Assembly (NCBI GenBank): GCA_026992075.1
Contig: JALXAM010000007.1
Coordinates: forward strand, 1 to 64,000
Direction: 5' to 3'
DNA length: 64,000 nucleotides
Origin: Sedimenticola sp.
GTDB lineage: Bacteria; Pseudomonadota; Gammaproteobacteria; Chromatiales; Chromatiaceae
In this document: piece by piece, positions 1 to 64,000 of the stretch
Position numbering within the stretch: position 1 is the stretch's first letter
Layout: the number at the start of each line of letters is the position of its first letter
The notes under the pieces: model-generated
The model's input: the letters and a program-made list of their open reading frames with translations, nothing else
The model's database searches: none
What the model was told of the DNA's origin: nothing
Program-made: the position numbers and the translations under genes

Positions 1-1234
1 GGATCATCGCCTTGCTGCCGGTGAGGCCGATGAGCCGCTTGTCGAAATAGGTGACGTAACCCGCCAGCACTTCCTGGGTGTCCCGCTCCGGGTCCACCGT
101 GATGAACCAGGGTTGGATCCGGTCGGCCAGCGGACCCAGCTTCTTCAGCGCCGCGCTCATCACCTGCAGTGAAGTGGGACAGACGTCGGGGCAGTAGGTG
201 TAACCAAAATAGATGAGGGCGAATTTGCCCTGCATTTCCTCCGGCGTCACCACCCGTCCCTGGTGATCGATGAGCATGAAGCGCCCACCGATGTGGGGCA
301 CCACCACGCCCGAAATGGTGGTATCCAGCATGGTCGAAGCCTCGCCCGGCTGGATGCACTCCTTGAGCACCCTGGTGTTGTATTCCATCACTTTCAGATA
401 GAGATCCTCACCAGGCTGGAAGCGGGTACCGAAACTGTCCAGTTCCGCCTGCGGGACCTTCACTCCCTTCATCAACAGCGGCCACTCGGGCATCTTCATA
501 CGGGCCTCGGTGACCACGCAGGCGTACTCTCCCTCCACCAGCCGGGCATGCTGCTTGAGCAGCTCGTCCGCCTTCACCGGAACTCCAGGCCGCGGCGAGA
601 GCACGGCCCCCACCCGCAGCGCATAGGCCTGTTGGAAATACTGGAGAGTGTCGTAGGTCTCCAGGATCACCCCACCCTTGAGACCCCGGTAACCATATTC
701 GAGCCGCCGGTCGAGTTCCCCCAACCGTTTCATCAGGGCATCACGATTGCGCTGGTAAACGTGGGTGCGCACCGGATCCCGTTCCATGAGTAACTGAGTA
801 AGCTCGTCCACCAGGATCAGCATGTTGCGGGTGTCGAGCCAGAAATATGGATCCCGTTCCCCTTCGTTCCAGCGGGAGGGAAGGATCTTCAGCGCATCGC
901 TGTCCAACAGGGTGATCACCCGAGCCCTTTTCGCCAACCGTTCCAGCGGCTCCACCAGGAAGCCTTCCAGCTCGGGTCCCACCCAAACCACCAGGTCCGC
1001 TTCGGCCAGCGCCTGTTCCTGTTCCGGGCCGAGCTCGTGTTCGTAGGGAGTCCTGCCCGCGGACACCAGAAGCTCCAGGTTGCCCACTCCCTTCATGAGG
1101 GCAGCCAGAACCGAATGGATCGGCTTGATACTCACCACCACCTTGAGGTCGTCACCGGCTTGGGCATTACCGGCAACGGCGAACAGGGCAAGGAAAAAGA
1201 GCAGAAGGAGACGAAGCAGCGGTTTTCTGTTCAT
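1..1234 (-). CDS. Fusion protein: N-terminal periplasmic metal ABC substrate-binding domain (ZnuA/TroA-like) plus C-terminal SCO1/SenC domain (C-terminus cut by window edge)
   Basis: Minus-strand frame read by hand from ATG at 1234 with no stop to position 1. MNRKPLLRLLLLFFLALFAVAGNAQAGDDLKVVVSIKPIHSVLAALM (signal peptide plus ZnuA-like start), ADLVVWVGPELEGF, LDSFGTRFQPGEDLYLKVMEYNTRVLKEC, then in the same frame GGRFMLIDHQGRVVTPEEMQGKFALIYFGYTYCPDVCPTSLQVMSAAL (SCO1 CxxxC). Confidence 0.9.
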   Translation of the reverse strand, partial: MNRKPLLRLLLLFFLALFAVAGNAQAGDDLKVVVSIKPIHSVLAALMKGVGNLELLVSAGRTPYEHELGPEQEQALAEADLVVWVGPELEGFLVEPLERLAKRARVITLLDSDALKILPSRWNEGERDPYFWLDTRNMLILVDELTQLLMERDPVRTHVYQRNRDALMKRLGELDRRLEYGYRGLKGGVILETYDTLQYFQQAYALRVGAVLSPRPGVPVKADELLKQHARLVEGEYACVVTEARMKMPEWPLLMKGVKVPQAELDSFGTRFQPGEDLYLKVMEYNTRVLKECIQPGEASTMLDTTISGVVVPHIGGRFMLIDHQGRVVTPEEMQGKFALIYFGYTYCPDVCPTSLQVMSAALKKLGPLADRIQPWFITVDPERDTQEVLAGYVTYFDKRLIGLTGSKAMI

Positions 1235-1255
1235 GCCAGGACGTTACCAGCAGGT

Positions 1256-1618
1256 TCAGGAGGCGGGCACCGGTGCATCCGGATCATAGGCCCGGATGAG
1301 CTCCTTCTCGGCCTGGTCCACCTGTCCGGAGAAGGTGGCCGGAGAAGGACAGGGCTCACCACCGTTGATGAATTTCAGAAACGAGGCGTTGGTGACGTCG
1401 TCGAACAGCTGCCCCAAGACCCGTTCCTTGGGCAGGTGATCGATGAGAATACGCTTGATTCGGCGGGTCTGGTCGAAATAGCGACAGGCCAGGGCCACAC
1501 CGTTGAGCTCCCCCATCCGCTGCACGGTCTGCTGGCGCACATCGCCACCGCCCTGGGTCAGGGGAGGAAAGAATGCCAACAGCCCCCACAGAAACGCCAA
1601 AACCAACCGATCTCTCAT
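1256..1618 (-). CDS. Small secreted/periplasmic hypothetical protein, upstream in the same operon as the fusion gene
   Basis: ORF MRDRLVLAFLWGLLAFFPPLTQG... with a signal-peptide-like N-terminus, 120 aa, 21 bp before the fusion start codon. Confidence 0.6.
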   Translation of the reverse strand: MRDRLVLAFLWGLLAFFPPLTQGGGDVRQQTVQRMGELNGVALACRYFDQTRRIKRILIDHLPKERVLGQLFDDVTNASFLKFINGGEPCPSPATFSGQVDQAEKELIRAYDPDAPVPAS

Positions 1619-1744
1619 GATCACATCCTCCAGGTCAGGACAACGAGGCCAATTAGAACACATGACACCTGACGGGACACCGGAAGCCACGATCATTCCC
1701 GGCGGGTGAGGCCCGCATTTTCTGCGGGAGTTCCCCGCAAGGAA

Positions 1745-1758
1745 TTGACCTGGGTCAT
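1745..1758. promoter_or_regulatory. Candidate FNR/ANR/DNR-type (CRP-FNR family) site TTGACCTGGGTCAT
   Basis: Dyad TTGAC-N4-GTCAT in the divergent intergenic region between 1618 (-) and 1823 (+). Confidence 0.4.
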
Positions 1759-1822
1759 ATTACCGCCGGACGGCTCTTTTCATGGTAGTCTTTGGCCAGA
1801 CTTGTCATACCGGATTCCCACC

Positions 1823-2287
1823 ATGGGGCTCATCCGCAAGTACACTCAGCTCAGTCCCCATCTGCGGCTGGCGCTCATCGTGGCTCCCCTGCTGCTAGTG
1901 GGCGGCTACCTCTTGGCGGGCTTCTACCAGCCCGGTCCCGACGACAAACCGAACGATGCGCCCCGCGCCCTGCAACTCTCCGGAAGTTGCCGCTTGCCAG
2001 GTGAGGTCTGCCGACTGCTGCACCGGGAAATCGCCGTCAACGTTGGTGCCGAACAGCAGGGAAAGATCACGGAAATCTACCTGGCCACCAGTGTGCCTCT
2101 GCAGGGTGCAGTGGTGGGACTGGAGAACACCACCCCGGTGACCATGACCACCCGGGGCAGCCTGAAACGCTGGAAAGCACGCCTGCTCCGCCCGCTGCGC
2201 CCCGGGGACCATCTCCATCTGGCCCTGGTGACCCGCGACCACCGTTATTTCGCCGACCTGCCCACGACCCCGGATCATGGAGATTGA
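1823..2287 (+). CDS. Membrane-anchored hypothetical protein
   Basis: ORF MGLIRKYTQLSPHLRLALIVAPLLLVGGYLLAGF...; one N-terminal TM segment; overlaps the start of the next gene. Confidence 0.6.
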   Translation: MGLIRKYTQLSPHLRLALIVAPLLLVGGYLLAGFYQPGPDDKPNDAPRALQLSGSCRLPGEVCRLLHREIAVNVGAEQQGKITEIYLATSVPLQGAVVGLENTTPVTMTTRGSLKRWKARLLRPLRPGDHLHLALVTRDHRYFADLPTTPDHGD

Positions 2288-4127
2288 ACTGCGCGAAATC
2301 CGTGACTTCGTCGCCGCCATCCCCCCTTTCGACCGTCTGGAGAAAAAGCGGGTGGACCGGATGGCAGGCCAGCTGTCCATCGAGTACGTGCGCCGGGGCC
2401 GCCAGGTTCCCAGCGAGGAAAGCACTCCACCCCGCCTCTACATCATCCGGCGCGGCGCCATCGCCCTCTATTCCCGGGACACGCTCATGGGCATGCTGGG
2501 CGAAGGGGACATCTGCACCAGTTTCTGCGCCGCCCAGCTGATGCCGGAGTTCACCGTACGGGCCACCGAGGACACCCTGCTCTACAGCATTCCCTGCAAC
2601 GAACTGGAAGCGCTGGTGGGCGACGACCCCTCGGTGCTCCATTTCATCCGCCACTCGGCGGCGCAGCGTCTGAAAGAGGCGGTGAGCCGCATGCAGGAGC
2701 AGAGCCAGTCCAGCCTGCTGCACAGCTACGTGGGTGACTTCTGCAAGGGGCCGGTAATCACCGCCGAGCCCTCCCTCTCCATCCAGGAGGCGGCCCGCCT
2801 GATGACCGAGAAGGGCATCTCCTCGCTGCTGCTCACGCAGGAGGGAAAGCCGGTGGGCATCCTCACCGACCGGGACATCCGCACCCGCTGCGTGGCGCCC
2901 GGGCTGGCCCTGGAATCTCCCGTGGAACGGATCATGACCCGGGACATCATCTCCATCCGCAGCCGCGACAGCCTGTTCGACGCACTGCTCACCATGACCC
3001 GCCGGCAGGTACATCATCTGCCGGTGATCGACGAGAGTGGGGTGAAGGGCATCCTCACCATCACCGACATCATGCGCCAGGAGGGCACCAGCACGGTGCA
3101 TCTCACCAGCACCATCCGCAAGGCCGACACCCTGGAGGAGCTGGTGGAGGCCAGCCGTATGCTGCCCCGCCTGCAGATGCAGCTGGTCAACCTGGGAGCC
3201 GACCTGGAACATGTGGGCAACGCGGTGAGCGCGGTGACCGACGCCATCACCGTGCGCCTCATCGAGCTGAAGGAGGCGGAGCTGGGCCCGCCCCCGGTGC
3301 CCTATGCCTGGATCTGCGCCGGCTCCCAGGCGCGACGCGAGCAGACCGCCCATTCCGACCAGGACAACGGCCTGATCATCTCCGACGAGATGGAGCCGGA
3401 ACACGCCGGCTGGTTCGAGCAGCTGGCCCGTTTCGTCAACGACGGCCTGAACGCCTGCGGCTTCGTCTATTGTCCCGGGGAGGTGATGGCCTCCAATCCC
3501 GAGTGGCGTCAGACCGAAAGCGTCTGGCAGAGCTACTTCGACCGCTGGATCAACCAGCCGGAGCCCAAGGCGCTGATGCTCTCCAGCATCTTCTTCGATC
3601 TCCGGGTGGTGCATGGCGAGCGGCGCCTGCTGAGCAACCTGCGGGGGCGCATCCTGGAACAGACGCCCAAGAATCAGCTGTTCCTGGGCCACATGGCGCG
3701 CAACGCCCTGAGCCACCGCCCGCCGCTGGGTTTCTTCCGAGACTTCGTGCTGGTGCACGACGGTCAGCACGACGATACCCTGGACCTGAAACACTCCGGC
3801 CTGGTGCCCATCATCGACATGGCGCGCATCTACGCCCTGGCGGAGGGGCTCCCCGAGATCGGCACCGTGGAGCGGCTGCAGGCGGCCGCCGGCACCCCTT
3901 CCCTGAGCAAGGGCGGAGCCGCCAACCTGCTGGACGCCTTCGAGTTCATCAGCCGACTGCGGCTGGAACACCAGGCCGCCCAGATCCAGGCCGGGGAAGC
4001 GCCCGACAACTACATGTCCCCGGCGCAGCTCTCCAAGCTGGAGCGGGAACACCTCAAGGATGCCTTCAAGGTGGTGCAGACCATGCAGGCCACGCTGGAG
4101 CTGCGCTACCACACCGAACGGATCTGA
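2277..4127 (+). CDS. Cyclic-nucleotide-binding-like / CBS-domain / DUF294 putative nucleotidyltransferase
   Basis: 616 aa. CBS pairs (GILTDRDIRTR, GILTITDIMR) and a DUF294-like segment (WICAGSQARREQTAHSDQDNGLI). Upstream of an exonuclease and acs, a known synteny. Confidence 0.85.
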   Translation: MEIELREIRDFVAAIPPFDRLEKKRVDRMAGQLSIEYVRRGRQVPSEESTPPRLYIIRRGAIALYSRDTLMGMLGEGDICTSFCAAQLMPEFTVRATEDTLLYSIPCNELEALVGDDPSVLHFIRHSAAQRLKEAVSRMQEQSQSSLLHSYVGDFCKGPVITAEPSLSIQEAARLMTEKGISSLLLTQEGKPVGILTDRDIRTRCVAPGLALESPVERIMTRDIISIRSRDSLFDALLTMTRRQVHHLPVIDESGVKGILTITDIMRQEGTSTVHLTSTIRKADTLEELVEASRMLPRLQMQLVNLGADLEHVGNAVSAVTDAITVRLIELKEAELGPPPVPYAWICAGSQARREQTAHSDQDNGLIISDEMEPEHAGWFEQLARFVNDGLNACGFVYCPGEVMASNPEWRQTESVWQSYFDRWINQPEPKALMLSSIFFDLRVVHGERRLLSNLRGRILEQTPKNQLFLGHMARNALSHRPPLGFFRDFVLVHDGQHDDTLDLKHSGLVPIIDMARIYALAEGLPEIGTVERLQAAAGTPSLSKGGAANLLDAFEFISRLRLEHQAAQIQAGEAPDNYMSPAQLSKLEREHLKDAFKVVQTMQATLELRYHTERI

Positions 4128-4819
4128 TGGGACTCAATCCCTTCAGTGCCGATGCCCGGCGCCGGCGGCTGGCGAAAAAGGCGCCTCCCGGTCCCCTGCG
4201 GGACTACCTGGAAACCCCCTTTCCCGATCCCGGCACGCCGGTGGACCAGGCCCCCATCCTGGCCATCGATTTCGAAACCACCGGGCTGAATCCTGAACAG
4301 GACCACCTGCTCAGCGTGGGCCACGTGGAGATCGTGCATGGGCGGGTGGAACTGGCCACGGCCCGCCACCAGGTGGTGCTGAGCCACCGCCCCCTGGCCG
4401 GAGAGAACGTCTCCATCCACGGCATCACCGACGACCAGGTGGCTGACGGCGAGCCCCTGGAAAGAATCCTGCCCGGACTGCTTCAGGCCCTGTCCGGAAA
4501 GGTATTGCTGGCCCATCACGCCGCGGTGGAGACCGGCTTTCTGAAAGCGATCTGCCTGCGGCTGTACGGCGTGGCGCCCCTGTTTCCGGTGATCGACACT
4601 CTGCAGATCGCCCGGCGCACCCTGGAACAGCGCAACCAACCCTACCAGAGCCGCGACCTGCGCCTGTTCAATCTGCGCCAGGAGCTGGGCCTTCCAGCCT
4701 ACCAGGCCCACAACGCCCTGTGCGACGCCATCGCCACCGCCGAGCTGTTCCTGGCCCAGGTGGCCGCCAGCGGGGGACGGCGTGCGCCGCCGCTGAAGAA
4801 TTTCCTGACCCGCACTTGA
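4127..4819 (+). CDS. DnaQ-like 3'-5' exonuclease (DNA pol III epsilon family)
   Basis: [26 protein letters not shown]..., [17 protein letters not shown] overlaps the preceding stop (TGATG). Confidence 0.85.
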
Positions 4820-4875
4820 CCTGCTCCGGTCAGTGCAATACAAAAGACCGCATAATCAACAAGGGAGAACCCGAC

Positions 4876-6816
4876 ATGTCCGAAGAAGCCTTCTATCCTG
4901 TTCCCGAAGAATTCGCGAAGAACGCCAACGTGACCGCGGAAGAATACGAAGCGATGTACAAGCGCTCCGTGGAGGATCCGGAAGGGTTCTGGGCGGAACA
5001 GGCCGAGAAGTACATCACCTGGTTCGAGAAGTGGGACAACGTCCTCGACTGGGACTACAAGGACGAGATCCGAATCCGCTGGTTCGAGAACGGCAAGCTC
5101 AACGCCTGCTACAACTGCCTCGACCGTCACCTGGAAAGTCGCGGAGACCAGACCGCCATCATCTGGGAGGGCGACGATCCCAATGAGGATCGCCACATCA
5201 CTTATCGCGAGCTGCACGAGGAGGTGTGCAGGTTCGCCAACGTGCTCAAGAGCCGCGGCGTGAAGAAAGGGGACCGGGTGGCCATCTACATGCCCATGAT
5301 CCCGGAGGCGGCGGTGGCCATGCTGGCCTGCGCCCGCATCGGCGCCATCCACTCGGTGGTCTTCGGCGGTTTCTCCCCTGACGCCTTGCGCGACCGGATC
5401 CTGGATTCCGACTGCCAGACTCTGATCACCGCCGACCAGTCCCTGCGTGGCGGCAAGAAGGTGCCCTTGAAAGCCAACGCCGACCAGGCGCTGCAGGGTT
5501 GCCCCAATGTCCACACCTGCGTGGTGGTGCGCCGTGGCGGCGAGCCCATCGACTGGCACGACGGGCGTGACCTCTGGTACCACGAGGCGATGGAAGGCGC
5601 CTCTGCCGACTGCCCGGCGGAGCCCATGGATGCTGAAGACCCCCTCTTCATCCTCTACACCTCCGGCTCCACCGGCAAGCCGAAAGGGGTGCTGCACACC
5701 ACCGGCGGCTACATGGTCTATGCGGCCATCACCCACAAACTCACTTTCGACTACCACGAGGGCGAGATCTACTGGTGCACCGCCGACGTGGGCTGGGTCA
5801 CCGGCCACACCTACATCGTCTACGGTCCCCTGGCCAACGGCGCCATCTCGCTCATGTTCGAAGGCATCCCCACCTACCCCGACGCCTCGCGCTTCTGGCA
5901 GGTGGTGGACAAGCACAAGGTGAACATCTTCTACACCGCCCCCACCGCCATCCGCGCCCTCATGGCCTGTGGCGACGAGATGGTGAAGAAGACCTCACGT
6001 GCCACCCTGCGGCTACTGGGCACCGTGGGCGAGCCCATCAACCCTGAGGCTTGGGAGTGGTACTACCACGTGGTGGGCGACGGCCGCTGCCCCATCGTGG
6101 ACACCTGGTGGCAGACCGAGACCGGCGGCCACATGATCACCCCCCTGCCCGGCGCCCACGGCCTCAAGCCTGGGTCCGCCACCAAGCCCTTCTTCGGCGT
6201 GCAGCCGGCCCTGATGGACGACCAGGGCAACGAGCTTGAGTTGCCCAACCGCGGCAACCTGGTGATCAAGTTTCCCTGGCCGGGTCAGATGCGCACCGTC
6301 TACGGCGATCACAAACGCTTCAAGGAGACCTATTTCTCCACCTACCCCGGTTACTACTTCACCGGTGACGGCGCCCGCTGCGACGAGGATGGCTACTGGT
6401 GGATCACCGGCCGGGTGGACGACGTGCTCAACGTCTCCGGCCACCGCCTGGGCACCGCCGAGATCGAGTCGGCCCTGGTGCTGCACGACAAGGTGGCCGA
6501 GGCCGCGGTGGTGGGCTTCCCCCACGAGATCACCGGTCAGGGCATCTATGCCTACGTCACCCTGATGGCCGGCGAAGAGGGCACCGACGAGCTGAAGCAG
6601 GAACTCATCGACCTGGTGCGCAAGGAGATCGGCCCCATCGCCAAGATCAATTTCATCCAGTGGGCACCGGGGCTGCCCAAGACCCGATCGGGCAAGATCA
6701 TGCGCCGTATCCTGCGCAAGATCGCAGCCAACGAGCTGGACAACCTGGGCGATACCTCCACCCTGGCCGACCCCTCGGTGGTGGATCACCTCATCGAAAA
6801 CCGGCTCAACCGCTGA
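4876..6816 (+). CDS. acs: Acetyl-CoA synthetase
   Basis: [31 protein letters not shown]..., [58 protein letters not shown]. Confidence 0.97.
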
Positions 6817-7157
6817 GCCTTGTGGCGGCGGGCCGGGCGTCGCCCCCGGCCTGCCGTTCGGCATGGAAACGGGGCGGTCTGTTCCGCCTTGGGCGGCCAT
6901 CCGTGGAGTCCTTTCGGACACGGTAGCAATGGCCCCGAAGGAGAGCCGCTGGCTGCTGCTCCCCACCCTCAAGGACGGCGCCCCCCTACGCCAACCCTCT
7001 TCGACGCCGTCGAGTTTTCCCTGGAGAGCCTCTGGGCCTGAAGCGAACCCTTTGGCATTTCCCTGTCCGGACCATTGATTTTCCGCCGGGTTCCTTCCAG
7101 CATGGCGACAGGCCGGTGCCGATTCCCCGGTGCCCGGAGTGAACGGGAGACTCAGCC

Positions 7158-9512
7158 ATGAAAGAAGAACAACAGATTCTCTGGTTCCAGGAACTGTCCA
7201 TGAAGGACTTGCCCCTGGTGGGGGGCAAGAACGCCTCCCTGGGAGAGATGATCTCCAACCTCTCCGCCGCTGGTGTCCGGGTGCCCGGTGGGTTCGCCAC
7301 CACCGCCACCGCGTTCCGCCGCTTCATGCTGGCGAACGGGCTCCAGTCACGCGTGGACGAGTTGCTGGACTCGCTGGAAGTGGAGGATGTGAATGCGCTG
7401 GCCCGGGCCGGCAGCACCATACGCCAGTGGATCGAGGCGGCCGAGCTCCAGCCGGAGCTGGAACAGGCCATCCGCAAGGCCTACCGGGAATTGGGCGGGC
7501 CGGCGGTGGCGGTACGCTCCTCGGCCACCGCCGAGGATCTGCCCGACGCCTCCTTCGCAGGCCAGCAGGAGACCTATCTCAACTTGCGGGGCATCGACGC
7601 CGTGCTCCAGGGTGTGAAGCGGGTCTTCGCTTCTCTCTACAACGACCGGGCCATCGCCTACCGGGTTCACCAGGGTTTCGATCACAGAGAGGTGGCGATC
7701 TCCGCCGGCATCCAGAGAATGGTGCGGTCGGATCTCGGTGCCGCAGGCGTGATGTTCACCCTGGACACCGAATCCGGCTTCGACCGGGCAGTGTTCGTCA
7801 CCTCCGCCTGGGGCCTGGGTGAGGCGGTGGTGCAGGGCGCAGTGAACCCGGACGAGTTCTACCTCTACAAGCCCAACCTGGCCGCTGGGCGGCCAGCCAT
7901 CCTGCGCCGCAGCCTGGGAAGCAAGGCGGTGCGTTTGATCTTCGGCGACGACGCCACCGAACCGGTGAAGATGGTGGAGACCCCACCGGAACTGCAGCGA
8001 CATTTCTCCCTCACGGACCGGCAGGCGGAAGAACTGGCGCGTTACGGCATGGCCATAGAGAGCCACTACGGCCGGTCCATGGACATCGAATGGGCCCTGG
8101 ACGGCGAGGATGGCAGGCTTTACATCCTTCAGGCCCGCCCCGAGACGGTGAAGAGCCGGCAGCGGCACGGCATCGAAGAATACCTGTTGCGGGAGCGGGG
8201 CCCGGTGCTCTGCCGCGGTCGCGCCATCGGCCAGCGCATCGGCAGCGGCACCGCACGGGTGGTGGCCGACGCCTCGCAGATGGGGCTGGTGCAGGAGGGC
8301 GACGTGCTGGTCACCGACATGACCGACCCCGACTGGGAGCCCATCATGAAGCGCGCTTCGGCCATCGTCACCAACCGCGGCGGCCGCACCTGCCACGCCG
8401 CCATCATCGCCCGCGAGATGGGCATCCCCGCCGTGGTGGGCTGCGGCGATGCCACCAGGCGCATCGGGGACGGCAGCCCCGTCACCGTCTCCTGCGCCGA
8501 GGGCGACGAGGGCCTGGTCTATGAAGGAAGTCTCCATTACGAGGTGATCGCCACCGATCCCGGCCACATGCCGGAACTGCCGGTGAAGATCATGATGAAC
8601 GTCGCTTCTCCCGCCCGCGCCTTCTCCTTTTCGCAGCTGCCCAACCAGGGGGTGGGCCTGGCGCGGCTGGAGTTCATCATCAACAACACCATCGGTGTGC
8701 ACCCGCGGGCATTGCTGGAGTTCGAGCAGCTGCCGGCCTCCCTCCGGGAGCAGATCGAAAAGCGTATCTCGGGCTATGAGAGCCCGCGCCGTTTCTATGT
8801 CGAAAAACTGGTGGAAGGGATCTCCACCCTGGCTACCGCCTTCCATCCGAAGCCGGTGATCGTGCGCCTCTCCGACTTCAAGTCCAACGAGTACGCCAAC
8901 CTGCTCGGCGGCGAGCGCTACGAGCCGGAGGAGGAGAACCCCATGATCGGCTTCCGCGGCGCTTCCCGGTACATCTCGGACGCCTTCCGCCCCTGTTTCG
9001 AACTGGAGTGCCAGGCGCTGAAGTTCGTGCGCGATCAGATGGGCTTCACCAACGTAGAGGTGATGGTCCCCTTCGTGCGCACCCTGGAGGAGGCACGCGG
9101 CGTCATCGACCTGCTGGCGGAGAACGGCCTGGAGCGGGGCGTGAACGACCTGCGCGTCATCATGATGTGCGAGCTGCCCTCCAACGCCCTGCTGGCGGAG
9201 GAGTTCCTGGAGTACTTCGACGGTTTCTCCATCGGCTCCAACGACCTCACCCAGCTCACCCTGGGGCTGGACCGCGACTCGGCGCTGGTGGCCCACCGCT
9301 TCGACGAGCGCAACCCGGCGGTGAAGCGGCTGCTCGCCATGGCCATCGAGGCGGCGCGCCGCCAGGGCAAGTACGTGGGCATCTGCGGGCAGGGGCCCTC
9401 CGATTACCCGGATTTCGCCGCCTGGCTGCTGGAGCAGGGCATCAGCAGCATCTCGCTCAATCCCGACACCGTGGTCAAGACCTGGCTGCACCTTGCTGGT
9501 GGCCTGCAATGA
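7158..9512 (+). CDS. ppsA: Phosphoenolpyruvate synthase
   Basis: [80 protein letters not shown]. Confidence 0.97.
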
Positions 9513-10297
9513 GAAAGGTGTTCATCCTTTCCGACCACACGGGGCTCACCGCCGACGCCATGGCCCGTGCGTTGCTGGCCCAGTTCCCTGGTCTGTCTCA
9601 CGAGATGGTTCGCCATCCCTTTCTGGACAGTCCGGAGAAGGTCGAAGCGGTAGCCCGGGAGATCGAACGAACCCCGTCGGCCCTGGTCTTCAGCTCGCTG
9701 GTGGAGCCCTCGGCACGGGAGCGGATCCGCCAGGCGACCGGGGAGGGTTTCTTCGATTTCTTCGCCGACTACACGCCGCGCCTGGAAAGGCTGTTGGACA
9801 GCCGGGCGCGTCCTACGGCCGGTCTGCTCCATGGTATCGCCAATCATGGCCGCTATCACCAGCGCATTCGTGCCCTGGACTACAGCATGATCCACGACGA
9901 TGGCGCGGTGACCCGCAACTACGAAGAGGCGGACGTGATCCTCATCGGTGTTTCCCGGAGCGGAAAGACTCCCACCTGCCTCTACCTGGCCCTGCACCAT
10001 GGCCTGCGGGCGGCCAACTATCCCCTGGTGGAGGAGGATCTGGAAACGGGTGGGCTGCCGACGCCGGTGGCCCCCCACCGGGATCGACTGGTGGGTCTAA
10101 CGCTGGACCCGGAACAGCTGCAACGCATCCGCGCCCAACGTCGCAGCGCCGGCCGTTACTCCTCGCTGGAACAGTGCCGCTGGGAAGTGGCCCGGGCCGA
10201 AGCCCTGTTCCGCCGCCACCGCATTCCGGTGGTGGACACCACGGCCATTTCCATCGAGGAGATCGCGGCCCACATCACCTCGGAAATCCTGGGATGA
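9509..10297 (+). CDS. ppsR: PEP synthase regulatory protein (DUF299 bifunctional kinase/pyrophosphorylase)
   Basis: [23 protein letters not shown]..., [32 protein letters not shown] overlap with ppsA. Confidence 0.95.
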
Positions 10298-10360
10298 CCC
10301 GCCTTTTCACCGGAACATACATTTTTTCACGGGAGGCTCCCGTTTAAATCGTTCCGAGCA

Positions 10361-13135
10361 TTAGCCGGCGGCCCGGCTGGAATCGACCGCCTCCCGCACC
10401 GGCGCCGGCCGACCCAAATAGTAACCCTGGCCATAGTCGATGCCGATCTCTCTCACCGCCTCCAGGATTTCGCGATTTTCAATGAATTCGGCGATGGTCT
10501 GCACCTGCAGCACCTGGGCCAGCTCGTGGCTCATGCGCACCATCACCTCATCCAGGGGATCGGAGAGAATGTCGCACACGAACTGTCCATCGATCTTCAG
10601 ATAGTCGATGGGCAGGTTCTTGAGGTAGCCGAAGGAGCTGAGTCCGGAGCCGAAGTCATCCAGCAGAATGCGGCAGCCCAGCTCCTTGAGCGCCTGCATG
10701 AGTTCGCTGGCCACCGAGATGTTGGTCACCGCCGCTGTCTCGGTGAGTTCAAAGCAGATCCGCTTGGCGTCCACCCCATAACCCTCCAGCGTCATCTCCA
10801 CGAACTCGGCGAATGAATGGTCACCAAAGGTCTGCGCGGAAAGATTGATGGTGTAGAGCTCCCCCTCTTCCCCATTCGTCTCGGAAAGATAGCCGATGGC
10901 ATTCTCCACCATCCAGCGATCGATCTGCCACATGAGATCGTAACGCTCCGCAGCCGGGATGAAGAGCCCTGGAGGCTGGAGCTTTCCGTCGGCGCTTCGC
11001 AGCCGGATGAGAAATTCGTTCATGACCGGCAGCTCCGAATTCTCGGCAAGAGGCCGGATGGGCTGCAGGAAGAGTTCGAAGCGATCGTTGTCCAGCGCCT
11101 CGTGCAGCCGGGGCAACCACTGCATCTCCTGTCGCCTGCGCAGGATGGAGACATCCTCCAGGGCATGTACGTGGATGCGGTTCCGCCCCCGCTCCTTGGC
11201 CACGTGACAGGCCAGATCGGCCGCCATGAGTACATTCTTGAGAGATCCGGCGTCCCGGTCCACCGGCACCACTCCGATACTCAGATGAACTTGGAACAGC
11301 TTGTCCTCCCACTTGAAGCGGAAGTCTTCCATGGTGTCCATGATGCGCCGGGCGATACTCTCCGCAGCGGTGAGTTCGCAATCCCGCAGCAGGATGCCGA
11401 ACTCGTCGCCACCCACCCGGGCCATCAGGTCGCCACCTCGCAATACGCTGGAGACATGGTCGGCCACGCGCCGCAGCAGCTGGTCTCCCGCCGCATGGCC
11501 GCAGGTGTCATTCACCAGCTTGAAACGATCCAGATCGATATAGATCACTGCATGCCGCCGGTGCCCGCCCTCCTCTTCCGCCAAGGCATCCCGGATCCAA
11601 CCCTCGAAGGCGGCCCGATTGTAGAGGCCGGTGAGTGAGTCATGGCTCGCCTGGTAGGCCAGCCGGTCCATGAGCTCCTGTTCCACCGTGACGTCCCTCA
11701 TGACGATCACCATGCCGTCGTTGCCGTCAGGGAAGGTGAGCGGAGAAACCCGGCTATCGATGGCCCGTTCTCGCTGCTCGCAGTCCAGCAGCCTCACCGG
11801 AAGGCGCCTGCCCTCTGCGGAGAGCGCCAAGAAGTAGGCCTGAACATCTTCCACCAGGCCGCCGTCTTCCACCTGACGCAACTGGATCACCTGATCCAAC
11901 CGACGTCCACGCAACGTTCCTGCCTGACAGCCCAACATGCGCTCAGCGCCTGGATTCACGAATCGAATGCGCCAGTCCGCATCCACCACCAGCACAGCAT
12001 CATCGATGGCATGCAACGTCTTGTGGGCCCTTTCCCGCTCCCGATCCAGCTCCCGTTGAGCGGTTTCCGCCAGCCAGCGCTGACGTCTGCGTGACCACCA
12101 CAACCAATGCATCAGCACTGTCAGCAATGCCACCGATACAGAGCCCGCTATCACGGCAGGAGGCCAGAATTCCGCCAGGGTGAGTCTTCGCTCTAGAGTG
12201 ATGCGCTCACCCGGAGGGACGGTTACCGCATGGACCAAACGCATCAGAACCGGCCAACCAGGTTCCGATCGCCGGGACGACTCCTGGCGTACGCCATTTG
12301 CGGCTGCATTGGGCTCGCCCATCGCGAAACCATCTCGGTCAGCAAGAAGCAGACGGTATGAGGGATGGTGGTTCTTCAAGGAAGCGATCAGACCCTGAAG
12401 GTTCATCACGACAAGATACAGGCCACGGAAGTCTCGGATTCGGTCCTGTTGGCTTGTTGGTACCTCCCTGCCCCAATAGACGGCCTTGGCGAGAAGGAGT
12501 CGACGGGACGGCCCCGGCAAGGGAATCTCTCCTTGCAGGAAGCCTGGCTCGGCGCTGGTCATTAGTTCCCGCAATTCGCCTGGGTTCAACATCTGCGACA
12601 AGTCCAATTTGGGTGGCAGCGCTCTGCCTGATGCACTCCTTTCCAGAAAATCGGCCCGTAAGGCGCCTGGAAGTGGTTGCCAGGGCGCCACCTCTTCCAT
12701 GGGCGTCAGCTCATTGGGATAATCCTCGGGAATCCAGCGAAAATACAGAATGGAATGGATATGGTGGTTATGGCGTAATGCAGCACGCACCAGCGCGTTC
12801 AACCCTGGGGAAGCCACCTCTCCAGTGGCCTGGGAATACGTGGCCAGATTCTCCAAAGTGCGCTTCGCCCCAATTGTCGCCTCTTGCACAGTACGTCGTA
12901 CCACATCTGCATATTCCTGCAGTTCATGATGTTCCACCTTCGCCCGGATCCAACCGGCGGCGAGCAGAACCAGCAGCAGGACACCGAAAAAGATCAACAA
13001 TGACTTCAGCGGCATCCTGTTGCTCAATTTTCCCGAAATTTTCCTGCTCATTGCAGCTGCGCTGGCCTGGTCCACCATATTCATTGCTTCCCGATCTCTG
13101 AACACTCGGCATCCCGATTGAAGAAGAACCATCAT
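10361..13135 (-). CDS. Membrane PAS-GGDEF-EAL protein (c-di-GMP turnover); start codon uncertain
   Basis: GGDEF motif MARVGGDEFGIL with I-site RxxD (RGGD) 5 residues upstream. EAL domain EFLIRL, NLSAQTF, ELTETA, LDDFGSGLSSFGYLKNLPIDYLKIDG, QGYYLGRP. Confidence 0.92.
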   Translation of the reverse strand: MMVLLQSGCRVFRDREAMNMVDQASAAAMSRKISGKLSNRMPLKSLLIFFGVLLLVLLAAGWIRAKVEHHELQEYADVVRRTVQEATIGAKRTLENLATYSQATGEVASPGLNALVRAALRHNHHIHSILYFRWIPEDYPNELTPMEEVAPWQPLPGALRADFLERSASGRALPPKLDLSQMLNPGELRELMTSAEPGFLQGEIPLPGPSRRLLLAKAVYWGREVPTSQQDRIRDFRGLYLVVMNLQGLIASLKNHHPSYRLLLADRDGFAMGEPNAAANGVRQESSRRSEPGWPVLMRLVHAVTVPPGERITLERRLTLAEFWPPAVIAGSVSVALLTVLMHWLWWSRRRQRWLAETAQRELDRERERAHKTLHAIDDAVLVVDADWRIRFVNPGAERMLGCQAGTLRGRRLDQVIQLRQVEDGGLVEDVQAYFLALSAEGRRLPVRLLDCEQRERAIDSRVSPLTFPDGNDGMVIVMRDVTVEQELMDRLAYQASHDSLTGLYNRAAFEGWIRDALAEEEGGHRRHAVIYIDLDRFKLVNDTCGHAAGDQLLRRVADHVSSVLRGGDLMARVGGDEFGILLRDCELTAAESIARRIMDTMEDFRFKWEDKLFQVHLSIGVVPVDRDAGSLKNVLMAADLACHVAKERGRNRIHVHALEDVSILRRRQEMQWLPRLHEALDNDRFELFLQPIRPLAENSELPVMNEFLIRLRSADGKLQPPGLFIPAAERYDLMWQIDRWMVENAIGYLSETNGEEGELYTINLSAQTFGDHSFAEFVEMTLEGYGVDAKRICFELTETAAVTNISVASELMQALKELGCRILLDDFGSGLSSFGYLKNLPIDYLKIDGQFVCDILSDPLDEVMVRMSHELAQVLQVQTIAEFIENREILEAVREIGIDYGQGYYLGRPAPVREAVDSSRAAG

Positions 13136-13241
13136 CGGCCTTTCTGCCGACGGGTTCAGGCTTCCAACGCCTGACCCTTCCTGTCCTTCAGGGGGAGGCG
13201 GAGTTCTCCTCGCTTATCGGCCTTTCTTCATATTTCTTTAA

Positions 13242-13402
13242 GGAGCCTCTGATCTAATCCTGGACGAAGCAGGTCGTTCTCATCCGGTTCGAGTACAAGG
13301 CGAAGTTCGCAGCCAATAGCAAGGCTATCGGCAAGAACTTCGACGCAGTAATCGGGCCGGAGCGGGACGAGATGCGAGTTCATGGATTGGATCAGAGGTT
13401 CC
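13242..13402. repeat. MITE-like element copy A with terminal inverted repeats
   Basis: Left GGAGCCTCTGATCTAATCC; right GGATTGGATCAGAGGTTCC (reverse complement GGAACCTCTGATCCAATCC, 17/19). Internal stem GAAGTTC...GAACTTC at 13302-13341. Shares sequence with 23815-23905. Confidence 0.75.
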
Positions 13403-13559
13403 TCAAGGAACCCCTGATAAAGCCATCCTTGGCTTTATCAGGGCGCGCTGCGCCGCAAACGCGGTTTGCGGCTTGCCACAAAATCAATCGCTTACAGCGA
13501 TCGATTTTGCCGGCACATCCTTGTGCCGAAGGAAGGCCCGAATTTTTCAGGCCTCCCTT
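13397..13559. repeat. Tandem run of six short palindromes/hairpins
   Basis: GGTTCCT/AGGAACC; CCTGATAAAGCC/GGCTTTATCAGG; GCCGCAAAC/GTTTGCGGC; AAAATCAATCGCT/AGCGATCGATTTT; CGGCACA/TGTGCCG; AAGGAAGGCC/GGCCTCCCTT, back to back. Confidence 0.8.
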
Positions 13560-13639
13560 GAGGTATCTCTGGGATAGCCTTTCGTTGGAATCCGGTATGC
13601 CAGCAGGAATCATGAAAACATTCCGCAACTTGTGGAACG

Positions 13640-15361
13640 ATGACCCAACCAGTCGCCACCGCAGGAGCCGCCCCTGAAGCCACCGGTCAGGAAATCGCCC
13701 GTTTCCTGGAGGAGAACAAGGGCATCGATCGGGATTCCATCACCCACGCGTTCCATCTGGCCGCACAGCAGGAGTCCTCCCCCTGGTCCATGCTGCTCAG
13801 ATTGGGCCTGGTCGCGGAAAACGACCTGGTCGACGCCTTCGAAAAGGTGCTCGGGATCCAACCCGTTGCTGCAGAGGATCTGCCCCGGGAACCACTTTTC
13901 GAACAAGCGCTTTCGCCCCGGTTCCTGCGGGAATCCCGGGCATTACCCCTGCAACTGGAGGGAAACAGGCTGCATCTCGCCATGGCAGATCCCACCGATC
14001 TCTATGTTCGAGAGGCGGTCTCGGCAGCGACGGGCCACCCGGTGGTGGTCCGGGTGGCGCCACCTTCCAGTATTGAAGCAGCCCTCGCGCATCTCTATGG
14101 TGAGGGCCGCAGCGCCATGGAAGAGATCACGGAAAATCTCGAACCCGGTGGTGAAGCGAGCCAGGATACTGAGATCCTCAAAGACCTGGCCTCCGAGGCG
14201 CCGGTGGTCCGACTGGTGAACCTGCTCCTGCAACAGGCCCTGGAGGCACGCGCTTCAGACATTCACCTGGAGCCTTTCGAAAACAGGCTTCGCGTGCGCT
14301 TTCGGGTGGACGGGGTGCTGCTGAATGCAGAATCCATGCCCGCCAGCTCGGCGGCTGCGGTGATTTCGCGTATCAAGTTGATGGCACATCTGGATATTGC
14401 CGAACGACGCCTTCCCCAGGACGGCCGTTTCAGTTTCCGGATCGAAGGGCGGGCACTGGACCTGCGGGTCTCCACCATCCCCACCCTGTTCGGCGAAAGC
14501 CTGGTGATTCGAGTGCTGGACAAGGGAGAGTTGCGACTGGATTTCGAGGTCCTGGGTTTTTCGGACCCGATCCGGAATCGCCTGGAACAGCTGCTGGAGG
14601 CTCCTCACGGCATCCTGCTGGTCACCGGCCCCACCGGAAACGGCAAAAGCACCACACTGTACACCGCCATCGACCGGCTCAACAGCTCTGGCAAAAAGAT
14701 CCTCACCGTGGAGGATCCGGTGGAATACCGCCTGGACGGCATCAACCAGATCCAGGTGAAACCACAAATCGGGCTCGATTTTTCCGTTGCCCTGCGCGCC
14801 ATCGTACGCCAGGACCCGGACATCATCATGGTCGGGGAGATGCGGGATCTGGAAACCACCCGAATTGCCGTGCATTCGGCACTCACCGGCCATCTGGTGC
14901 TCTCCACCCTGCACACCAACGACGCCGCCAGCGGCATCACCCGCTTGCTGGACATGGGCGTGGAGCCCTATCTCATCACCGCCACGGTGAACGGCATCGT
15001 CGCCCAGCGCCTGATCCGTCGCCTCTGCCGCCACTGCGCGGAACCTTTCGAGCCCCCACCACAGCTTCTGGAAAAGTTGCGCCAGCAGGCAGCGGCCGCC
15101 GAAGAGGCCGGGCTCAACCTGTTCCGGGCCGTGGGATGCTCGCATTGCAGCGGAACCGGTTACCTGGGCCGGCTGGCCATTGCCGAAATTCTCCTCATTG
15201 ACGATGCCCTGAGACAACTGACCATGCAACGCACCGGGGCCACAGCCTTGCGACAGGCAGCCACGGAAAGGGGAATGCGCACCCTGCACCAGGATGGCCT
15301 GCACAAGGTGTTCCAAGGGCTCACCACATTGGAAGAGGTGGCTCGGGTGACCGCGATCTGA
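13640..15361 (+). CDS. gspE: Type II secretion ATPase GspE
   Basis: GPTGNGKSTTLYTAIDRLNSSGKKILTVEDPVEYRLDGINQIQV, VGEMRDLETTRIAVHSALTGHLVLSTLHTND, CRHC...CSHC tetracysteine. Confidence 0.96.
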   Translation: MTQPVATAGAAPEATGQEIARFLEENKGIDRDSITHAFHLAAQQESSPWSMLLRLGLVAENDLVDAFEKVLGIQPVAAEDLPREPLFEQALSPRFLRESRALPLQLEGNRLHLAMADPTDLYVREAVSAATGHPVVVRVAPPSSIEAALAHLYGEGRSAMEEITENLEPGGEASQDTEILKDLASEAPVVRLVNLLLQQALEARASDIHLEPFENRLRVRFRVDGVLLNAESMPASSAAAVISRIKLMAHLDIAERRLPQDGRFSFRIEGRALDLRVSTIPTLFGESLVIRVLDKGELRLDFEVLGFSDPIRNRLEQLLEAPHGILLVTGPTGNGKSTTLYTAIDRLNSSGKKILTVEDPVEYRLDGINQIQVKPQIGLDFSVALRAIVRQDPDIIMVGEMRDLETTRIAVHSALTGHLVLSTLHTNDAASGITRLLDMGVEPYLITATVNGIVAQRLIRRLCRHCAEPFEPPPQLLEKLRQQAAAAEEAGLNLFRAVGCSHCSGTGYLGRLAIAEILLIDDALRQLTMQRTGATALRQAATERGMRTLHQDGLHKVFQGLTTLEEVARVTAI

Positions 15362-15363
15362 TC

Positions 15364-16572
15364 ATGCCAAGCTACCGCTACAAGGCTGTAAGGCCGGGAG
15401 GAGAGGTGCAGGAAGGGGTGATGGAGGCCGAAAACGAGCAGGCCGTGGTGCGCAGATTGCAACACCAGGGGCTGCTGCCCCTTTCGGCCAGGCCGGTACG
15501 AATCCGGCTTGGTTTACACCGGATACGGCGACCAGCGGGTTCGACCCAGGAGACCGTCCGGTACCTGGCAGAGGAATTGGCCACCCTGCTCGAAGCCGGC
15601 CTGCCCCTGGACCACGCACTGCGGTTGACGGCTGAATCCGGGGAGGGTCTGGAACGAAAGTCTTTGGTGAAGACGCTACAGGCGCGGGTGCAGGCGGGGG
15701 AGCCCCTTTCGACGGCCATGGCGGCTGCCGGCGGGGATTTTTCCCCGCTGCAGGTGAGCATGGTGAAAGCCGGCGAAACTGCCGGAAAGCTGGCACCTGC
15801 GCTCAAGCGACTGGCAGAGCAGCTGGAACGATCCCAGGCACTGCGAAACCGGATTCGCTCCGCACTTTTCTATCCCGTGCTCCTGCTCGTGGTGGCAGCG
15901 GTCTCGGTGCTGAGTCTGCTGCTCTTCGTGGTTCCACGCTTTGGCCAGATGTTCCAGGAGATGGGGCAACCCCTGCCACTGGCCACACGGCTGGCGGTGG
16001 AAACCGGATATTTTCTGCAGGCCTGGTGGTGGCTGCTGCTCCTGATCGCCATTCTGCTGGGCCTGTGGCTGGAGCGGCAACTGGCGGCGCCCGCGACGCG
16101 GGAACGGTGGCAACGCAGCTTGTTGCGCTGGCCACTGCTGGGAAGCCTGACCACACGCCTGGAAACTGCCCGTTTCTCACGCACACTGGCGCTGTTGCTG
16201 GAAAGCGGAATCCCTCTGCACCGGGCTGTGCAGCTGGCCAGTGAATCAGTAGCCAACAGCGCCTTGCGGCAGGCTCTGCTGCGGACCCAGGCGGCGCTCA
16301 AGGCAGGGCGCGGTTTGGGACGCCCCCTGGAGATGGAAGGGCTGTTCCCCGCAATGGCGACACGGATGATCCGGGTAGGTGAAGAATCGGGCGACCTGCC
16401 CGCCATGCTGCACCGGATCGCCGATGACCAGGAAAAAAGGCTGGAGCAGAGCATGAACCAGATGCTCATTTTACTTGAACCCCTGCTCATCATCGGTCTG
16501 GGTCTCCTGGTGGCCGGCATCATCGCTTCCATCCTGATGGCCGTGCTGGACGCCAACCAACTGCTGCTGTGA
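15364..16572 (+). CDS. gspF: Type II secretion inner-membrane protein GspF
   Basis: MPSYRYKAVRPGGEVQEGVMEAENEQAVVRRLQHQGLLP..., TRMIRVGEESGDLPAML, EPLLIIGLGLLVAGIIASIL. Confidence 0.96.
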   Translation: MPSYRYKAVRPGGEVQEGVMEAENEQAVVRRLQHQGLLPLSARPVRIRLGLHRIRRPAGSTQETVRYLAEELATLLEAGLPLDHALRLTAESGEGLERKSLVKTLQARVQAGEPLSTAMAAAGGDFSPLQVSMVKAGETAGKLAPALKRLAEQLERSQALRNRIRSALFYPVLLLVVAAVSVLSLLLFVVPRFGQMFQEMGQPLPLATRLAVETGYFLQAWWWLLLLIAILLGLWLERQLAAPATRERWQRSLLRWPLLGSLTTRLETARFSRTLALLLESGIPLHRAVQLASESVANSALRQALLRTQAALKAGRGLGRPLEMEGLFPAMATRMIRVGEESGDLPAMLHRIADDQEKRLEQSMNQMLILLEPLLIIGLGLLVAGIIASILMAVLDANQLLL

Positions 16573-16588
16573 ACTCATCCAAGAGGGG

Positions 16589-17023
16589 GTGATACAGATG
16601 AACAGGTTCCCACCACGGAAAACGAACCGATGTCAACCCGGCTTCACGCTCATCGAACTACTGGTGGTGCTGGCCATCCTGGCCATGCTGGCCGCGCTGG
16701 TGGGGCCACGGGTGATGACGGCACTCGGCGGTTCCAAGGTTCGTACCGCCCGCATACAGATCGAAGACCTGAGCGCAGCGCTCGATCTGTATCGCCTGGA
16801 CACCGGCCGCTATCCCGCCAACCTGGGAGCCCTGGTGAAAGAGGATACCCCCGGCTGGAACGGTCCCTACCTCAAGAAGACAAGAGTGCCCAAGGACCCC
16901 TGGGGGCGGGACTACCACTACCGCCATCCGGGCGAACACGGGGACTACGACCTTTTTTCTCTGGGCGCGGATGGCAAATCCGGCGGACATGGAGAGGATG
17001 CCGATATCCGGGGCTGGGAATGA
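16589..17023 (+). CDS. gspG: Major pseudopilin GspG
   Basis: GFTLIELLVVLAILAMLAALVGPRVM, LDLYRLDTGRYP, DPWGRDYHYRHPGEHGDYDLFSLGADG. Confidence 0.96.
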   Translation: MIQMNRFPPRKTNRCQPGFTLIELLVVLAILAMLAALVGPRVMTALGGSKVRTARIQIEDLSAALDLYRLDTGRYPANLGALVKEDTPGWNGPYLKKTRVPKDPWGRDYHYRHPGEHGDYDLFSLGADGKSGGHGEDADIRGWE

Positions 17024-17027
17024 AGGA

Positions 17028-17480
17028 ATGCGAGCATCCGGCTTCACACTCCTCGAGCTGCTGGTGGCGCTGACGCTGTCCCTGCTGTTGCTGGGCCTGG
17101 TCCCTCCCATGCTGTCCGCCGCGCTGCCCAGCGTGACCCTGCAGTCGACGGCACGGGAGCTGGCCGCGGGGCTGCGCATGGCGCGCAACCTCGCCATCAC
17201 CAGGCAACGGCCCACCGCCCTGCTGCTCGACCTGGAAACCCGCAGCTACCGGATCCAGGGCCGTTCGCACCACCATCCCATTCCCCGAGGGATGATGGTG
17301 GAACTGCTCACCACTCGTTCAGAGCTTGGTACCGGCGGACAGGCAGGCATTCGCTTCTTCGCCGATGGCGGCTCAACCGGTGGCCGCATCACCTTGCGGA
17401 GAGACCACCTTTCCCTCGCCATCGAGGTGGATTGGCTCACCGGTGGAATCAGTGTGCTGAAGCCGGAGCCCCACCGGTGA
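17028..17480 (+). CDS. gspH: Minor pseudopilin GspH
   Basis: MRASGFTLLELLVALTLSLLLLGLV..., AAGLRMARNLAITRQRPTALLLDLE. An in-frame upstream start at 16971 or 16998 is also possible. Confidence 0.88.
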   Translation: MRASGFTLLELLVALTLSLLLLGLVPPMLSAALPSVTLQSTARELAAGLRMARNLAITRQRPTALLLDLETRSYRIQGRSHHHPIPRGMMVELLTTRSELGTGGQAGIRFFADGGSTGGRITLRRDHLSLAIEVDWLTGGISVLKPEPHR

Positions 17481-17854
17481 TGAAAGGAAAACAACGCGGC
17501 TTTTCCCTGCTGGAGGTACTGGTGGCTTTTGCAATCCTGGCGGCCTCCCTGGGCATTCTCTACCAGGCTTTCGGAAACAGCCTGAATCATCTTGGAACGA
17601 CCGCCCATCGCCAGGCCGCGCTGATCCTGGCGCGCTCCCTGATGACCGAGCAGCTCGCCGACGGTGCCCTAGAGGAACGCACCGTCACCGGGCGGGAGGG
17701 CCCCTTTTCCTGGCGATTCCGGGTCCGGCCGGTGGAGGTGGAACCCCGGCAGCGCCAACTTCATCCCTTCAGGGTAGACATGCTGTTTCGCTGGCGCGAA
17801 GGACGGCATGACCGGCAATTGGTACTGACCACCCTGAGGCTTGACCGGCGATGA
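17480..17854 (+). CDS. gspI: Minor pseudopilin GspI
   Basis: MKGKQRGFSLLEVLVAFAILAASLGILYQAF; ATG overlaps gspH stop. Confidence 0.9.
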   Translation: MKGKQRGFSLLEVLVAFAILAASLGILYQAFGNSLNHLGTTAHRQAALILARSLMTEQLADGALEERTVTGREGPFSWRFRVRPVEVEPRQRQLHPFRVDMLFRWREGRHDRQLVLTTLRLDRR

Positions 17855-18528
17855 CCCCGAAGGCGCCAAAAGGTTTCACGCTCATCGAGCTGGTCATCGC
17901 ACTCACCCTGGTGGGAATGGCCACCAGCCTGCTCTATGCAGCACTCCACTACGGCAGCAGGGCATGGCATCAGGGAGAGCGGCTGGCACAACGGCAGGCG
18001 ACCATCGCCCTGGTTTGGCAACGAGTGGACGAACTCCTGCGCACCACCGGCAATTCCGCTGTCGAGCTGCCCGGCCGGGACAAGGACCACTATCTGTTTT
18101 CCGGTGATGACAAAGGGGTGGAGTTCCTGGCCACCATGTCCCGCGAAACCGGGGTTGGTCGCTATATCGTGCGCCTGGAACCACGGCAAACCGATGGCCA
18201 CCAGCAGCTGGTGTTACGCCGCTGGCTGTACCACCCCGAAGTGGTCGACGGTTCCGCCTCCCTGCCCGCCTGGACTCCCTATGGAAAGAGTGGCGGCACC
18301 GCTTCCGGGCCGCCGGAGCGAGGCGCCGCGGGAGGTCTGTGGTACGCCGAGTCGGTACTGGTGGAACACCTGCGACGCCTCTCTCTTTCCTATCGGAAGG
18401 CCGGACAGGATACGAGATGGCAGGGCGAATGGAAGGAACGGAAAGAGCTTCCCGCACTGCTTCGCCTGGAAATCGAAGATAACCGGGGCCGCTGGCCCAT
18501 CATGGTATTTGCACTCCCATCGACATGA
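17851..18528 (+). CDS. gspJ: Minor pseudopilin GspJ
   Basis: GFTLIELVIALTLVGMATSLLYAAL; position in the operon. Confidence 0.9.
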   Translation: MTPKAPKGFTLIELVIALTLVGMATSLLYAALHYGSRAWHQGERLAQRQATIALVWQRVDELLRTTGNSAVELPGRDKDHYLFSGDDKGVEFLATMSRETGVGRYIVRLEPRQTDGHQQLVLRRWLYHPEVVDGSASLPAWTPYGKSGGTASGPPERGAAGGLWYAESVLVEHLRRLSLSYRKAGQDTRWQGEWKERKELPALLRLEIEDNRGRWPIMVFALPST

Positions 18529-19406
18529 GCCAGCTCACACAGAATGGCGAACGGGGACTGGCGCTGTTGCTGGTGCTTTGGGTCGTGGTACTGCTGGCAG
18601 TGATGGCTACGGCGTTGACCCGCACCCAGCGGGTACATATCGCCATGATCCGGAACCTGGAAAGCCAGGTTGCGGCACGAGAACTGCTCGAAGCCGGGAT
18701 CCGGTTCATGATGGCGCAACTGGAATTCCGGGGCAGACCGGATACTGAAAATCCATGGCCAGTGGATGGCAGGTTGCATCTCTGGTCCTTTGCCGGACAC
18801 AGGTTGTGGGTAGGGGCCGAACCCGAAGCAGCCCGTCTCGACATCAATCTCGCCGATGGAGACACCCTTGAAGCTCTTCTGCTCGCCCTCCGCATGGACC
18901 GGCAACAGGCAACCGCGTTGCGGGACGCCATTCTCGACTGGCGGGACGCCGATCACCTTCCCGGGCCGTTCGGCGCCGAAGACGAAGATTATCTCGCCTC
19001 CGGCCGGCCGGTCGGTGCACGCGACACTCCCCTGGCTTCCATACAGGAGCTGGCGCTGGTGGAAGGAATGTCGCCGGATCTGCTGCGGTCGCTGGCACCC
19101 CTGGTGACCACCCACGGTGACCAAGGGGGGGTGGATCCCCGCTTCGCCCATGATGCAGTGCGCCAGGCGCTGGAAAGCAGCGCCCCGCCATCCATGGGCT
19201 GGCGTTCCAGACAAACCTCTCCGGCCCACCATCGCTTCCGGCTCTACGTGGAACTGGAAAGCGACAGTGGCGCCATCCTCCGTCGAAACATCGTGGTGGA
19301 TACCCGCTTTCCCACTTCCCGGGGTTACCGGGTGGTGGCATCGGATCTTCGTCCCGGCTGGTCCCTTCCCCGCACAGAAACCGAGAAGGGGTACCCGGCG
19401 CCATGA
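18525..19406 (+). CDS. gspK: Minor pseudopilin GspK
   Basis: GERGLALLLVLWVVVLLAVMATALTRTQRVHI, LDINLADGDTLEALLLALRMD, ILDWRDADHLPG. Confidence 0.93.
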   Translation: MSQLTQNGERGLALLLVLWVVVLLAVMATALTRTQRVHIAMIRNLESQVAARELLEAGIRFMMAQLEFRGRPDTENPWPVDGRLHLWSFAGHRLWVGAEPEAARLDINLADGDTLEALLLALRMDRQQATALRDAILDWRDADHLPGPFGAEDEDYLASGRPVGARDTPLASIQELALVEGMSPDLLRSLAPLVTTHGDQGGVDPRFAHDAVRQALESSAPPSMGWRSRQTSPAHHRFRLYVELESDSGAILRRNIVVDTRFPTSRGYRVVASDLRPGWSLPRTETEKGYPAP

Positions 19407-20449
19407 GGAAATCTATCGAAAAACGACTTGAGACCCGGTGGCGGGGATTTGCCGACTGCCTCGGAAAATTGCCCGGCGCCAGATTCCTGCTTCCCAATGC
19501 ACCGCTGGTAGTGAAGATAGATGCGGAAGGGCACTCTGCGTCCATTCACCATCTCGGGCAGCTCCTGGGCACCCTCTCGCTGTTTTCCCTGGCCGAAGAC
19601 AGCCGGCAGCCATCCCTGTTGCACCTGATTCGAAAACGGCCCGTGATCCTCGTTCTGCCCGAAAGCTGGGTGCTGCAGCGGCGCCTGACACTGCCTGCGG
19701 CGGCCCGGGGCAACCTGCGGCAGGTGGTTGGGTTCGAGCTGGATCGACTGACCCCTTTCGGAGAAGAACAGGCTTATTTTGACGCAAGAGAATTGTCTGC
19801 TACCCCTGAGAAAATCCGGGTGGAGCTGCTGGTGGTGCCCCGCCCCCGGGTCCAGCCCTGGATCGGTGCACTGGAGCGGCACGGCGCGGGGACAAGAGGC
19901 CTGGCGGTCAGTGGCAATGACGCCGGAATCAACCTGCTACCGCCTCACCAGCGCCATGCTCCAGGACTCGTGGCCCGCCTGGCGGGCTCCCTCCCTTTGC
20001 TGGCGCTGTCGGCCGTTGCCGGATCGGCACTCTGGCTGCCCCTCTGGCAGGCGCACCACCAGTTGGAAGCGTTGAAGGCAGAGGAAGCTCGCTTGCGCGT
20101 AGCGTCCACCGAGGTACTGGACCTGCAACGGCGGCTGGAGCACCAGCTGTCAGAACTGGAAAAGACGGCGGAACGCTGGAAAAGCGCCGCTGAACCGCTC
20201 GAACTCCTCGCCCAGCTCAGCCGGCTTCTGCCCCGGGACACCTTTCTGCGGCAATTGCGACTGGAGGGGAACCGGCTCATATTGCAGGGCCTGTCGACGC
20301 AGGCTTCCCAGCTCATCGCCCTGTTGGAGAGCTCGCCGGCCTTCGAACACGCCCGCTTTCTGTCACCCATCACCCACCAGGAGGGGAAGGAGCTGTTCCA
20401 TCTGACGGTGGGCTATCACCCTTCATCAGGGAGAGCAGACCATGAGTGA
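19403..20449 (+). CDS. gspL: T2SS GspL (actin-like/PilN-type domain)
   Basis: 348 aa. LRQVVGFELDRLTPF, C-terminal TM plus PilN-like LLPRDTFLRQLRLEGNRLILQGLSTQASQLIALLE; operon position. Confidence 0.85.
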   Translation: MRKSIEKRLETRWRGFADCLGKLPGARFLLPNAPLVVKIDAEGHSASIHHLGQLLGTLSLFSLAEDSRQPSLLHLIRKRPVILVLPESWVLQRRLTLPAAARGNLRQVVGFELDRLTPFGEEQAYFDARELSATPEKIRVELLVVPRPRVQPWIGALERHGAGTRGLAVSGNDAGINLLPPHQRHAPGLVARLAGSLPLLALSAVAGSALWLPLWQAHHQLEALKAEEARLRVASTEVLDLQRRLEHQLSELEKTAERWKSAAEPLELLAQLSRLLPRDTFLRQLRLEGNRLILQGLSTQASQLIALLESSPAFEHARFLSPITHQEGKELFHLTVGYHPSSGRADHE

Positions 20450-21023
20450 CGGTACAAGACACCGTAACTGCACTCCTTTGCTGATCATGCTGTTCTCGTT
20501 CGCGAGTCTCCTGCTGCTCCTGATCCTGCTTCCCTGGTGGTCCCAGTGGCAGAAAGACCGGGAGCAGGCTGCGGTGATCTCTGCGCGCATCGCCCGATAC
20601 CGCGCCCTGCTCGATAGCAGGTCACGCCTGGAGGCGGGACTGAAAGAGATCGATACCCGGCTGAAGCAGTCGGGATACTTCATGGAAGCAACCAGCCCGG
20701 AAGTGGCTGCCGCCGAACTCCAGAACCGGGTCAAGGCCGTCGTCACACGAGCTGGTGGCACCCTGGTGAGCAGCGAGGTGCTGAACGCGGAAAAGGAACC
20801 GGGCTGGGTGGGGGTGAAGGTGCGCATGACCGGTGACGACGACGCCCTCTCCCGCACCCTGTTGGCACTGCGCCGCACCCGCCCCGTGGTGCTGGTGGAG
20901 GCCCTTACCGTACGCGGTCAGGTTCGTTATCGCCGCCAGGGTGACCGAATGGTCCCGCAGTCGGCCCCTCCCCTCGATATCGGCTTTCAGGTGGTCGGTC
21001 GCACATGGAGGAAGTCGCCGTGA
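20442..21023 (+). CDS. gspM: T2SS GspM
   Basis: 193 aa, single N-terminal TM, PilO/GspM_b-like; operon position between gspL and the gspN-like gene. Confidence 0.8.
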   Translation: MSDGTRHRNCTPLLIMLFSFASLLLLLILLPWWSQWQKDREQAAVISARIARYRALLDSRSRLEAGLKEIDTRLKQSGYFMEATSPEVAAAELQNRVKAVVTRAGGTLVSSEVLNAEKEPGWVGVKVRMTGDDDALSRTLLALRRTRPVVLVEALTVRGQVRYRRQGDRMVPQSAPPLDIGFQVVGRTWRKSP

Positions 21024-21553
21024 ACAAGGCCAGGAAGCGTATTTTGCAAATCATCCTCTTTCTGATATCGATGCCCTGGAAAGCCTGGGGCAGTGGCCTG
21101 GAAAGCCGGATCGATTCGGTCCTGCAACAGCTATCCCAGCACGGCTCCATGGCCCCCGCCGAAGTCGACCCGGTAATCCTGCGGCATCCTCTCTTCATCC
21201 CCGGCCGCCGGCCTCTGGAACAAAATGGTGACCCACGCCGCCGAGAGCTTCACCAACCCTTGGGAAAAACGGTATTGAAGGCGGTGATACGGGAACGCCA
21301 GCGCATCTATGCCCTGATCTCCCGAGGGAATCATTCCCTGCAGGCCGTCCTGGAAGGTGACCTTCTGGATGGAGCACGCGTGGTTCGTATCCTGCCCGAC
21401 CGGCTGGTGTTGCAGCGGGATGGAGCACAACGGACATTGCGCCTCTATCACTATCCACCGATCCGGCCAGGCCGGGAGGATCCATCCTCCTCGGGTCACG
21501 TCAGGCCGGCAACGAGAGCGGGTGGCAAAGAGAAACCTGGAGGCCAGCCATGA
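21005..21553 (+). CDS. GspN/XpsN-like protein (GspC-type homology region, no PDZ visible)
   Basis: Position matches xpsN in the Xanthomonas xpsE-D order. LKAVIRERQRIYALISRGNHSLQAVLEGDLLDGARVVRILPDRLVLQRDGAQRTLRLY resembles the GspC HR domain. Confidence 0.65.
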   Translation: MEEVAVNKARKRILQIILFLISMPWKAWGSGLESRIDSVLQQLSQHGSMAPAEVDPVILRHPLFIPGRRPLEQNGDPRRRELHQPLGKTVLKAVIRERQRIYALISRGNHSLQAVLEGDLLDGARVVRILPDRLVLQRDGAQRTLRLYHYPPIRPGREDPSSSGHVRPATRAGGKEKPGGQP

Positions 21554-23826
21554 AAGCACATCCATCACGAGCCCGGCATCTTTTGCGCCTGCCGACGGTT
21601 CTGTTGGCGGTTTGGCTGGTGTCTGGCTGTGAAAGCCTGGAAAAATTGCCGGGAACCGGCGAACTGGAACGGCATCCTCTGCCTGCAAGATCGGTACAGA
21701 AAAGTTCCGGTACGCTGGAGGTGAAACAGGGAACCGGACTCTCCCGCTCCCTGGAGCAGGCAGGCCGGCGGAACCAGGTCTCCCCGGAAGCCTGGCAGGT
21801 GGCCGGCAGCGGCCGGTTCATTCACCCCCCCAAGCCGCTGGAGAGACGGCCTGCCCAAACCACCCCGGAAGATCAGGTATTGCTCAATTTCGAGGACACC
21901 GATATCCGGGAAGTGGTGAAGGTGATTCTCGGCGACATGCTGCAGCTCAACTACATCCTGGATCCCGCGGTGCGCGGCGGCGTCACCATGCAGACCGCAG
22001 CGCCCATCGCCCGGAAAGACCTGCTGCCCACCCTGGAAACCTTGCTGCGAATGAACAATGCCACTCTGGTGAAGAACGGGGAGCAATACCAGGTGATACC
22101 CGTGCTCAAAGCCACCCACGGGCTGCTTACTCCGCGCCTGGCACAGGAGAGCCGGCCACTTCCCACCGGACACAATCTGATCATTCGCCCACTCCATCAC
22201 GTGAGCGCGGAGGAGATGAGCGAAATTCTCAAACCTCTGACGCACAAAGACAGTATTCTGCGCGTGGATCCCAGGAGAAACCTGTTGATCCTTGCCGGCA
22301 CATCGAAGGAGCTGGAACAGATCCTGTCGGTGATCGACACCTTCGACGTGGACTGGCTGCAGGGCATGTCGGTGGGATTCTTCCCGCTGGAGAACGCCCG
22401 CCTGGAACAGGTGCAGCAGGAACTGGACGTTGTATTGGGAAGCGAAGCCGGCAAGGCGTTGGGCGGCCTGGTACACATCACGCCCATACCCAGCGCCAAC
22501 GGCTTCCTGGTGGTTTCACGGCAGCACGATTACCTTGAGGAGGTGGGCAAGTGGATCCGGCAGTTCGATCGCATGTCCCAGGCCAGCGAAGAGCGACGCA
22601 TCTTCATCTACCGGGTCCGCAACGGCAAAGCCGAGACCCTGGCCCAGCTGCTCAACGATCTGTTCGCCAACAGGCGCACCACCCATGCCATCCAGGCCAC
22701 CGTCGCTCCTGGACAGGTTCCCGTCACCCTGACCACAGGAGGCGACGAAACCGCCGCCCGGCCCGGCAGCGTCAAAATGGAGACCGCCGAGATCGGCAAC
22801 AGCGAACCTGTCGAAGGAGAATTGCTCGCCAACGAGCTACGGGTGGTGGCCGACAACGAACACAATACCCTGTTGATACTGGCCACCGCCGCGGACTATC
22901 GGCGCATGCTGGATACCCTGCAGCAACTGGACATCATCCCCTTGCAGGTGCACATCGAGGCCACCATCGTCGAGGTGGCCCTGAAGGGAAAGCTCAAATA
23001 TGGCATCTCCTGGTTCTTCAAGGGTGGTGTCGGCGGCTACCAGAGCGTGGGTGGCGTGGGCGGCAGCACCACCGGCATCGATCTCACCGGCGGCATCAAG
23101 AGTTTGGCGGAGGGCTTCAACTGGTCGCTCATCGACAGCACCGGCGCGGTGCGCGCCATACTCAATGCCTTCGCCAACGACTCCCTGGTCAATGTTCTTT
23201 CCGCCCCTTCGGTGATGGTTCTGGATAACCAGGAGGCGATGATCCAGGTGGGTGACGAGGTGCCCACCCTCACCCAGCGACAGGGTACCGAGGGCAATGC
23301 CGTAATCGAGTCGGTGGCCTATCGGAACACCGGCATCATCCTCAAGGTGAAACCGCGCGTGAACCCGGGAGGCCTTGTGACCATGGAGATCACCCAGGAG
23401 GTGAGCGCCGTGGCCAATACCGAGGTGGCCACCAACCAGCCCACCATCCAGACCCGGAGAATCAGCAGCACCGTGGCGGTCCAGAGCGGCCAGACGGTGG
23501 TTCTCGGGGGCCTCATCCGTGACAAGCGGACCAATGCCCAGGGCGGCGTGCCCGTGCTTTACAAGCTGCCCGTTGTGGGAGCCCTGTTCGGTGAAACGGA
23601 AAAGAACAGCGAACGGGTGGAACTGGTGGTGGTACTCACCCCCAGAGTGATCACCAGTGCCGAGGACGCCTTGGCCATCACCCGTGATTTCCGAACCCGG
23701 ATGCAGGGCCTGAAACAGGAGTTCCTCGAGGAGGCTGGCGTGACAGAAGAGCGGGATCATCCGGCCGCCGAAAAAATCCACCGCGAGGGAGTGAACAACA
23801 GCACAGAAATACCGGGAAGCCTCTGA
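21550..23826 (+). CDS. gspD: T2SS outer-membrane secretin GspD
   Basis: Lipoprotein-like start (VWLVSGCESL), LNFEDTDIREVVKVILGDMLQLNYILDPAVRG, VNVLSAPSVMVLDNQEAMIQVGDEVP, VVLGGLIRDKRTNAQGGVPVLYKLPVVGALFG. Confidence 0.96.
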   Translation: MKAHPSRARHLLRLPTVLLAVWLVSGCESLEKLPGTGELERHPLPARSVQKSSGTLEVKQGTGLSRSLEQAGRRNQVSPEAWQVAGSGRFIHPPKPLERRPAQTTPEDQVLLNFEDTDIREVVKVILGDMLQLNYILDPAVRGGVTMQTAAPIARKDLLPTLETLLRMNNATLVKNGEQYQVIPVLKATHGLLTPRLAQESRPLPTGHNLIIRPLHHVSAEEMSEILKPLTHKDSILRVDPRRNLLILAGTSKELEQILSVIDTFDVDWLQGMSVGFFPLENARLEQVQQELDVVLGSEAGKALGGLVHITPIPSANGFLVVSRQHDYLEEVGKWIRQFDRMSQASEERRIFIYRVRNGKAETLAQLLNDLFANRRTTHAIQATVAPGQVPVTLTTGGDETAARPGSVKMETAEIGNSEPVEGELLANELRVVADNEHNTLLILATAADYRRMLDTLQQLDIIPLQVHIEATIVEVALKGKLKYGISWFFKGGVGGYQSVGGVGGSTTGIDLTGGIKSLAEGFNWSLIDSTGAVRAILNAFANDSLVNVLSAPSVMVLDNQEAMIQVGDEVPTLTQRQGTEGNAVIESVAYRNTGIILKVKPRVNPGGLVTMEITQEVSAVANTEVATNQPTIQTRRISSTVAVQSGQTVVLGGLIRDKRTNAQGGVPVLYKLPVVGALFGETEKNSERVELVVVLTPRVITSAEDALAITRDFRTRMQGLKQEFLEEAGVTEERDHPAAEKIHREGVNNSTEIPGSL

Positions 23827-23905
23827 TCTAATCCTGGACGAAGCGAAAGTCCGCAGCCGATAGCATGGAGCTAGATGCGAATTCACGGGCAAGATCAGGG
23901 CTTCC
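23815..23905. repeat. MITE-like element copy B (internally deleted relative to copy A)
   Basis: GGAAGCCTCTGATCTAATCCTGGACGAAGC identical to copy A from GCCTCTGATC onward; ends GATCAGGGCTTCC (inverted); internal GAAaGTcCGCAGCCgATAGCA and GATGCGAaTTCAcGG match copy A. Confidence 0.75.
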
Positions 23906-24022
23906 CAGGCGCAGAGTCGGAGAATAGACAAGCTACCCTCCATTCTGTGTAGGAATAACTTGCCACGAAGCATTACAATGTCGTCGCCCTGCCGCTAGGC
24001 AGGCGAGAGGCCGCCGCTTACG

Positions 24023-24244
24023 ATGAATCTCAAGCAGGAAAAAGACGAACTCATTTCCATCCTCTGGAAACTGAAGAACGCGACATTGGCGAGCCAGCCA
24101 CGCCCGGTGGATTTCAGTCAGCTGCTCCACGACCGGAACTTCCGCTCCGACTTCATCGAACAGGCAGCCAACTCCTCCTACAGTGAAATTAGGCACGCAG
24201 CCAAAAGGGCCCGTGAGCTGGATGCGCGGGGGCCGCTGGAATAG
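24023..24244 (+). CDS. Small hypothetical protein (73 aa)
   Basis: ORF MNLKQEKDELISILWKLKNATLASQPRPVDFSQLLHDRNFRSDFIEQAAN...; plausible composition; no recognised domain. Confidence 0.5.
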   Translation: MNLKQEKDELISILWKLKNATLASQPRPVDFSQLLHDRNFRSDFIEQAANSSYSEIRHAAKRARELDARGPLE

Positions 24245-24251
24245 GCGAGGA

Positions 24252-24338
24252 TGGTGCCCAGGGCCGGACTCGAACCGGCATGAGGTTGCCCTCGAGGGAT
24301 TTTAAGTCCCTTGCGTCTACCAGTTTCGCCACCTGGGC
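24252..24338 (-). tRNA. tRNA-Leu (anticodon TAA)
   Basis: Reverse complement GCCCAGGTGGCGAAACTGGTAGACGCAAGGGACTTAAAATCCCTCGAGGGCAACCTCATGCCGGTTCGAGTCCGGCCCTGGGCACCA; acceptor stem pairs; encoded CCA. Confidence 0.95.
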
Positions 24339-24505
24339 AGGGCATGGGATCCTGAAAATGCTGCCGGGATTCTACAGAACCCCCCGATACATGGAAAGAA
24401 TCCCCCATTGGGAATTGGAGCATTTACAAAATCCCTTGATTGGCAGAAGATTGAGCCGCCTATGAATTCGTGGCGACAACACGGTTTTCCAGTGTTCGAG
24501 CACCC

Positions 24506-25282
24506 ATGACCGCCATCGACAAACTATCCCGCATCCTGGGCAAGGCCATCACTTGGGCCTTTTCAGGTGCTTTGTATGGCGGTTTCTTCATTGGCATGTT
24601 CGGTTACCTGGTCATGCATTATAGCCACGCCAGCTGGACTCCTTACCTGCTGGCCCCACTGATCTCGGGCATGGTCATCGCTGCCTTCTTCGGCAGCATG
24701 CTGGTGGCGTTGGGAGGCACCTTGAGTGGCATTCTTACCGCCATTTCCTACCAGATCCTGCTGGCCGATGTCCGTAACCCTTTGTTGCTCATCGGTATCG
24801 CGTTCCTGGTGGGAATGTTGGGAGGTAGCTTCTTCACCCGCCGAGAGATCCATGAGTCCCAGCCTTTGGCACAGGCGGTGGCCGGGTTGCTCAGCGGCCT
24901 GGTTTCCGGCCCCATCCTCTTTTTGGTGGCGCGTTCTCTGAATATCGACGAGGTGGTGACCGCCCTAAGCGCCCTTTCGGTCTCTCTGGTTGGGTTGTTC
25001 TACGTAGTGGCGATCAAGTATCTGCCTGCCGGATTGCGCGGTGGCTTGGCAGAGAAGATCGGCGGTCCCCTGGTTTCGGGCATCATCGCCGCAGCGGTGG
25101 CAGCGGTCTTCTGGCTCATCGGGGAAAGCTATATGGTGATTCCCATCTATAGCCAGGAGAGCAGCTACCAGGCGATCCTGGATTCCACCCCCTTTGGACT
25201 GCTGGGGGGCGCCCTGGGAGGCGCTTTCGGCGGTGCCATGCTGGAGATCATGGGAATCCGCCTGGAAGAGCACATCACCTGA
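24506..25282 (+). CDS. Multipass hypothetical membrane protein
   Basis: MTAIDKLSRILGKAITWAFSGALYGGFFIGMFGYLV...; Gly-rich TM helices. The ORF extends upstream to 24470. Confidence 0.6.
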   Translation: MTAIDKLSRILGKAITWAFSGALYGGFFIGMFGYLVMHYSHASWTPYLLAPLISGMVIAAFFGSMLVALGGTLSGILTAISYQILLADVRNPLLLIGIAFLVGMLGGSFFTRREIHESQPLAQAVAGLLSGLVSGPILFLVARSLNIDEVVTALSALSVSLVGLFYVVAIKYLPAGLRGGLAEKIGGPLVSGIIAAAVAAVFWLIGESYMVIPIYSQESSYQAILDSTPFGLLGGALGGAFGGAMLEIMGIRLEEHIT

Positions 25283-26768
25283 TCCCCACTACCTTGGTCC
25301 ATCGGTTGGAGGGGAAGCTCACCACCACCCGGAGACCACCCCCAGGGCGATTCTCAGCCCATACCTGGGCTTCATGCAGCTCGGCAATGCGCCGTACGAT
25401 AGCCAGCCCCAGCCCGGTCCCTTCCGCCTGTCGTGCCGCCTCCGCGGTGCGATAGAACCGGTCGAACAGTTGCCCCAGTTGTTCCTCGGGGACTCCGGGA
25501 CCGTTGTCCAGCACTTCCAGCTGCAGACGGCCCTTTCGTCTGGCCGCCCTGACCACCACCTGGCCGCCCACCCGGCCATACTTCACGGCATTGCTCAGCA
25601 GGTTGTGAAGCAGCATTTGCAGCAATTCCGGCTCCATGGCGATGCGAACGTCCCATCGGGTTCGGTAGGTGATCTCCATGTGCTTCGCCTCTGCTTCCGG
25701 TATCACCGAAGTGAGACACTGAGCCAGCGCCTCCTGAAGGCTCGCCTGGCGCTCCACGTGGGTGACCTCTTTCGCGTCCAGCCTTGCCAAGTGCAACAAC
25801 TGCGACAACAAGGCCGACATGCGCGCCATGCTCTGCTCCAGCAATTTACCCGAGCGGCGCATCTCTTCCAGGTCCCTGCCCTCGCTCACCACATGTCCCA
25901 GGTTGCGCATGGCGGCCAGTGGATTGCGCAGCTCGTGCGCGGCATTGGCAGTGAAGGCCCGCTCTGACTCCAAGGTGGCTCGCAGCCTTTCCAACAGATG
26001 GTTGATCTCCTCAACTACCGGGAGCACTTCCCGGGGAACCCCTTGCAGCGAAACTGGTTGCAAGTTTCCGGGACGGCGGCGGGCGATCTGCTGACTCAGC
26101 CGGGCCAGGGGACGAAGGCCCCGCCAGATGGCAAGCCAGAGCACCAGCAAGATCAAGGGGATGACAAGCATCTGTACGTGCAACAGGTGATTACCGATCT
26201 CGTGCGACAGATAGGTGCGCAGGTCATCCCGCTGAGCCACGAAGACTCTGTACCGATTCTCTTCATCCGCCTGGGAGGCGATACGCCACTCATGGCCATC
26301 TCGCTGCAGGGTCTCGATATAGCTGCTTCCCAGATCCTCCCAGATCTCCGTATATCCCGGCATGGGCTCGCCGAGCACGGTTTTTCGATCACGACCCGAC
26401 AACCAGATATAGACGGTCACCTCTTCTTTCTTGTCCTGGATGGAAACGACAGACTGCTCATCGCCGGCAAAGGGCAGCAGGGGCGGGTTGGAAAAGTTCT
26501 TGATCCAGGCATTTTCCAATCCTCGAGCCGTCTCCAACGCCAGCCAGGCATCGTTCTGCCGATTCTCCCGAATCATCAACATGGTGGTACGCAGAAGATC
26601 CGAAGCCATGATGAGCTGCCAGGCATCCAGCACCTCCTCGGCCTCCTTGTCCACCTGCCGGAACACCGAATAGACCACGAACACCATGCTGGCCACCATG
26701 GCCAAAGCCAGAGTGAGCAGCAGCCGCCGTTGCAGGGAAGGAGCCAGCCAATCAGGGCGCATCAGCAT
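25275..26768 (-). CDS. Sensor histidine kinase (QseC-like)
   Basis: Two TM segments, HAMP-like region, H-box FTANAAHELRNPLAAMRN, N-box LLHNLLSNAVKYG, G-box GTGLGLAIVRRIAELHEAQV. Confidence 0.92.
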   Translation of the reverse strand: MLMRPDWLAPSLQRRLLLTLALAMVASMVFVVYSVFRQVDKEAEEVLDAWQLIMASDLLRTTMLMIRENRQNDAWLALETARGLENAWIKNFSNPPLLPFAGDEQSVVSIQDKKEEVTVYIWLSGRDRKTVLGEPMPGYTEIWEDLGSSYIETLQRDGHEWRIASQADEENRYRVFVAQRDDLRTYLSHEIGNHLLHVQMLVIPLILLVLWLAIWRGLRPLARLSQQIARRRPGNLQPVSLQGVPREVLPVVEEINHLLERLRATLESERAFTANAAHELRNPLAAMRNLGHVVSEGRDLEEMRRSGKLLEQSMARMSALLSQLLHLARLDAKEVTHVERQASLQEALAQCLTSVIPEAEAKHMEITYRTRWDVRIAMEPELLQMLLHNLLSNAVKYGRVGGQVVVRAARRKGRLQLEVLDNGPGVPEEQLGQLFDRFYRTAEAARQAEGTGLGLAIVRRIAELHEAQVWAENRPGGGLRVVVSFPSNRWTKVVGIR

Positions 26769-27423
26769 CCAGGAACAGATAGCCCACGCCCCTTACGGTT
26801 TTGATGCACTGGGCGCCCAGCTTGCGCCTCAGGTGGTGGATGTGCACATCCAGCACGTTGCTGGAGGCATCCTCCTCCGAATCGCCCAGGAAGGTGCGCA
26901 GCAACCTTTCCCGGCTCAACACCTTGCCCTTGTTCTCCATGAAATAGCGCAGCAGCTTCAGCTCCGTGGGCGAGAGATGAACCGCCTTTCCTTCCCGCTC
27001 CACCTGTGCCGACTGGGGATCGAACCGGATACCCGCGCCCTGGAGAATATTGGACGAACGTCCGTCCATACGGCGGATCACGGCACGGATCCGGGCCGCC
27101 AACTCATCCAGGGAATAGGGTTTTTGCACGTAATCGTCGGCCCCCAGCTCCAGGCCACGAATGCGCTTGTCCAGTTCGTAACTGGCGGTGATGATGATCA
27201 CCGGAATGTCGTCCCCCTGCTCACGCAGATTCCGCAGCAATACCAAGCCGTCACCATCGGGCAGCCCGAGGTCCAGCAGCAGGCAGCGATAGTCTCCCTG
27301 GCGCAGGGATTCCCGAACTCCGTTCATGCCAGGCATCCAGTCCACCACGAACCCACGCTGCCCCAATCCGAGGCAAGCGCTTTGCGCCAGCAGTTCGTCG
27401 TCCTCCACCAGAAGAATGTTCAC
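26752..27423 (-). CDS. OmpR-family response regulator (QseB-like), GTG start
   Basis: (V)NILLVEDDELLAQSACLGL..., LLLDLGLPDGDGL, C-terminal wHTH VLDVHIHHLRRKLGAQCIKTVRGVGYLF; RBS GGAGGG before GTG. Confidence 0.92.
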   Translation of the reverse strand: MNILLVEDDELLAQSACLGLGQRGFVVDWMPGMNGVRESLRQGDYRCLLLDLGLPDGDGLVLLRNLREQGDDIPVIIITASYELDKRIRGLELGADDYVQKPYSLDELAARIRAVIRRMDGRSSNILQGAGIRFDPQSAQVEREGKAVHLSPTELKLLRYFMENKGKVLSRERLLRTFLGDSEEDASSNVLDVHIHHLRRKLGAQCIKTVRGVGYLFLDADAP

Positions 27424-27598
27424 GGAATGCCCTCCGGTATTCCCTGATCCCTTTCGACAAATCGGTGGCCGGGCGGCGGTTTTCTTCGGCTCCCTGCCCC
27501 TTCGAGAAGACGTTGCGGTGTCGCTTCTTCCAGGATGGATCAGAGGTGTTTTCAAAGCTTAGCCCATTTCCAAGGCATTTTTCCGTGCCGCCAACGAT

Positions 27599-27630
27599 AA
27601 AAACCCCGCACCACTCTCGCGGCGCGGGGG
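27599..27630 (-). terminator. Rho-independent terminator downstream of the multiheme cytochrome gene
   Basis: Minus strand CCCCGCGCC-GCGAGAGT-GGTGCGGGG followed by TTTTT. Confidence 0.8.
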
Positions 27631-27648
27631 TCGCCTTGGACAGCAGAC

Positions 27649-30135
27649 CTATTTCAACTCGTTCTCATGACAGAGCTCACAGGTGACCGGCGTCCCCTTG
27701 GCCAGGAAAACCTGTTTGTTGCCATGTTCATCCTTGGCCAGGGTACGGTCAGTGGCAACCCGGGAGAGCACGCTGCCCTCACCCCGCTGGCCATGGCAAG
27801 CCCGGCAGGCATCCTTGTTCTTCTCCGCCAGCTCCTCGTGACCGCCCATGGAGAAGCTGGTGTCTCCCACCGGGTGCATGCCATGGGGGCCATCCAGGGT
27901 ATTCCCGAGGTCTCCGTTATGGCAGGTGCTGCACTCCACGATGGGCCCGGCATGCCCCTGCAGCCCTTCCGCCGCCCGATTGTCGTTGGCGAAGGGATTG
28001 GCATTGGGCCAGATGGCATGGGTGCTGCCATGGCAACCTTCGCAGAATACGCCGCCATGCCCCTTGCCTTCACCGGCTCCACTGAGCCGGTAAAGCGGCT
28101 CGTCGGAGGCGAAGCGGGAGTCGGGGAAATCCAACAGCTGCAGCCGGGTGTCTCCCCCGTAGCTCACATGTTCCGGCAGAGCATAGGCCATGCGGGCCCG
28201 CAGCCCGTCTGGATTGCCCCAGGTATCGGTAGTGTTCATCAGCAGATCGGCGAGAGCACCCTGTTTGCGCAACTGGGCCACCTGCAGCACGTCACCGACA
28301 TGACAGGACTGGCACTTGGGCTCGCTGGCCCAGGGAACTCGGCGGCTCCAGTCCGGACTGCCGTTGTCGGGGAAATTGGCGCTGAAGTCCTCACCCACCT
28401 GCGACGCCTGTCCGTGGCAGTCCTGGCACACGATGCCCCCCTCCGCCATGGCACCACGCAGGCACTTGGTGCGCTTGCCAGGATGGCAGGCGTAACAGGT
28501 CTGTTCCAGGATGGCCTGGGTCTGCTGTGGCGTGCGCTGGTCGAAAGTAGGCATGTCGGGAAACAGGTTCCGGAAGACCCCGTCCACATCCTTCGGGCTG
28601 TTTCGCAGGTTCCCGTGATGCCCGTGCATCACGCGGGACATGCTGTGATGCCTGGTCTGCTCCTTGCCGTTGTCGTCATTTGGCCCGAGCTGTGCCAGAT
28701 CCAGCGCCGGAGAATAATGACAATTGGCACAGACCACCGCGCGCCTTGCGTCAAGGGAGGTACCATTTTTTTCGTCGTGCAGACGCAGGATATTGATTTT
28801 GGAAGCATTCAACGCGATCTGCTCAGGGGTGTCCCCCGGCGCGTAATGGGGATCCTTGGGATCCGAGGTGTTGATATTGGCACCGTCGATGAAGTCGGCA
28901 TTGCTGTAATGGTTGGCCACATCATCACACTGGAACCCCAGACCCAACCCGATACAGACGTCGGCATCCAGGTGACAGGTCTGGCAATCCGCCTCGGAAG
29001 CCACTGGCACCACCACGTCATTCTGTGCCAACAGATTTCCCTGTGCATCCCTTGCCTCCACCCGCATCAAGGGATAGGCGTTTCGACGCCCCTGGTCGTC
29101 CACAGGGGTGATCGGAATCCCCTCGGCAACGAAACGTCGGAAGTTTCCCGCTTTGTAGCCAAAGGGAAAATTCATGAAAAAGGGCAGATCCTGATAAAAG
29201 CCGTGGAATGGTTGGGGGTCGTTGGCACTGTAGGGCGCCAGCTTGCCCGGCATGGTGGCCTGGTCAGCAGTGAGCGTGCCATCGCCCAGGTAAAGCCGTT
29301 CCACGTCGGGCGCCGGCAGACCCAGCAGATAACCGAGGGTGGTGTGGCGCAGGGGAAAGCCGGCCAGCACGCCCGGTGGGTAGAGGCTGTCATAGGCCAG
29401 GAAACCCAGCAGATCGGTGCCATCGCCGATCTCGTCCCAGAAATTGGCCTTATAGATCCCCTTCGCCAGGTCATTTTCGCTGGTGGTGTTGATGGAATCG
29501 GTGGCCAGCACGCCCTTGGAAGGATCATCAGGGTCGACGATATTGCCGGTCGCCGCCCTGTAGGTCACCGAGATCCCATCCGCCCGGGTGAGGTGTTTGG
29601 GTTCCTTGCCCTTTTGCAACACCTGGGCGTGCAAGACATTATAGGGTGGAAGGATGCTGAAGATCCGGTAATCCTGGTCGGCGCAGTGCATGCCGAGATC
29701 ATTGGCTGCCAGCACAGTGAAGTCACCACTCAGGGGTGGAGGGTTGTCGGGGGGAGGATTGTCCCCAGGAGGCTGGCCGCCACCGTTGTCACAATCGGAA
29801 GGAGCATCCTTCACGCGTTGGTCATCGGAGCTGCCGTCGGCAGACTGCACCGCATGCACTGAACAGGGGACACTGCCCCCGATCTGCACTTTCAGTTTCC
29901 ATTCTTTGTCTTTCACCCGAACGCTCCCGAGCGGCTGTCCTCCCGAACCGGTAAGCGTCACGGTGGCACCTTTCTGCCCTTTCCCCTTCACCTCCAAGCG
30001 CGCCTTTTCGGGCTTCCATTTCGCCTCCTTGATGTGTACCCGGCGGCTCTCCGGCTCATGATCGTGATCCGCGATGGATATCGCAGGCAGCAATACCAGC
30101 AGACCGGCCTGCAACAACAGGTACAATGGTTTCAT
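27649..30135 (-). CDS. Secreted multiheme (9 CxxCH) cytochrome c with Pro-rich linker and N-terminal beta-type domain
   Basis: Signal peptide MKPLYLLLQAGLLVLLPAISIADHDHE. Nine heme motifs: CQTCH, CANCH, CYACH, CQDCH, CQSCH, CEGCH, CSTCH, CRACH, CELCH. Linker PPGDNPPPDNPPP; RBS AGGAGGG before 30135. Confidence 0.92.
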   Translation of the reverse strand: MKPLYLLLQAGLLVLLPAISIADHDHEPESRRVHIKEAKWKPEKARLEVKGKGQKGATVTLTGSGGQPLGSVRVKDKEWKLKVQIGGSVPCSVHAVQSADGSSDDQRVKDAPSDCDNGGGQPPGDNPPPDNPPPLSGDFTVLAANDLGMHCADQDYRIFSILPPYNVLHAQVLQKGKEPKHLTRADGISVTYRAATGNIVDPDDPSKGVLATDSINTTSENDLAKGIYKANFWDEIGDGTDLLGFLAYDSLYPPGVLAGFPLRHTTLGYLLGLPAPDVERLYLGDGTLTADQATMPGKLAPYSANDPQPFHGFYQDLPFFMNFPFGYKAGNFRRFVAEGIPITPVDDQGRRNAYPLMRVEARDAQGNLLAQNDVVVPVASEADCQTCHLDADVCIGLGLGFQCDDVANHYSNADFIDGANINTSDPKDPHYAPGDTPEQIALNASKINILRLHDEKNGTSLDARRAVVCANCHYSPALDLAQLGPNDDNGKEQTRHHSMSRVMHGHHGNLRNSPKDVDGVFRNLFPDMPTFDQRTPQQTQAILEQTCYACHPGKRTKCLRGAMAEGGIVCQDCHGQASQVGEDFSANFPDNGSPDWSRRVPWASEPKCQSCHVGDVLQVAQLRKQGALADLLMNTTDTWGNPDGLRARMAYALPEHVSYGGDTRLQLLDFPDSRFASDEPLYRLSGAGEGKGHGGVFCEGCHGSTHAIWPNANPFANDNRAAEGLQGHAGPIVECSTCHNGDLGNTLDGPHGMHPVGDTSFSMGGHEELAEKNKDACRACHGQRGEGSVLSRVATDRTLAKDEHGNKQVFLAKGTPVTCELCHENELK

Positions 30136-30268
30136 GGCACCCACCCTCCTCGTTCGGTTTGGATACAGGCCAGATCATGGCAGGGGCAAATTAAGGCCCA
30201 CTTAAAATCCCATCATTTCCCTTGGACCCAAGCAGGGACACGAGATCCAGGTCACGAACCACACTGAG

Positions 30269-30670
30269 ATGGTGACTGAAGTCACACCACCGAAAGGCCA
30301 TGTCAGTTACCAGTTGCTGGTGCGAGTGTCCCACGCTGTCCGGTTACGCGTGGGGGCGTTGGGCACCCAGACCCTGGAGGCCGGCTGGTATCTCTACACC
30401 GGCAGCGCCCGCCGCAATCTGGCTGCACGCATCCAACGTCACCTGCACAGGAGCAAGCGCAAACGCTGGCACATCGATTACCTGTTGCTGAGCCCGGGTG
30501 TCGAAGTGGTGCGGGTCTTCACCTCCTCGAAAGAGGAGTGCCAATGGAACCAGGCCACCGGGGGCGAAGTGGTGATTCCCGGCTTCGGCGCCAGTGACTG
30601 CCGGCAAGGATGTGGAGCCCATCTGCTACGAATCGGGGAAACCCAGGCTATCCGGCTGCTGGAGCGTTGA
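30269..30670 (+). CDS. DUF123 / GIY-YIG-like nuclease-domain protein
   Basis: [53 protein letters not shown]. Confidence 0.8.
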
Positions 30671-30776
30671 AGCCGGGAACAGTTTCGATGGCACCCGGGG
30701 GTATTACCGTCGGGCGCGAAGCGGGTTGCCAAGAACACGGCTGGCCCCTATTCTCAAAACCAGAGGAGGAGAGTTC

Positions 30777-31184
30777 ATGCGGATCTTGCACACCATGCTG
30801 CGGGTTGGAGACCTGCAGCGCTCCATCGATTTCTACACCCAGGTACTGGGGATGAAGCTGCTGCGACAGAAGGACTACCCGGAAGGGCGCTTCACCCTGG
30901 CCTTCGTGGGCTACGAGGACGAGTCCCGGCAGGCGGTGCTGGAGCTCACCTACAACTGGGATATCCATGAATACGAGCTGGGCACCGGATTCGGCCACAT
31001 TGCCATCGGGGTGGATGACGTCCACCAGGCCGCCCGGGCCGCGCAGGAGCGGGGGGCCAGGATCATCCGCGAACCAGGCCCGATGAACGCCGGCACCACC
31101 ATCATCGCCTTCATCGAGGATCCCGACGGTTATCCCATCGAGCTGTTGGAAGACCGCTGGGCAAAACAGGAATCCCGGGGGTAG
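30777..31184 (+). CDS. gloA: Lactoylglutathione lyase (glyoxalase I)
   Basis: [46 protein letters not shown]..., [14 protein letters not shown]. Confidence 0.95.
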
Positions 31185-31189
31185 CGGAC

Positions 31190-31585
31190 GTGGACCTCAC
31201 CGCCATCCTCACCATCGGCTTCGTGGTGGCCCTGCTCGGCTGGTTCCTTTACATGGGGCATGCGGCCAAAGCAGCGGTGGGACGCTCGGTGAGCTTCCTG
31301 CGCCAGCAGATCCCGGAGCTGGATGGAGACGGCCCCATGCTGGTCTACTGCTACAGCCCACGATGCGGACCCTGCCGCCACATGACGCCAGTGATGGACC
31401 AGCTGGCCGAGGAGACGGGGCGGGTGTTCAAGTTCGACGTCAGCCGCAACCTGGAGCTGGCCCAGGAGATCGGCATCCGCGCCACGCCCACCATCCTGCT
31501 GGTGGACGCAGGCGAGGTGCGGCAGGTGCTCATCGGTGCCCAATCACCGACCAAGCTGCGCCAACTCCTCAACTCCCCAGCATGA
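31190..31585 (+). CDS. Membrane-anchored thioredoxin-like protein
   Basis: N-terminal TM, CYSPRCGPCRHMTPVM active site, GIRATPTILLVDAGE. Confidence 0.85.
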   Translation: MDLTAILTIGFVVALLGWFLYMGHAAKAAVGRSVSFLRQQIPELDGDGPMLVYCYSPRCGPCRHMTPVMDQLAEETGRVFKFDVSRNLELAQEIGIRATPTILLVDAGEVRQVLIGAQSPTKLRQLLNSPA

Positions 31586-31821
31586 TCCATATCCCGCCAC
31601 AGGCGGCATTCACTCATGACCGCAGGCCGGGCCTCAACCCGAAGTCCGATTCTGGCTCCATCGGACCAAAGCCCGATCCTTGAACGAGAACCATCCGCTG
31701 ATACAAGGCGGGCCTGAGCCATGACAATCGGGTGTCAGGAGCGTTCCTCCATGGAAGCAGGGGTTGAACCCAATATCAGAAATTCATATTTTACTGATAT
31801 TCATCCGACCGGAGAGTCCTC

Positions 31822-32643
31822 ATGAAAAAAATCCTGCTGCTCGGCCTCCTCCTGATGCTTCCCCTGCGCGCCGGCGCCGAGGTGGCACTGCTGGTGCACG
31901 GTTACCTCAGCAACTCCGCCACCTGGGAGCTGAGCGGCGTCAATGCCGCCCTGCGCCAGGCGGGCTGGCAGTATGGTGGCAACTACGCTTTTTCGCCAAC
32001 GGGCCTGGTGGACCGCACCCTACCCGCCGCGCGGCACTCCAAGCGCACTTTCTATACCTTGGACGTGCCCTCCCTGGCACCGCTGCCGATCCAGGCGGCC
32101 TGGATCGAGGCTGCACTGAACCGGATCGCCGCCGAGCATCCGAATGAGGCCGTGACCCTGGTGGGCCACTCCGCCGGCGGGGTGGCCGCCCGGCTGACAC
32201 TGGTCCGCCATGGTACCGGGCCAGTGAAGCGGCTGGTGACCATTGCCGCGCCTCACTTGGGCACCGACCGGGCGGTGAAGGCACTGGACGCGGTGGACGA
32301 CGACGGGTTCTTCGGTCCCATCAAGGAATGGATCGTGAAGCGGGAGATCGGCAAGGGGCTCTACCGTACCCTGGAACTCTCCCGCGGGGTGCTGTTCGAC
32401 TTGGTGCCGCCGGCCCCCGGCACCCTGCTGTGGTGGCTCAATGGCCAGCTCCACCCGGATATCGAGTATGTCTCGGTGGTGCGCAGCGCCGGTTACTTCA
32501 TCGCCGGAGATCTGCTGGTACCCCCCTTCAGCCAGGACATGAACCGGGTGCCGGCCCTGGCAGGGCGCTCCCAGGTCTACATCACCATCCAGGGACACCA
32601 GCTCACGCCCGCGGATGGTCTGCTGCTGGCCAGGATACTGTAG
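31822..32643 (+). CDS. Secreted alpha/beta hydrolase (lipase-like)
   Basis: Signal peptide MKKILLLGLLLMLPLRAGA; LLVHGYLSN; nucleophile elbow GHSAGG; AAPHLGT. Confidence 0.85.
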   Translation: MKKILLLGLLLMLPLRAGAEVALLVHGYLSNSATWELSGVNAALRQAGWQYGGNYAFSPTGLVDRTLPAARHSKRTFYTLDVPSLAPLPIQAAWIEAALNRIAAEHPNEAVTLVGHSAGGVAARLTLVRHGTGPVKRLVTIAAPHLGTDRAVKALDAVDDDGFFGPIKEWIVKREIGKGLYRTLELSRGVLFDLVPPAPGTLLWWLNGQLHPDIEYVSVVRSAGYFIAGDLLVPPFSQDMNRVPALAGRSQVYITIQGHQLTPADGLLLARIL

Positions 32644-32720
32644 TAGGAGGCGCGTCCCCGCGCCGAACGACGAAGGCACCCCACGCCTTCCCGGGTTCGC
32701 GGCGGGGGCCCTGCTCCCAC
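32643..32720. repeat. REP-like family A copy 1 (inverted pair)
   Basis: GTAGGAGGCGCGTCCCCGCGCCGAA ... TTCGCGGCGGGGGCCCTGCTCCCAC, directly after the lipase stop. Confidence 0.8.
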
Positions 32721-32724
32721 AGGT

Positions 32725-33822
32725 TCACGGATGGGGCGGGATCACCGGGGTGGGCGGCTTCACGTCGGCATTCTGTGCCCGGTGACGCAGAGCGTGGTCC
32801 ATGAGCACGATGGCCAGCATCGCCTCCACGATGGGCACGGCACGAATGCCCACGCAGGGGTCGTGGCGCCCCTTGGTGACCACCTCCACCGGCCTCCCCT
32901 CCACATCCAGGGTCTGACCGCCCAGGCGGATGCTGGAGGTGGGCTTGAAGGCCACCCGCGCCAGGATCTCCTGGCCGGACGAGATGCCCCCCAGGATGCC
33001 GCCGGCATTGTTGCTGAGGAAGCCTTCCGGCGTCATCTCGTCCCGGTGCTCGGTGCCCTTCTGGCGCACCGATTCGAAGCCGGCACCGATCTCCACCCCC
33101 TTGGCAGCGTTGATGCTCATCAGCGCGTGGGCGATGTCGGCATCGAGACGGTCGAACACCGGCTCACCCCAACCCGGCGGCACCCCGGTGGCCACCACGG
33201 TCACCTCGGCGCCCACCGAGTTACCCTCCTTGCGCAGGGCGTCCATGTAGGTCTCCAGCTCCGGCACCTGGTCGGCGTCGGGCCAGAAGAAAGGGTTCTG
33301 CTCCACCGGCTCCCAGGAGAAGCCGCGCGGACGGGCCTCGCCCAGGGCCGACAGATAACCGCGGATCTCCACCCCGTAGCGCTGACGCAGATATTTCCTG
33401 GCGATGGCCCCGGCAGCCACCCGCATGGCGGTCTCCCGCGCCGAGGAGCGGCCGCCCCCGCGGTAGTCACGAATCCCGTACTTTTGCAGGTAGGTGTAGT
33501 CAGCATGCCCGGGGCGGAACCGGGCCGCGATCTCGGAGTAGTCCTTGGAACGCTGGTCGGTGTTGTGGATGATCAGCCCGATAGGGGTACCGGTGGTCCT
33601 GCCCTCGAACACCCCGGAGAGGATCTGCACCAGGTCCGGCTCACGCCGCTGCGTGGTGTGGCGGCTCTTGCCGGGACGGCGCCGCTCGAGGTCGGGCTGG
33701 ATGTCCGCCTCGCTCAGCTCCATCCCGGGAGGGCAGCCGTCGACGATACAGCCGATGGCCGGACCATGGCTCTCCCCAAAGCTGGTGACGGTGAAGAGCT
33801 TGCCGATGCTGTTGCCCGACAT
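32725..33822 (-). CDS. aroC: Chorismate synthase
   Basis: [64 protein letters not shown]. Confidence 0.98.
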
Positions 33823-35123
33823 CAGTTCTCGGCCAGCAGGGCGTTGATCTTCTCCAGCTCCTTTTCGGTGAGCACGCCGGCGGCCCGCTTGAGCGCCAGC
33901 ACGGAGGTGACATAGGTGTAACGCGCCTTGGCATGATCCCGCAGGGCCCGGTAATAGTCCCGCTGGGCGTTGAGCACGTCCACCATGGTACGGGTGCCCA
34001 CGTCGAAGCCCGCCTTGGTGGCGTCCAGCGCGCTCTTGGTGGAGACGATGGCCGCCGCCAGGGATTTCACCGCGCTGATGCTGGCCTGCAGGGCGCGGTA
34101 GGCGTTGCGTACCTGCTTGTCGGCCTCGCGGCGGGCCTGGTCCAGCCGCTCCTGGGCGGCGATGAGGTTGGCCCGGGCCTGGCGGGTGGCTGCCTCCACG
34201 CCTCCCCCCTGGTAGATGGGCACGTTGAGCTGCACTCCGATGGCGCCGGAGCGGGTGTCGTCGAACAGGGCGTTCTCCCGGTCGCTGTGGCTGAGGCCGT
34301 AGCTGCCGAACAGGTCCAGGGTGGGATAGTGGCCGGAGCGCTGTGCCTCCACTTCCCGTTGCGCCACCTGGGCGGCATCGGACGCCGCCTTCACATCAGG
34401 ACTGTTTTTCATCGCCATGGCGCTCCATTCCTCGATGTCGGCCGGCATGGGCGGCTCCAGCGGGATCTTCTTCTTCAGGTCCGCCAGCTTCTCGGGGCGC
34501 ACGCCCAGGATCTGCCGCAACGCCTCCCAGGCATTGTCCAGATCGTTGATGGCCAGGATCTCGTTGGTCACCGCCTGATCGTAGCGCGCCTGCGCTTCGT
34601 GCACCCCGGTGATGGCGATGAGCCCCACCTCGAAGCGCTGCTTGGCCTGTTCCAGCTGGCGCGCCGTGGCCTTCTTGTCGGCCTGCACGAAGGTGAGGGT
34701 CTCCTGGGCGGTGAGCACGTCGAAATAGGCCTTGGAGACCCGCAGCATCAGGTCCTGCTGCTGCGCGCGGTAGACCGAGGCTGCCTGCTCCACCTGCCAT
34801 TCGGACTGTTCCAGCCGCACCAGCCGGTCCCGACGATAGATGGGCTGGTTGAGACCCACCGAGAGATCGGTGGTGCCGAAGTTGTCCGACTTGCCGCCGG
34901 AAGGATCATAGCGGTTGTAGGCGGCGTCTCCCGTGATGGAGATCTGCGGCAGCAACTGGGAGAGCGCCAGCGGTTTGGCTTCCTGCTGCGCCTTGAGGGT
35001 GGCGGCCGCCTCCCGCAGTACCGGGTCCCGTTCCAGCGCCAGCTTGTACACTTCCAGCAGGTCTTCCGCCAGGGAGCCCTGCGACAGGGCCAGCAGCAGA
35101 GAAGCGAGAATCGTTTTCTTCAT
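33822..35123 (-). CDS. tolC: TolC-family outer membrane protein
   Basis: [41 protein letters not shown]..., [46 protein letters not shown]. Confidence 0.93.
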
Positions 35124-35959
35124 TGTCTTTTCTCCTGATCTTTCTGCATGGGGCCCACCACCGTCTGCGGATCCACCCGCCTGCCCCTCAGGTTCATGCG
35201 CCAGTCCAGATGGGAGCCGGTCGCTCTGCCGGTGGCCCCCATCTCGGCCACCACTTCACCCTTCTTCACATGATCCCCCACCTTGACGAGGATCCGGCTC
35301 AGGTGCATGAGAGTGGATGATAACCCATGGCCATGATCGATGATGAGCGTGCCCCCCGAATAGAAGAGGTCCGGCTCGGCCAGTGTGACGATGCCATCCG
35401 CCGGCGCCCGCACCGGGGTACCCACGGGGCCGGCGATATCCACCCCGTAATGGGGGCGGCGCGGCTTGCCGTTGAGAATACGCTGGCTGCCGTAGACACC
35501 GGTGATGGGCCCGGTGGCCGGCCACTGGAAGCCTCTCAGGAAATCGGTGCGTCGGTCCCGCCGTGCCCGGGCCTTCTTCACCAGGGCGACTTCCCGGCGG
35601 ATGCGCTCCAGGGTCTTCTTGCTGCGGGGGGTGACCTTGGAGGGCGGCAGCCCGTCGATACGCTGAATACGATATTGCCGCTTCGCCACCTTGAGCTCAC
35701 GCTGAATGCGCTTCCCACCGGGCAACACCACCTCCAGTTTCGAGCGTTCCGGCGCTTCACGCCCGAAGCCGATGACGAAGTCCCCTTCCGGCGACACCGG
35801 CACCGGTTCGCCATCCTGGAACACCCTGGCGCCCGGCATGGCCCTGCCGAACACCACCGCGCCCTGTTCCAGCGGCCCCTGAAGTTCCAGGGGGGCCGCG
35901 ATCAGCACAGCGCTCCAGCACAGCAGAAGCAGCGACAGGTTGCGAAGCGACGAAGGCAT
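35120..35959 (-). CDS. M23-family peptidase
   Basis: RRPHYGVDIAGPVGTPVRAPADGIVTLAEPDLFYSGGTLIIDHGHGLSSTLMHLS..., GSHLDWRMNL. Confidence 0.92.
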   Translation of the reverse strand: MPSSLRNLSLLLLCWSAVLIAAPLELQGPLEQGAVVFGRAMPGARVFQDGEPVPVSPEGDFVIGFGREAPERSKLEVVLPGGKRIQRELKVAKRQYRIQRIDGLPPSKVTPRSKKTLERIRREVALVKKARARRDRRTDFLRGFQWPATGPITGVYGSQRILNGKPRRPHYGVDIAGPVGTPVRAPADGIVTLAEPDLFYSGGTLIIDHGHGLSSTLMHLSRILVKVGDHVKKGEVVAEMGATGRATGSHLDWRMNLRGRRVDPQTVVGPMQKDQEKRQ

Positions 35960-36022
35960 GAAAGCGTCCGGAGTGGCCAATGGAAACCCGGCCATTCTAG
36001 CAAAAGTTGATAGAATCACCCG

Positions 36023-37834
36023 ATGCCTGCCCCACCCCCCCAGCCCCAGGTCCGCTCGGAACCCTACAGCTGGTCCGAGGTGATCCGCATGGTGCTCTCG
36101 CACCGTCGCGATCTGGTGACCGCCAACCTCGTGGCATTGCTCGGCACCGTGATGGCGGTGCCGGTTCCGCTGCTCATCCCCCTGCTGGTGGACGAAGTGC
36201 TGTTGCACAAACCGGGTAGCCTGGTGGCCTTGAGCAACCGGATATTCCCGGAGTCCTGGCACGGCCCGGTGCTATACATCTCTGCGGTACTGCTGCTCAC
36301 CCTGGTGCTGCGTTTCCTGGCGCTGGTGTTCAACGTCTGGCAGACCAGGGTCTTCACCCGCATCTCCAAGGACGTGATCTTCCGCATCCGGCGTGACCTG
36401 CTCGAGCGGCTGCAATACTTCTCCATGGCCGAATACGAGGTGCTGGGACCGAGCACCGTGGCCTCCCACCTGGTCACCGACCTGGATGCCGTGGACCAGT
36501 TCGTCAGCACCTCCACCAGCAAGTTCATCGTCGCCCTGCTCACGGTGGTGGGCACCGCCGTGGTACTGCTCTGGATGAACTGGCAGCTGGCGCTCTTCAT
36601 TCTCTTTCTCAACCCGGTGGTGATCTACGTCACCACCCTGTTCGGTCGCAAGGTGAAGCAGCTCAAGTCCATGGAGAACCGCGCCTGGCAGGCCTTCCAG
36701 GAGGCGCTGGCCGAGACCCTGGACGCCATCGAGCAGGTGCGCGCCGCCAACCGAGAGAAGCACTACATCCGCCGCATCGTGGAGAAGGCCGACCGCATCC
36801 GCACCCGCTCGGCCGCCTTCACCTGGAAGAGCGACGCCGCCAACCGCCTCTCCTTCATGATCTTTCTCTTCGGCTTCGACGTCTTTCGCGCGGTGAGCAT
36901 GCTGATGGTGCTCTACTCCGACCTCACCATCGGCGAGATGCTGGCGGTCTTCGCTTACCTATGGTTCATGATGGGCCCGGTGCAGGAACTGCTCAACATC
37001 CAGTACGCCTACCACGCCGCCCGCGCCGCCCTGGGACGAATCAATGCCCTGGTGGACGTGCAGCTCGAACCCCGCTTTCCCCACGAGATCGATCCCTTCC
37101 AGGGAAAGAAGACGGTCTCCATCCAGATGGAGAAGATCTGCTTCCGCTATGGCGACGGCCCCCTCATCCTCAAGGAGGTGAGCCTGAAGATCGCCGCCGG
37201 CGAGAAGGTGGCTCTGGTGGGGGCCAGCGGCGGCGGCAAGAGCACCCTGGTGAAGATCTTGTTGGGACTCTACCTGCCCGATTCCGGCTGCGTCTGCTTC
37301 GACGGCGTGCCGGTGGAACGCATCGGCCTGGACGTGGTGCGGGACAACGTGGCCACGGTGCTGCAACACCCGGCGCTGCTGGACGACACGGTACGGGTGA
37401 ATCTCACCTTCGGCGACGAGATTCCCGACGAAAAGCTGTGGCAGGCGCTGGAGGTGGCCCAGCTCGACGAGGTGGTGCGCCACCTCCCGGCCGGGCTGGA
37501 GACCCGCATCGGCCGCAGCGGCGTGCGCCTTTCCGGCGGCCAGCGCCAGCGGCTGGCGGTGGCGCGCATGGTGCTACGCGAACCCAAGGTGGTGATCCTG
37601 GACGAGGCCACCTCCGCCCTGGACACCGATACCGAGGCCCGCCTGCACCAGGCCCTCAACCGATTCCTGGAAGGGCGCACCACGCTCATCATCGCCCACC
37701 GCCTGAGCGCGGTGAAGCAGGCCGACCGGGTGCTGGTGTTCGAGGACGGCCGCATCGTGGAACAGGGACGCCACGATGAATTGCTGGAAGAGGGCGGACT
37801 CTACGCCAGCCTCTACGGCCGGCAGGAAGCCTGA
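36023..37834 (+). CDS. ABC exporter (TM plus ATPase)
   Basis: [55 protein letters not shown]. Confidence 0.93.
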
Positions 37835-37878
37835 AGGGCTATACTTCCACTCAGGAATGGATCACAAAGCGGTTTCCC

Positions 37879-38178
37879 ATGACCACCCGCTACACCGACG
37901 CTGAAACGGCCGGTGCGCTGGAAGAGCTGAATACGATTGCCGGGGAGGCCTGGAAGATCCATGATGGGCGGCTCTCCCGAACCTTCGTCTTCCGCGATTT
38001 CACCGAAGCGTTCGGATTCATGGCGCGGGTGGCATTGTTGGCGGAAAAGGCGAACCACCATCCGGAATGGTGCAACGTCTACCGCAAGGTGGAGATCCAC
38101 CTCACCACCCACGAGGCGGGCGGTCTCACCAGGCGCGATTTCGAACTGGCGCGCGCCATCAAGGGGCTGCTGGAATAA
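37879..38178 (+). CDS. phhB: Pterin-4a-carbinolamine dehydratase
   Basis: [58 protein letters not shown]. Confidence 0.92.
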
Positions 38179-38213
38179 TCCGCCCAAGGGTGGAGCCTGG
38201 ATCACGCTGGCGA

Positions 38214-38316
38214 AAGCGGGGCCGGGCCTGTTCGGGAAACCTCGGAGGCAGGATGCCGACGCGGAGCCTACAGGGATGTATTCACGGCGTTTTCCCGAAC
38301 AGGCACGGCCCCGCTT
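38214..38316. repeat. Core-plus-arms palindromic repeat, copy R1
   Basis: Arms AAGCGGGGCCGGGCCTGTTCGGGAAA / TTTTCCCGAACAGGCACGGCCCCGCTT, near-perfect reverse complements. Core CCTCGGAGGCAGGATGCCGACGCGGAGCCTACAGGGATGTATTCACGGCGT. Confidence 0.85.
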
Positions 38317-38923
38317 AAAGCAAGATGGTCTCGTAGTCGCCGGGCTCACCGGAACGCCAGTGGATGTCGCCCACCCTGGGCTGGTAGACACCGTGCCTGC
38401 GGTCCTCGAAATAGAGCCGGAGGGTTTCTCTCACGACAGCAAAGGCAAGGTCGTCCCAGGGAATATCGGCCTCATCGAACAGATCCACTTCGAGGGACTC
38501 CTCCCCCGGCGAGAAACCCCCATCCAGCAAACGGCCGCGAAAGAGCAGGTAGACCTGGTCGATGTGGGGCAGGTTGAAGGTGGTATAGAGCTGCAGAATC
38601 TCCACCCGGGCGTTGGCCTCCTCCAACGTTTCCCGCGCCGCCCCCTGCTGGCAGCTCTCGCCATTCTCCATGAAGCCGGCGGGCAGGGTCCACAGCCCGT
38701 AACGGGGCTCGATGGCGCGCCTGCAGAGCAGGATGCGACCATCCTCGCTCTCGGGAATGCAGCCGGTGACCAGCTTGGGATTGAGGTAGTGGATCTCCCC
38801 GCAACGGCTGCAGACATGGCGCCTTCGGCTGTCGCCCGGCGGCACCTGCAACACCAGGGGACCACCGCAGGCGGTGCAGAATTTCATCCGGTCTTCCGGG
38901 TCGGAAGCGGTGGAAGAGGCCAT
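38315..38923 (-). CDS. NUDIX hydrolase with N-terminal zinc ribbon
   Basis: CTACGGPLVLQVPPGDSRRRHVCSRCGEIHYLNPK; Nudix box GFMENGESCQQGAARETLEEANARV. Start may be 38887. Confidence 0.9.
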   Translation of the reverse strand: MASSTASDPEDRMKFCTACGGPLVLQVPPGDSRRRHVCSRCGEIHYLNPKLVTGCIPESEDGRILLCRRAIEPRYGLWTLPAGFMENGESCQQGAARETLEEANARVEILQLYTTFNLPHIDQVYLLFRGRLLDGGFSPGEESLEVDLFDEADIPWDDLAFAVVRETLRLYFEDRRHGVYQPRVGDIHWRSGEPGDYETILL

Positions 38924-38993
38924 GATCTGAAAAAACTTCTCTGCGGTTCCTGCGTGTAAACTAACACCCTCGTTCTTCACTGGAAACCGTCGC

Positions 38994-39968
38994 ATGAGTA
39001 CCACCGGCCTGCTGCTGGTCAACCTGGGCACCCCCGACTCGCCCGCCACGGCCGACGTGCGTCGTTACCTTGCCGAGTTCCTCTCGGACCCCCGCGTGGT
39101 GGAGGCGCCGCGCTGGCTCTGGTGGCCGCTGCTGCACGGCGTGATCCTCAACACCAGACCGCGCCGCTCCGCCGAGGCCTACCGCAGGATCTGGACCGAC
39201 CAAGGCTCCCCCCTGCTGCTGCACACCCGGCGCCAGGCCGAAGCACTGCAGGAGGCACTTGGGGAAGCGGTACGGGTGGTGCCGGCCATGCGCTACGGCA
39301 ATCCCTCCATCGCCAGCGGCCTGCAGCAGCTGCGGGATGCCGGCTGCGGTCGCATCCTGGTGCTGCCCCTCTATCCCCAGTACTCGGCCACCACCACCGC
39401 CTCCACCTTCGACGCCGTGGCGGAGGAGTTGAAGAAGTGGCGGCATCTTCCTGCCCTGCGCCTAGTGGACCAGTATCATGACCACCCCGGCTACATTGCC
39501 GCCCTGGCGGCCAGCGTGCGCGACTTCCAGGCCGAAAAAGGAAAACCCGACCTGCTGCTCTTCTCATTTCACGGCATCCCTCAACGCTACGCCGACCAGG
39601 GTGATCCCTACCCACAGCAATGCGAGCGCACCGCACGGCTGCTGGCCGATGCGCTGGAGCTGGCACCAGACCAGTGGCGGCTCAGCTACCAGTCGCGAAT
39701 GGGACGTGAGCCCTGGTTGCAACCCTATACCAGCGCCATCCTGGAGAAGCTTGCCGGCCAGGGGGTACGCCACGTGCAGGTGCTCTGCCCCGGCTTCGCC
39801 GCCGACTGCCTGGAGACCTTGGAGGAGATCGCCATGGAGAACCGCGAACTCTTCCTGGCCGCCGGGGGCGAACAATACCAGTACATTCCCTGTCTCAACG
39901 ACCGGCCGGAACACATCCAGACCCTGGCCGACATCGCCCGCAACAACCTGGGAGGCTGGAACCCGTGA
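38994..39968 (+). CDS. hemH: Ferrochelatase
   Basis: MSTTGLLLVNLGTPDSPATADVRRYLAEFLSDPRVVE..., LLFSFHGIPQRYADQGDPY. Confidence 0.97.
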   Translation: MSTTGLLLVNLGTPDSPATADVRRYLAEFLSDPRVVEAPRWLWWPLLHGVILNTRPRRSAEAYRRIWTDQGSPLLLHTRRQAEALQEALGEAVRVVPAMRYGNPSIASGLQQLRDAGCGRILVLPLYPQYSATTTASTFDAVAEELKKWRHLPALRLVDQYHDHPGYIAALAASVRDFQAEKGKPDLLLFSFHGIPQRYADQGDPYPQQCERTARLLADALELAPDQWRLSYQSRMGREPWLQPYTSAILEKLAGQGVRHVQVLCPGFAADCLETLEEIAMENRELFLAAGGEQYQYIPCLNDRPEHIQTLADIARNNLGGWNP

Positions 39969-40342
39969 GCAAGACGCCCCGCCCCACCGACATCATCCTG
40001 CACCGCAAGTCCCACGAACTGGAGATCGCCTTCGACGACGGCAGCCGCTTCACCTACCCCGCCGAGCTGCTGCGCGTCTACTCCCCCTCTGCCGAGGTGC
40101 GCGGCCATTTCGGCAAGGGGGCCAAACTGCAGCTGGACAAGCAGGACGTGAACATCGACGACATCCAGCCGGTGGGCCAGTATGCCATCAAGATCTTCTT
40201 CGACGACGGCCACGACTCCGGACTCTTCGACTGGGGTTACCTCTACGAGTTGGGCCGCAAGCAGGCACTCTACTGGACCGACTACCTGGACCGGCTGCAG
40301 CAGGCGGGGCACCAGCGCAAGGAACCCTCCTGGAAAAAGTAG
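39965..40342 (+). CDS. DUF971 family protein
   Basis: PTDIILHRKSHELEIAFDDGSRFTYPAELLRVYSPSAEVRGH..., VGQYAIKIFFDDGHDSGLFDWGYLYELG. Confidence 0.9.
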   Translation: MSKTPRPTDIILHRKSHELEIAFDDGSRFTYPAELLRVYSPSAEVRGHFGKGAKLQLDKQDVNIDDIQPVGQYAIKIFFDDGHDSGLFDWGYLYELGRKQALYWTDYLDRLQQAGHQRKEPSWKK

Positions 40343-40363
40343 GAGCGGCCTCCCGGCCGCGAA
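40339..40363. repeat. REP-like family A copy 2
   Basis: GTAGGAGCGGCCTCCCGGCCGCGAA; contains the TAG stop of the DUF971 gene. Confidence 0.75.
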
Positions 40364-40372
40364 CCCAGTGAA

Positions 40373-40411
40373 CCCCTCACCCCTGGTCCCTCTCCCTGGG
40401 GGAGAGGGGGA
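40373..40411. repeat. Family D repeat copy 1 (CCCTCTCCC...GGGAGAGGG type)
   Basis: CCCCTCACCCCTGGTCCCTCTCCCTGGGGGAGAGGGGG. Confidence 0.7.
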
Positions 40412-40451
40412 GGATGGGCGCAACCGGAGTTCCGCGAGGTCGGCTGCCAGG

Positions 40452-41177
40452 CTACAACTGGTAGGCCTTTCCCATCTGGCCCAGCTCCCGCTGCAGTTCC
40501 CGGAAAGCCCTTTCCACCTGCTCGCCGGGGCCACGAAAGCCCAGTTCGACGAAGTTCTCCTCTCCCCGGCGCGGCAGGCTGAACAGCTTCAGTTCCGGCC
40601 AGGCCGCATCCAACCGCTGCATGAGCGGCATCAGCTCGTTCTCGGAGACCCCGGGCACCCGCAGCGAACGCACCCTCTCCGGTTCGGCATCGGCATAGCG
40701 GTTCTCCAGCACCCAGCGCGCCATGGGGTGGGCCATATCGGGAAAGCCGGGCAGAAAGTGGTGCTCCCGGATGGAGAAGCCCGGCACCTGGTTCACCGGG
40801 TTGGGGATCAGCCCGGCCCCCTGCGGCAGGTCGGCCATACGCACCCGGTGGGGCCGCGCCGCTTTACCGAAGCGCCCTTCGATGAGCGCCTCGGCCTCCG
40901 GGTGGCGCACCAGCGACACCCCCGCCGCCCTGGCGGCGCACTGCCGGGTGTGGTCGTCCGGGGTGGCGCCGATGCCGCCGCAGGAGAAGACCGGGAGCCC
41001 CTCCTCCATGGTCTGGCGCAAGCGGGACGTGAGCAGGTCCGGATCGTCGGGCAGCACCTGCAGCCAGTGGAGGGAATGGCCATGTCCGGCCAACAGCTCC
41101 CGAAAGAAATCGAAATGGCGGTCGCGCCGCCGACCGCTCAGGATCTCGTCGCCGATGACGATGAGCCCGAATTTCAC
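40452..41177 (-). CDS. Molybdopterin-binding / CinA-N-like protein, GTG start
   Basis: (V)KFGLIVIGDEILSGRRRDRHFDFFRELLAGHGHSLHW..., FSCGGIGATPDDHTRQ. Confidence 0.88.
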   Translation of the reverse strand: MKFGLIVIGDEILSGRRRDRHFDFFRELLAGHGHSLHWLQVLPDDPDLLTSRLRQTMEEGLPVFSCGGIGATPDDHTRQCAARAAGVSLVRHPEAEALIEGRFGKAARPHRVRMADLPQGAGLIPNPVNQVPGFSIREHHFLPGFPDMAHPMARWVLENRYADAEPERVRSLRVPGVSENELMPLMQRLDAAWPELKLFSLPRRGEENFVELGFRGPGEQVERAFRELQRELGQMGKAYQL

Positions 41178-41590
41178 GATGCGCCTCCCCGCAGTTTCCG
41201 CACCGCCTCTTCGATCGCCTGGGACAGATAGTAGAAATACATGTCCAACACCGTGATTCCCACCATCTTCTCCGCCAGCTCCTTCCCTTCCGGGGAGAGG
41301 AACAGCACGGTGGGCGTCACCGAGATCCCGTAGCGGCGCGCGAACTCCTGTCCTTCCACCTTGCGGCCCTGGAAATCGACCAGCCATTCGCCCTCGTCCA
41401 TGAAGACCTCCCCCAGCAGGATCTCATCGGCGAAGTCCCCTCCCCGGATCATGGGCAGCAGCACCTCTTCCTTCAGCCGGTGGCAGTAGGCGCACCCTTT
41501 CTGGGAGACCACGAGCACGATGACCCGCTTCTCCCGGCGGGCCCGTTCCCCCACCGCTTTCAAATCGTGAAACTGCTGTAAGACCACCAT
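41174..41590 (-). CDS. Thioredoxin-fold protein (CxxC)
   Basis: VIVLVVSQKGCAYCHRLKEEVLLPM..., YGISVTPTVLFLSPEGKELAEKMVG. Confidence 0.85.
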   Translation of the reverse strand: MVVLQQFHDLKAVGERARREKRVIVLVVSQKGCAYCHRLKEEVLLPMIRGGDFADEILLGEVFMDEGEWLVDFQGRKVEGQEFARRYGISVTPTVLFLSPEGKELAEKMVGITVLDMYFYYLSQAIEEAVRKLRGGAS

Positions 41591-41718
41591 CTGCCCAAAC
41601 CGAAAAACCCCGATAGTCCGAAGTTGGTCATTCTAGCAAGCAGAGAACTTTCCGGTCCGAAAGGCTTGCCCAAATTCAGCGACACACCGGAAAGATATGG
41701 CACAATACGCGCCCTTCC

Positions 41719-44700
41719 ATGACCGCCCACCAAGAAAACCTGGCCTCTGTACTGGCTCCGCCCCTGCCGGAGAAGGGGGGCGAGCGCCTGCTGTGGGGCC
41801 GGGCCCTTGGCGCGGCGGGCGGACTGGCCATCGCCTCGGCGGCGCGCAACTGGCCCGGGCTGGTGGTGGCGGTGGCGCGCGACCTGCAGCAGGCGCGCAA
41901 GCTGGAACAGGAACTGGCCTTCTTCCTGGAAGGAACCGACCTCCCCCTGCTCCACTTCCCCGACTGGGAGACCCTCCCCTACGACGTCTTCTCGCCCCTG
42001 CCCGAGCTGGTGTCGGAGCGGCTGCTCACCCTCCATCGCCTGCGCCAGGCGCGCCGGGGCGTGCTGGTGGTGCCGGCCGCCACCCTGCAGCAGCGCATTC
42101 TGCCGCCGGCCTTCCTCGATGCCCATGTACTGGTGCTGGAGACAGGTCAGCGGCTCGATGCCGCCGCCTTCCGCCGCCGCCTGGAGCAGGCCGGTTACCA
42201 GTGCGTCTCCCAGGTGATGGGCCACGGCGAATTCGCCGTACGTGGCTCCCTCATCGACCTCTTTCCCATGGGGAGCGCGGTGCCCTACCGCATCGACCTC
42301 TTCGACGACGAGATCGACAGCCTGCGCATCTTCGATCCCGAGACCCAGCGCACCACCGGCAAAGTGGAGCGGGTGCAACTGCTGCCGGCGCGCGAGTTTC
42401 CCACCGACGAGGCGGCCATCCAGCGCTTTCGCGGCAACTGGCGCAACCGTTTCGAGGGCGATCCCCAACGCAGCCTGGTCTACCGCGAGGTGAGCGAAGG
42501 GCGCCTGCCCGGCGGCATCGAGTACTACCTGCCCCTCTTCTTCGAGCAGACCGCCACCCTCTTCGACTATCTCGATGAAAAGAGCCTGCTGGTGGAGGCG
42601 GAAGGAGTGCGCGAGGAGGCGGCCCACTTCTTCGAGCAGGTGAGCGAACGCTACGAAGAGCGGCGCCACGACCTGGAGCGCCCCCTGCTGCCGCCGCGCG
42701 AGCTCTACCTCGACGCCGAGGATCTGGCCGCCCGCATCAAGCCCTTTGCCGGCGTCACCCTCCGTTCCGGCAGCGTGGAGGAGCGGCCCAGGGGGTACCG
42801 CGCCGCCGTGGAGCTGGCCACCCGCGCCCTGCCACCCCTGGCGATCCAGGCGCGCGCCAGTCGGCCGGCGGGACAACTGGAGGACTTTCTTGCCAGCTTC
42901 GAGGGCCGCACCCTGTTCCTGGCCGAGAGCGCAGGCCGGCGCGAGCACCTGCTGGAGACCCTGGCCGGCTTCGGCCTGAGGCCCAAGGTGGTGGCGGGGT
43001 GGCGGGAATTCCTCCAAGGGGAGGCGCCACTGGCCATCACCACCGCCCCCCTGGAGCAGGGGCTGTGGCTCCCCTCCCCCGCCGTGGCGCTGGTGCCCGA
43101 AGCCCTGCTGCTGGGCGAGCGGGTGCGCCAGCCGAGCCGCAAGCGCAGGGGCGCCGATGCCGAGCTGGTGGTGCGCAACCTGGCCGAGCTGCAGGAGGGG
43201 GCGCCCGTGGTCCACGAGGAGCACGGCATCGGCCGCTACCTGGGACTGCAGCATCTTGACGTGGGCGGCATGGAACAGGAGTTTCTCACCATCGAGTACG
43301 CCGGCGGCGACAAGCTCTATGTGCCGGTGGCCTCCCTCCACCTCATCAGCCGCTACACCGGAGGCGCCGACGAGACGGCGCCCCTCCACCGCCTGGGAAG
43401 CGACCAGTGGGAGAAGGCGAAGAAACGGGCGGCGAAGAAGGTGCGCGACACCGCCGCCGAACTGCTGGAGATCCACGCCCGCCGCGCCGCCCGCCAGGGC
43501 TTCGCCTTCCCGCCGCCCGGCGACGACTACCGCCAGTTCGCCGCCCAGTTCGAGTTCGAGGAGACGCCAGACCAACAGGCGGCCATCGACGCCGTCATCG
43601 AGGACATGACCTCGCCCCGCCCCATGGACCGGGTGGTGTGCGGCGACGTGGGCTTCGGCAAGACCGAGGTGGCCCTGCGCGCCGCCTTCCTGGCCACTGC
43701 CGGCGGCAAGCAGGTGGCGGTGCTGGTGCCCACCACCCTGCTGGCCCAGCAGCACTACGACAACTTCGCCGACCGCTTTGCCGACTGGCCGGTGAAGGTG
43801 GCCCTGCTCTCCCGCTTCAGCAACAGCAAGGCCACCGCCGAGACCCTCAAGGGGCTGGCCGGGGGTACCGTGGACATCGTGGTGGGCACCCACAAGCTGC
43901 TGGGCGACCAGGTGAAGTTCAAGGATCTGGGGCTGGTGATCGTGGACGAGGAGCACCGCTTCGGCGTGCGCCACAAAGAGAAGCTCAAGGCCCTGCGCGC
44001 CGAGGTGGACCTGCTCACCCTCACCGCCACCCCCATTCCCCGCACCCTCAACATGGCCATGAGCGGCATGCGCGACCTCTCCATCATCGCCACGCCACCG
44101 GCGCGCCGCCACCCCATCAAGACCTTCGTCCACCAGTGGAGCGACACCCTGGTGCGGGAGGCGATCCAGCGCGAGCTGGGGCGCGGAGGGCAGGTCTACG
44201 TGCTCCACAACGAGGTGAGCACCATCGAGAAGATGGCCGCCACCATCCGCGCCCTGGTACCGGGCGCGCGGGTGGAGTTCGCCCACGGGCAGATGCGCGA
44301 GCGCGAGCTGGAGCGCATCATGCGCGACTTCTACCACCAGCGCTTCAACATCCTGGTCTGCACCACCATCATCGAAAGCGGCATCGACGTGCCCAGCGCC
44401 AACACCATCGTCATCAACCGCGCCGACAAACTGGGGCTGGCCCAGCTCCACCAGCTCCGCGGCCGGGTGGGACGCAGCCACCACCGCGCCTACGCCTATC
44501 TCATCACCCCGCCGCCACGGGCCATGACCAGGGATGCCCTCAAGCGGCTGGAGGCCCTGGAGGCGCTGGAAGACCTGGGCGCCGGCTTCACCCTGGCCAC
44601 CCATGATCTGGAGATCCGCGGCGCCGGCGAGCTGCTGGGCGAGGAGCAGAGCGGCCAGATCCACGAGGTGGGCTTCACCCTCTACACCCAGATGCTGGAG

Positions 44701-45192
44701 CGGGCGGTGCGCGCCATCAAGGAGGGCCGGCAGCCCGAGCTGGACCGGCCCCTGGACCACGGCACCGAGATCGACCTGCACCTGCCGGCGCTGCTGCCCG
44801 AGGACTACCTCCCCGACGTCCACGTGCGCCTGATCCAGTACAAGCGCATCGCCTCCGCCGAAAGGCGCGAGGTCCTGCGCGAGCTGAAGGTGGAGATGAT
44901 CGACCGTTTCGGCCTGCTGCCGGAGGCGGCGAAGAACCTGTTCGAGATCACCGAACTCAAACTGGAGGTGGCGCCCCTGGGCATCCGCAAGATCGAAGCC
45001 GGCCCCGAAGGCGGGCGCATCCACTTTGAGGAGCAGCCCGCCATCGACCCGGCGCGCCTGATCCAGCTCATCCAGGAGCGGCCCCAGGAGTACCGCCTCG
45101 ACGGCAGCGAGCGGCTGCGCTTCTTCGCCGACCTGTCGGATACCGCCACGCGGGTGCAACGGGTGCGGGAGATCGTGGGACGGTTGGCATAG
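41719..45192 (+). CDS. mfd: Transcription-repair coupling factor
   Basis: 1157 aa. DRVVCGDVGFGKTEVALRAAF, VPTTLLAQQHYDNF, IVDEEHRFGVRHKEKLK, TATPIPRTLNMAMSGMRDLSII, LHQLRGRVGRSHHRAYAYL. Confidence 0.98.
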   Translation: MTAHQENLASVLAPPLPEKGGERLLWGRALGAAGGLAIASAARNWPGLVVAVARDLQQARKLEQELAFFLEGTDLPLLHFPDWETLPYDVFSPLPELVSERLLTLHRLRQARRGVLVVPAATLQQRILPPAFLDAHVLVLETGQRLDAAAFRRRLEQAGYQCVSQVMGHGEFAVRGSLIDLFPMGSAVPYRIDLFDDEIDSLRIFDPETQRTTGKVERVQLLPAREFPTDEAAIQRFRGNWRNRFEGDPQRSLVYREVSEGRLPGGIEYYLPLFFEQTATLFDYLDEKSLLVEAEGVREEAAHFFEQVSERYEERRHDLERPLLPPRELYLDAEDLAARIKPFAGVTLRSGSVEERPRGYRAAVELATRALPPLAIQARASRPAGQLEDFLASFEGRTLFLAESAGRREHLLETLAGFGLRPKVVAGWREFLQGEAPLAITTAPLEQGLWLPSPAVALVPEALLLGERVRQPSRKRRGADAELVVRNLAELQEGAPVVHEEHGIGRYLGLQHLDVGGMEQEFLTIEYAGGDKLYVPVASLHLISRYTGGADETAPLHRLGSDQWEKAKKRAAKKVRDTAAELLEIHARRAARQGFAFPPPGDDYRQFAAQFEFEETPDQQAAIDAVIEDMTSPRPMDRVVCGDVGFGKTEVALRAAFLATAGGKQVAVLVPTTLLAQQHYDNFADRFADWPVKVALLSRFSNSKATAETLKGLAGGTVDIVVGTHKLLGDQVKFKDLGLVIVDEEHRFGVRHKEKLKALRAEVDLLTLTATPIPRTLNMAMSGMRDLSIIATPPARRHPIKTFVHQWSDTLVREAIQRELGRGGQVYVLHNEVSTIEKMAATIRALVPGARVEFAHGQMRERELERIMRDFYHQRFNILVCTTIIESGIDVPSANTIVINRADKLGLAQLHQLRGRVGRSHHRAYAYLITPPPRAMTRDALKRLEALEALEDLGAGFTLATHDLEIRGAGELLGEEQSGQIHEVGFTLYTQMLERAVRAIKEGRQPELDRPLDHGTEIDLHLPALLPEDYLPDVHVRLIQYKRIASAERREVLRELKVEMIDRFGLLPEAAKNLFEITELKLEVAPLGIRKIEAGPEGGRIHFEEQPAIDPARLIQLIQERPQEYRLDGSERLRFFADLSDTATRVQRVREIVGRLA

Positions 45193-45267
45193 GAGGCGCG
45201 TCCTCGCGCCGAACAGGGGAATCCGGCAAGAGCAAAAGAGAGAGTTCGGCCGGGGACGGCGCTCCTA
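45190..45267. repeat. REP-like family A copy 3 (inverted pair)
   Basis: TAGGAGGCGCGTCCTCGCGCCGAA ... TTCGGCCGGGGACGGCGCTCCTA; the first TAG is the mfd stop. Confidence 0.8.
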
Positions 45268-45278
45268 ACAAAAGACGA

Positions 45279-45360
45279 GTAGGTTGGGCAAAAGCGCGCA
45301 GCGCCGTGCCCAACTCTCTTCCGCTGTTTCGTTGGGCACGCTTCGCTTTGCCCAACCTAC
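45279..45360. repeat. Family B long palindromic repeat copy 1
   Basis: GTAGGTTGGGCAAAAGCGCGCAGCGCCGTGCCCAAC...GTTGGGCACGCTTCGCTTTGCCCAACCTAC. Confidence 0.85.
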
Positions 45361-45410
45361 AGGGATGGTCTGCCTCCGGGGCGACAGGGGTAGCCGGGGG
45401 CGAGTAAAGG

Positions 45411-46769
45411 CTATTCCGAAAACCGCGCCAGGAACTCCGACAGCTCCTTCGTCTTCTCCTCCATCAGCGTCTGATCGCCCCGGCTCTCCAGATTGAGGCG
45501 GATCACCGGCTCGGTATTGGAGGCGCGCAGGTTGAAGCGCCAGTTGTCGTACTCGATGGAGATGCCGTCGGTACGGTCCACGCTCCTGGCGCCGGGCAGG
45601 TACTTCTCCTCCACCGCCTTCATCGCCTCGGCGGCATCCTTCACCCGGAAATTGATCTCGCCGCTGGAGGGGAACTTGGCGATGCGCTCGTCCAGCATGC
45701 TGCTCAGGCTGCGGCCGGAGATGCTCATCAGCTCGGTGACCAGCAGCCAGGGGATCTGGCCGCTGTCGCAGTAGGCGAAATCGCGGAAATAGTGGTGAGC
45801 GCTCATCTCGCCGCCGTAGATGGCGTCCTCCTGGCGCATGCGCTCCTTGATGAAGGCGTGGCCCGACTTGCTCTGGATGGGAATCCCTCCCAGGGAGGTG
45901 ACGATGTCGATGGTGTTCCACACCAGCCGCGGGTCGTGGATGATCTTGCTGCCGGGATGCTTGCGCAGGAACACCTCGGCCAGCAGGCCGACGATGTAGT
46001 AGCCCTCGATGAAACGGCCGGTCTCGTCGAAAAGGAAGCAGCGGTCGTAGTCGCCGTCCCAGGCCACCCCCAGGTCGGCGCCGTGCTTCAACACCGCGTC
46101 GATGGTGGCCTGCCGATTCTCCGGCAGGATGGGATTGGGAATGCCGTTGGGGAAGGTGCCGTCGGGCTCGTGGTTGATCTTCACGAACTCGAAGGGCAGG
46201 TGAGGCTCCAGCAGGTCGACGATCTCCCCGGCGCCGCCGTTGCCGGCATTGACCACGATCTTCAGCGGCTTGAGCTTGTCCCGTTCCACGTAGCCCAGCA
46301 GCGCCTGGATGTAGTCCTCCTTCCAGTCGAGCTGTTCGACCTTTCCTTTCTCCCGTACCTCGGGAAACTCGTTCTTCTCCGCCAGCGCCCGGATCTCCTG
46401 CAGGCCGGTATCGGCACTGATGGGACGGGACTGCTCGCGCACGAACTTGAGCCCGTTGTAGTCCATGGGATTGTGGCTGGCGGTGACCATGATGCCGCCG
46501 TCGCAACCGTAGTGATCGGTGGCGAAGTAGACGCACTCGGTGCCGCACAATCCCAGCAGCTTCACATCCACCCCGCTGTCGGTGAGCCCCTCCACCAGCG
46601 CCGCGCGCAGCTTGGGACTGGAGAGGCGGATGTCCTCGCCCACCACCACCGTCCTGGGCTGCAGGAAGGCTGCGTAGGCCCGCCCGATGCGGTAGACCAC
46701 CTCTTCGTTGAGCTGGTCGGGGATGCGCCCACGCACGTCGTAGGCCTTGAAGCAGGTGATCTTGTCCAT
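45411..46769 (-). CDS. Phosphomannomutase/phosphoglucomutase
   Basis: [35 protein letters not shown]..., [36 protein letters not shown]. Confidence 0.95.
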
Positions 46770-46876
46770 GGCTGTCGGTCCTCGGTGAGGTGCTGTGGAT
46801 TCAATCTGAAAATTGTACCACCGGGCCAGCGTCAAATTCGTCGACCCGGCACATGGGACCACCTTGTTCCCAGTTC

Positions 46877-46932
46877 GTAGGTCGGACTTCAGTCCGACAC
46901 TGCAGCCGTTGTCGGGCTGAAGCCCGACCTAC
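46877..46932. repeat. Family C palindrome pair
   Basis: GTAGGTCGGACTTCAGTCCGAC-12 nt-GTCGGGCTGAAGCCCGACCTAC. Confidence 0.8.
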
Positions 46933-46979
46933 AGGAAAACAAAAAGCGGGGAAAGGCGCCTGGTGGCGCGGCTCCAGGC

Positions 46980-47010
46980 AAAAAAACGGCCTGCATCTCT
47001 GCAGGCCGTC
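46980..47010 (-). terminator. Rho-independent terminator after tRNA-Ala/tRNA-Glu
   Basis: Minus strand ACGGCCTGCA-GAGA-TGCAGGCCGT followed by TTTTTTT. Confidence 0.85.
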
Positions 47011-47016
47011 ATCGGA

Positions 47017-47092
47017 TGGCGTCCCCTAGGGGAGTCGAACCCCTGTTACCGCCGTGAAAGGGCGGTGTCCTAGGCCTCTAGACGAAGGGGAC
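47017..47092 (-). tRNA. tRNA-Glu (anticodon TTC)
   Basis: GTCCCCTTCGTCTAGAGGCCTAGGACACCGCCCTTTCACGGCGGTAACAGGGGTTCGACTCCCCTAGGGGACGCCA. Confidence 0.97.
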
Positions 47093-47141
47093 GAATTGGG
47101 TTGCGGATTGTAACCGATCTCCGATCGTCCATCCACCGATC

Positions 47142-47217
47142 TGGTGGAGCCAGGCGGGATCGAACCGCCGACCTCGACACTGCCAGTGTCGCGCTCTCCC
47201 AGCTGAGCTATGGCCCC
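47142..47217 (-). tRNA. tRNA-Ala (anticodon GGC)
   Basis: GGGGCCATAGCTCAGCTGGGAGAGCGCGACACTGGCAGTGTCGAGGTCGGCGGTTCGATCCCGCCTGGCTCCACCA. Confidence 0.97.
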
Positions 47218-47393
47218 GTTTTTCTCGCCGCGGCGCCGGGCCATCAGGACCCGCTGCCTCGCAAGAGGCGCGTATCATAATCCAGGCTCCGGTGGCTGTC
47301 CATACCCGGAAATGAAAAATTTTCCAGGGCCGCTTGGCCCGTGGGCCGGGCTTCAGCCCGACAAATCTTCCAACCCGCCTGTAAGCCGACGGG

Positions 47394-47481
47394 CCGGTTC
47401 TTGTGGCGGGACCTCCGAGGCAGGGATGCCGAGGCGGAGCCTACAGGGAAGTATTCACGGCGTTCCCGCCACAAGAACCGG
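47394..47481. repeat. Core-plus-arms palindromic repeat, copy R2
   Basis: Arms CCGGTTCTTGTGGCGGGA / TCCCGCCACAAGAACCGG (18 bp, perfect). Core CCTCCGAGGCAGGGATGCCGAGGCGGAGCCTACAGGGAAGTATTCACGGCGT. Confidence 0.88.
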
Positions 47482-47534
47482 GGCGGCGGCGCGCCGAAAG
47501 TGTTGTTGTTGTCGGGCTGAAGCCCGACCTGCCA

Positions 47535-49208
47535 TCAGCCCCCTTTTTTCTCCACCTTGGCCCAGGAGTCGCGCAGCGTCACCACCCGGTTGAACACCAG
47601 TCTGCCTTGCTCCGCCTCCACGGCGTCGCGGCAGAAGTAACCCTCACGCTCGAACTGGAAGCGCTCTCCCGGGGCGGCGTCGGCCAGGGCGGGTTCCACC
47701 ACCGCCTGCACCACCTTGAGGGAATCCGGGTTGAGCAGCTCACCCAGTGGCGCGTCCTCGGCGGCGGGGTTGGGCACCCGGAAGAGGCGGTCGTAGAGGC
47801 GCACCTCCGCCTCCACCCCCTCACTGGCGGAGACCCAGTGGATGACGCCCCGTACCTTGCGCCCCTCAGGGTTACGGCCCAGGGTCTCGGGGTCGTAGTG
47901 GCAGCGCAGCTCGACGACCTCGCCCTGGTCGTTTTTCACCGCCTCGTCGCAGATGATGGTGTAGGCGTTGCGCAGCCGCACCTCGCCGCCGAGCACCAGC
48001 CGCTTGTACTTCTTGTTGGCGCTCTCGCGGAAATCGGCGCGGTCGATGTAGATCTCGCGGGTGAGCTTGAGCTGCCGGCTGCCCATGGCGTCGTCCTTGG
48101 GGTGGTTGGGCGCTTCCAGGGTCTCCACCTTCCCCTCGGGATAGTTGGTGATCACCACCTTGAGGGGATCGAGCACCGCCATGCGCCGGGGGGCGGTGCG
48201 GTCCAGATCCTCGCGGATGCTCGCTTCGAGCACCCCCATCTCCACGGTGCCGTCCACCTTGGTGACGCCGATGCGGTTGCAGAAGTCACGGATGGAGGCG
48301 GGAGTGTAGCCGCGCCTCCGCAACCCGGCGATGGTGGGCATGCGCGGGTCGTCCCAGCCTTCCACATGGCCCTCCTCCACCAGCTGGGTGAGCTTGCGCT
48401 TGCTCATCACCGTGTACTCGAGGTTGAGGCGGGCAAACTCGATCTGGCGTGGGTGGCAGGGCGCGCTGACGTGGTCCAGCACCCAGTCGTAAAGGGGCCG
48501 GTGATCCTCAAACTCCAGGGTGCAGAGGGAGTGGGTGATCCCCTCCAGGGCGTCGGAGATGGGGTGGGTGAAGTCGTACATGGGGTAGATGCACCACTCG
48601 TCGCCCGTCTGGTGGTGGATGGCGCCGCGGCGGATGCGGTAGAGGGTGGGGTCGCGCAGGTTCATGTTGGGCGAGGCCATGTCGATCTTGGCCCGCAGGG
48701 TGCGCGAGCCGTCAGGAAACTCGCCGGCGCGCATGCGGCGAAAGAGATCCAGGTTCTCTTCCACGGAACGGTTGCGGTAGGGGCTCTCGCGCCCGGGCTC
48801 GGTGAGGGTGCCGCGGTACTCGCGCACCTGCTCCGGGGTGAGGTCGCAGACGTAGGCCAGCCCCTTCTCGATCAGCTCCACGGCGAACTGGTAGAGCTGC
48901 TCGAAGTAGTCCGATGCGTAATAGAGACCGGACCACTGGTAGCCGAGCCAGCGCACGTCCTCCTTGATCGCCTCGACATACTCCACGTCCTCCTTGTGGG
49001 GATTGGTGTCGTCGAAGCGCAGGTTGCACTCGCCGCCGTAGTCCTCGGCGATGCCGAAGTTGAGCACGATGGACTTGGCGTGGCCGATGTGGAGATAGCC
49101 GTTGGGCTCCGGCGGGAAACGGGTGTGGATCTTCTCGTGCTTGCCGCTGGCCAGGTCCGCCTCGATGATCTGGCGGATGAAGTTGGTGGGTTTGTTCTGT
49201 TCCGACAT
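47535..49208 (-). CDS. glnS: Glutaminyl-tRNA synthetase
   Basis: [59 protein letters not shown]..., VMSKRKL. Confidence 0.98.
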
Positions 49209-49234
49209 CGTCTCCTGATCTCAAGTCCGTTATC

Positions 49235-49428
49235 GTCGGGCTGAAGCCCGACCTACATGGGCGGGCACATGACGCAGGTTGGGCAAAGGCGCGCAGCGCC
49301 ATGCCCAACATCTTTCCTGTTCCGTTGGGCACGCTTCGCTTTGCCCAACCTACGGAAACTCCCTCTCCCCCTTGGGGGAGAGGGCCGGGGTGAGGGGGTG
49401 AATCCTGCAACCCGGGCTTCAGCCCGAC
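49235..49428. repeat. Composite repeat block: family C half, family B palindrome, family D, family C half
   Basis: GTCGGGCTGAAGCCCGACCTAC (49235-49256); family B 49274-49353; CCCTCTCCCCCTTGGGGGAGAGGGCCGGGGTGAGGGGG (49361-49400); CCGGGCTTCAGCCCGAC (49412-49428). Confidence 0.85.
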
Positions 49429-50825
49429 ACCCCGTTTTCGATGTATCCGATGGCCCGGTCGATCCGCCGCAGGCAGGCCGCCTTGCCCACCATCTCCATG
49501 GTGAGGTCCAGGTCGGGGGAGGGACTGCCGCCGGTAACGGCAACCCGCAGGGGCATCCCCACCTTGCCGAAGCCCACCTCCAGCTCCTTCGCCACCGCCT
49601 GTAATACAGAATGGATCTCTTCCCGGTGCCAGTCCTCCAGTCCGGCCAGCTTCTTCCGCGCCAGCATCAGCGGCTCCAGGGCCGCAGGCCTGAGCGCCTT
49701 CTTGGCCGCCTTGGGATCGTACTCCTCGAAGTCGCGGTAGTAGAAGGCGGAGATCGCCGCCAGCTCCACCAACGTCTGAGCGCGCTCGCGCTGGGCTTCC
49801 ACCACTTTCACCAGATCCGGCCCCTCGGCCGGGTCGATGTCCAGGTCCCCCATGTGGGGCGAAAGCAGCCGGGCGATGTGGGCCGGGTCCAGGTTCTTGA
49901 TGTAGTGCTGGTTGATCCAGAGCAGCTTCTCGGTGTTGAAGGTGGAGGGCGAGCGGTTCACCTCGGAGAGATCGAACAGTTCCACCATCTCGTCCAGCGA
50001 GAAGATCTCCTGGTCGCCGTGGGACCAGCCCAGCCGCACCAGATAGTTGAGCAGCGCCTCGGGCAGGAAGCCGTCGCGCATGTACTGCATCACGCTCACC
50101 GCGCCGTGGCGCTTGGAGAGTCGCTGGCCGTCGGGACCCAGGATCATGGGCAGGTGGGCGTACTCGGGCACCGGCAGCCCCAGCGCCTGCAGCAGGTTGA
50201 TCTGGCGCGGCGTATTGTTGATGTGGTCGTCGCCGCGGATGACGTGGGTGATGCCCATGTCGGCGTCGTCCACCACCACGGTGAGGTTGTAGGTGGGCGA
50301 GCCGTCGCTGCGGCGGATGATGAGATCGTCCAGCTCGCGGTTGCTCACCCGGATGGTGCCGCGCACCAAGTCGCGAAACACCACCGTGCCCTCCTCCGGG
50401 TTGCGGAAGCGCACCACGTGGGGTTTGTCCGGGTCCACGTCACGGTTGCGGCAGTGGCCGTCGTAGCGCGGCTTGAGCTTCTTGGCCATCTGCTCCTCGC
50501 GCAGCTTCTCCAGCCGCTCCTTGGAGCAGTCACAGCGGTAGGCGAGCCCCTTCTCCAGGAGCTGGTCGATCACCTCGTTGTAACGGTCGAAGCGGTGGGT
50601 CTGGAAGAAAGGTCCCTCGTCGTACTCCAGCCCCAGCCAGGTCATCCCTTCCAGGATGGCGTTCACCGACTCCTGGGTGGAGCGCTCCAGGTCGGTATCC
50701 TCGATGCGCAGGATGAACTTGCCGCCGTGCCTGCGGGCGAAGAGCCAGGAAAAGAGCGCCGTGCGCGCGCCGCCCACGTGCAGATAGCCGGTGGGGCTGG
50801 GGGCGAAACGAGTTCTTATGGTCAT
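49419..50825 (-). CDS. gltX: Glutamyl-tRNA synthetase
   Basis: [49 protein letters not shown]..., [16 protein letters not shown]. Confidence 0.98.
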
Positions 50826-50948
50826 GATCGGCCGTCGGGAGGAAAAGGTGGAATTCTAGCAGGGAACGAAGCGGGGATCCCGGGTGTTCGCTCTGCCGCC
50901 TCTCGTCACCCGTGCCTGATCCGGAAGCCACGGAAAAACACTCCAACT

Positions 50949-50978
50949 GTTCTTGAATTGTTCTATAATAGAACGAAC
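50949..50978 (+). promoter_or_regulatory. Putative LexA operator overlapping a -10 box
   Basis: GTTC-TTGAATT-GTTC-TATAATA-GAAC-GAAC upstream of lexA. The first three half-sites start 11 bp apart; TATAAT lies in one spacer. Confidence 0.75.
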
Positions 50979-50998
50979 CGAGCACCATGGAGCCCGCC

Positions 50999-51631
50999 AT
51001 GACCCGTCGAGATCCACCCAACCTCACCCGCCGCCAGCAGGAGATCTACGAGTACCTGTTGGAGCACCTGCACGAGTTTCCCCATCCCCCCACCCTGGAC
51101 GAACTGTGCCAGGCACTGGGCCTCAGTTCCCGGGGGTCGCTGCACAAGCAGCTCCAGGCGCTGGTGGAAGCGGGCCTCATCGAACCCATGAACAACAAGC
51201 GGCGCGGCGTGCGCCTCACGCCCCCTCCGGCGGAAGAGATCCCGGAGGACGAGCTGGAGTTGCCCCTCTACGGCCGTATCGCGGCCGGCCGTCCCATCGA
51301 GGCCATCGCCGGCCAGGAGACCATCCCGGTACCACCCCCGCTACGCACCGACAAGCCCTGCTACGTGCTGGAGGTGCGGGGAGACTCCATGATCGAGGAG
51401 GGAATCCTGGATGGCGACTGGGTGATCATCGAGCAGCGCGACCACGCCCGCAACGGCGAGATCGTGGTGGCCCTGGTGGATGGCGAGGAAGCCACCCTGA
51501 AGCGGATCGAGCAGAAGCCGGGCAAGGTGATTCTGCACCCCGCCAACAGCGACATGGAACCCATGACCTACCGCCCCGAGCAGGTGCAGATCCAGGGCGT
51601 CCTGGTGGGGCAGATGCGGCGATATCACTGA
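50999..51631 (+). CDS. lexA: LexA repressor
   Basis: TRRQQEIYEYLLEHLHEFPHPPTLDELCQALGL..., cleavage-like AAG (GRIAAGRPIEAI), Ser in EVRGDSMIEEGILDGDWVII, Lys in LVDGEEATLKRI. An alternative start at 50987 is possible. Confidence 0.95.
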   Translation: MTRRDPPNLTRRQQEIYEYLLEHLHEFPHPPTLDELCQALGLSSRGSLHKQLQALVEAGLIEPMNNKRRGVRLTPPPAEEIPEDELELPLYGRIAAGRPIEAIAGQETIPVPPPLRTDKPCYVLEVRGDSMIEEGILDGDWVIIEQRDHARNGEIVVALVDGEEATLKRIEQKPGKVILHPANSDMEPMTYRPEQVQIQGVLVGQMRRYH

Positions 51632-51647
51632 GGGTCCGGAATGGCGC

Positions 51648-52079
51648 TCAGGAATAATAGACGTACTTCTCCAGCTGTTCGATGACGAACTGCTGCTCGT
51701 TGATGATGTCCTTGACGATGTCACCGATGGAGACCAAACCGACCAGCTTGCCCTCCTCCACCACGGGAAGGTGACGGATGCGGTTCTCGGTCATCAGCGC
51801 CATGCATTCGTTGGTGGTGGTCTCCGGGCTCACCACCACCAGCTTGCGGCTCATGATCTCCTCCACCGGCGTGTCCCGTGAGCTCTTTCCCTCCAGGGCC
51901 ACCTTGCAGGTGTAATCACGTTCGGAGAAGAGCCCCACCGGCCTTCCCTGGTCCACCACCACCAGGGAGCCCACGCCCAGTTCCGCCAGCCGCTTGATGG
52001 CGTCGAAGACCTTTTCCCGGGGCGAAACGGTATAGACCTCGCCCCCTTTCTGCCGGAGTATGTCACGGACGGTTTTCAT
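51648..52079 (-). CDS. CBS-domain protein
   Basis: MKTVRDILRQKGGEVYTVSPREKVFDAIKRLAELGVGSLVVVDQGRPVGLFSERDYTCKV..., HLPVVEEGKLVGLVSIGDIVKDI. Confidence 0.92.
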   Translation of the reverse strand: MKTVRDILRQKGGEVYTVSPREKVFDAIKRLAELGVGSLVVVDQGRPVGLFSERDYTCKVALEGKSSRDTPVEEIMSRKLVVVSPETTTNECMALMTENRIRHLPVVEEGKLVGLVSIGDIVKDIINEQQFVIEQLEKYVYYS

Positions 52080-52163
52080 CGCGGTTCCTGCCTTCGGAAA
52101 TGATGCGGTCTTCTTTCAAGAATAGTCGAAAATCCGCCCATTGCCAGAGAGCCGGCGCGGGCC

Positions 52164-53231
52164 TCAGGGTTGACCCATGTGTTCCGCCAGCTTGTCCGCA
52201 TCCGGGGCTTCGATGACGCCCCGCTCGGTGACGATGTAGTCCACCAGGTGCGCCGGGGTGACGTCGAAGACGGGATTCCAGGCGCCGGTCCCCTCCGGCG
52301 CCACCGGCGAGCCGGCACAGTGCAGGATCTCTTCCGCCGCCCGGCTTTCGATGGGGATGGAGGCGCCGTCGGGACACTCCATGTCGATGGTGGAGGTGGG
52401 CGCCGCCACCATGAACTTCACCCCGTGGGCCCGGGCCGCCAGCGCCAGCGCGTAGGTGCCGATCTTGTTGGCCACGTCCCCGTTGGCGGCGATGCGGTCG
52501 GACCCCACCACCACCCAGCCCACGCCTCCGGCGGCCATGCAGGCCGCGGCGGCGCCCTCCACCTGCAGCAGCACGGGAATGCCGTCCCGCACCAGCTCCC
52601 AGGCGGTGAGGCGTGCCCCCTGCAGCCAGGGCCGGGTCTCGTCGGCATGGACCACCTCCACCAGTCCCCGGGCATGGGCGCTGCGAATCACGCCGAGTGC
52701 GGTGCCGTAACCGCCGGTGGCCAGGGCGCCGGCGTTGCAATGGGTGATGATGCCGGTGCGCTCCCGGATGAGGTCGGCGCCGTGTTCCCCCATGGCCCGG
52801 TTGGCGGCCCGGTCCTCCTGATGAATTCGTTGCGCTTCGGACAGCAGCGCCGGTTCCGGGTTCTCCTCCACCGGCAACCTGGAGATGAGCCGTTCCATGC
52901 GGGTCAGGGCCCAGCCCAGGTTCACCGCGGTGGGGCGGGCGCCGGCCAGCAGCGCCAGGGGACCGGCCATCTCCCGCCGCCAGTCGTTCCCTCTTCTGCG
53001 CCAGGCATCGCGCGCCGCCAGCACCACGCCGTAGGCGGCAGTGATGCCGATGGCGGGTGCCCCCCGCACCACCATGGCGGTGATCGCCTGGGCCGCCTCG
53101 GCGGCGGTCTCGCAGCGGACGAAGCGCTCCTCCCGCGGAAGCAGCCGCTGATCCAGGAGCAGCAGGGAATCCTCCTCCCAGAGGATGGCGTCGTCGGCGG
53201 TGACGGGGCGTTGCAATGTGATGCTGTGCAC
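52164..53231 (-). CDS. mtnA: Methylthioribose-1-phosphate isomerase
   Basis: [78 protein letters not shown]. Confidence 0.96.
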
Positions 53232-53299
53232 GGGCAGTGGGGACAGGCGGTGAAATTTGGGCTATTTTACCGCTGATTCCCACCGCCAAACGCGAAGAG

Positions 53300-54607
53300 A
53301 TGGAAGCCGACCTCCTGGTTCACGCCTGCTGGATCCTGCCCGTGGAGCCCGCCCGACGGGTGCTGGCGCACCACGCCCTGGCGGTCACCGACGGCAGGAT
53401 CCTGACACTGCTCCCCTCCGCCGAGGCGAGGGAACAGATCCAGGCCAGGAAGGTGGTGGAGCTGCCCCGGCACCTGCTGATGCCGGGGCTGGTGAACGCC
53501 CACACCCATACCCCCATGACCCTCTTCCGCGGGCTGGCGGACGACCTGCCGCTGATGGAATGGCTGCAAGAGCACATCTGGCCTGCGGAACAGCAGTGGG
53601 TGAGCGCCGATTTCGTGGCCGCCGGCAGCCGCCTGGCCATGGCGGAGATGATCCGCAGCGGCACCACCTGTTTCAACGACATGTATTTCTTCCCCGAGGC
53701 CACGGCGGAGGCGGCCCGGGCGGCGGGCATGCGGGCGGTGGTGGGGATGATCCTCATCGATTTCCCCTCGGCCTGGGCCGGCAGCAGCAACGACTACCTG
53801 CAACGGGGGCTGGAGCTGCACGACCGGCTCAAGGGGGATCCCCTGGTGAAGGTGATCTTCTCGCCTCACGCTCCCTACTCGGTCTCCGACGAGCCGCTGC
53901 AGCGGGTGCGCACCCTGGCGGCAGAGCTGGAACTGCCGGTCCACATGCACGTGCACGAAACCGCCCAGGAGGTGGAACAGAGCCTGCGCGAACACGGCCT
54001 GCGCCCCCTGGCGCGGCTGGACCGGCTGGGCCTGCTGGCCCCGGACCTGGTGGCGGTGCACATGACCCAGCTCACCGACGAGGAGATCGGACAGGTGGCG
54101 GAGGCGGGCGTCCAGGTGGTTCACTGTCCCCAGTCCAATCTCAAGCTCGCCTCCGGTTTCTGCCCGGTGCAGCGCCTGCTGCAGGCCGGGGTGAACCTTG
54201 CCCTGGGCACCGACGGGGCCGCCAGCAACAACGACCTGGACATGCTGGCGGAAATCCAGAGCGCCGCCCTGCTGGCCAAGGGGGTGGCCCGGGACCCCGC
54301 CGCCCTGCCCGCCTTCCAGGCGCTGGAAATGGCCACCATCAACGGGGCGCGGGCCCTGGGGCTGGGAAGCGAGATCGGCTCCCTGCTGCCGGGCAAACAG
54401 GCCGACATGATCGCGCTGGAGCTGGAGACCGTCGAAACCACCCCGGTCTTCGATCCTGTCTCCCAGGTGGTCTACGCCGCCGGCCGGGAGCAGGTGACCC
54501 ACGCCTGGGTGGCTGGCCGGCTCCTGATGGCGGACCGGGCGCTGCTCACCCTTGACGAGGCCGCCGTTCTCGACGAGGCGCGCAGCTGGCAGGCCCGCAT
54601 CCGGTAG
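53300..54607 (+). CDS. TRZ/ATZ family amidohydrolase (5'-methylthioadenosine/S-adenosylhomocysteine deaminase-like)
   Basis: MPGLVNAHTHTPMTLFRGLADDLPLMEWLQEHIWPAE..., HMHVHETAQEVEQSL, LALGTDGAASNNDLDML. Confidence 0.93.
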   Translation: MEADLLVHACWILPVEPARRVLAHHALAVTDGRILTLLPSAEAREQIQARKVVELPRHLLMPGLVNAHTHTPMTLFRGLADDLPLMEWLQEHIWPAEQQWVSADFVAAGSRLAMAEMIRSGTTCFNDMYFFPEATAEAARAAGMRAVVGMILIDFPSAWAGSSNDYLQRGLELHDRLKGDPLVKVIFSPHAPYSVSDEPLQRVRTLAAELELPVHMHVHETAQEVEQSLREHGLRPLARLDRLGLLAPDLVAVHMTQLTDEEIGQVAEAGVQVVHCPQSNLKLASGFCPVQRLLQAGVNLALGTDGAASNNDLDMLAEIQSAALLAKGVARDPAALPAFQALEMATINGARALGLGSEIGSLLPGKQADMIALELETVETTPVFDPVSQVVYAAGREQVTHAWVAGRLLMADRALLTLDEAAVLDEARSWQARIR

Positions 54608-54670
54608 GAGCGGCGTCCTCGCCGCGAACACCCCGGACCACCTGGTTCGGCGCGGGGACGCGCCTCCTGC
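54604..54670. repeat. REP-like family A copy 4 (inverted pair)
   Basis: GTAGGAGCGGCGTCCTCGCCGCGAA ... TTCGGCGCGGGGACGCGCCTCCTGC; its TAG is the stop codon of the preceding gene. Confidence 0.82.
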
Positions 54671-54722
54671 ATGACCGAGGGGTGGTAGAATGAAATCAAT
54701 AACCCCACGACACCTGAACCCC

Positions 54723-55436
54723 ATGTCCCACATCAACGTCGATCCCGCCGAGATCAGCAAGTTCGAGGAGCTGGCCGCCCGCTGGTGGGACCTCAACAGC
54801 GAATTCGGACCGCTGCACCAGATCAACCCCCTGCGCCTGGAGTACATCGAACGCCAGGCCGGCGGCCTTGCCGGGAAGAAGGTGGTGGACGTAGGTTGCG
54901 GCGGCGGCATCCTGGCCGAGTCCATGGCCGCAAAAGGAGCGCAGGTCACCGGCATCGACATGGGGGGCAGCAACCTGGAGGTGGCCCGGCTGCACCTGCT
55001 GGAGAGCGGCCTGGAGGTGGACTACCGACAGGTCTCGGCAGAGCTGCTGGCCGAGGAGCAGCCCGGCCATTACGACCTGGTCACCTGCATGGAGATGCTG
55101 GAGCACGTGCCCGACCCCGCCTCGGTGGTGCGCGCCTGCGCCACCCTGGCCCGGCCCGGCGGCTGCGTGGTCTTCTCCACCATCAACCGCAACCCCAAGT
55201 CCTATCTCTTTGCCATCGTGGGCGCCGAATACCTGCTTCACCTGCTGCCCAAGGGCACCCACGACTACAGCCGATTCATCCGCCCCTCGGAGCTGGGCCG
55301 TTGGACCCGGGAGGCCGGGCTGGAGACCCGCGATCTCACCGGTATGACCTACAACCCCTTCACACGGATCTACCGTCTGGATCCCGACGACGTGGATGTC
55401 AACTACCTGATGGCCACGGAGCGGCCGGCCGCATGA
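54723..55436 (+). CDS. ubiG: Ubiquinone biosynthesis O-methyltransferase UbiG
   Basis: [44 protein letters not shown]..., [39 protein letters not shown]. Confidence 0.97.
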
Positions 55437-56149
55437 AATCCGCCCCCGCGGTGCTCTTCGACCTCGACGGCACCCTGGCCGATACCGCTCCCGATCTGGC
55501 CGATGCCCTGAACGCCACCCTGCGCGCCTATGGGCGCGACCCGCTTCCCTTCGAGGCGATCCGGCCGGTGGTCTCCCACGGCGGCATCGCCCTGGTGCGG
55601 CTCGGTTTCGGGCTGGAGCCGGAAGATCCCGGCTTCGAGGAGCGGCGCCAGCACCTGCTGCAACACTACCGCGAGAATCTCTGCCGCCGCACCCGCCTCT
55701 TCCCCGGCATGGAGGCCGTGCTGCGGAAGCTCGGGGCCCGCCGCATCCCCTGGGGCGTGGTCACCAACAAGCCGGCCTGGCTCACCGATCCCCTGTTGCG
55801 GCAGCTTCCGCTGCCGTCGCCACCGGCCTGCGTGGTGAGCGGCGACAGCTGTCCCGAACGCAAGCCCCACCCCATGCCCCTGCTCCACGCCTGCGACATT
55901 CTCGGCTGCGCCCCCGGCCAGACCTTCTACGTGGGCGATGCCGAGCGGGACATGCAGGCCGGCAAGGCCGCCGGCATGACCACCGTCTGCGCCCTGTTCG
56001 GTTACTTCCAGCCCCACGACGAGCCCCGTCGATGGCCCGCCGATCACTACATCGAACACCCTGAAGAGCTGCTGGAACTGCTTGCGGACCCTGCCGATGA
56101 AACCACCTCTTCCCCTGCTGCTCCTGCTGCCCTTGGTGGCAACGGCTGA
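55433..56149 (+). CDS. mupP: HAD phosphatase, Gph/MupP-like (likely N-acetylmuramic acid 6-phosphate phosphatase by synteny)
   Basis: [21 protein letters not shown]...; sits between ubiG and a yciK homolog as in Pseudomonas mtnA-PA3170-ubiG-mupP-yciK. Confidence 0.8.
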
Positions 56150-56468
56150 CCCCGGCGCTCTTTCCCCGGACTGCGCCACGACCGGCGCCAACAGCGTGGT
56201 CTCCGCCTGCCTGGAAAAGGCGCTGCAAGCGCAGCAGGCCCGGCTGGAGCAGGCCCTGCACCAGGCACTGAAAGCCCTGCCGCCACCACGCCGGGCGGAG
56301 CTGCAGCGGACCCAGGAACTCTGGCGTCAGTACCGGGACGCCAAGTGCCGTCTCCTCTACACGCCGGAGAGCGGCAGCGGAGGATTGCTCGACATGCAGC
56401 AGTGCCTGCTGGACGAGACTTGCCGGCGCACCGGAGAGCTGGCGGGACCAGCGAATCCAGGGCCGTGA
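56097..56468 (+). CDS. DUF1311/LprI-like secreted small protein; starts inside the mupP-like ORF
   Basis: [26 protein letters not shown]..., ELQRTQELWRQYRDAKCRLLY, CLLDETCRRTGEL. Confidence 0.75.
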   Translation: MKPPLPLLLLLPLVATADPGALSPDCATTGANSVVSACLEKALQAQQARLEQALHQALKALPPPRRAELQRTQELWRQYRDAKCRLLYTPESGSGGLLDMQQCLLDETCRRTGELAGPANPGP

Positions 56469-56554
56469 GTCATTGAAAAGCGGGGTGGGCGCCTGATCGG
56501 AAAACTTGCTGGTAAGATAGCCGCTTCCACCGGAACCAACCCCGCAAAGAAGCC

Positions 56555-57295
56555 ATGCAGGACTATCAGCCCCCTGCCGATCTGCTGAAGGATCGGGTCA
56601 TCCTGGTCACCGGCGCCGGCGACGGCATCGGCCGCGCCGCCTCCCTCGCTTTCGCCCGCCACGGCGCGTCGGTGGTGCTGCTGGGCAAGACCCTGGCCAA
56701 GCTGGAGAAGGTGTACGACGAAATCGAGGCGGCAGGCTGCCCCATGCCGGCCATCTACCCCATGCACCTGGAGGGAGCCACCCCGCACGAGTTCGACGAG
56801 CTGGCGCTCAAGCTGGAGGAGACCTTCGGCCGGCTGGATGGCGTGCTGCACAACGCCGCCGCCCTCCCCTACCTCAGCCGCATCAAGGACTACGACGCCG
56901 AGGACTGGCACAAGGTGATGCAGGTGAACCTGAATGCCCCCTTCATGCTCACCCAGGCGGTGCTGCCACTGCTGCTGCAGGCCGACGACGCCTCCCTGGT
57001 GTTCACCTCGGACAGCGTGGGCCGGAAGGGGCGCGCCTTCTGGGGTGCCTACGCGGCCAGCAAATTCGGCCTGGAGGGGCTGATGCAGGTGCTGGCCGAA
57101 GAGCTGGAAAACAGCAACATCCGGGTGAACAGTATCGATCCCGGCCCCACCCGCACCGAACTGCGCAAGCGGATCTTCCCCGGAGAGGATCCGCAGACCG
57201 TGAAGCCGCCCGAAGACCTCATGCCGTTCTATCTCTGGCTCATGGGTCCCGACAGCAGGGGCACCCACGGCCAGGCCCTGAGTTACCGGGAATGA
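56555..57295 (+). CDS. yciK: YciK-family SDR oxidoreductase
   Basis: MQDYQPPADLLKDRVILVTGAGDGIGRAASLAFARHGASVVLLGKTLAKLEKVYDEIE..., GAYAASKFGLEGLMQVLAEEL. Confidence 0.94.
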   Translation: MQDYQPPADLLKDRVILVTGAGDGIGRAASLAFARHGASVVLLGKTLAKLEKVYDEIEAAGCPMPAIYPMHLEGATPHEFDELALKLEETFGRLDGVLHNAAALPYLSRIKDYDAEDWHKVMQVNLNAPFMLTQAVLPLLLQADDASLVFTSDSVGRKGRAFWGAYAASKFGLEGLMQVLAEELENSNIRVNSIDPGPTRTELRKRIFPGEDPQTVKPPEDLMPFYLWLMGPDSRGTHGQALSYRE

Positions 57296-57543
57296 TCACC
57301 GTCTTTCACCCGCTAAACTCCATCGAGGCCCATCTGGTGAAGATCCTCCTCGCCGGCGAGGGGATCGAAGCACGGGTGCTGGGCGACCACCTGCAGGGGG
57401 GTGTGGGCGAGCTTCCCGCCCTGGGAACCTTGCAGGTGCAGGTGAAAGAAGAACACGAGGCCCGGGCACGGGCGGTGATCGAAGGCTGGCGACAGGAGCG
57501 GGACGAGGAGGACGATTCCTGGATTCCGCCCGAACTGAAATGA
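57292..57543 (+). CDS. DUF2007-like putative signal-transducing protein
   Basis: MITVFHPLNSIEAHLVKILLAGEGIEARVLGDHLQGGVGELPALGTLQVQV. Confidence 0.85.
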   Translation: MITVFHPLNSIEAHLVKILLAGEGIEARVLGDHLQGGVGELPALGTLQVQVKEEHEARARAVIEGWRQERDEEDDSWIPPELK

Positions 57544-58810
57544 CCACCACCGATCCCGCAGCCGGCCTCCAGGCCTATCTGGTGGGGGGTTGGGTGCGCG
57601 ACAAGCTGCTGGGGCTGGAACCCAAGGACCGGGACTGGGTGGTGGTGGGCACCACCCCCGAGGAGATGCTGCGCCGCGGCTTCCGGCAGGTGGGAAAGGA
57701 TTTTCCGGTGTTTCTCCATCCGCGGACCAAGGAGGAATATGCCCTGGCCCGCACCGAGCGCAAGACGGCGCCGGGCCACCGGGGCTTCTCCGTTCACGCC
57801 GCCCCCGGCGTCACCCTGGAGGAGGATCTTGCGCGAAGGGATTTCACCATCAATGCCATGGCCATGACCGCGGATGGCCGGCTCATCGATCCTTTTCACG
57901 GCGCCGAGGATCTGAAGCGGAAGATCCTGCGCCATGTGAGCCCGGCTTTCGTGGAGGACCCGCTGCGGGTGCTGCGCCTGGCCCGCTTTGCCGCACAACT
58001 CGATTTCCAGGTGGCCGAGGAGACCCGGGAGCTGGCCCGCGCCATGGCCCGCTCCGGGGAACTGGCCCATCTCACCCCGGAACGGGTCTGGCAGGAGCTG
58101 CAGCGGGCCATGGCGGCGCCACGGCCGCGCCGCTTCGTGGAGGTGTTGCGGGAGGTGGAGGCGCTGGAATCACTGTTCCCCGAAATCGATGCCCTGTTCG
58201 GCGTGCCTCAGCCGAAGCGTTACCACCCGGAGGTGGACACCGGCATCCACCTGCTGCTCTGCCTGGACGTGGCCGCCCGCCTGACCACCGATCCCCTGGT
58301 CCGTTTCGCGGTGCTGCTCCACGACCTGGGCAAGGGCGCCACCCCACCGGAGCAATGGCCCAGCCACCGCGGCCATGAAGCCCTGGGCGTTCCGCTGGTG
58401 GACCGGCTCTGCCGCCGCTACCGGGTGCCCAGGCATTATCATCGACTGGCACGTCGCACCGCCCGGCACCACCTGCTGGTGCACCGCGCGCCCGAGCTCA
58501 AGCCCTCCACCCTGCTGCGCCTCTTCGAGGAACTGGACGCCTTCCGCCAGCCCGACGATTTCGACCGCTTCCTGCTGGCCTGCGAGGCCGACGCCCGCGG
58601 GCGCAAGGGCTTCGAGGAGACGCCCTGCCCCGAGATCCATTACCTGCGCCAGGCTTTCGAGGCCGCCAGGCAGGTCACCGCCGGCGACATCGGCGGCGAT
58701 GTGCAGGGAAAGGCGCTGGGAGAGGCCATCCGGCAACTGCGCCGCCAACGCATCGCCCAGGTCAAGGCGGCATGGCAGGAGCAGTCAGCGAGGGGAAACG
58801 ACTCCGTCGT

Positions 58811-58817
<7 letters not shown>
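57540..58817 (+). CDS. cca: Multifunctional CCA tRNA nucleotidyltransferase
   Basis: AYLVGGWVRDKLLGLEPKDRDWVVVG, LARRDFTINAMAM; HD-domain-like C-terminal part. Confidence 0.95.
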
Positions 58818-59967
<1,150 letters not shown>

Positions 59968-59971
<4 letters not shown>

Positions 59972-62700
59972 GATTTCCCTCGCAGGCGCCAGGAAAGCTT
60001 GTGCAGCTCCATCACCACCAGCACCGCCAGCGCGATGCCCAGCAGCTGCAGCCAGTGTGCCGGTGAGACGGGCTGTATCTGCAGCACCTCGCTGATCCAG
60101 GGGGTGTACATGGCGCCAATGTGCACCCCCTGCGCCAGTAGGGTACCGAACAGCAGCAGCCGGTTGCCCAGCAGGTCCATGCCGAACACCGAGCGGGTTT
60201 CGGAGCGGGCATTGAACACATGGATGTTCTCGAACAGCACCATGAGCAGCAGAGTGCCGTTGCGCGCCTCTTCCACGGAAAAGCCGCTGCGCAGCAGCCA
60301 CTGGTAGAGCAGGAAGGCCAGCACCCCGATGGTGAGGGCGGAAACCACCACCCGCTCCACCATGATGCGGTTGAAGATGGGCTCGTCCGGCGGCCGCGGC
60401 GGCCGTTTCAGCTCGTCGCCCTCGCCGGGCTCGAAGGCCAGGGCGACGTCCTGGATGCCGTTGGTGACCAGGTTGAGCCAGAGCAGCTGTACCGCCAGCA
60501 GGGGCAGCGGCTGCCCGGTGAAGAGCGCCAGCGTGAACAGTACCAGTTCCGCCGCGCCGGTGGAGACCAACAGGAAGATCACCTTGCGCACGTTGGCATA
60601 GGCGATGCGTCCCTCCTCCACCCCGGCGACGATGGAGGCGAAGTTGTCGTCGGTGATGATGAGATCGGCGCTCTCCCTCGCCACGTCGGTCCCGCTCCTG
60701 CCCATGGCGATGCCCACCTGGGCGGCGCGCAGGGCGGGGGCGTCGTTGGCGCCGTCGCCGCTCGCCGCCACGAAATGGCCCTGGCGCTGCAGCGACTGCA
60801 CGATGTCGAGCTTCTGGTGCGGCTCCACCCGGGCGAAGATCCGTGCCCGCCGCACCAGCGCATCGAGCGCCGCTTGGTCTTTCGCCGCCTTGAGTTGCGG
60901 GCCGGTGACCAGGGCCTCGCCGTCATCGGCCAACCCCAGCTCGCGGCCGATGGCCAGGGCGGTGACCGGGTGATCCCCCGTCACCATGGCCACCTCGATG
61001 CCCGCCTGGCGGCAGGCGGCGATGGCCGGCTTGGCCTCGGGCCGCAGCGGATCGATCATGCCCACCAGTCCGAGCAGGGTCAGGTCATGGAGATGGGTCT
61101 CGTCGAAGGCTTCGTCCGGGCCGATCTCCACCGGCCCCGAGGCCAGGGCCAGTACGCGGTAGCCCTGCCGCGCCAGCGCCGTGGCCTGTTCCTCCACCAA
61201 CCGCCGGTCCAGCGGCTCATCGCCATCCGGTGTCGCCATGCGGGCGCACATGGTCAGCAGCCGCTCGTAGGCCCCCTTGACGAAGGCGTGGGGACGCCCT
61301 TCCACCTCGTTCAGGGTGGCGGCGAAGAGACGATCCGACTCGAAGGGAATCTCGGCCAGCTGGGGGTAGGCGTTCAGCGCCTCCTGGCGGGTGATGCCCG
61401 CCTTGTGCGCCATCACCAGCAGCGCCACGTCCACCGCGTCGCCGTGGGCGGTCCAGCCCTGCGCCCGGTGTCCCAGGAAGGCGCTGTTGGCCAGCACGGC
61501 GGCCAGGCAGAGCCGTTCCAGGAGCTTTTCTTCCCCAGCGCCCGGCGTACCCGACGGGGTGAGGATCAGCCCCTCGGGTTCGATCCCTTCCCCGGTCACT
61601 TCCCAGGGCGGCTGGCCGGGGAAGAGAATGCGCCGCACGGTGAGCTGGTTCACCGTGAGGGTCCCGGTCTTGTCCGTGGCCACATAGGTGCAGGAGCCCA
61701 GCGCCTCCACCGCCACCAGGCGGCGCACGATCACGTTGCGCCGGGCCATGCGGCGCATGCCGATGGCCAGCGCCACGGTGAGCGCCACCGGCAGCCCCTC
61801 GGGGATCACCGACACCGCCAGCGCCACCGCCAGCATAAAGACATCGGCATAGTGCATGCCCCTGCCCAGGGCCACCACCGCCATGATCAGGGCGGCGACG
61901 GCCACCAGCAGCGCCACCTTGCGGGTGAAGCGCTCCATGCGCAGCATGAGCGGCGCCTCGCCCAGGGCTTGCCCCATCACGTCGGCGGCGATCCGCCCCA
62001 GCTCGGTCTCCAGCGCGGTGGCCACCACCACCCCCTGGGCATGGCCGCGGGTCACCAGGGTGCCGGCGAAGGCCATGTTGCGCCGTTCCGCCAGGGGGGT
62101 CTCTTCGGGCAGCACCAGGTCCGCATCCTTGGGCACGGCGAGGGATTCCCCGGTGAGCAGCGACTCGTCCGCCAACAGGTCCTGACTGGCCAGCAGGCGC
62201 AGGTCGGCGGGCACCCGGTCCCCGGTCTCCAGCAACACCAGGTCGCCCGGCACCAGTTCGGTGGCGTCGATCTCGTAGGCCTCGCCGTCGCGCACCACCC
62301 GGCTGCGGGTGGTCACCAGGTCCACCAGCGCGGAAGCGGCCCGCTGGGCGGAGAACTCCTGCACGGTGCCGATGAGCGCATTGATGAGCAACACCGCGCC
62401 GATGAACAGCGCATCGGACCAGTGCTGGATGGCCAGGGACAGCAGCGCCGCCACCATGAGCACGTAGATGAGCGGGCTGGCGAACTGGCGCAGGAACACC
62501 CTGCCGATGCGCGGCGGTTCGGGCCGGGGCAACCGGTTCGGCCCCACCGAAGCCAGGCGCGCCGCGGCCTCCGCGGTGGAGAGACCATGACGGGAACCGG
62601 CCAGGGCAGCAAGCACCTGCTCGCCATCGAGGGCATGGGGTGCGGCCGGCCTTTGCCAGGCCGGGGTTGGCGCTCGATTTGCCCTCTCGTGGTCCCCCAT
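59968..62700 (-). CDS. P-type cation-transporting ATPase (P2-type)
   Basis: VIPEGLPVALTVALAIGMRRMARRNVIVRRLVAVEALGS, DKTGTLTVNQLTV, VTGDHPVTALAIGRELG, SGDGANDAPALRAAQVGIAMG. Confidence 0.95.
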
Positions 62701-62870
62701 GATGACCCCCGCGCTCGCTGAGTCTGTTCATTCTCTCCAACAGCCAGGATCCTGTCACCACTGACGCAGAGCTACCCCCTTGCTACCGGAGCGCTTTGGA
62801 GTATGCTCTGGAAAAGGCGCCCGGCGATCCGGGCGATCCCGGCACGAGAAGAATGGGGAGGAGGAGCGCA

Positions 62871-63194
62871 GTGGACGATGCGCTGCAACGTTTGCTGGAC
62901 GCCGAGCTGGAGGCGGAACGGCTGGTCACCCAGGCGTTGGAGGAGCGGGAGCGGATCACCCGCGAAGCGCTGGAGGAGGCGCGCCTGGCCGAGGAGCGGC
63001 TGGAGGCAAGGCTTCCCGAGCTGAGGGAATCCTTCCTGGAGAAGGCCCGCCAGCGGGTGGAACAGAGCCGCGCGGAGCTGGCCCTGCGATACGAGGAAAG
63101 GGCCCGGGAGCTGCGCGCCATGGCGGAAGAGGCCCGGGAGGAGGCGGTGGCCGCGGCGGTGGAACTGCTGCTGGACGCGGGAGCGGACGAATGA
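62871..63194 (+). CDS. V-type ATP synthase subunit G/H-like coiled-coil protein (GTG start)
   Basis: VDDALQRLLDAELEAERLVTQALEERERITREALEEARLAEERLEARL...; strong RBS GGGAGGAGG. Next gene is subunit C-like with an ATGA overlap. Confidence 0.72.
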   Translation: MDDALQRLLDAELEAERLVTQALEERERITREALEEARLAEERLEARLPELRESFLEKARQRVEQSRAELALRYEERARELRAMAEEAREEAVAAAVELLLDAGADE

Positions 63195-64000
63195 CCACCC
63201 GGGCCGGCCGAGACGCCTTCCTAGACACCCGCGCCTCGCTCTTCGCCATTCGGCTGCTGCGCCGCGAACAGCGCCTGGCGCTGGTGGAACGTCCCTTGGA
63301 GGAACTTCCCCCGCTGCTGCGCCAGGCGGGGCTGGAAACCCTGGTGGAGGCCATGCCGGCCGATACCGCCGCCCTGGAACAACGGCTTGCCAGCGTGCTG
63401 GTGCGGGAGAGCGAACAGCTCTTCCACGCCGTCGACGCGGTGGCGCGGGACTTCCTGCGACACTGGCTGCGCCGGCTGGAGCTGATCAATCTGAAGCTGC
63501 TGCTGCGTGCCCGGCTCGCCGGTCACGAGCCGGCCCGCACCCGAGGGCTCCTGCTCGACCTGGGTTCTCTCACCACCCTGCCGGTGGAATCCCTGCTGCA
63601 GGCCGAGAGTGCCGAAGAGCTGTTGCGCCAGCTGGAAAGCACCCCTTACGCCGCCATGGCACGCCAGGCCCGTAAGGCCTACCAGGAGGGCGCCGACCTG
63701 TTCGCCGCGGAAGCCACCCTGGACGCCCATTATTACCACCAGCTGGCACACCAGGCCCGCCGGCTGCCAGGCCGGGCCGGGCAGCAGGTGCGCAATCTGC
63801 TTGGAGCCTGGCTGGACCAGGTGAACCTGGTCTCCCTGCTCCGTTTCCGGGTCCATTACCGGCTGGAGGCGCCCCACGCCTATTTCCTGCTGGCCCCCGG
63901 GGGACACCTGCTGCCACCCTCCCTGTTACAACAACTGGCCCAGCGTACTTCCCTGCCGGAAATGCTGACCCTGCTACCGGCCACCCTGCAGGCCCTCCTG
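63191..64000 (+). CDS. V-type ATP synthase subunit C/d (truncated at window edge)
   Basis: Open frame from ATG 63191 to window end. Duplicated V-ATPase C/d motifs LINLKLLLRARLAG and DQVNLVSLLRFRVHY. Confidence 0.75.
   Translation, partial: MTTRAGRDAFLDTRASLFAIRLLRREQRLALVERPLEELPPLLRQAGLETLVEAMPADTAALEQRLASVLVRESEQLFHAVDAVARDFLRHWLRRLELINLKLLLRARLAGHEPARTRGLLLDLGSLTTLPVESLLQAESAEELLRQLESTPYAAMARQARKAYQEGADLFAAEATLDAHYYHQLAHQARRLPGRAGQQVRNLLGAWLDQVNLVSLLRFRVHYRLEAPHAYFLLAPGGHLLPPSLLQQLAQRTSLPEMLTLLPATLQALL

Follow-up and report, generated by a model that had tools for sequence, protein, structure and literature searches.

A ZnuA-like/SCO fusion protein and its small exported partner: a candidate maturation cassette for nitrous oxide reductase

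The fusion gene and its surroundings

The stretch of DNA analysed here (the window) comprises positions 1-64000 of the 85,772-bp contig C7 of a Sedimenticola assembly of 76 contigs, and it begins at base 1 of that contig. At its left edge, on the minus strand, lies a gene encoding a ZnuA-like domain fused to a SCO1/SenC domain, preceded by a gene for a small exported protein that we call protein C. We refer to the two genes together as the cassette. The features are as follows.

1..1234, minus strand: ZnuA-like/SCO fusion gene, codons 1-411 of 474 (ORF analysis, Pfam and contig join)
1154..1234, minus strand: putative Sec-type signal peptide of the fusion (MNRKPLLRLLLLFFLALFAVAGNAQA), no lipobox Cys seen (read from the sequence by eye)
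356..1141, minus strand: ZnuA/cluster-9 substrate-binding-protein domain, residues 32-293, without zinc ligands (Pfam, fold of a homologue, ligand columns)
1043..1045, minus strand: Tyr64, replacing ZnuA ligand His60 (alignment)
845..847, minus strand: Tyr130, replacing ZnuA ligand His143 (alignment)
653..655, minus strand: Tyr194, replacing ZnuA ligand His207 (alignment)
2..289, minus strand: SCO1/SenC domain, N-terminal part, residues 316-411 (Pfam; the rest lies on contig C62)
179..193, minus strand: CPDVC copper/thiol motif, Cys348 and Cys352 (sequence and conservation)
1256..1618, minus strand: small exported protein C, 120 aa from the ATG at 1618 (ORF open to 1696), 21 bp upstream of the fusion
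1745..1758, no strand assigned: FNR/DNR-like palindrome ATGACCCAGGTCAA, one mismatch to TTGAYNNNNRTCAA, upstream of the operon, weak (motif search)

A sequence-only reading of the window had described an open frame from the ATG at 1234 to the window edge, carrying ZnuA and SCO1 domains together, and both statements hold. The frame complement(1..1234) is without stops, and Pfam places both families within it: PF01297 (ZnuA) at residues 32-293 with 119.1 bits, covering the whole profile (1-263 of 263), and PF02630 (SCO1-SenC) at residues 316-410 with 125.3 bits (cut-off 22.8), covering profile positions 1-95 of 134. The second match is shortened by the window edge alone. Since the window starts at base 1 of C7, the gene is truncated by a contig end, and its final 63 codons and stop are found on contig C62 (stop at L005:14648). 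The right end of C62 and the left end of C7 share exactly 127 bp, which looks like the assembly k-mer; the join is based on this overlap and on homologues, not on reads. The joined frame encodes 474 aa with the CPDVC motif, a distal His (His439, recovered on C62) and the C-terminus ...YLVDHSASLYLMAPDGRYITQFAHGITPDQLAEKLREYVR, so that the leftward extension proposed in the sequence-only reading does supply the SCO C-terminus and its conserved His.

The fusion is confirmed as a genuine and widely conserved two-domain protein. It occurs as a single ORF in 14 other genomes of the host family at 43-73% identity, some of them near-closed (2-3 contigs). Scanning GTDB genomes for the ZnuA-like domain gave 80 loci, 73 of the type described here (which we call nos-type) and 7 with other ZnuA-like domains. 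The fusion is a single ORF in 66 of the 73 nos-type loci, the remainder being mostly cut by contig ends or unfused relatives. Because the same fusion recurs in independent and near-closed assemblies, a frameshift, chance or an assembly artefact as its source is excluded. The carriers include Sedimenticola, Ca. Thiodiazotropha, tubeworm endosymbionts, the Solemya velum symbiont, Thiohalomonas, Ca. Thioglobus perditus and one Magnetococcales genome. In the literature searched we found no description of a ZnuA-like/SCO fusion; the paper combining the terms ZnuA, SCO1 and fusion dealt with Zur. Two further loci may be recorded here. In the Lamellibrachia anaximandri endosymbiont (L132, 6917-8349) the domains are separate ORFs (6917-7795 and 7804-8349), which reads either as a recent split or as a sequencing error, and genome G025 holds a contig-end fragment resembling the fused type.

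Protein C accompanies the fusion closely. It lies upstream in 70 of the 73 nos-type loci, and in all 65 fused loci where the two could be paired the genes are directly adjoining on the same strand, with a median gap of -1 bp. The protein has two invariant Cys and a predicted model that is an all-helical bundle (pLDDT 90). It matched no Pfam or NCBIfam family, and no PDB fold matched its model better than E 1.8.

The palindrome upstream of the window operon is weak, and perfect FNR-type palindromes stand ahead of 13 of 70 related cassettes (p 3e-7 against the local background). Divergent from the cassette, at 1706-2287 on the plus strand, is a protein of 193 aa that has a single likely membrane helix and matches no Pfam family, and that lies beside the cassette in the near relatives G011 and G013 also; it is followed (2277-9512) by genes for a DUF294/CBS protein and for acetyl-CoA synthetase-like and phosphoenolpyruvate synthase-like proteins. 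Across the other flank of the cassette the host genes encode a porin, a sigma factor and a solute symporter. The host neighbours on both sides gave no functional clue; the clue came through relatives. Among these, a 413-aa membrane protein without a Pfam match lies between cytochromes and nosD at L155 (13171-14412) and is found in 22 of all 80 loci of the scan. In the Magnetococcales locus (L139, 5280-6899) genes reading as DsbB/DsbA directly precede C and the fusion, and in G047 (L056, 5464-7942) DsbA-like and CcdA-like genes precede an unfused relative.

The ZnuA-like and SCO halves

The fold of the ZnuA half is kept. The AlphaFold model of a 73%-identical relative has a mean pLDDT of 89.5, with a floppy linker at 294-309, and its ZnuA half superposes on E. 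coli ZnuA (2osv) with a TM score of 0.89. Crystal structures have established His60, His143 and His207 as the zinc ligands of E. coli ZnuA (PMC1867320, PMC8900738). In the window protein all three positions are Tyr, and amongst the 66 fused proteins three ligand His are found in 5, two in 1 and one or none in 60, the ligand columns holding a mixture of Y, F, L, Q, W and H. At the Asp position of the LDPLG motif, every one of the 66 has either Asp or Asn. The domain also has no His-rich loop of the kind typical of ordinary ZnuA, and among the neighbours listed we saw neither permease nor ATPase genes of a metal ABC transporter adjoining the fusion. With all three zinc His replaced by Tyr here, and at most one His in 60 of the 66 fusions, zinc capture by the window protein's ZnuA domain is unlikely. 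The sequence-only reading had taken this domain to capture metal, a view that Tyr64, Tyr130 and Tyr194 speak against. Zinc or manganese uptake by the window protein was considered separately and rejected, the ligands being lost and no transporter genes being seen.

The domain nevertheless shows no sign in its sequence of decaying; 51 of 272 positions are invariant in 16 relatives and both C-lobe Cys are kept. On the tree of ZnuA domains, those of the nos-type group in one clade (100/100) that excludes ordinary ZnuA, with the unfused members G047, L126 and L134 near its base. The state of fusion changes at least 4 times on this tree, a pattern that fits both a single fusion event followed by splits and repeated fusion events. 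The five proteins with three His (L109, L111, L115, L116 and L122, from Ca. Thiodiazotropha and relatives) are nested among Tyr/Phe relatives, and in a tree made without the ligand columns they group at 100/100 beside relatives with YYY or YYF at the three positions; their fourth-position Asp has changed to Asn. This pattern is best read as the loss of a metal site followed by its regain in the HHH clade, and given the three His and the firmly nested position a metal site may exist there.

The SCO half has retained its motif. The sequence-only reading had noted an intact CPDVC, and the motif is indeed present, continuing within the window as CPDVCP in agreement with the CxxxCP pattern; the two Cys and the distal His are invariant across 57 fusions. 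In the model of the relative, the SCO half gives TM scores of about 0.9 to ScoI and human SCO1, its best PDB matches. We infer that this domain could bind Cu(I) or reduce cysteines. The fusion has no match to the PCuAC domain (PF04314) in Pfam, and the host genome carries a separate, adjoining pair of SCO and PCuAC genes at C70:63879-64789.

Association with nitrous oxide reductase

The relatives of the cassette, many of them in marine sulfur bacteria, tie it to nitrous oxide reductase. Within flanks of about 7 kb, nosZ, nosD or nosY was found in 34 of the 73 nos-type loci, with nosZ itself (TIGR04246) in 27, against none of the 7 loci with other ZnuA-like domains that the scan also gave. The layouts vary, with cassettes upstream of nosZ, after nosDFY or divergent from nosZ, and the linkage is therefore not one inherited order. 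Co-occurrence is also seen at the level of genomes. Of 195 genomes of the host order, nosZ is present in 68 of the 75 with C and in 34 of the 120 without it (Fisher p 1.5e-18, with related genomes counted as independent), and a hand count by genus gave nosZ in 17 of the 19 genera that have C and in 13 of the 37 that lack it. Nearly all distant nos-type carriers (Magnetococcales, Terasakiella, Rhodospirillales, Thioglobus and others) have a nosZ of the Sec type, which was found in none of the 3 controls with ordinary ZnuA. The host genome itself holds a Sec-type nosZ (862 bits) and a nos cluster with NosD and NosL (PF05573). Both linkage and co-occurrence, as might be looked for in a nos maturation gene, are thus found across the set; in the host genome the two co-occur and the cassette is not adjacent to the nos cluster.

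The association is incomplete in both directions. C is missing from 23 of the 91 genomes of the order with Sec-type nosZ, and in two nosZ genomes (G110 and G197) there was no SCO match at E 1e-6; the cassette is therefore an accessory factor and not essential for NosZ. Seven genomes have C without nosZ, of which five are incomplete, one is a Solemya velum symbiont and one, G094, has no ready cause. In a Solemya velum gill symbiont (L156, 15528-20000) nosY, C and the fusion stand beside a transposase-like gene and no nosZ was found in the genome, which looks like a decayed nos cluster. In nosZ genomes lacking the fusion, a stand-alone SCO gene was found within about 11 kb of nosZ in G025 and G047 only, so that no general rule emerges.

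Proposed role and comparison with known systems

We consider it likely that the cassette is a dedicated periplasmic maturation factor for Sec-exported NosZ, in which the SCO domain would have a copper/thiol role at CuA, the ZnuA fold would serve in docking and C would act as partner. The CuA site of NosZ, in its C-terminal domain, resembles the homologous site of cytochrome oxidase, for which SCO proteins bind Cu(I) and/or reduce the cysteines. In this proposal, the cassette would supply the periplasm with the helical protein C and the soluble fusion. Through CPDVC and the His, the SCO domain would take up Cu(I), reduce the cysteine pair of the NosZ CuA site, or do both. The ZnuA-fold domain, its ligands gone, would carry no metal; most simply it would be a docking or scaffold domain that also makes the protein soluble, in place of the SCO membrane anchor. 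C would take part in a complex with the fusion for NosZ maturation.

Strains of P. denitrificans deleted for pcuC, for the SCO homologue senC2 or for Pden_4445 reduce less N2O when copper is low (PMC7558416); Pden_4445 was not identified in the literature searched. NosL is a copper chaperone for CuZ only (PMC7558416; PMC6530538). Given the senC2 effect and the service of NosL to CuZ, the most likely target of a SCO domain tied to nosZ is CuA. The sequence-only reading had suggested metal capture coupled to CuA-type assembly; the second half of that suggestion fits the linkage to nosZ, with its C-terminal CuA site, and the first half does not survive the loss of the ligands.

Four other explanations may be set against this maturation role. 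The fusion could work mainly as a thiol-disulfide enzyme, holding periplasmic cysteines in the reduced state in anaerobic respiration, with copper transferred by others. The CcdA-like and DsbA-like genes adjoining the unfused relative in G047, and those reading as DsbB/DsbA ahead of the Magnetococcales cassette, point this way, as does the proposal that T. thermophilus Sco1 is a CuA-site reductant (PMC7558416). The linkage to nos genes, however, holds equally for a copper role, and the reading lies close to our preferred one; as copper binding and reduction share the CxxxC motif, the two roles are hard to separate. We regard a mainly thiol-based function as unlikely.

Two explanations assign a transport-like role to the ZnuA half, and we judge both to be quite improbable. 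In one, the domain still takes up a metal, whether Zn, Mn or Cu, and passes it to the fused SCO domain. The close match to the ZnuA fold, the Asp or Asn at the LDPLG motif of every fusion and the three His of the nested Thiodiazotropha clade are in keeping with this; the window protein, however, has Tyr at all three positions, the His-rich loop is missing, neither a permease nor an ATPase of a metal ABC system was seen beside the fusion, and the ligand columns of the relatives include Phe and Leu, residues unable to bind metal. In the other, the domain works with the NosDFY ABC transporter in the manner of a substrate-binding protein and supplies CuZ rather than CuA. Seven cassettes (L082, L104, L114, L120, L127, L129 and L131) do directly follow nosF-nosY, but others are placed before nosZ, and the host nos cluster retains NosL, which is known as the chaperone for CuZ (PMC6530538).

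The fusion might, lastly, serve cytochrome c oxidase as a general factor for CuA assembly and be found in denitrifiers by chance. The classical role of SCO and the best PDB matches (ScoI and human SCO1) are in keeping with this, but we think it very unlikely, as the host already has its SCO and PCuAC pair on C70, nos genes lie beside the cassette in 34 of 73 loci, and none of the recurrent neighbours was recognised as a subunit of cytochrome oxidase.

Returning to the role in NosZ maturation, we lean towards seeing in the cassette a previously undescribed two-protein system for Sec-type (clade II) NosZ, composed of a new helical family and a SCO chaperone with a metal-free, repurposed zinc-binding docking domain, the metal site having been regained in one clade of lucinid-clam symbionts. 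To our knowledge, no biological sink for the greenhouse gas N2O other than NosZ is well established, and we know of little on the copper loading of the widespread clade II enzymes. The cassette offers a concrete candidate for a copper-loading factor and its partner, present in culturable Sedimenticola, together with a natural series of pocket variants (YYY, FFF and HHH), and it looks like a case in which a metal-transport binding protein has been turned into part of an apparent enzyme assembly machine.

Amongst known systems, NosL is, like the role proposed for the fusion, a periplasmic copper chaperone for nitrous oxide reductase, and the host has both; the two have no family in common and NosL serves CuZ (PMC6530538). 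PCuAC/PcuC works with SCO in CuA assembly, whereas the fusion is without a PCuAC domain and the host PCuAC gene lies beside another SCO gene on C70. With ZnuA and the cluster 9 (A-I) proteins the fusion shares a full-length domain, the fold and two C-lobe Cys placed like the disulfide pair of E. coli ZnuA; it differs in that the ligands are lost in almost all fusions, there is no His-rich loop or adjoining ABC permease, and the nos-type domain forms a separate clade (100/100) fused to SCO. The SCO1/SenC proteins (Bradyrhizobium ScoI, Rhodobacter SenC and P. denitrificans SenC2) have in common with the fusion CPxxCP, the distal His and the SCO fold, and one of them, SenC2, is reported to act in NosZ maturation when copper is low (PMC7558416). 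In the fusion, the SCO domain is instead the C-terminal half of a soluble exported protein, with a ZnuA-fold domain in place of the membrane anchor and C, not PCuAC, as its partner. What this analysis adds to the sequence-only reading is the link to nos and the lost zinc site, and we class the fusion as a variant within the SCO family and not as a zinc-binding protein.
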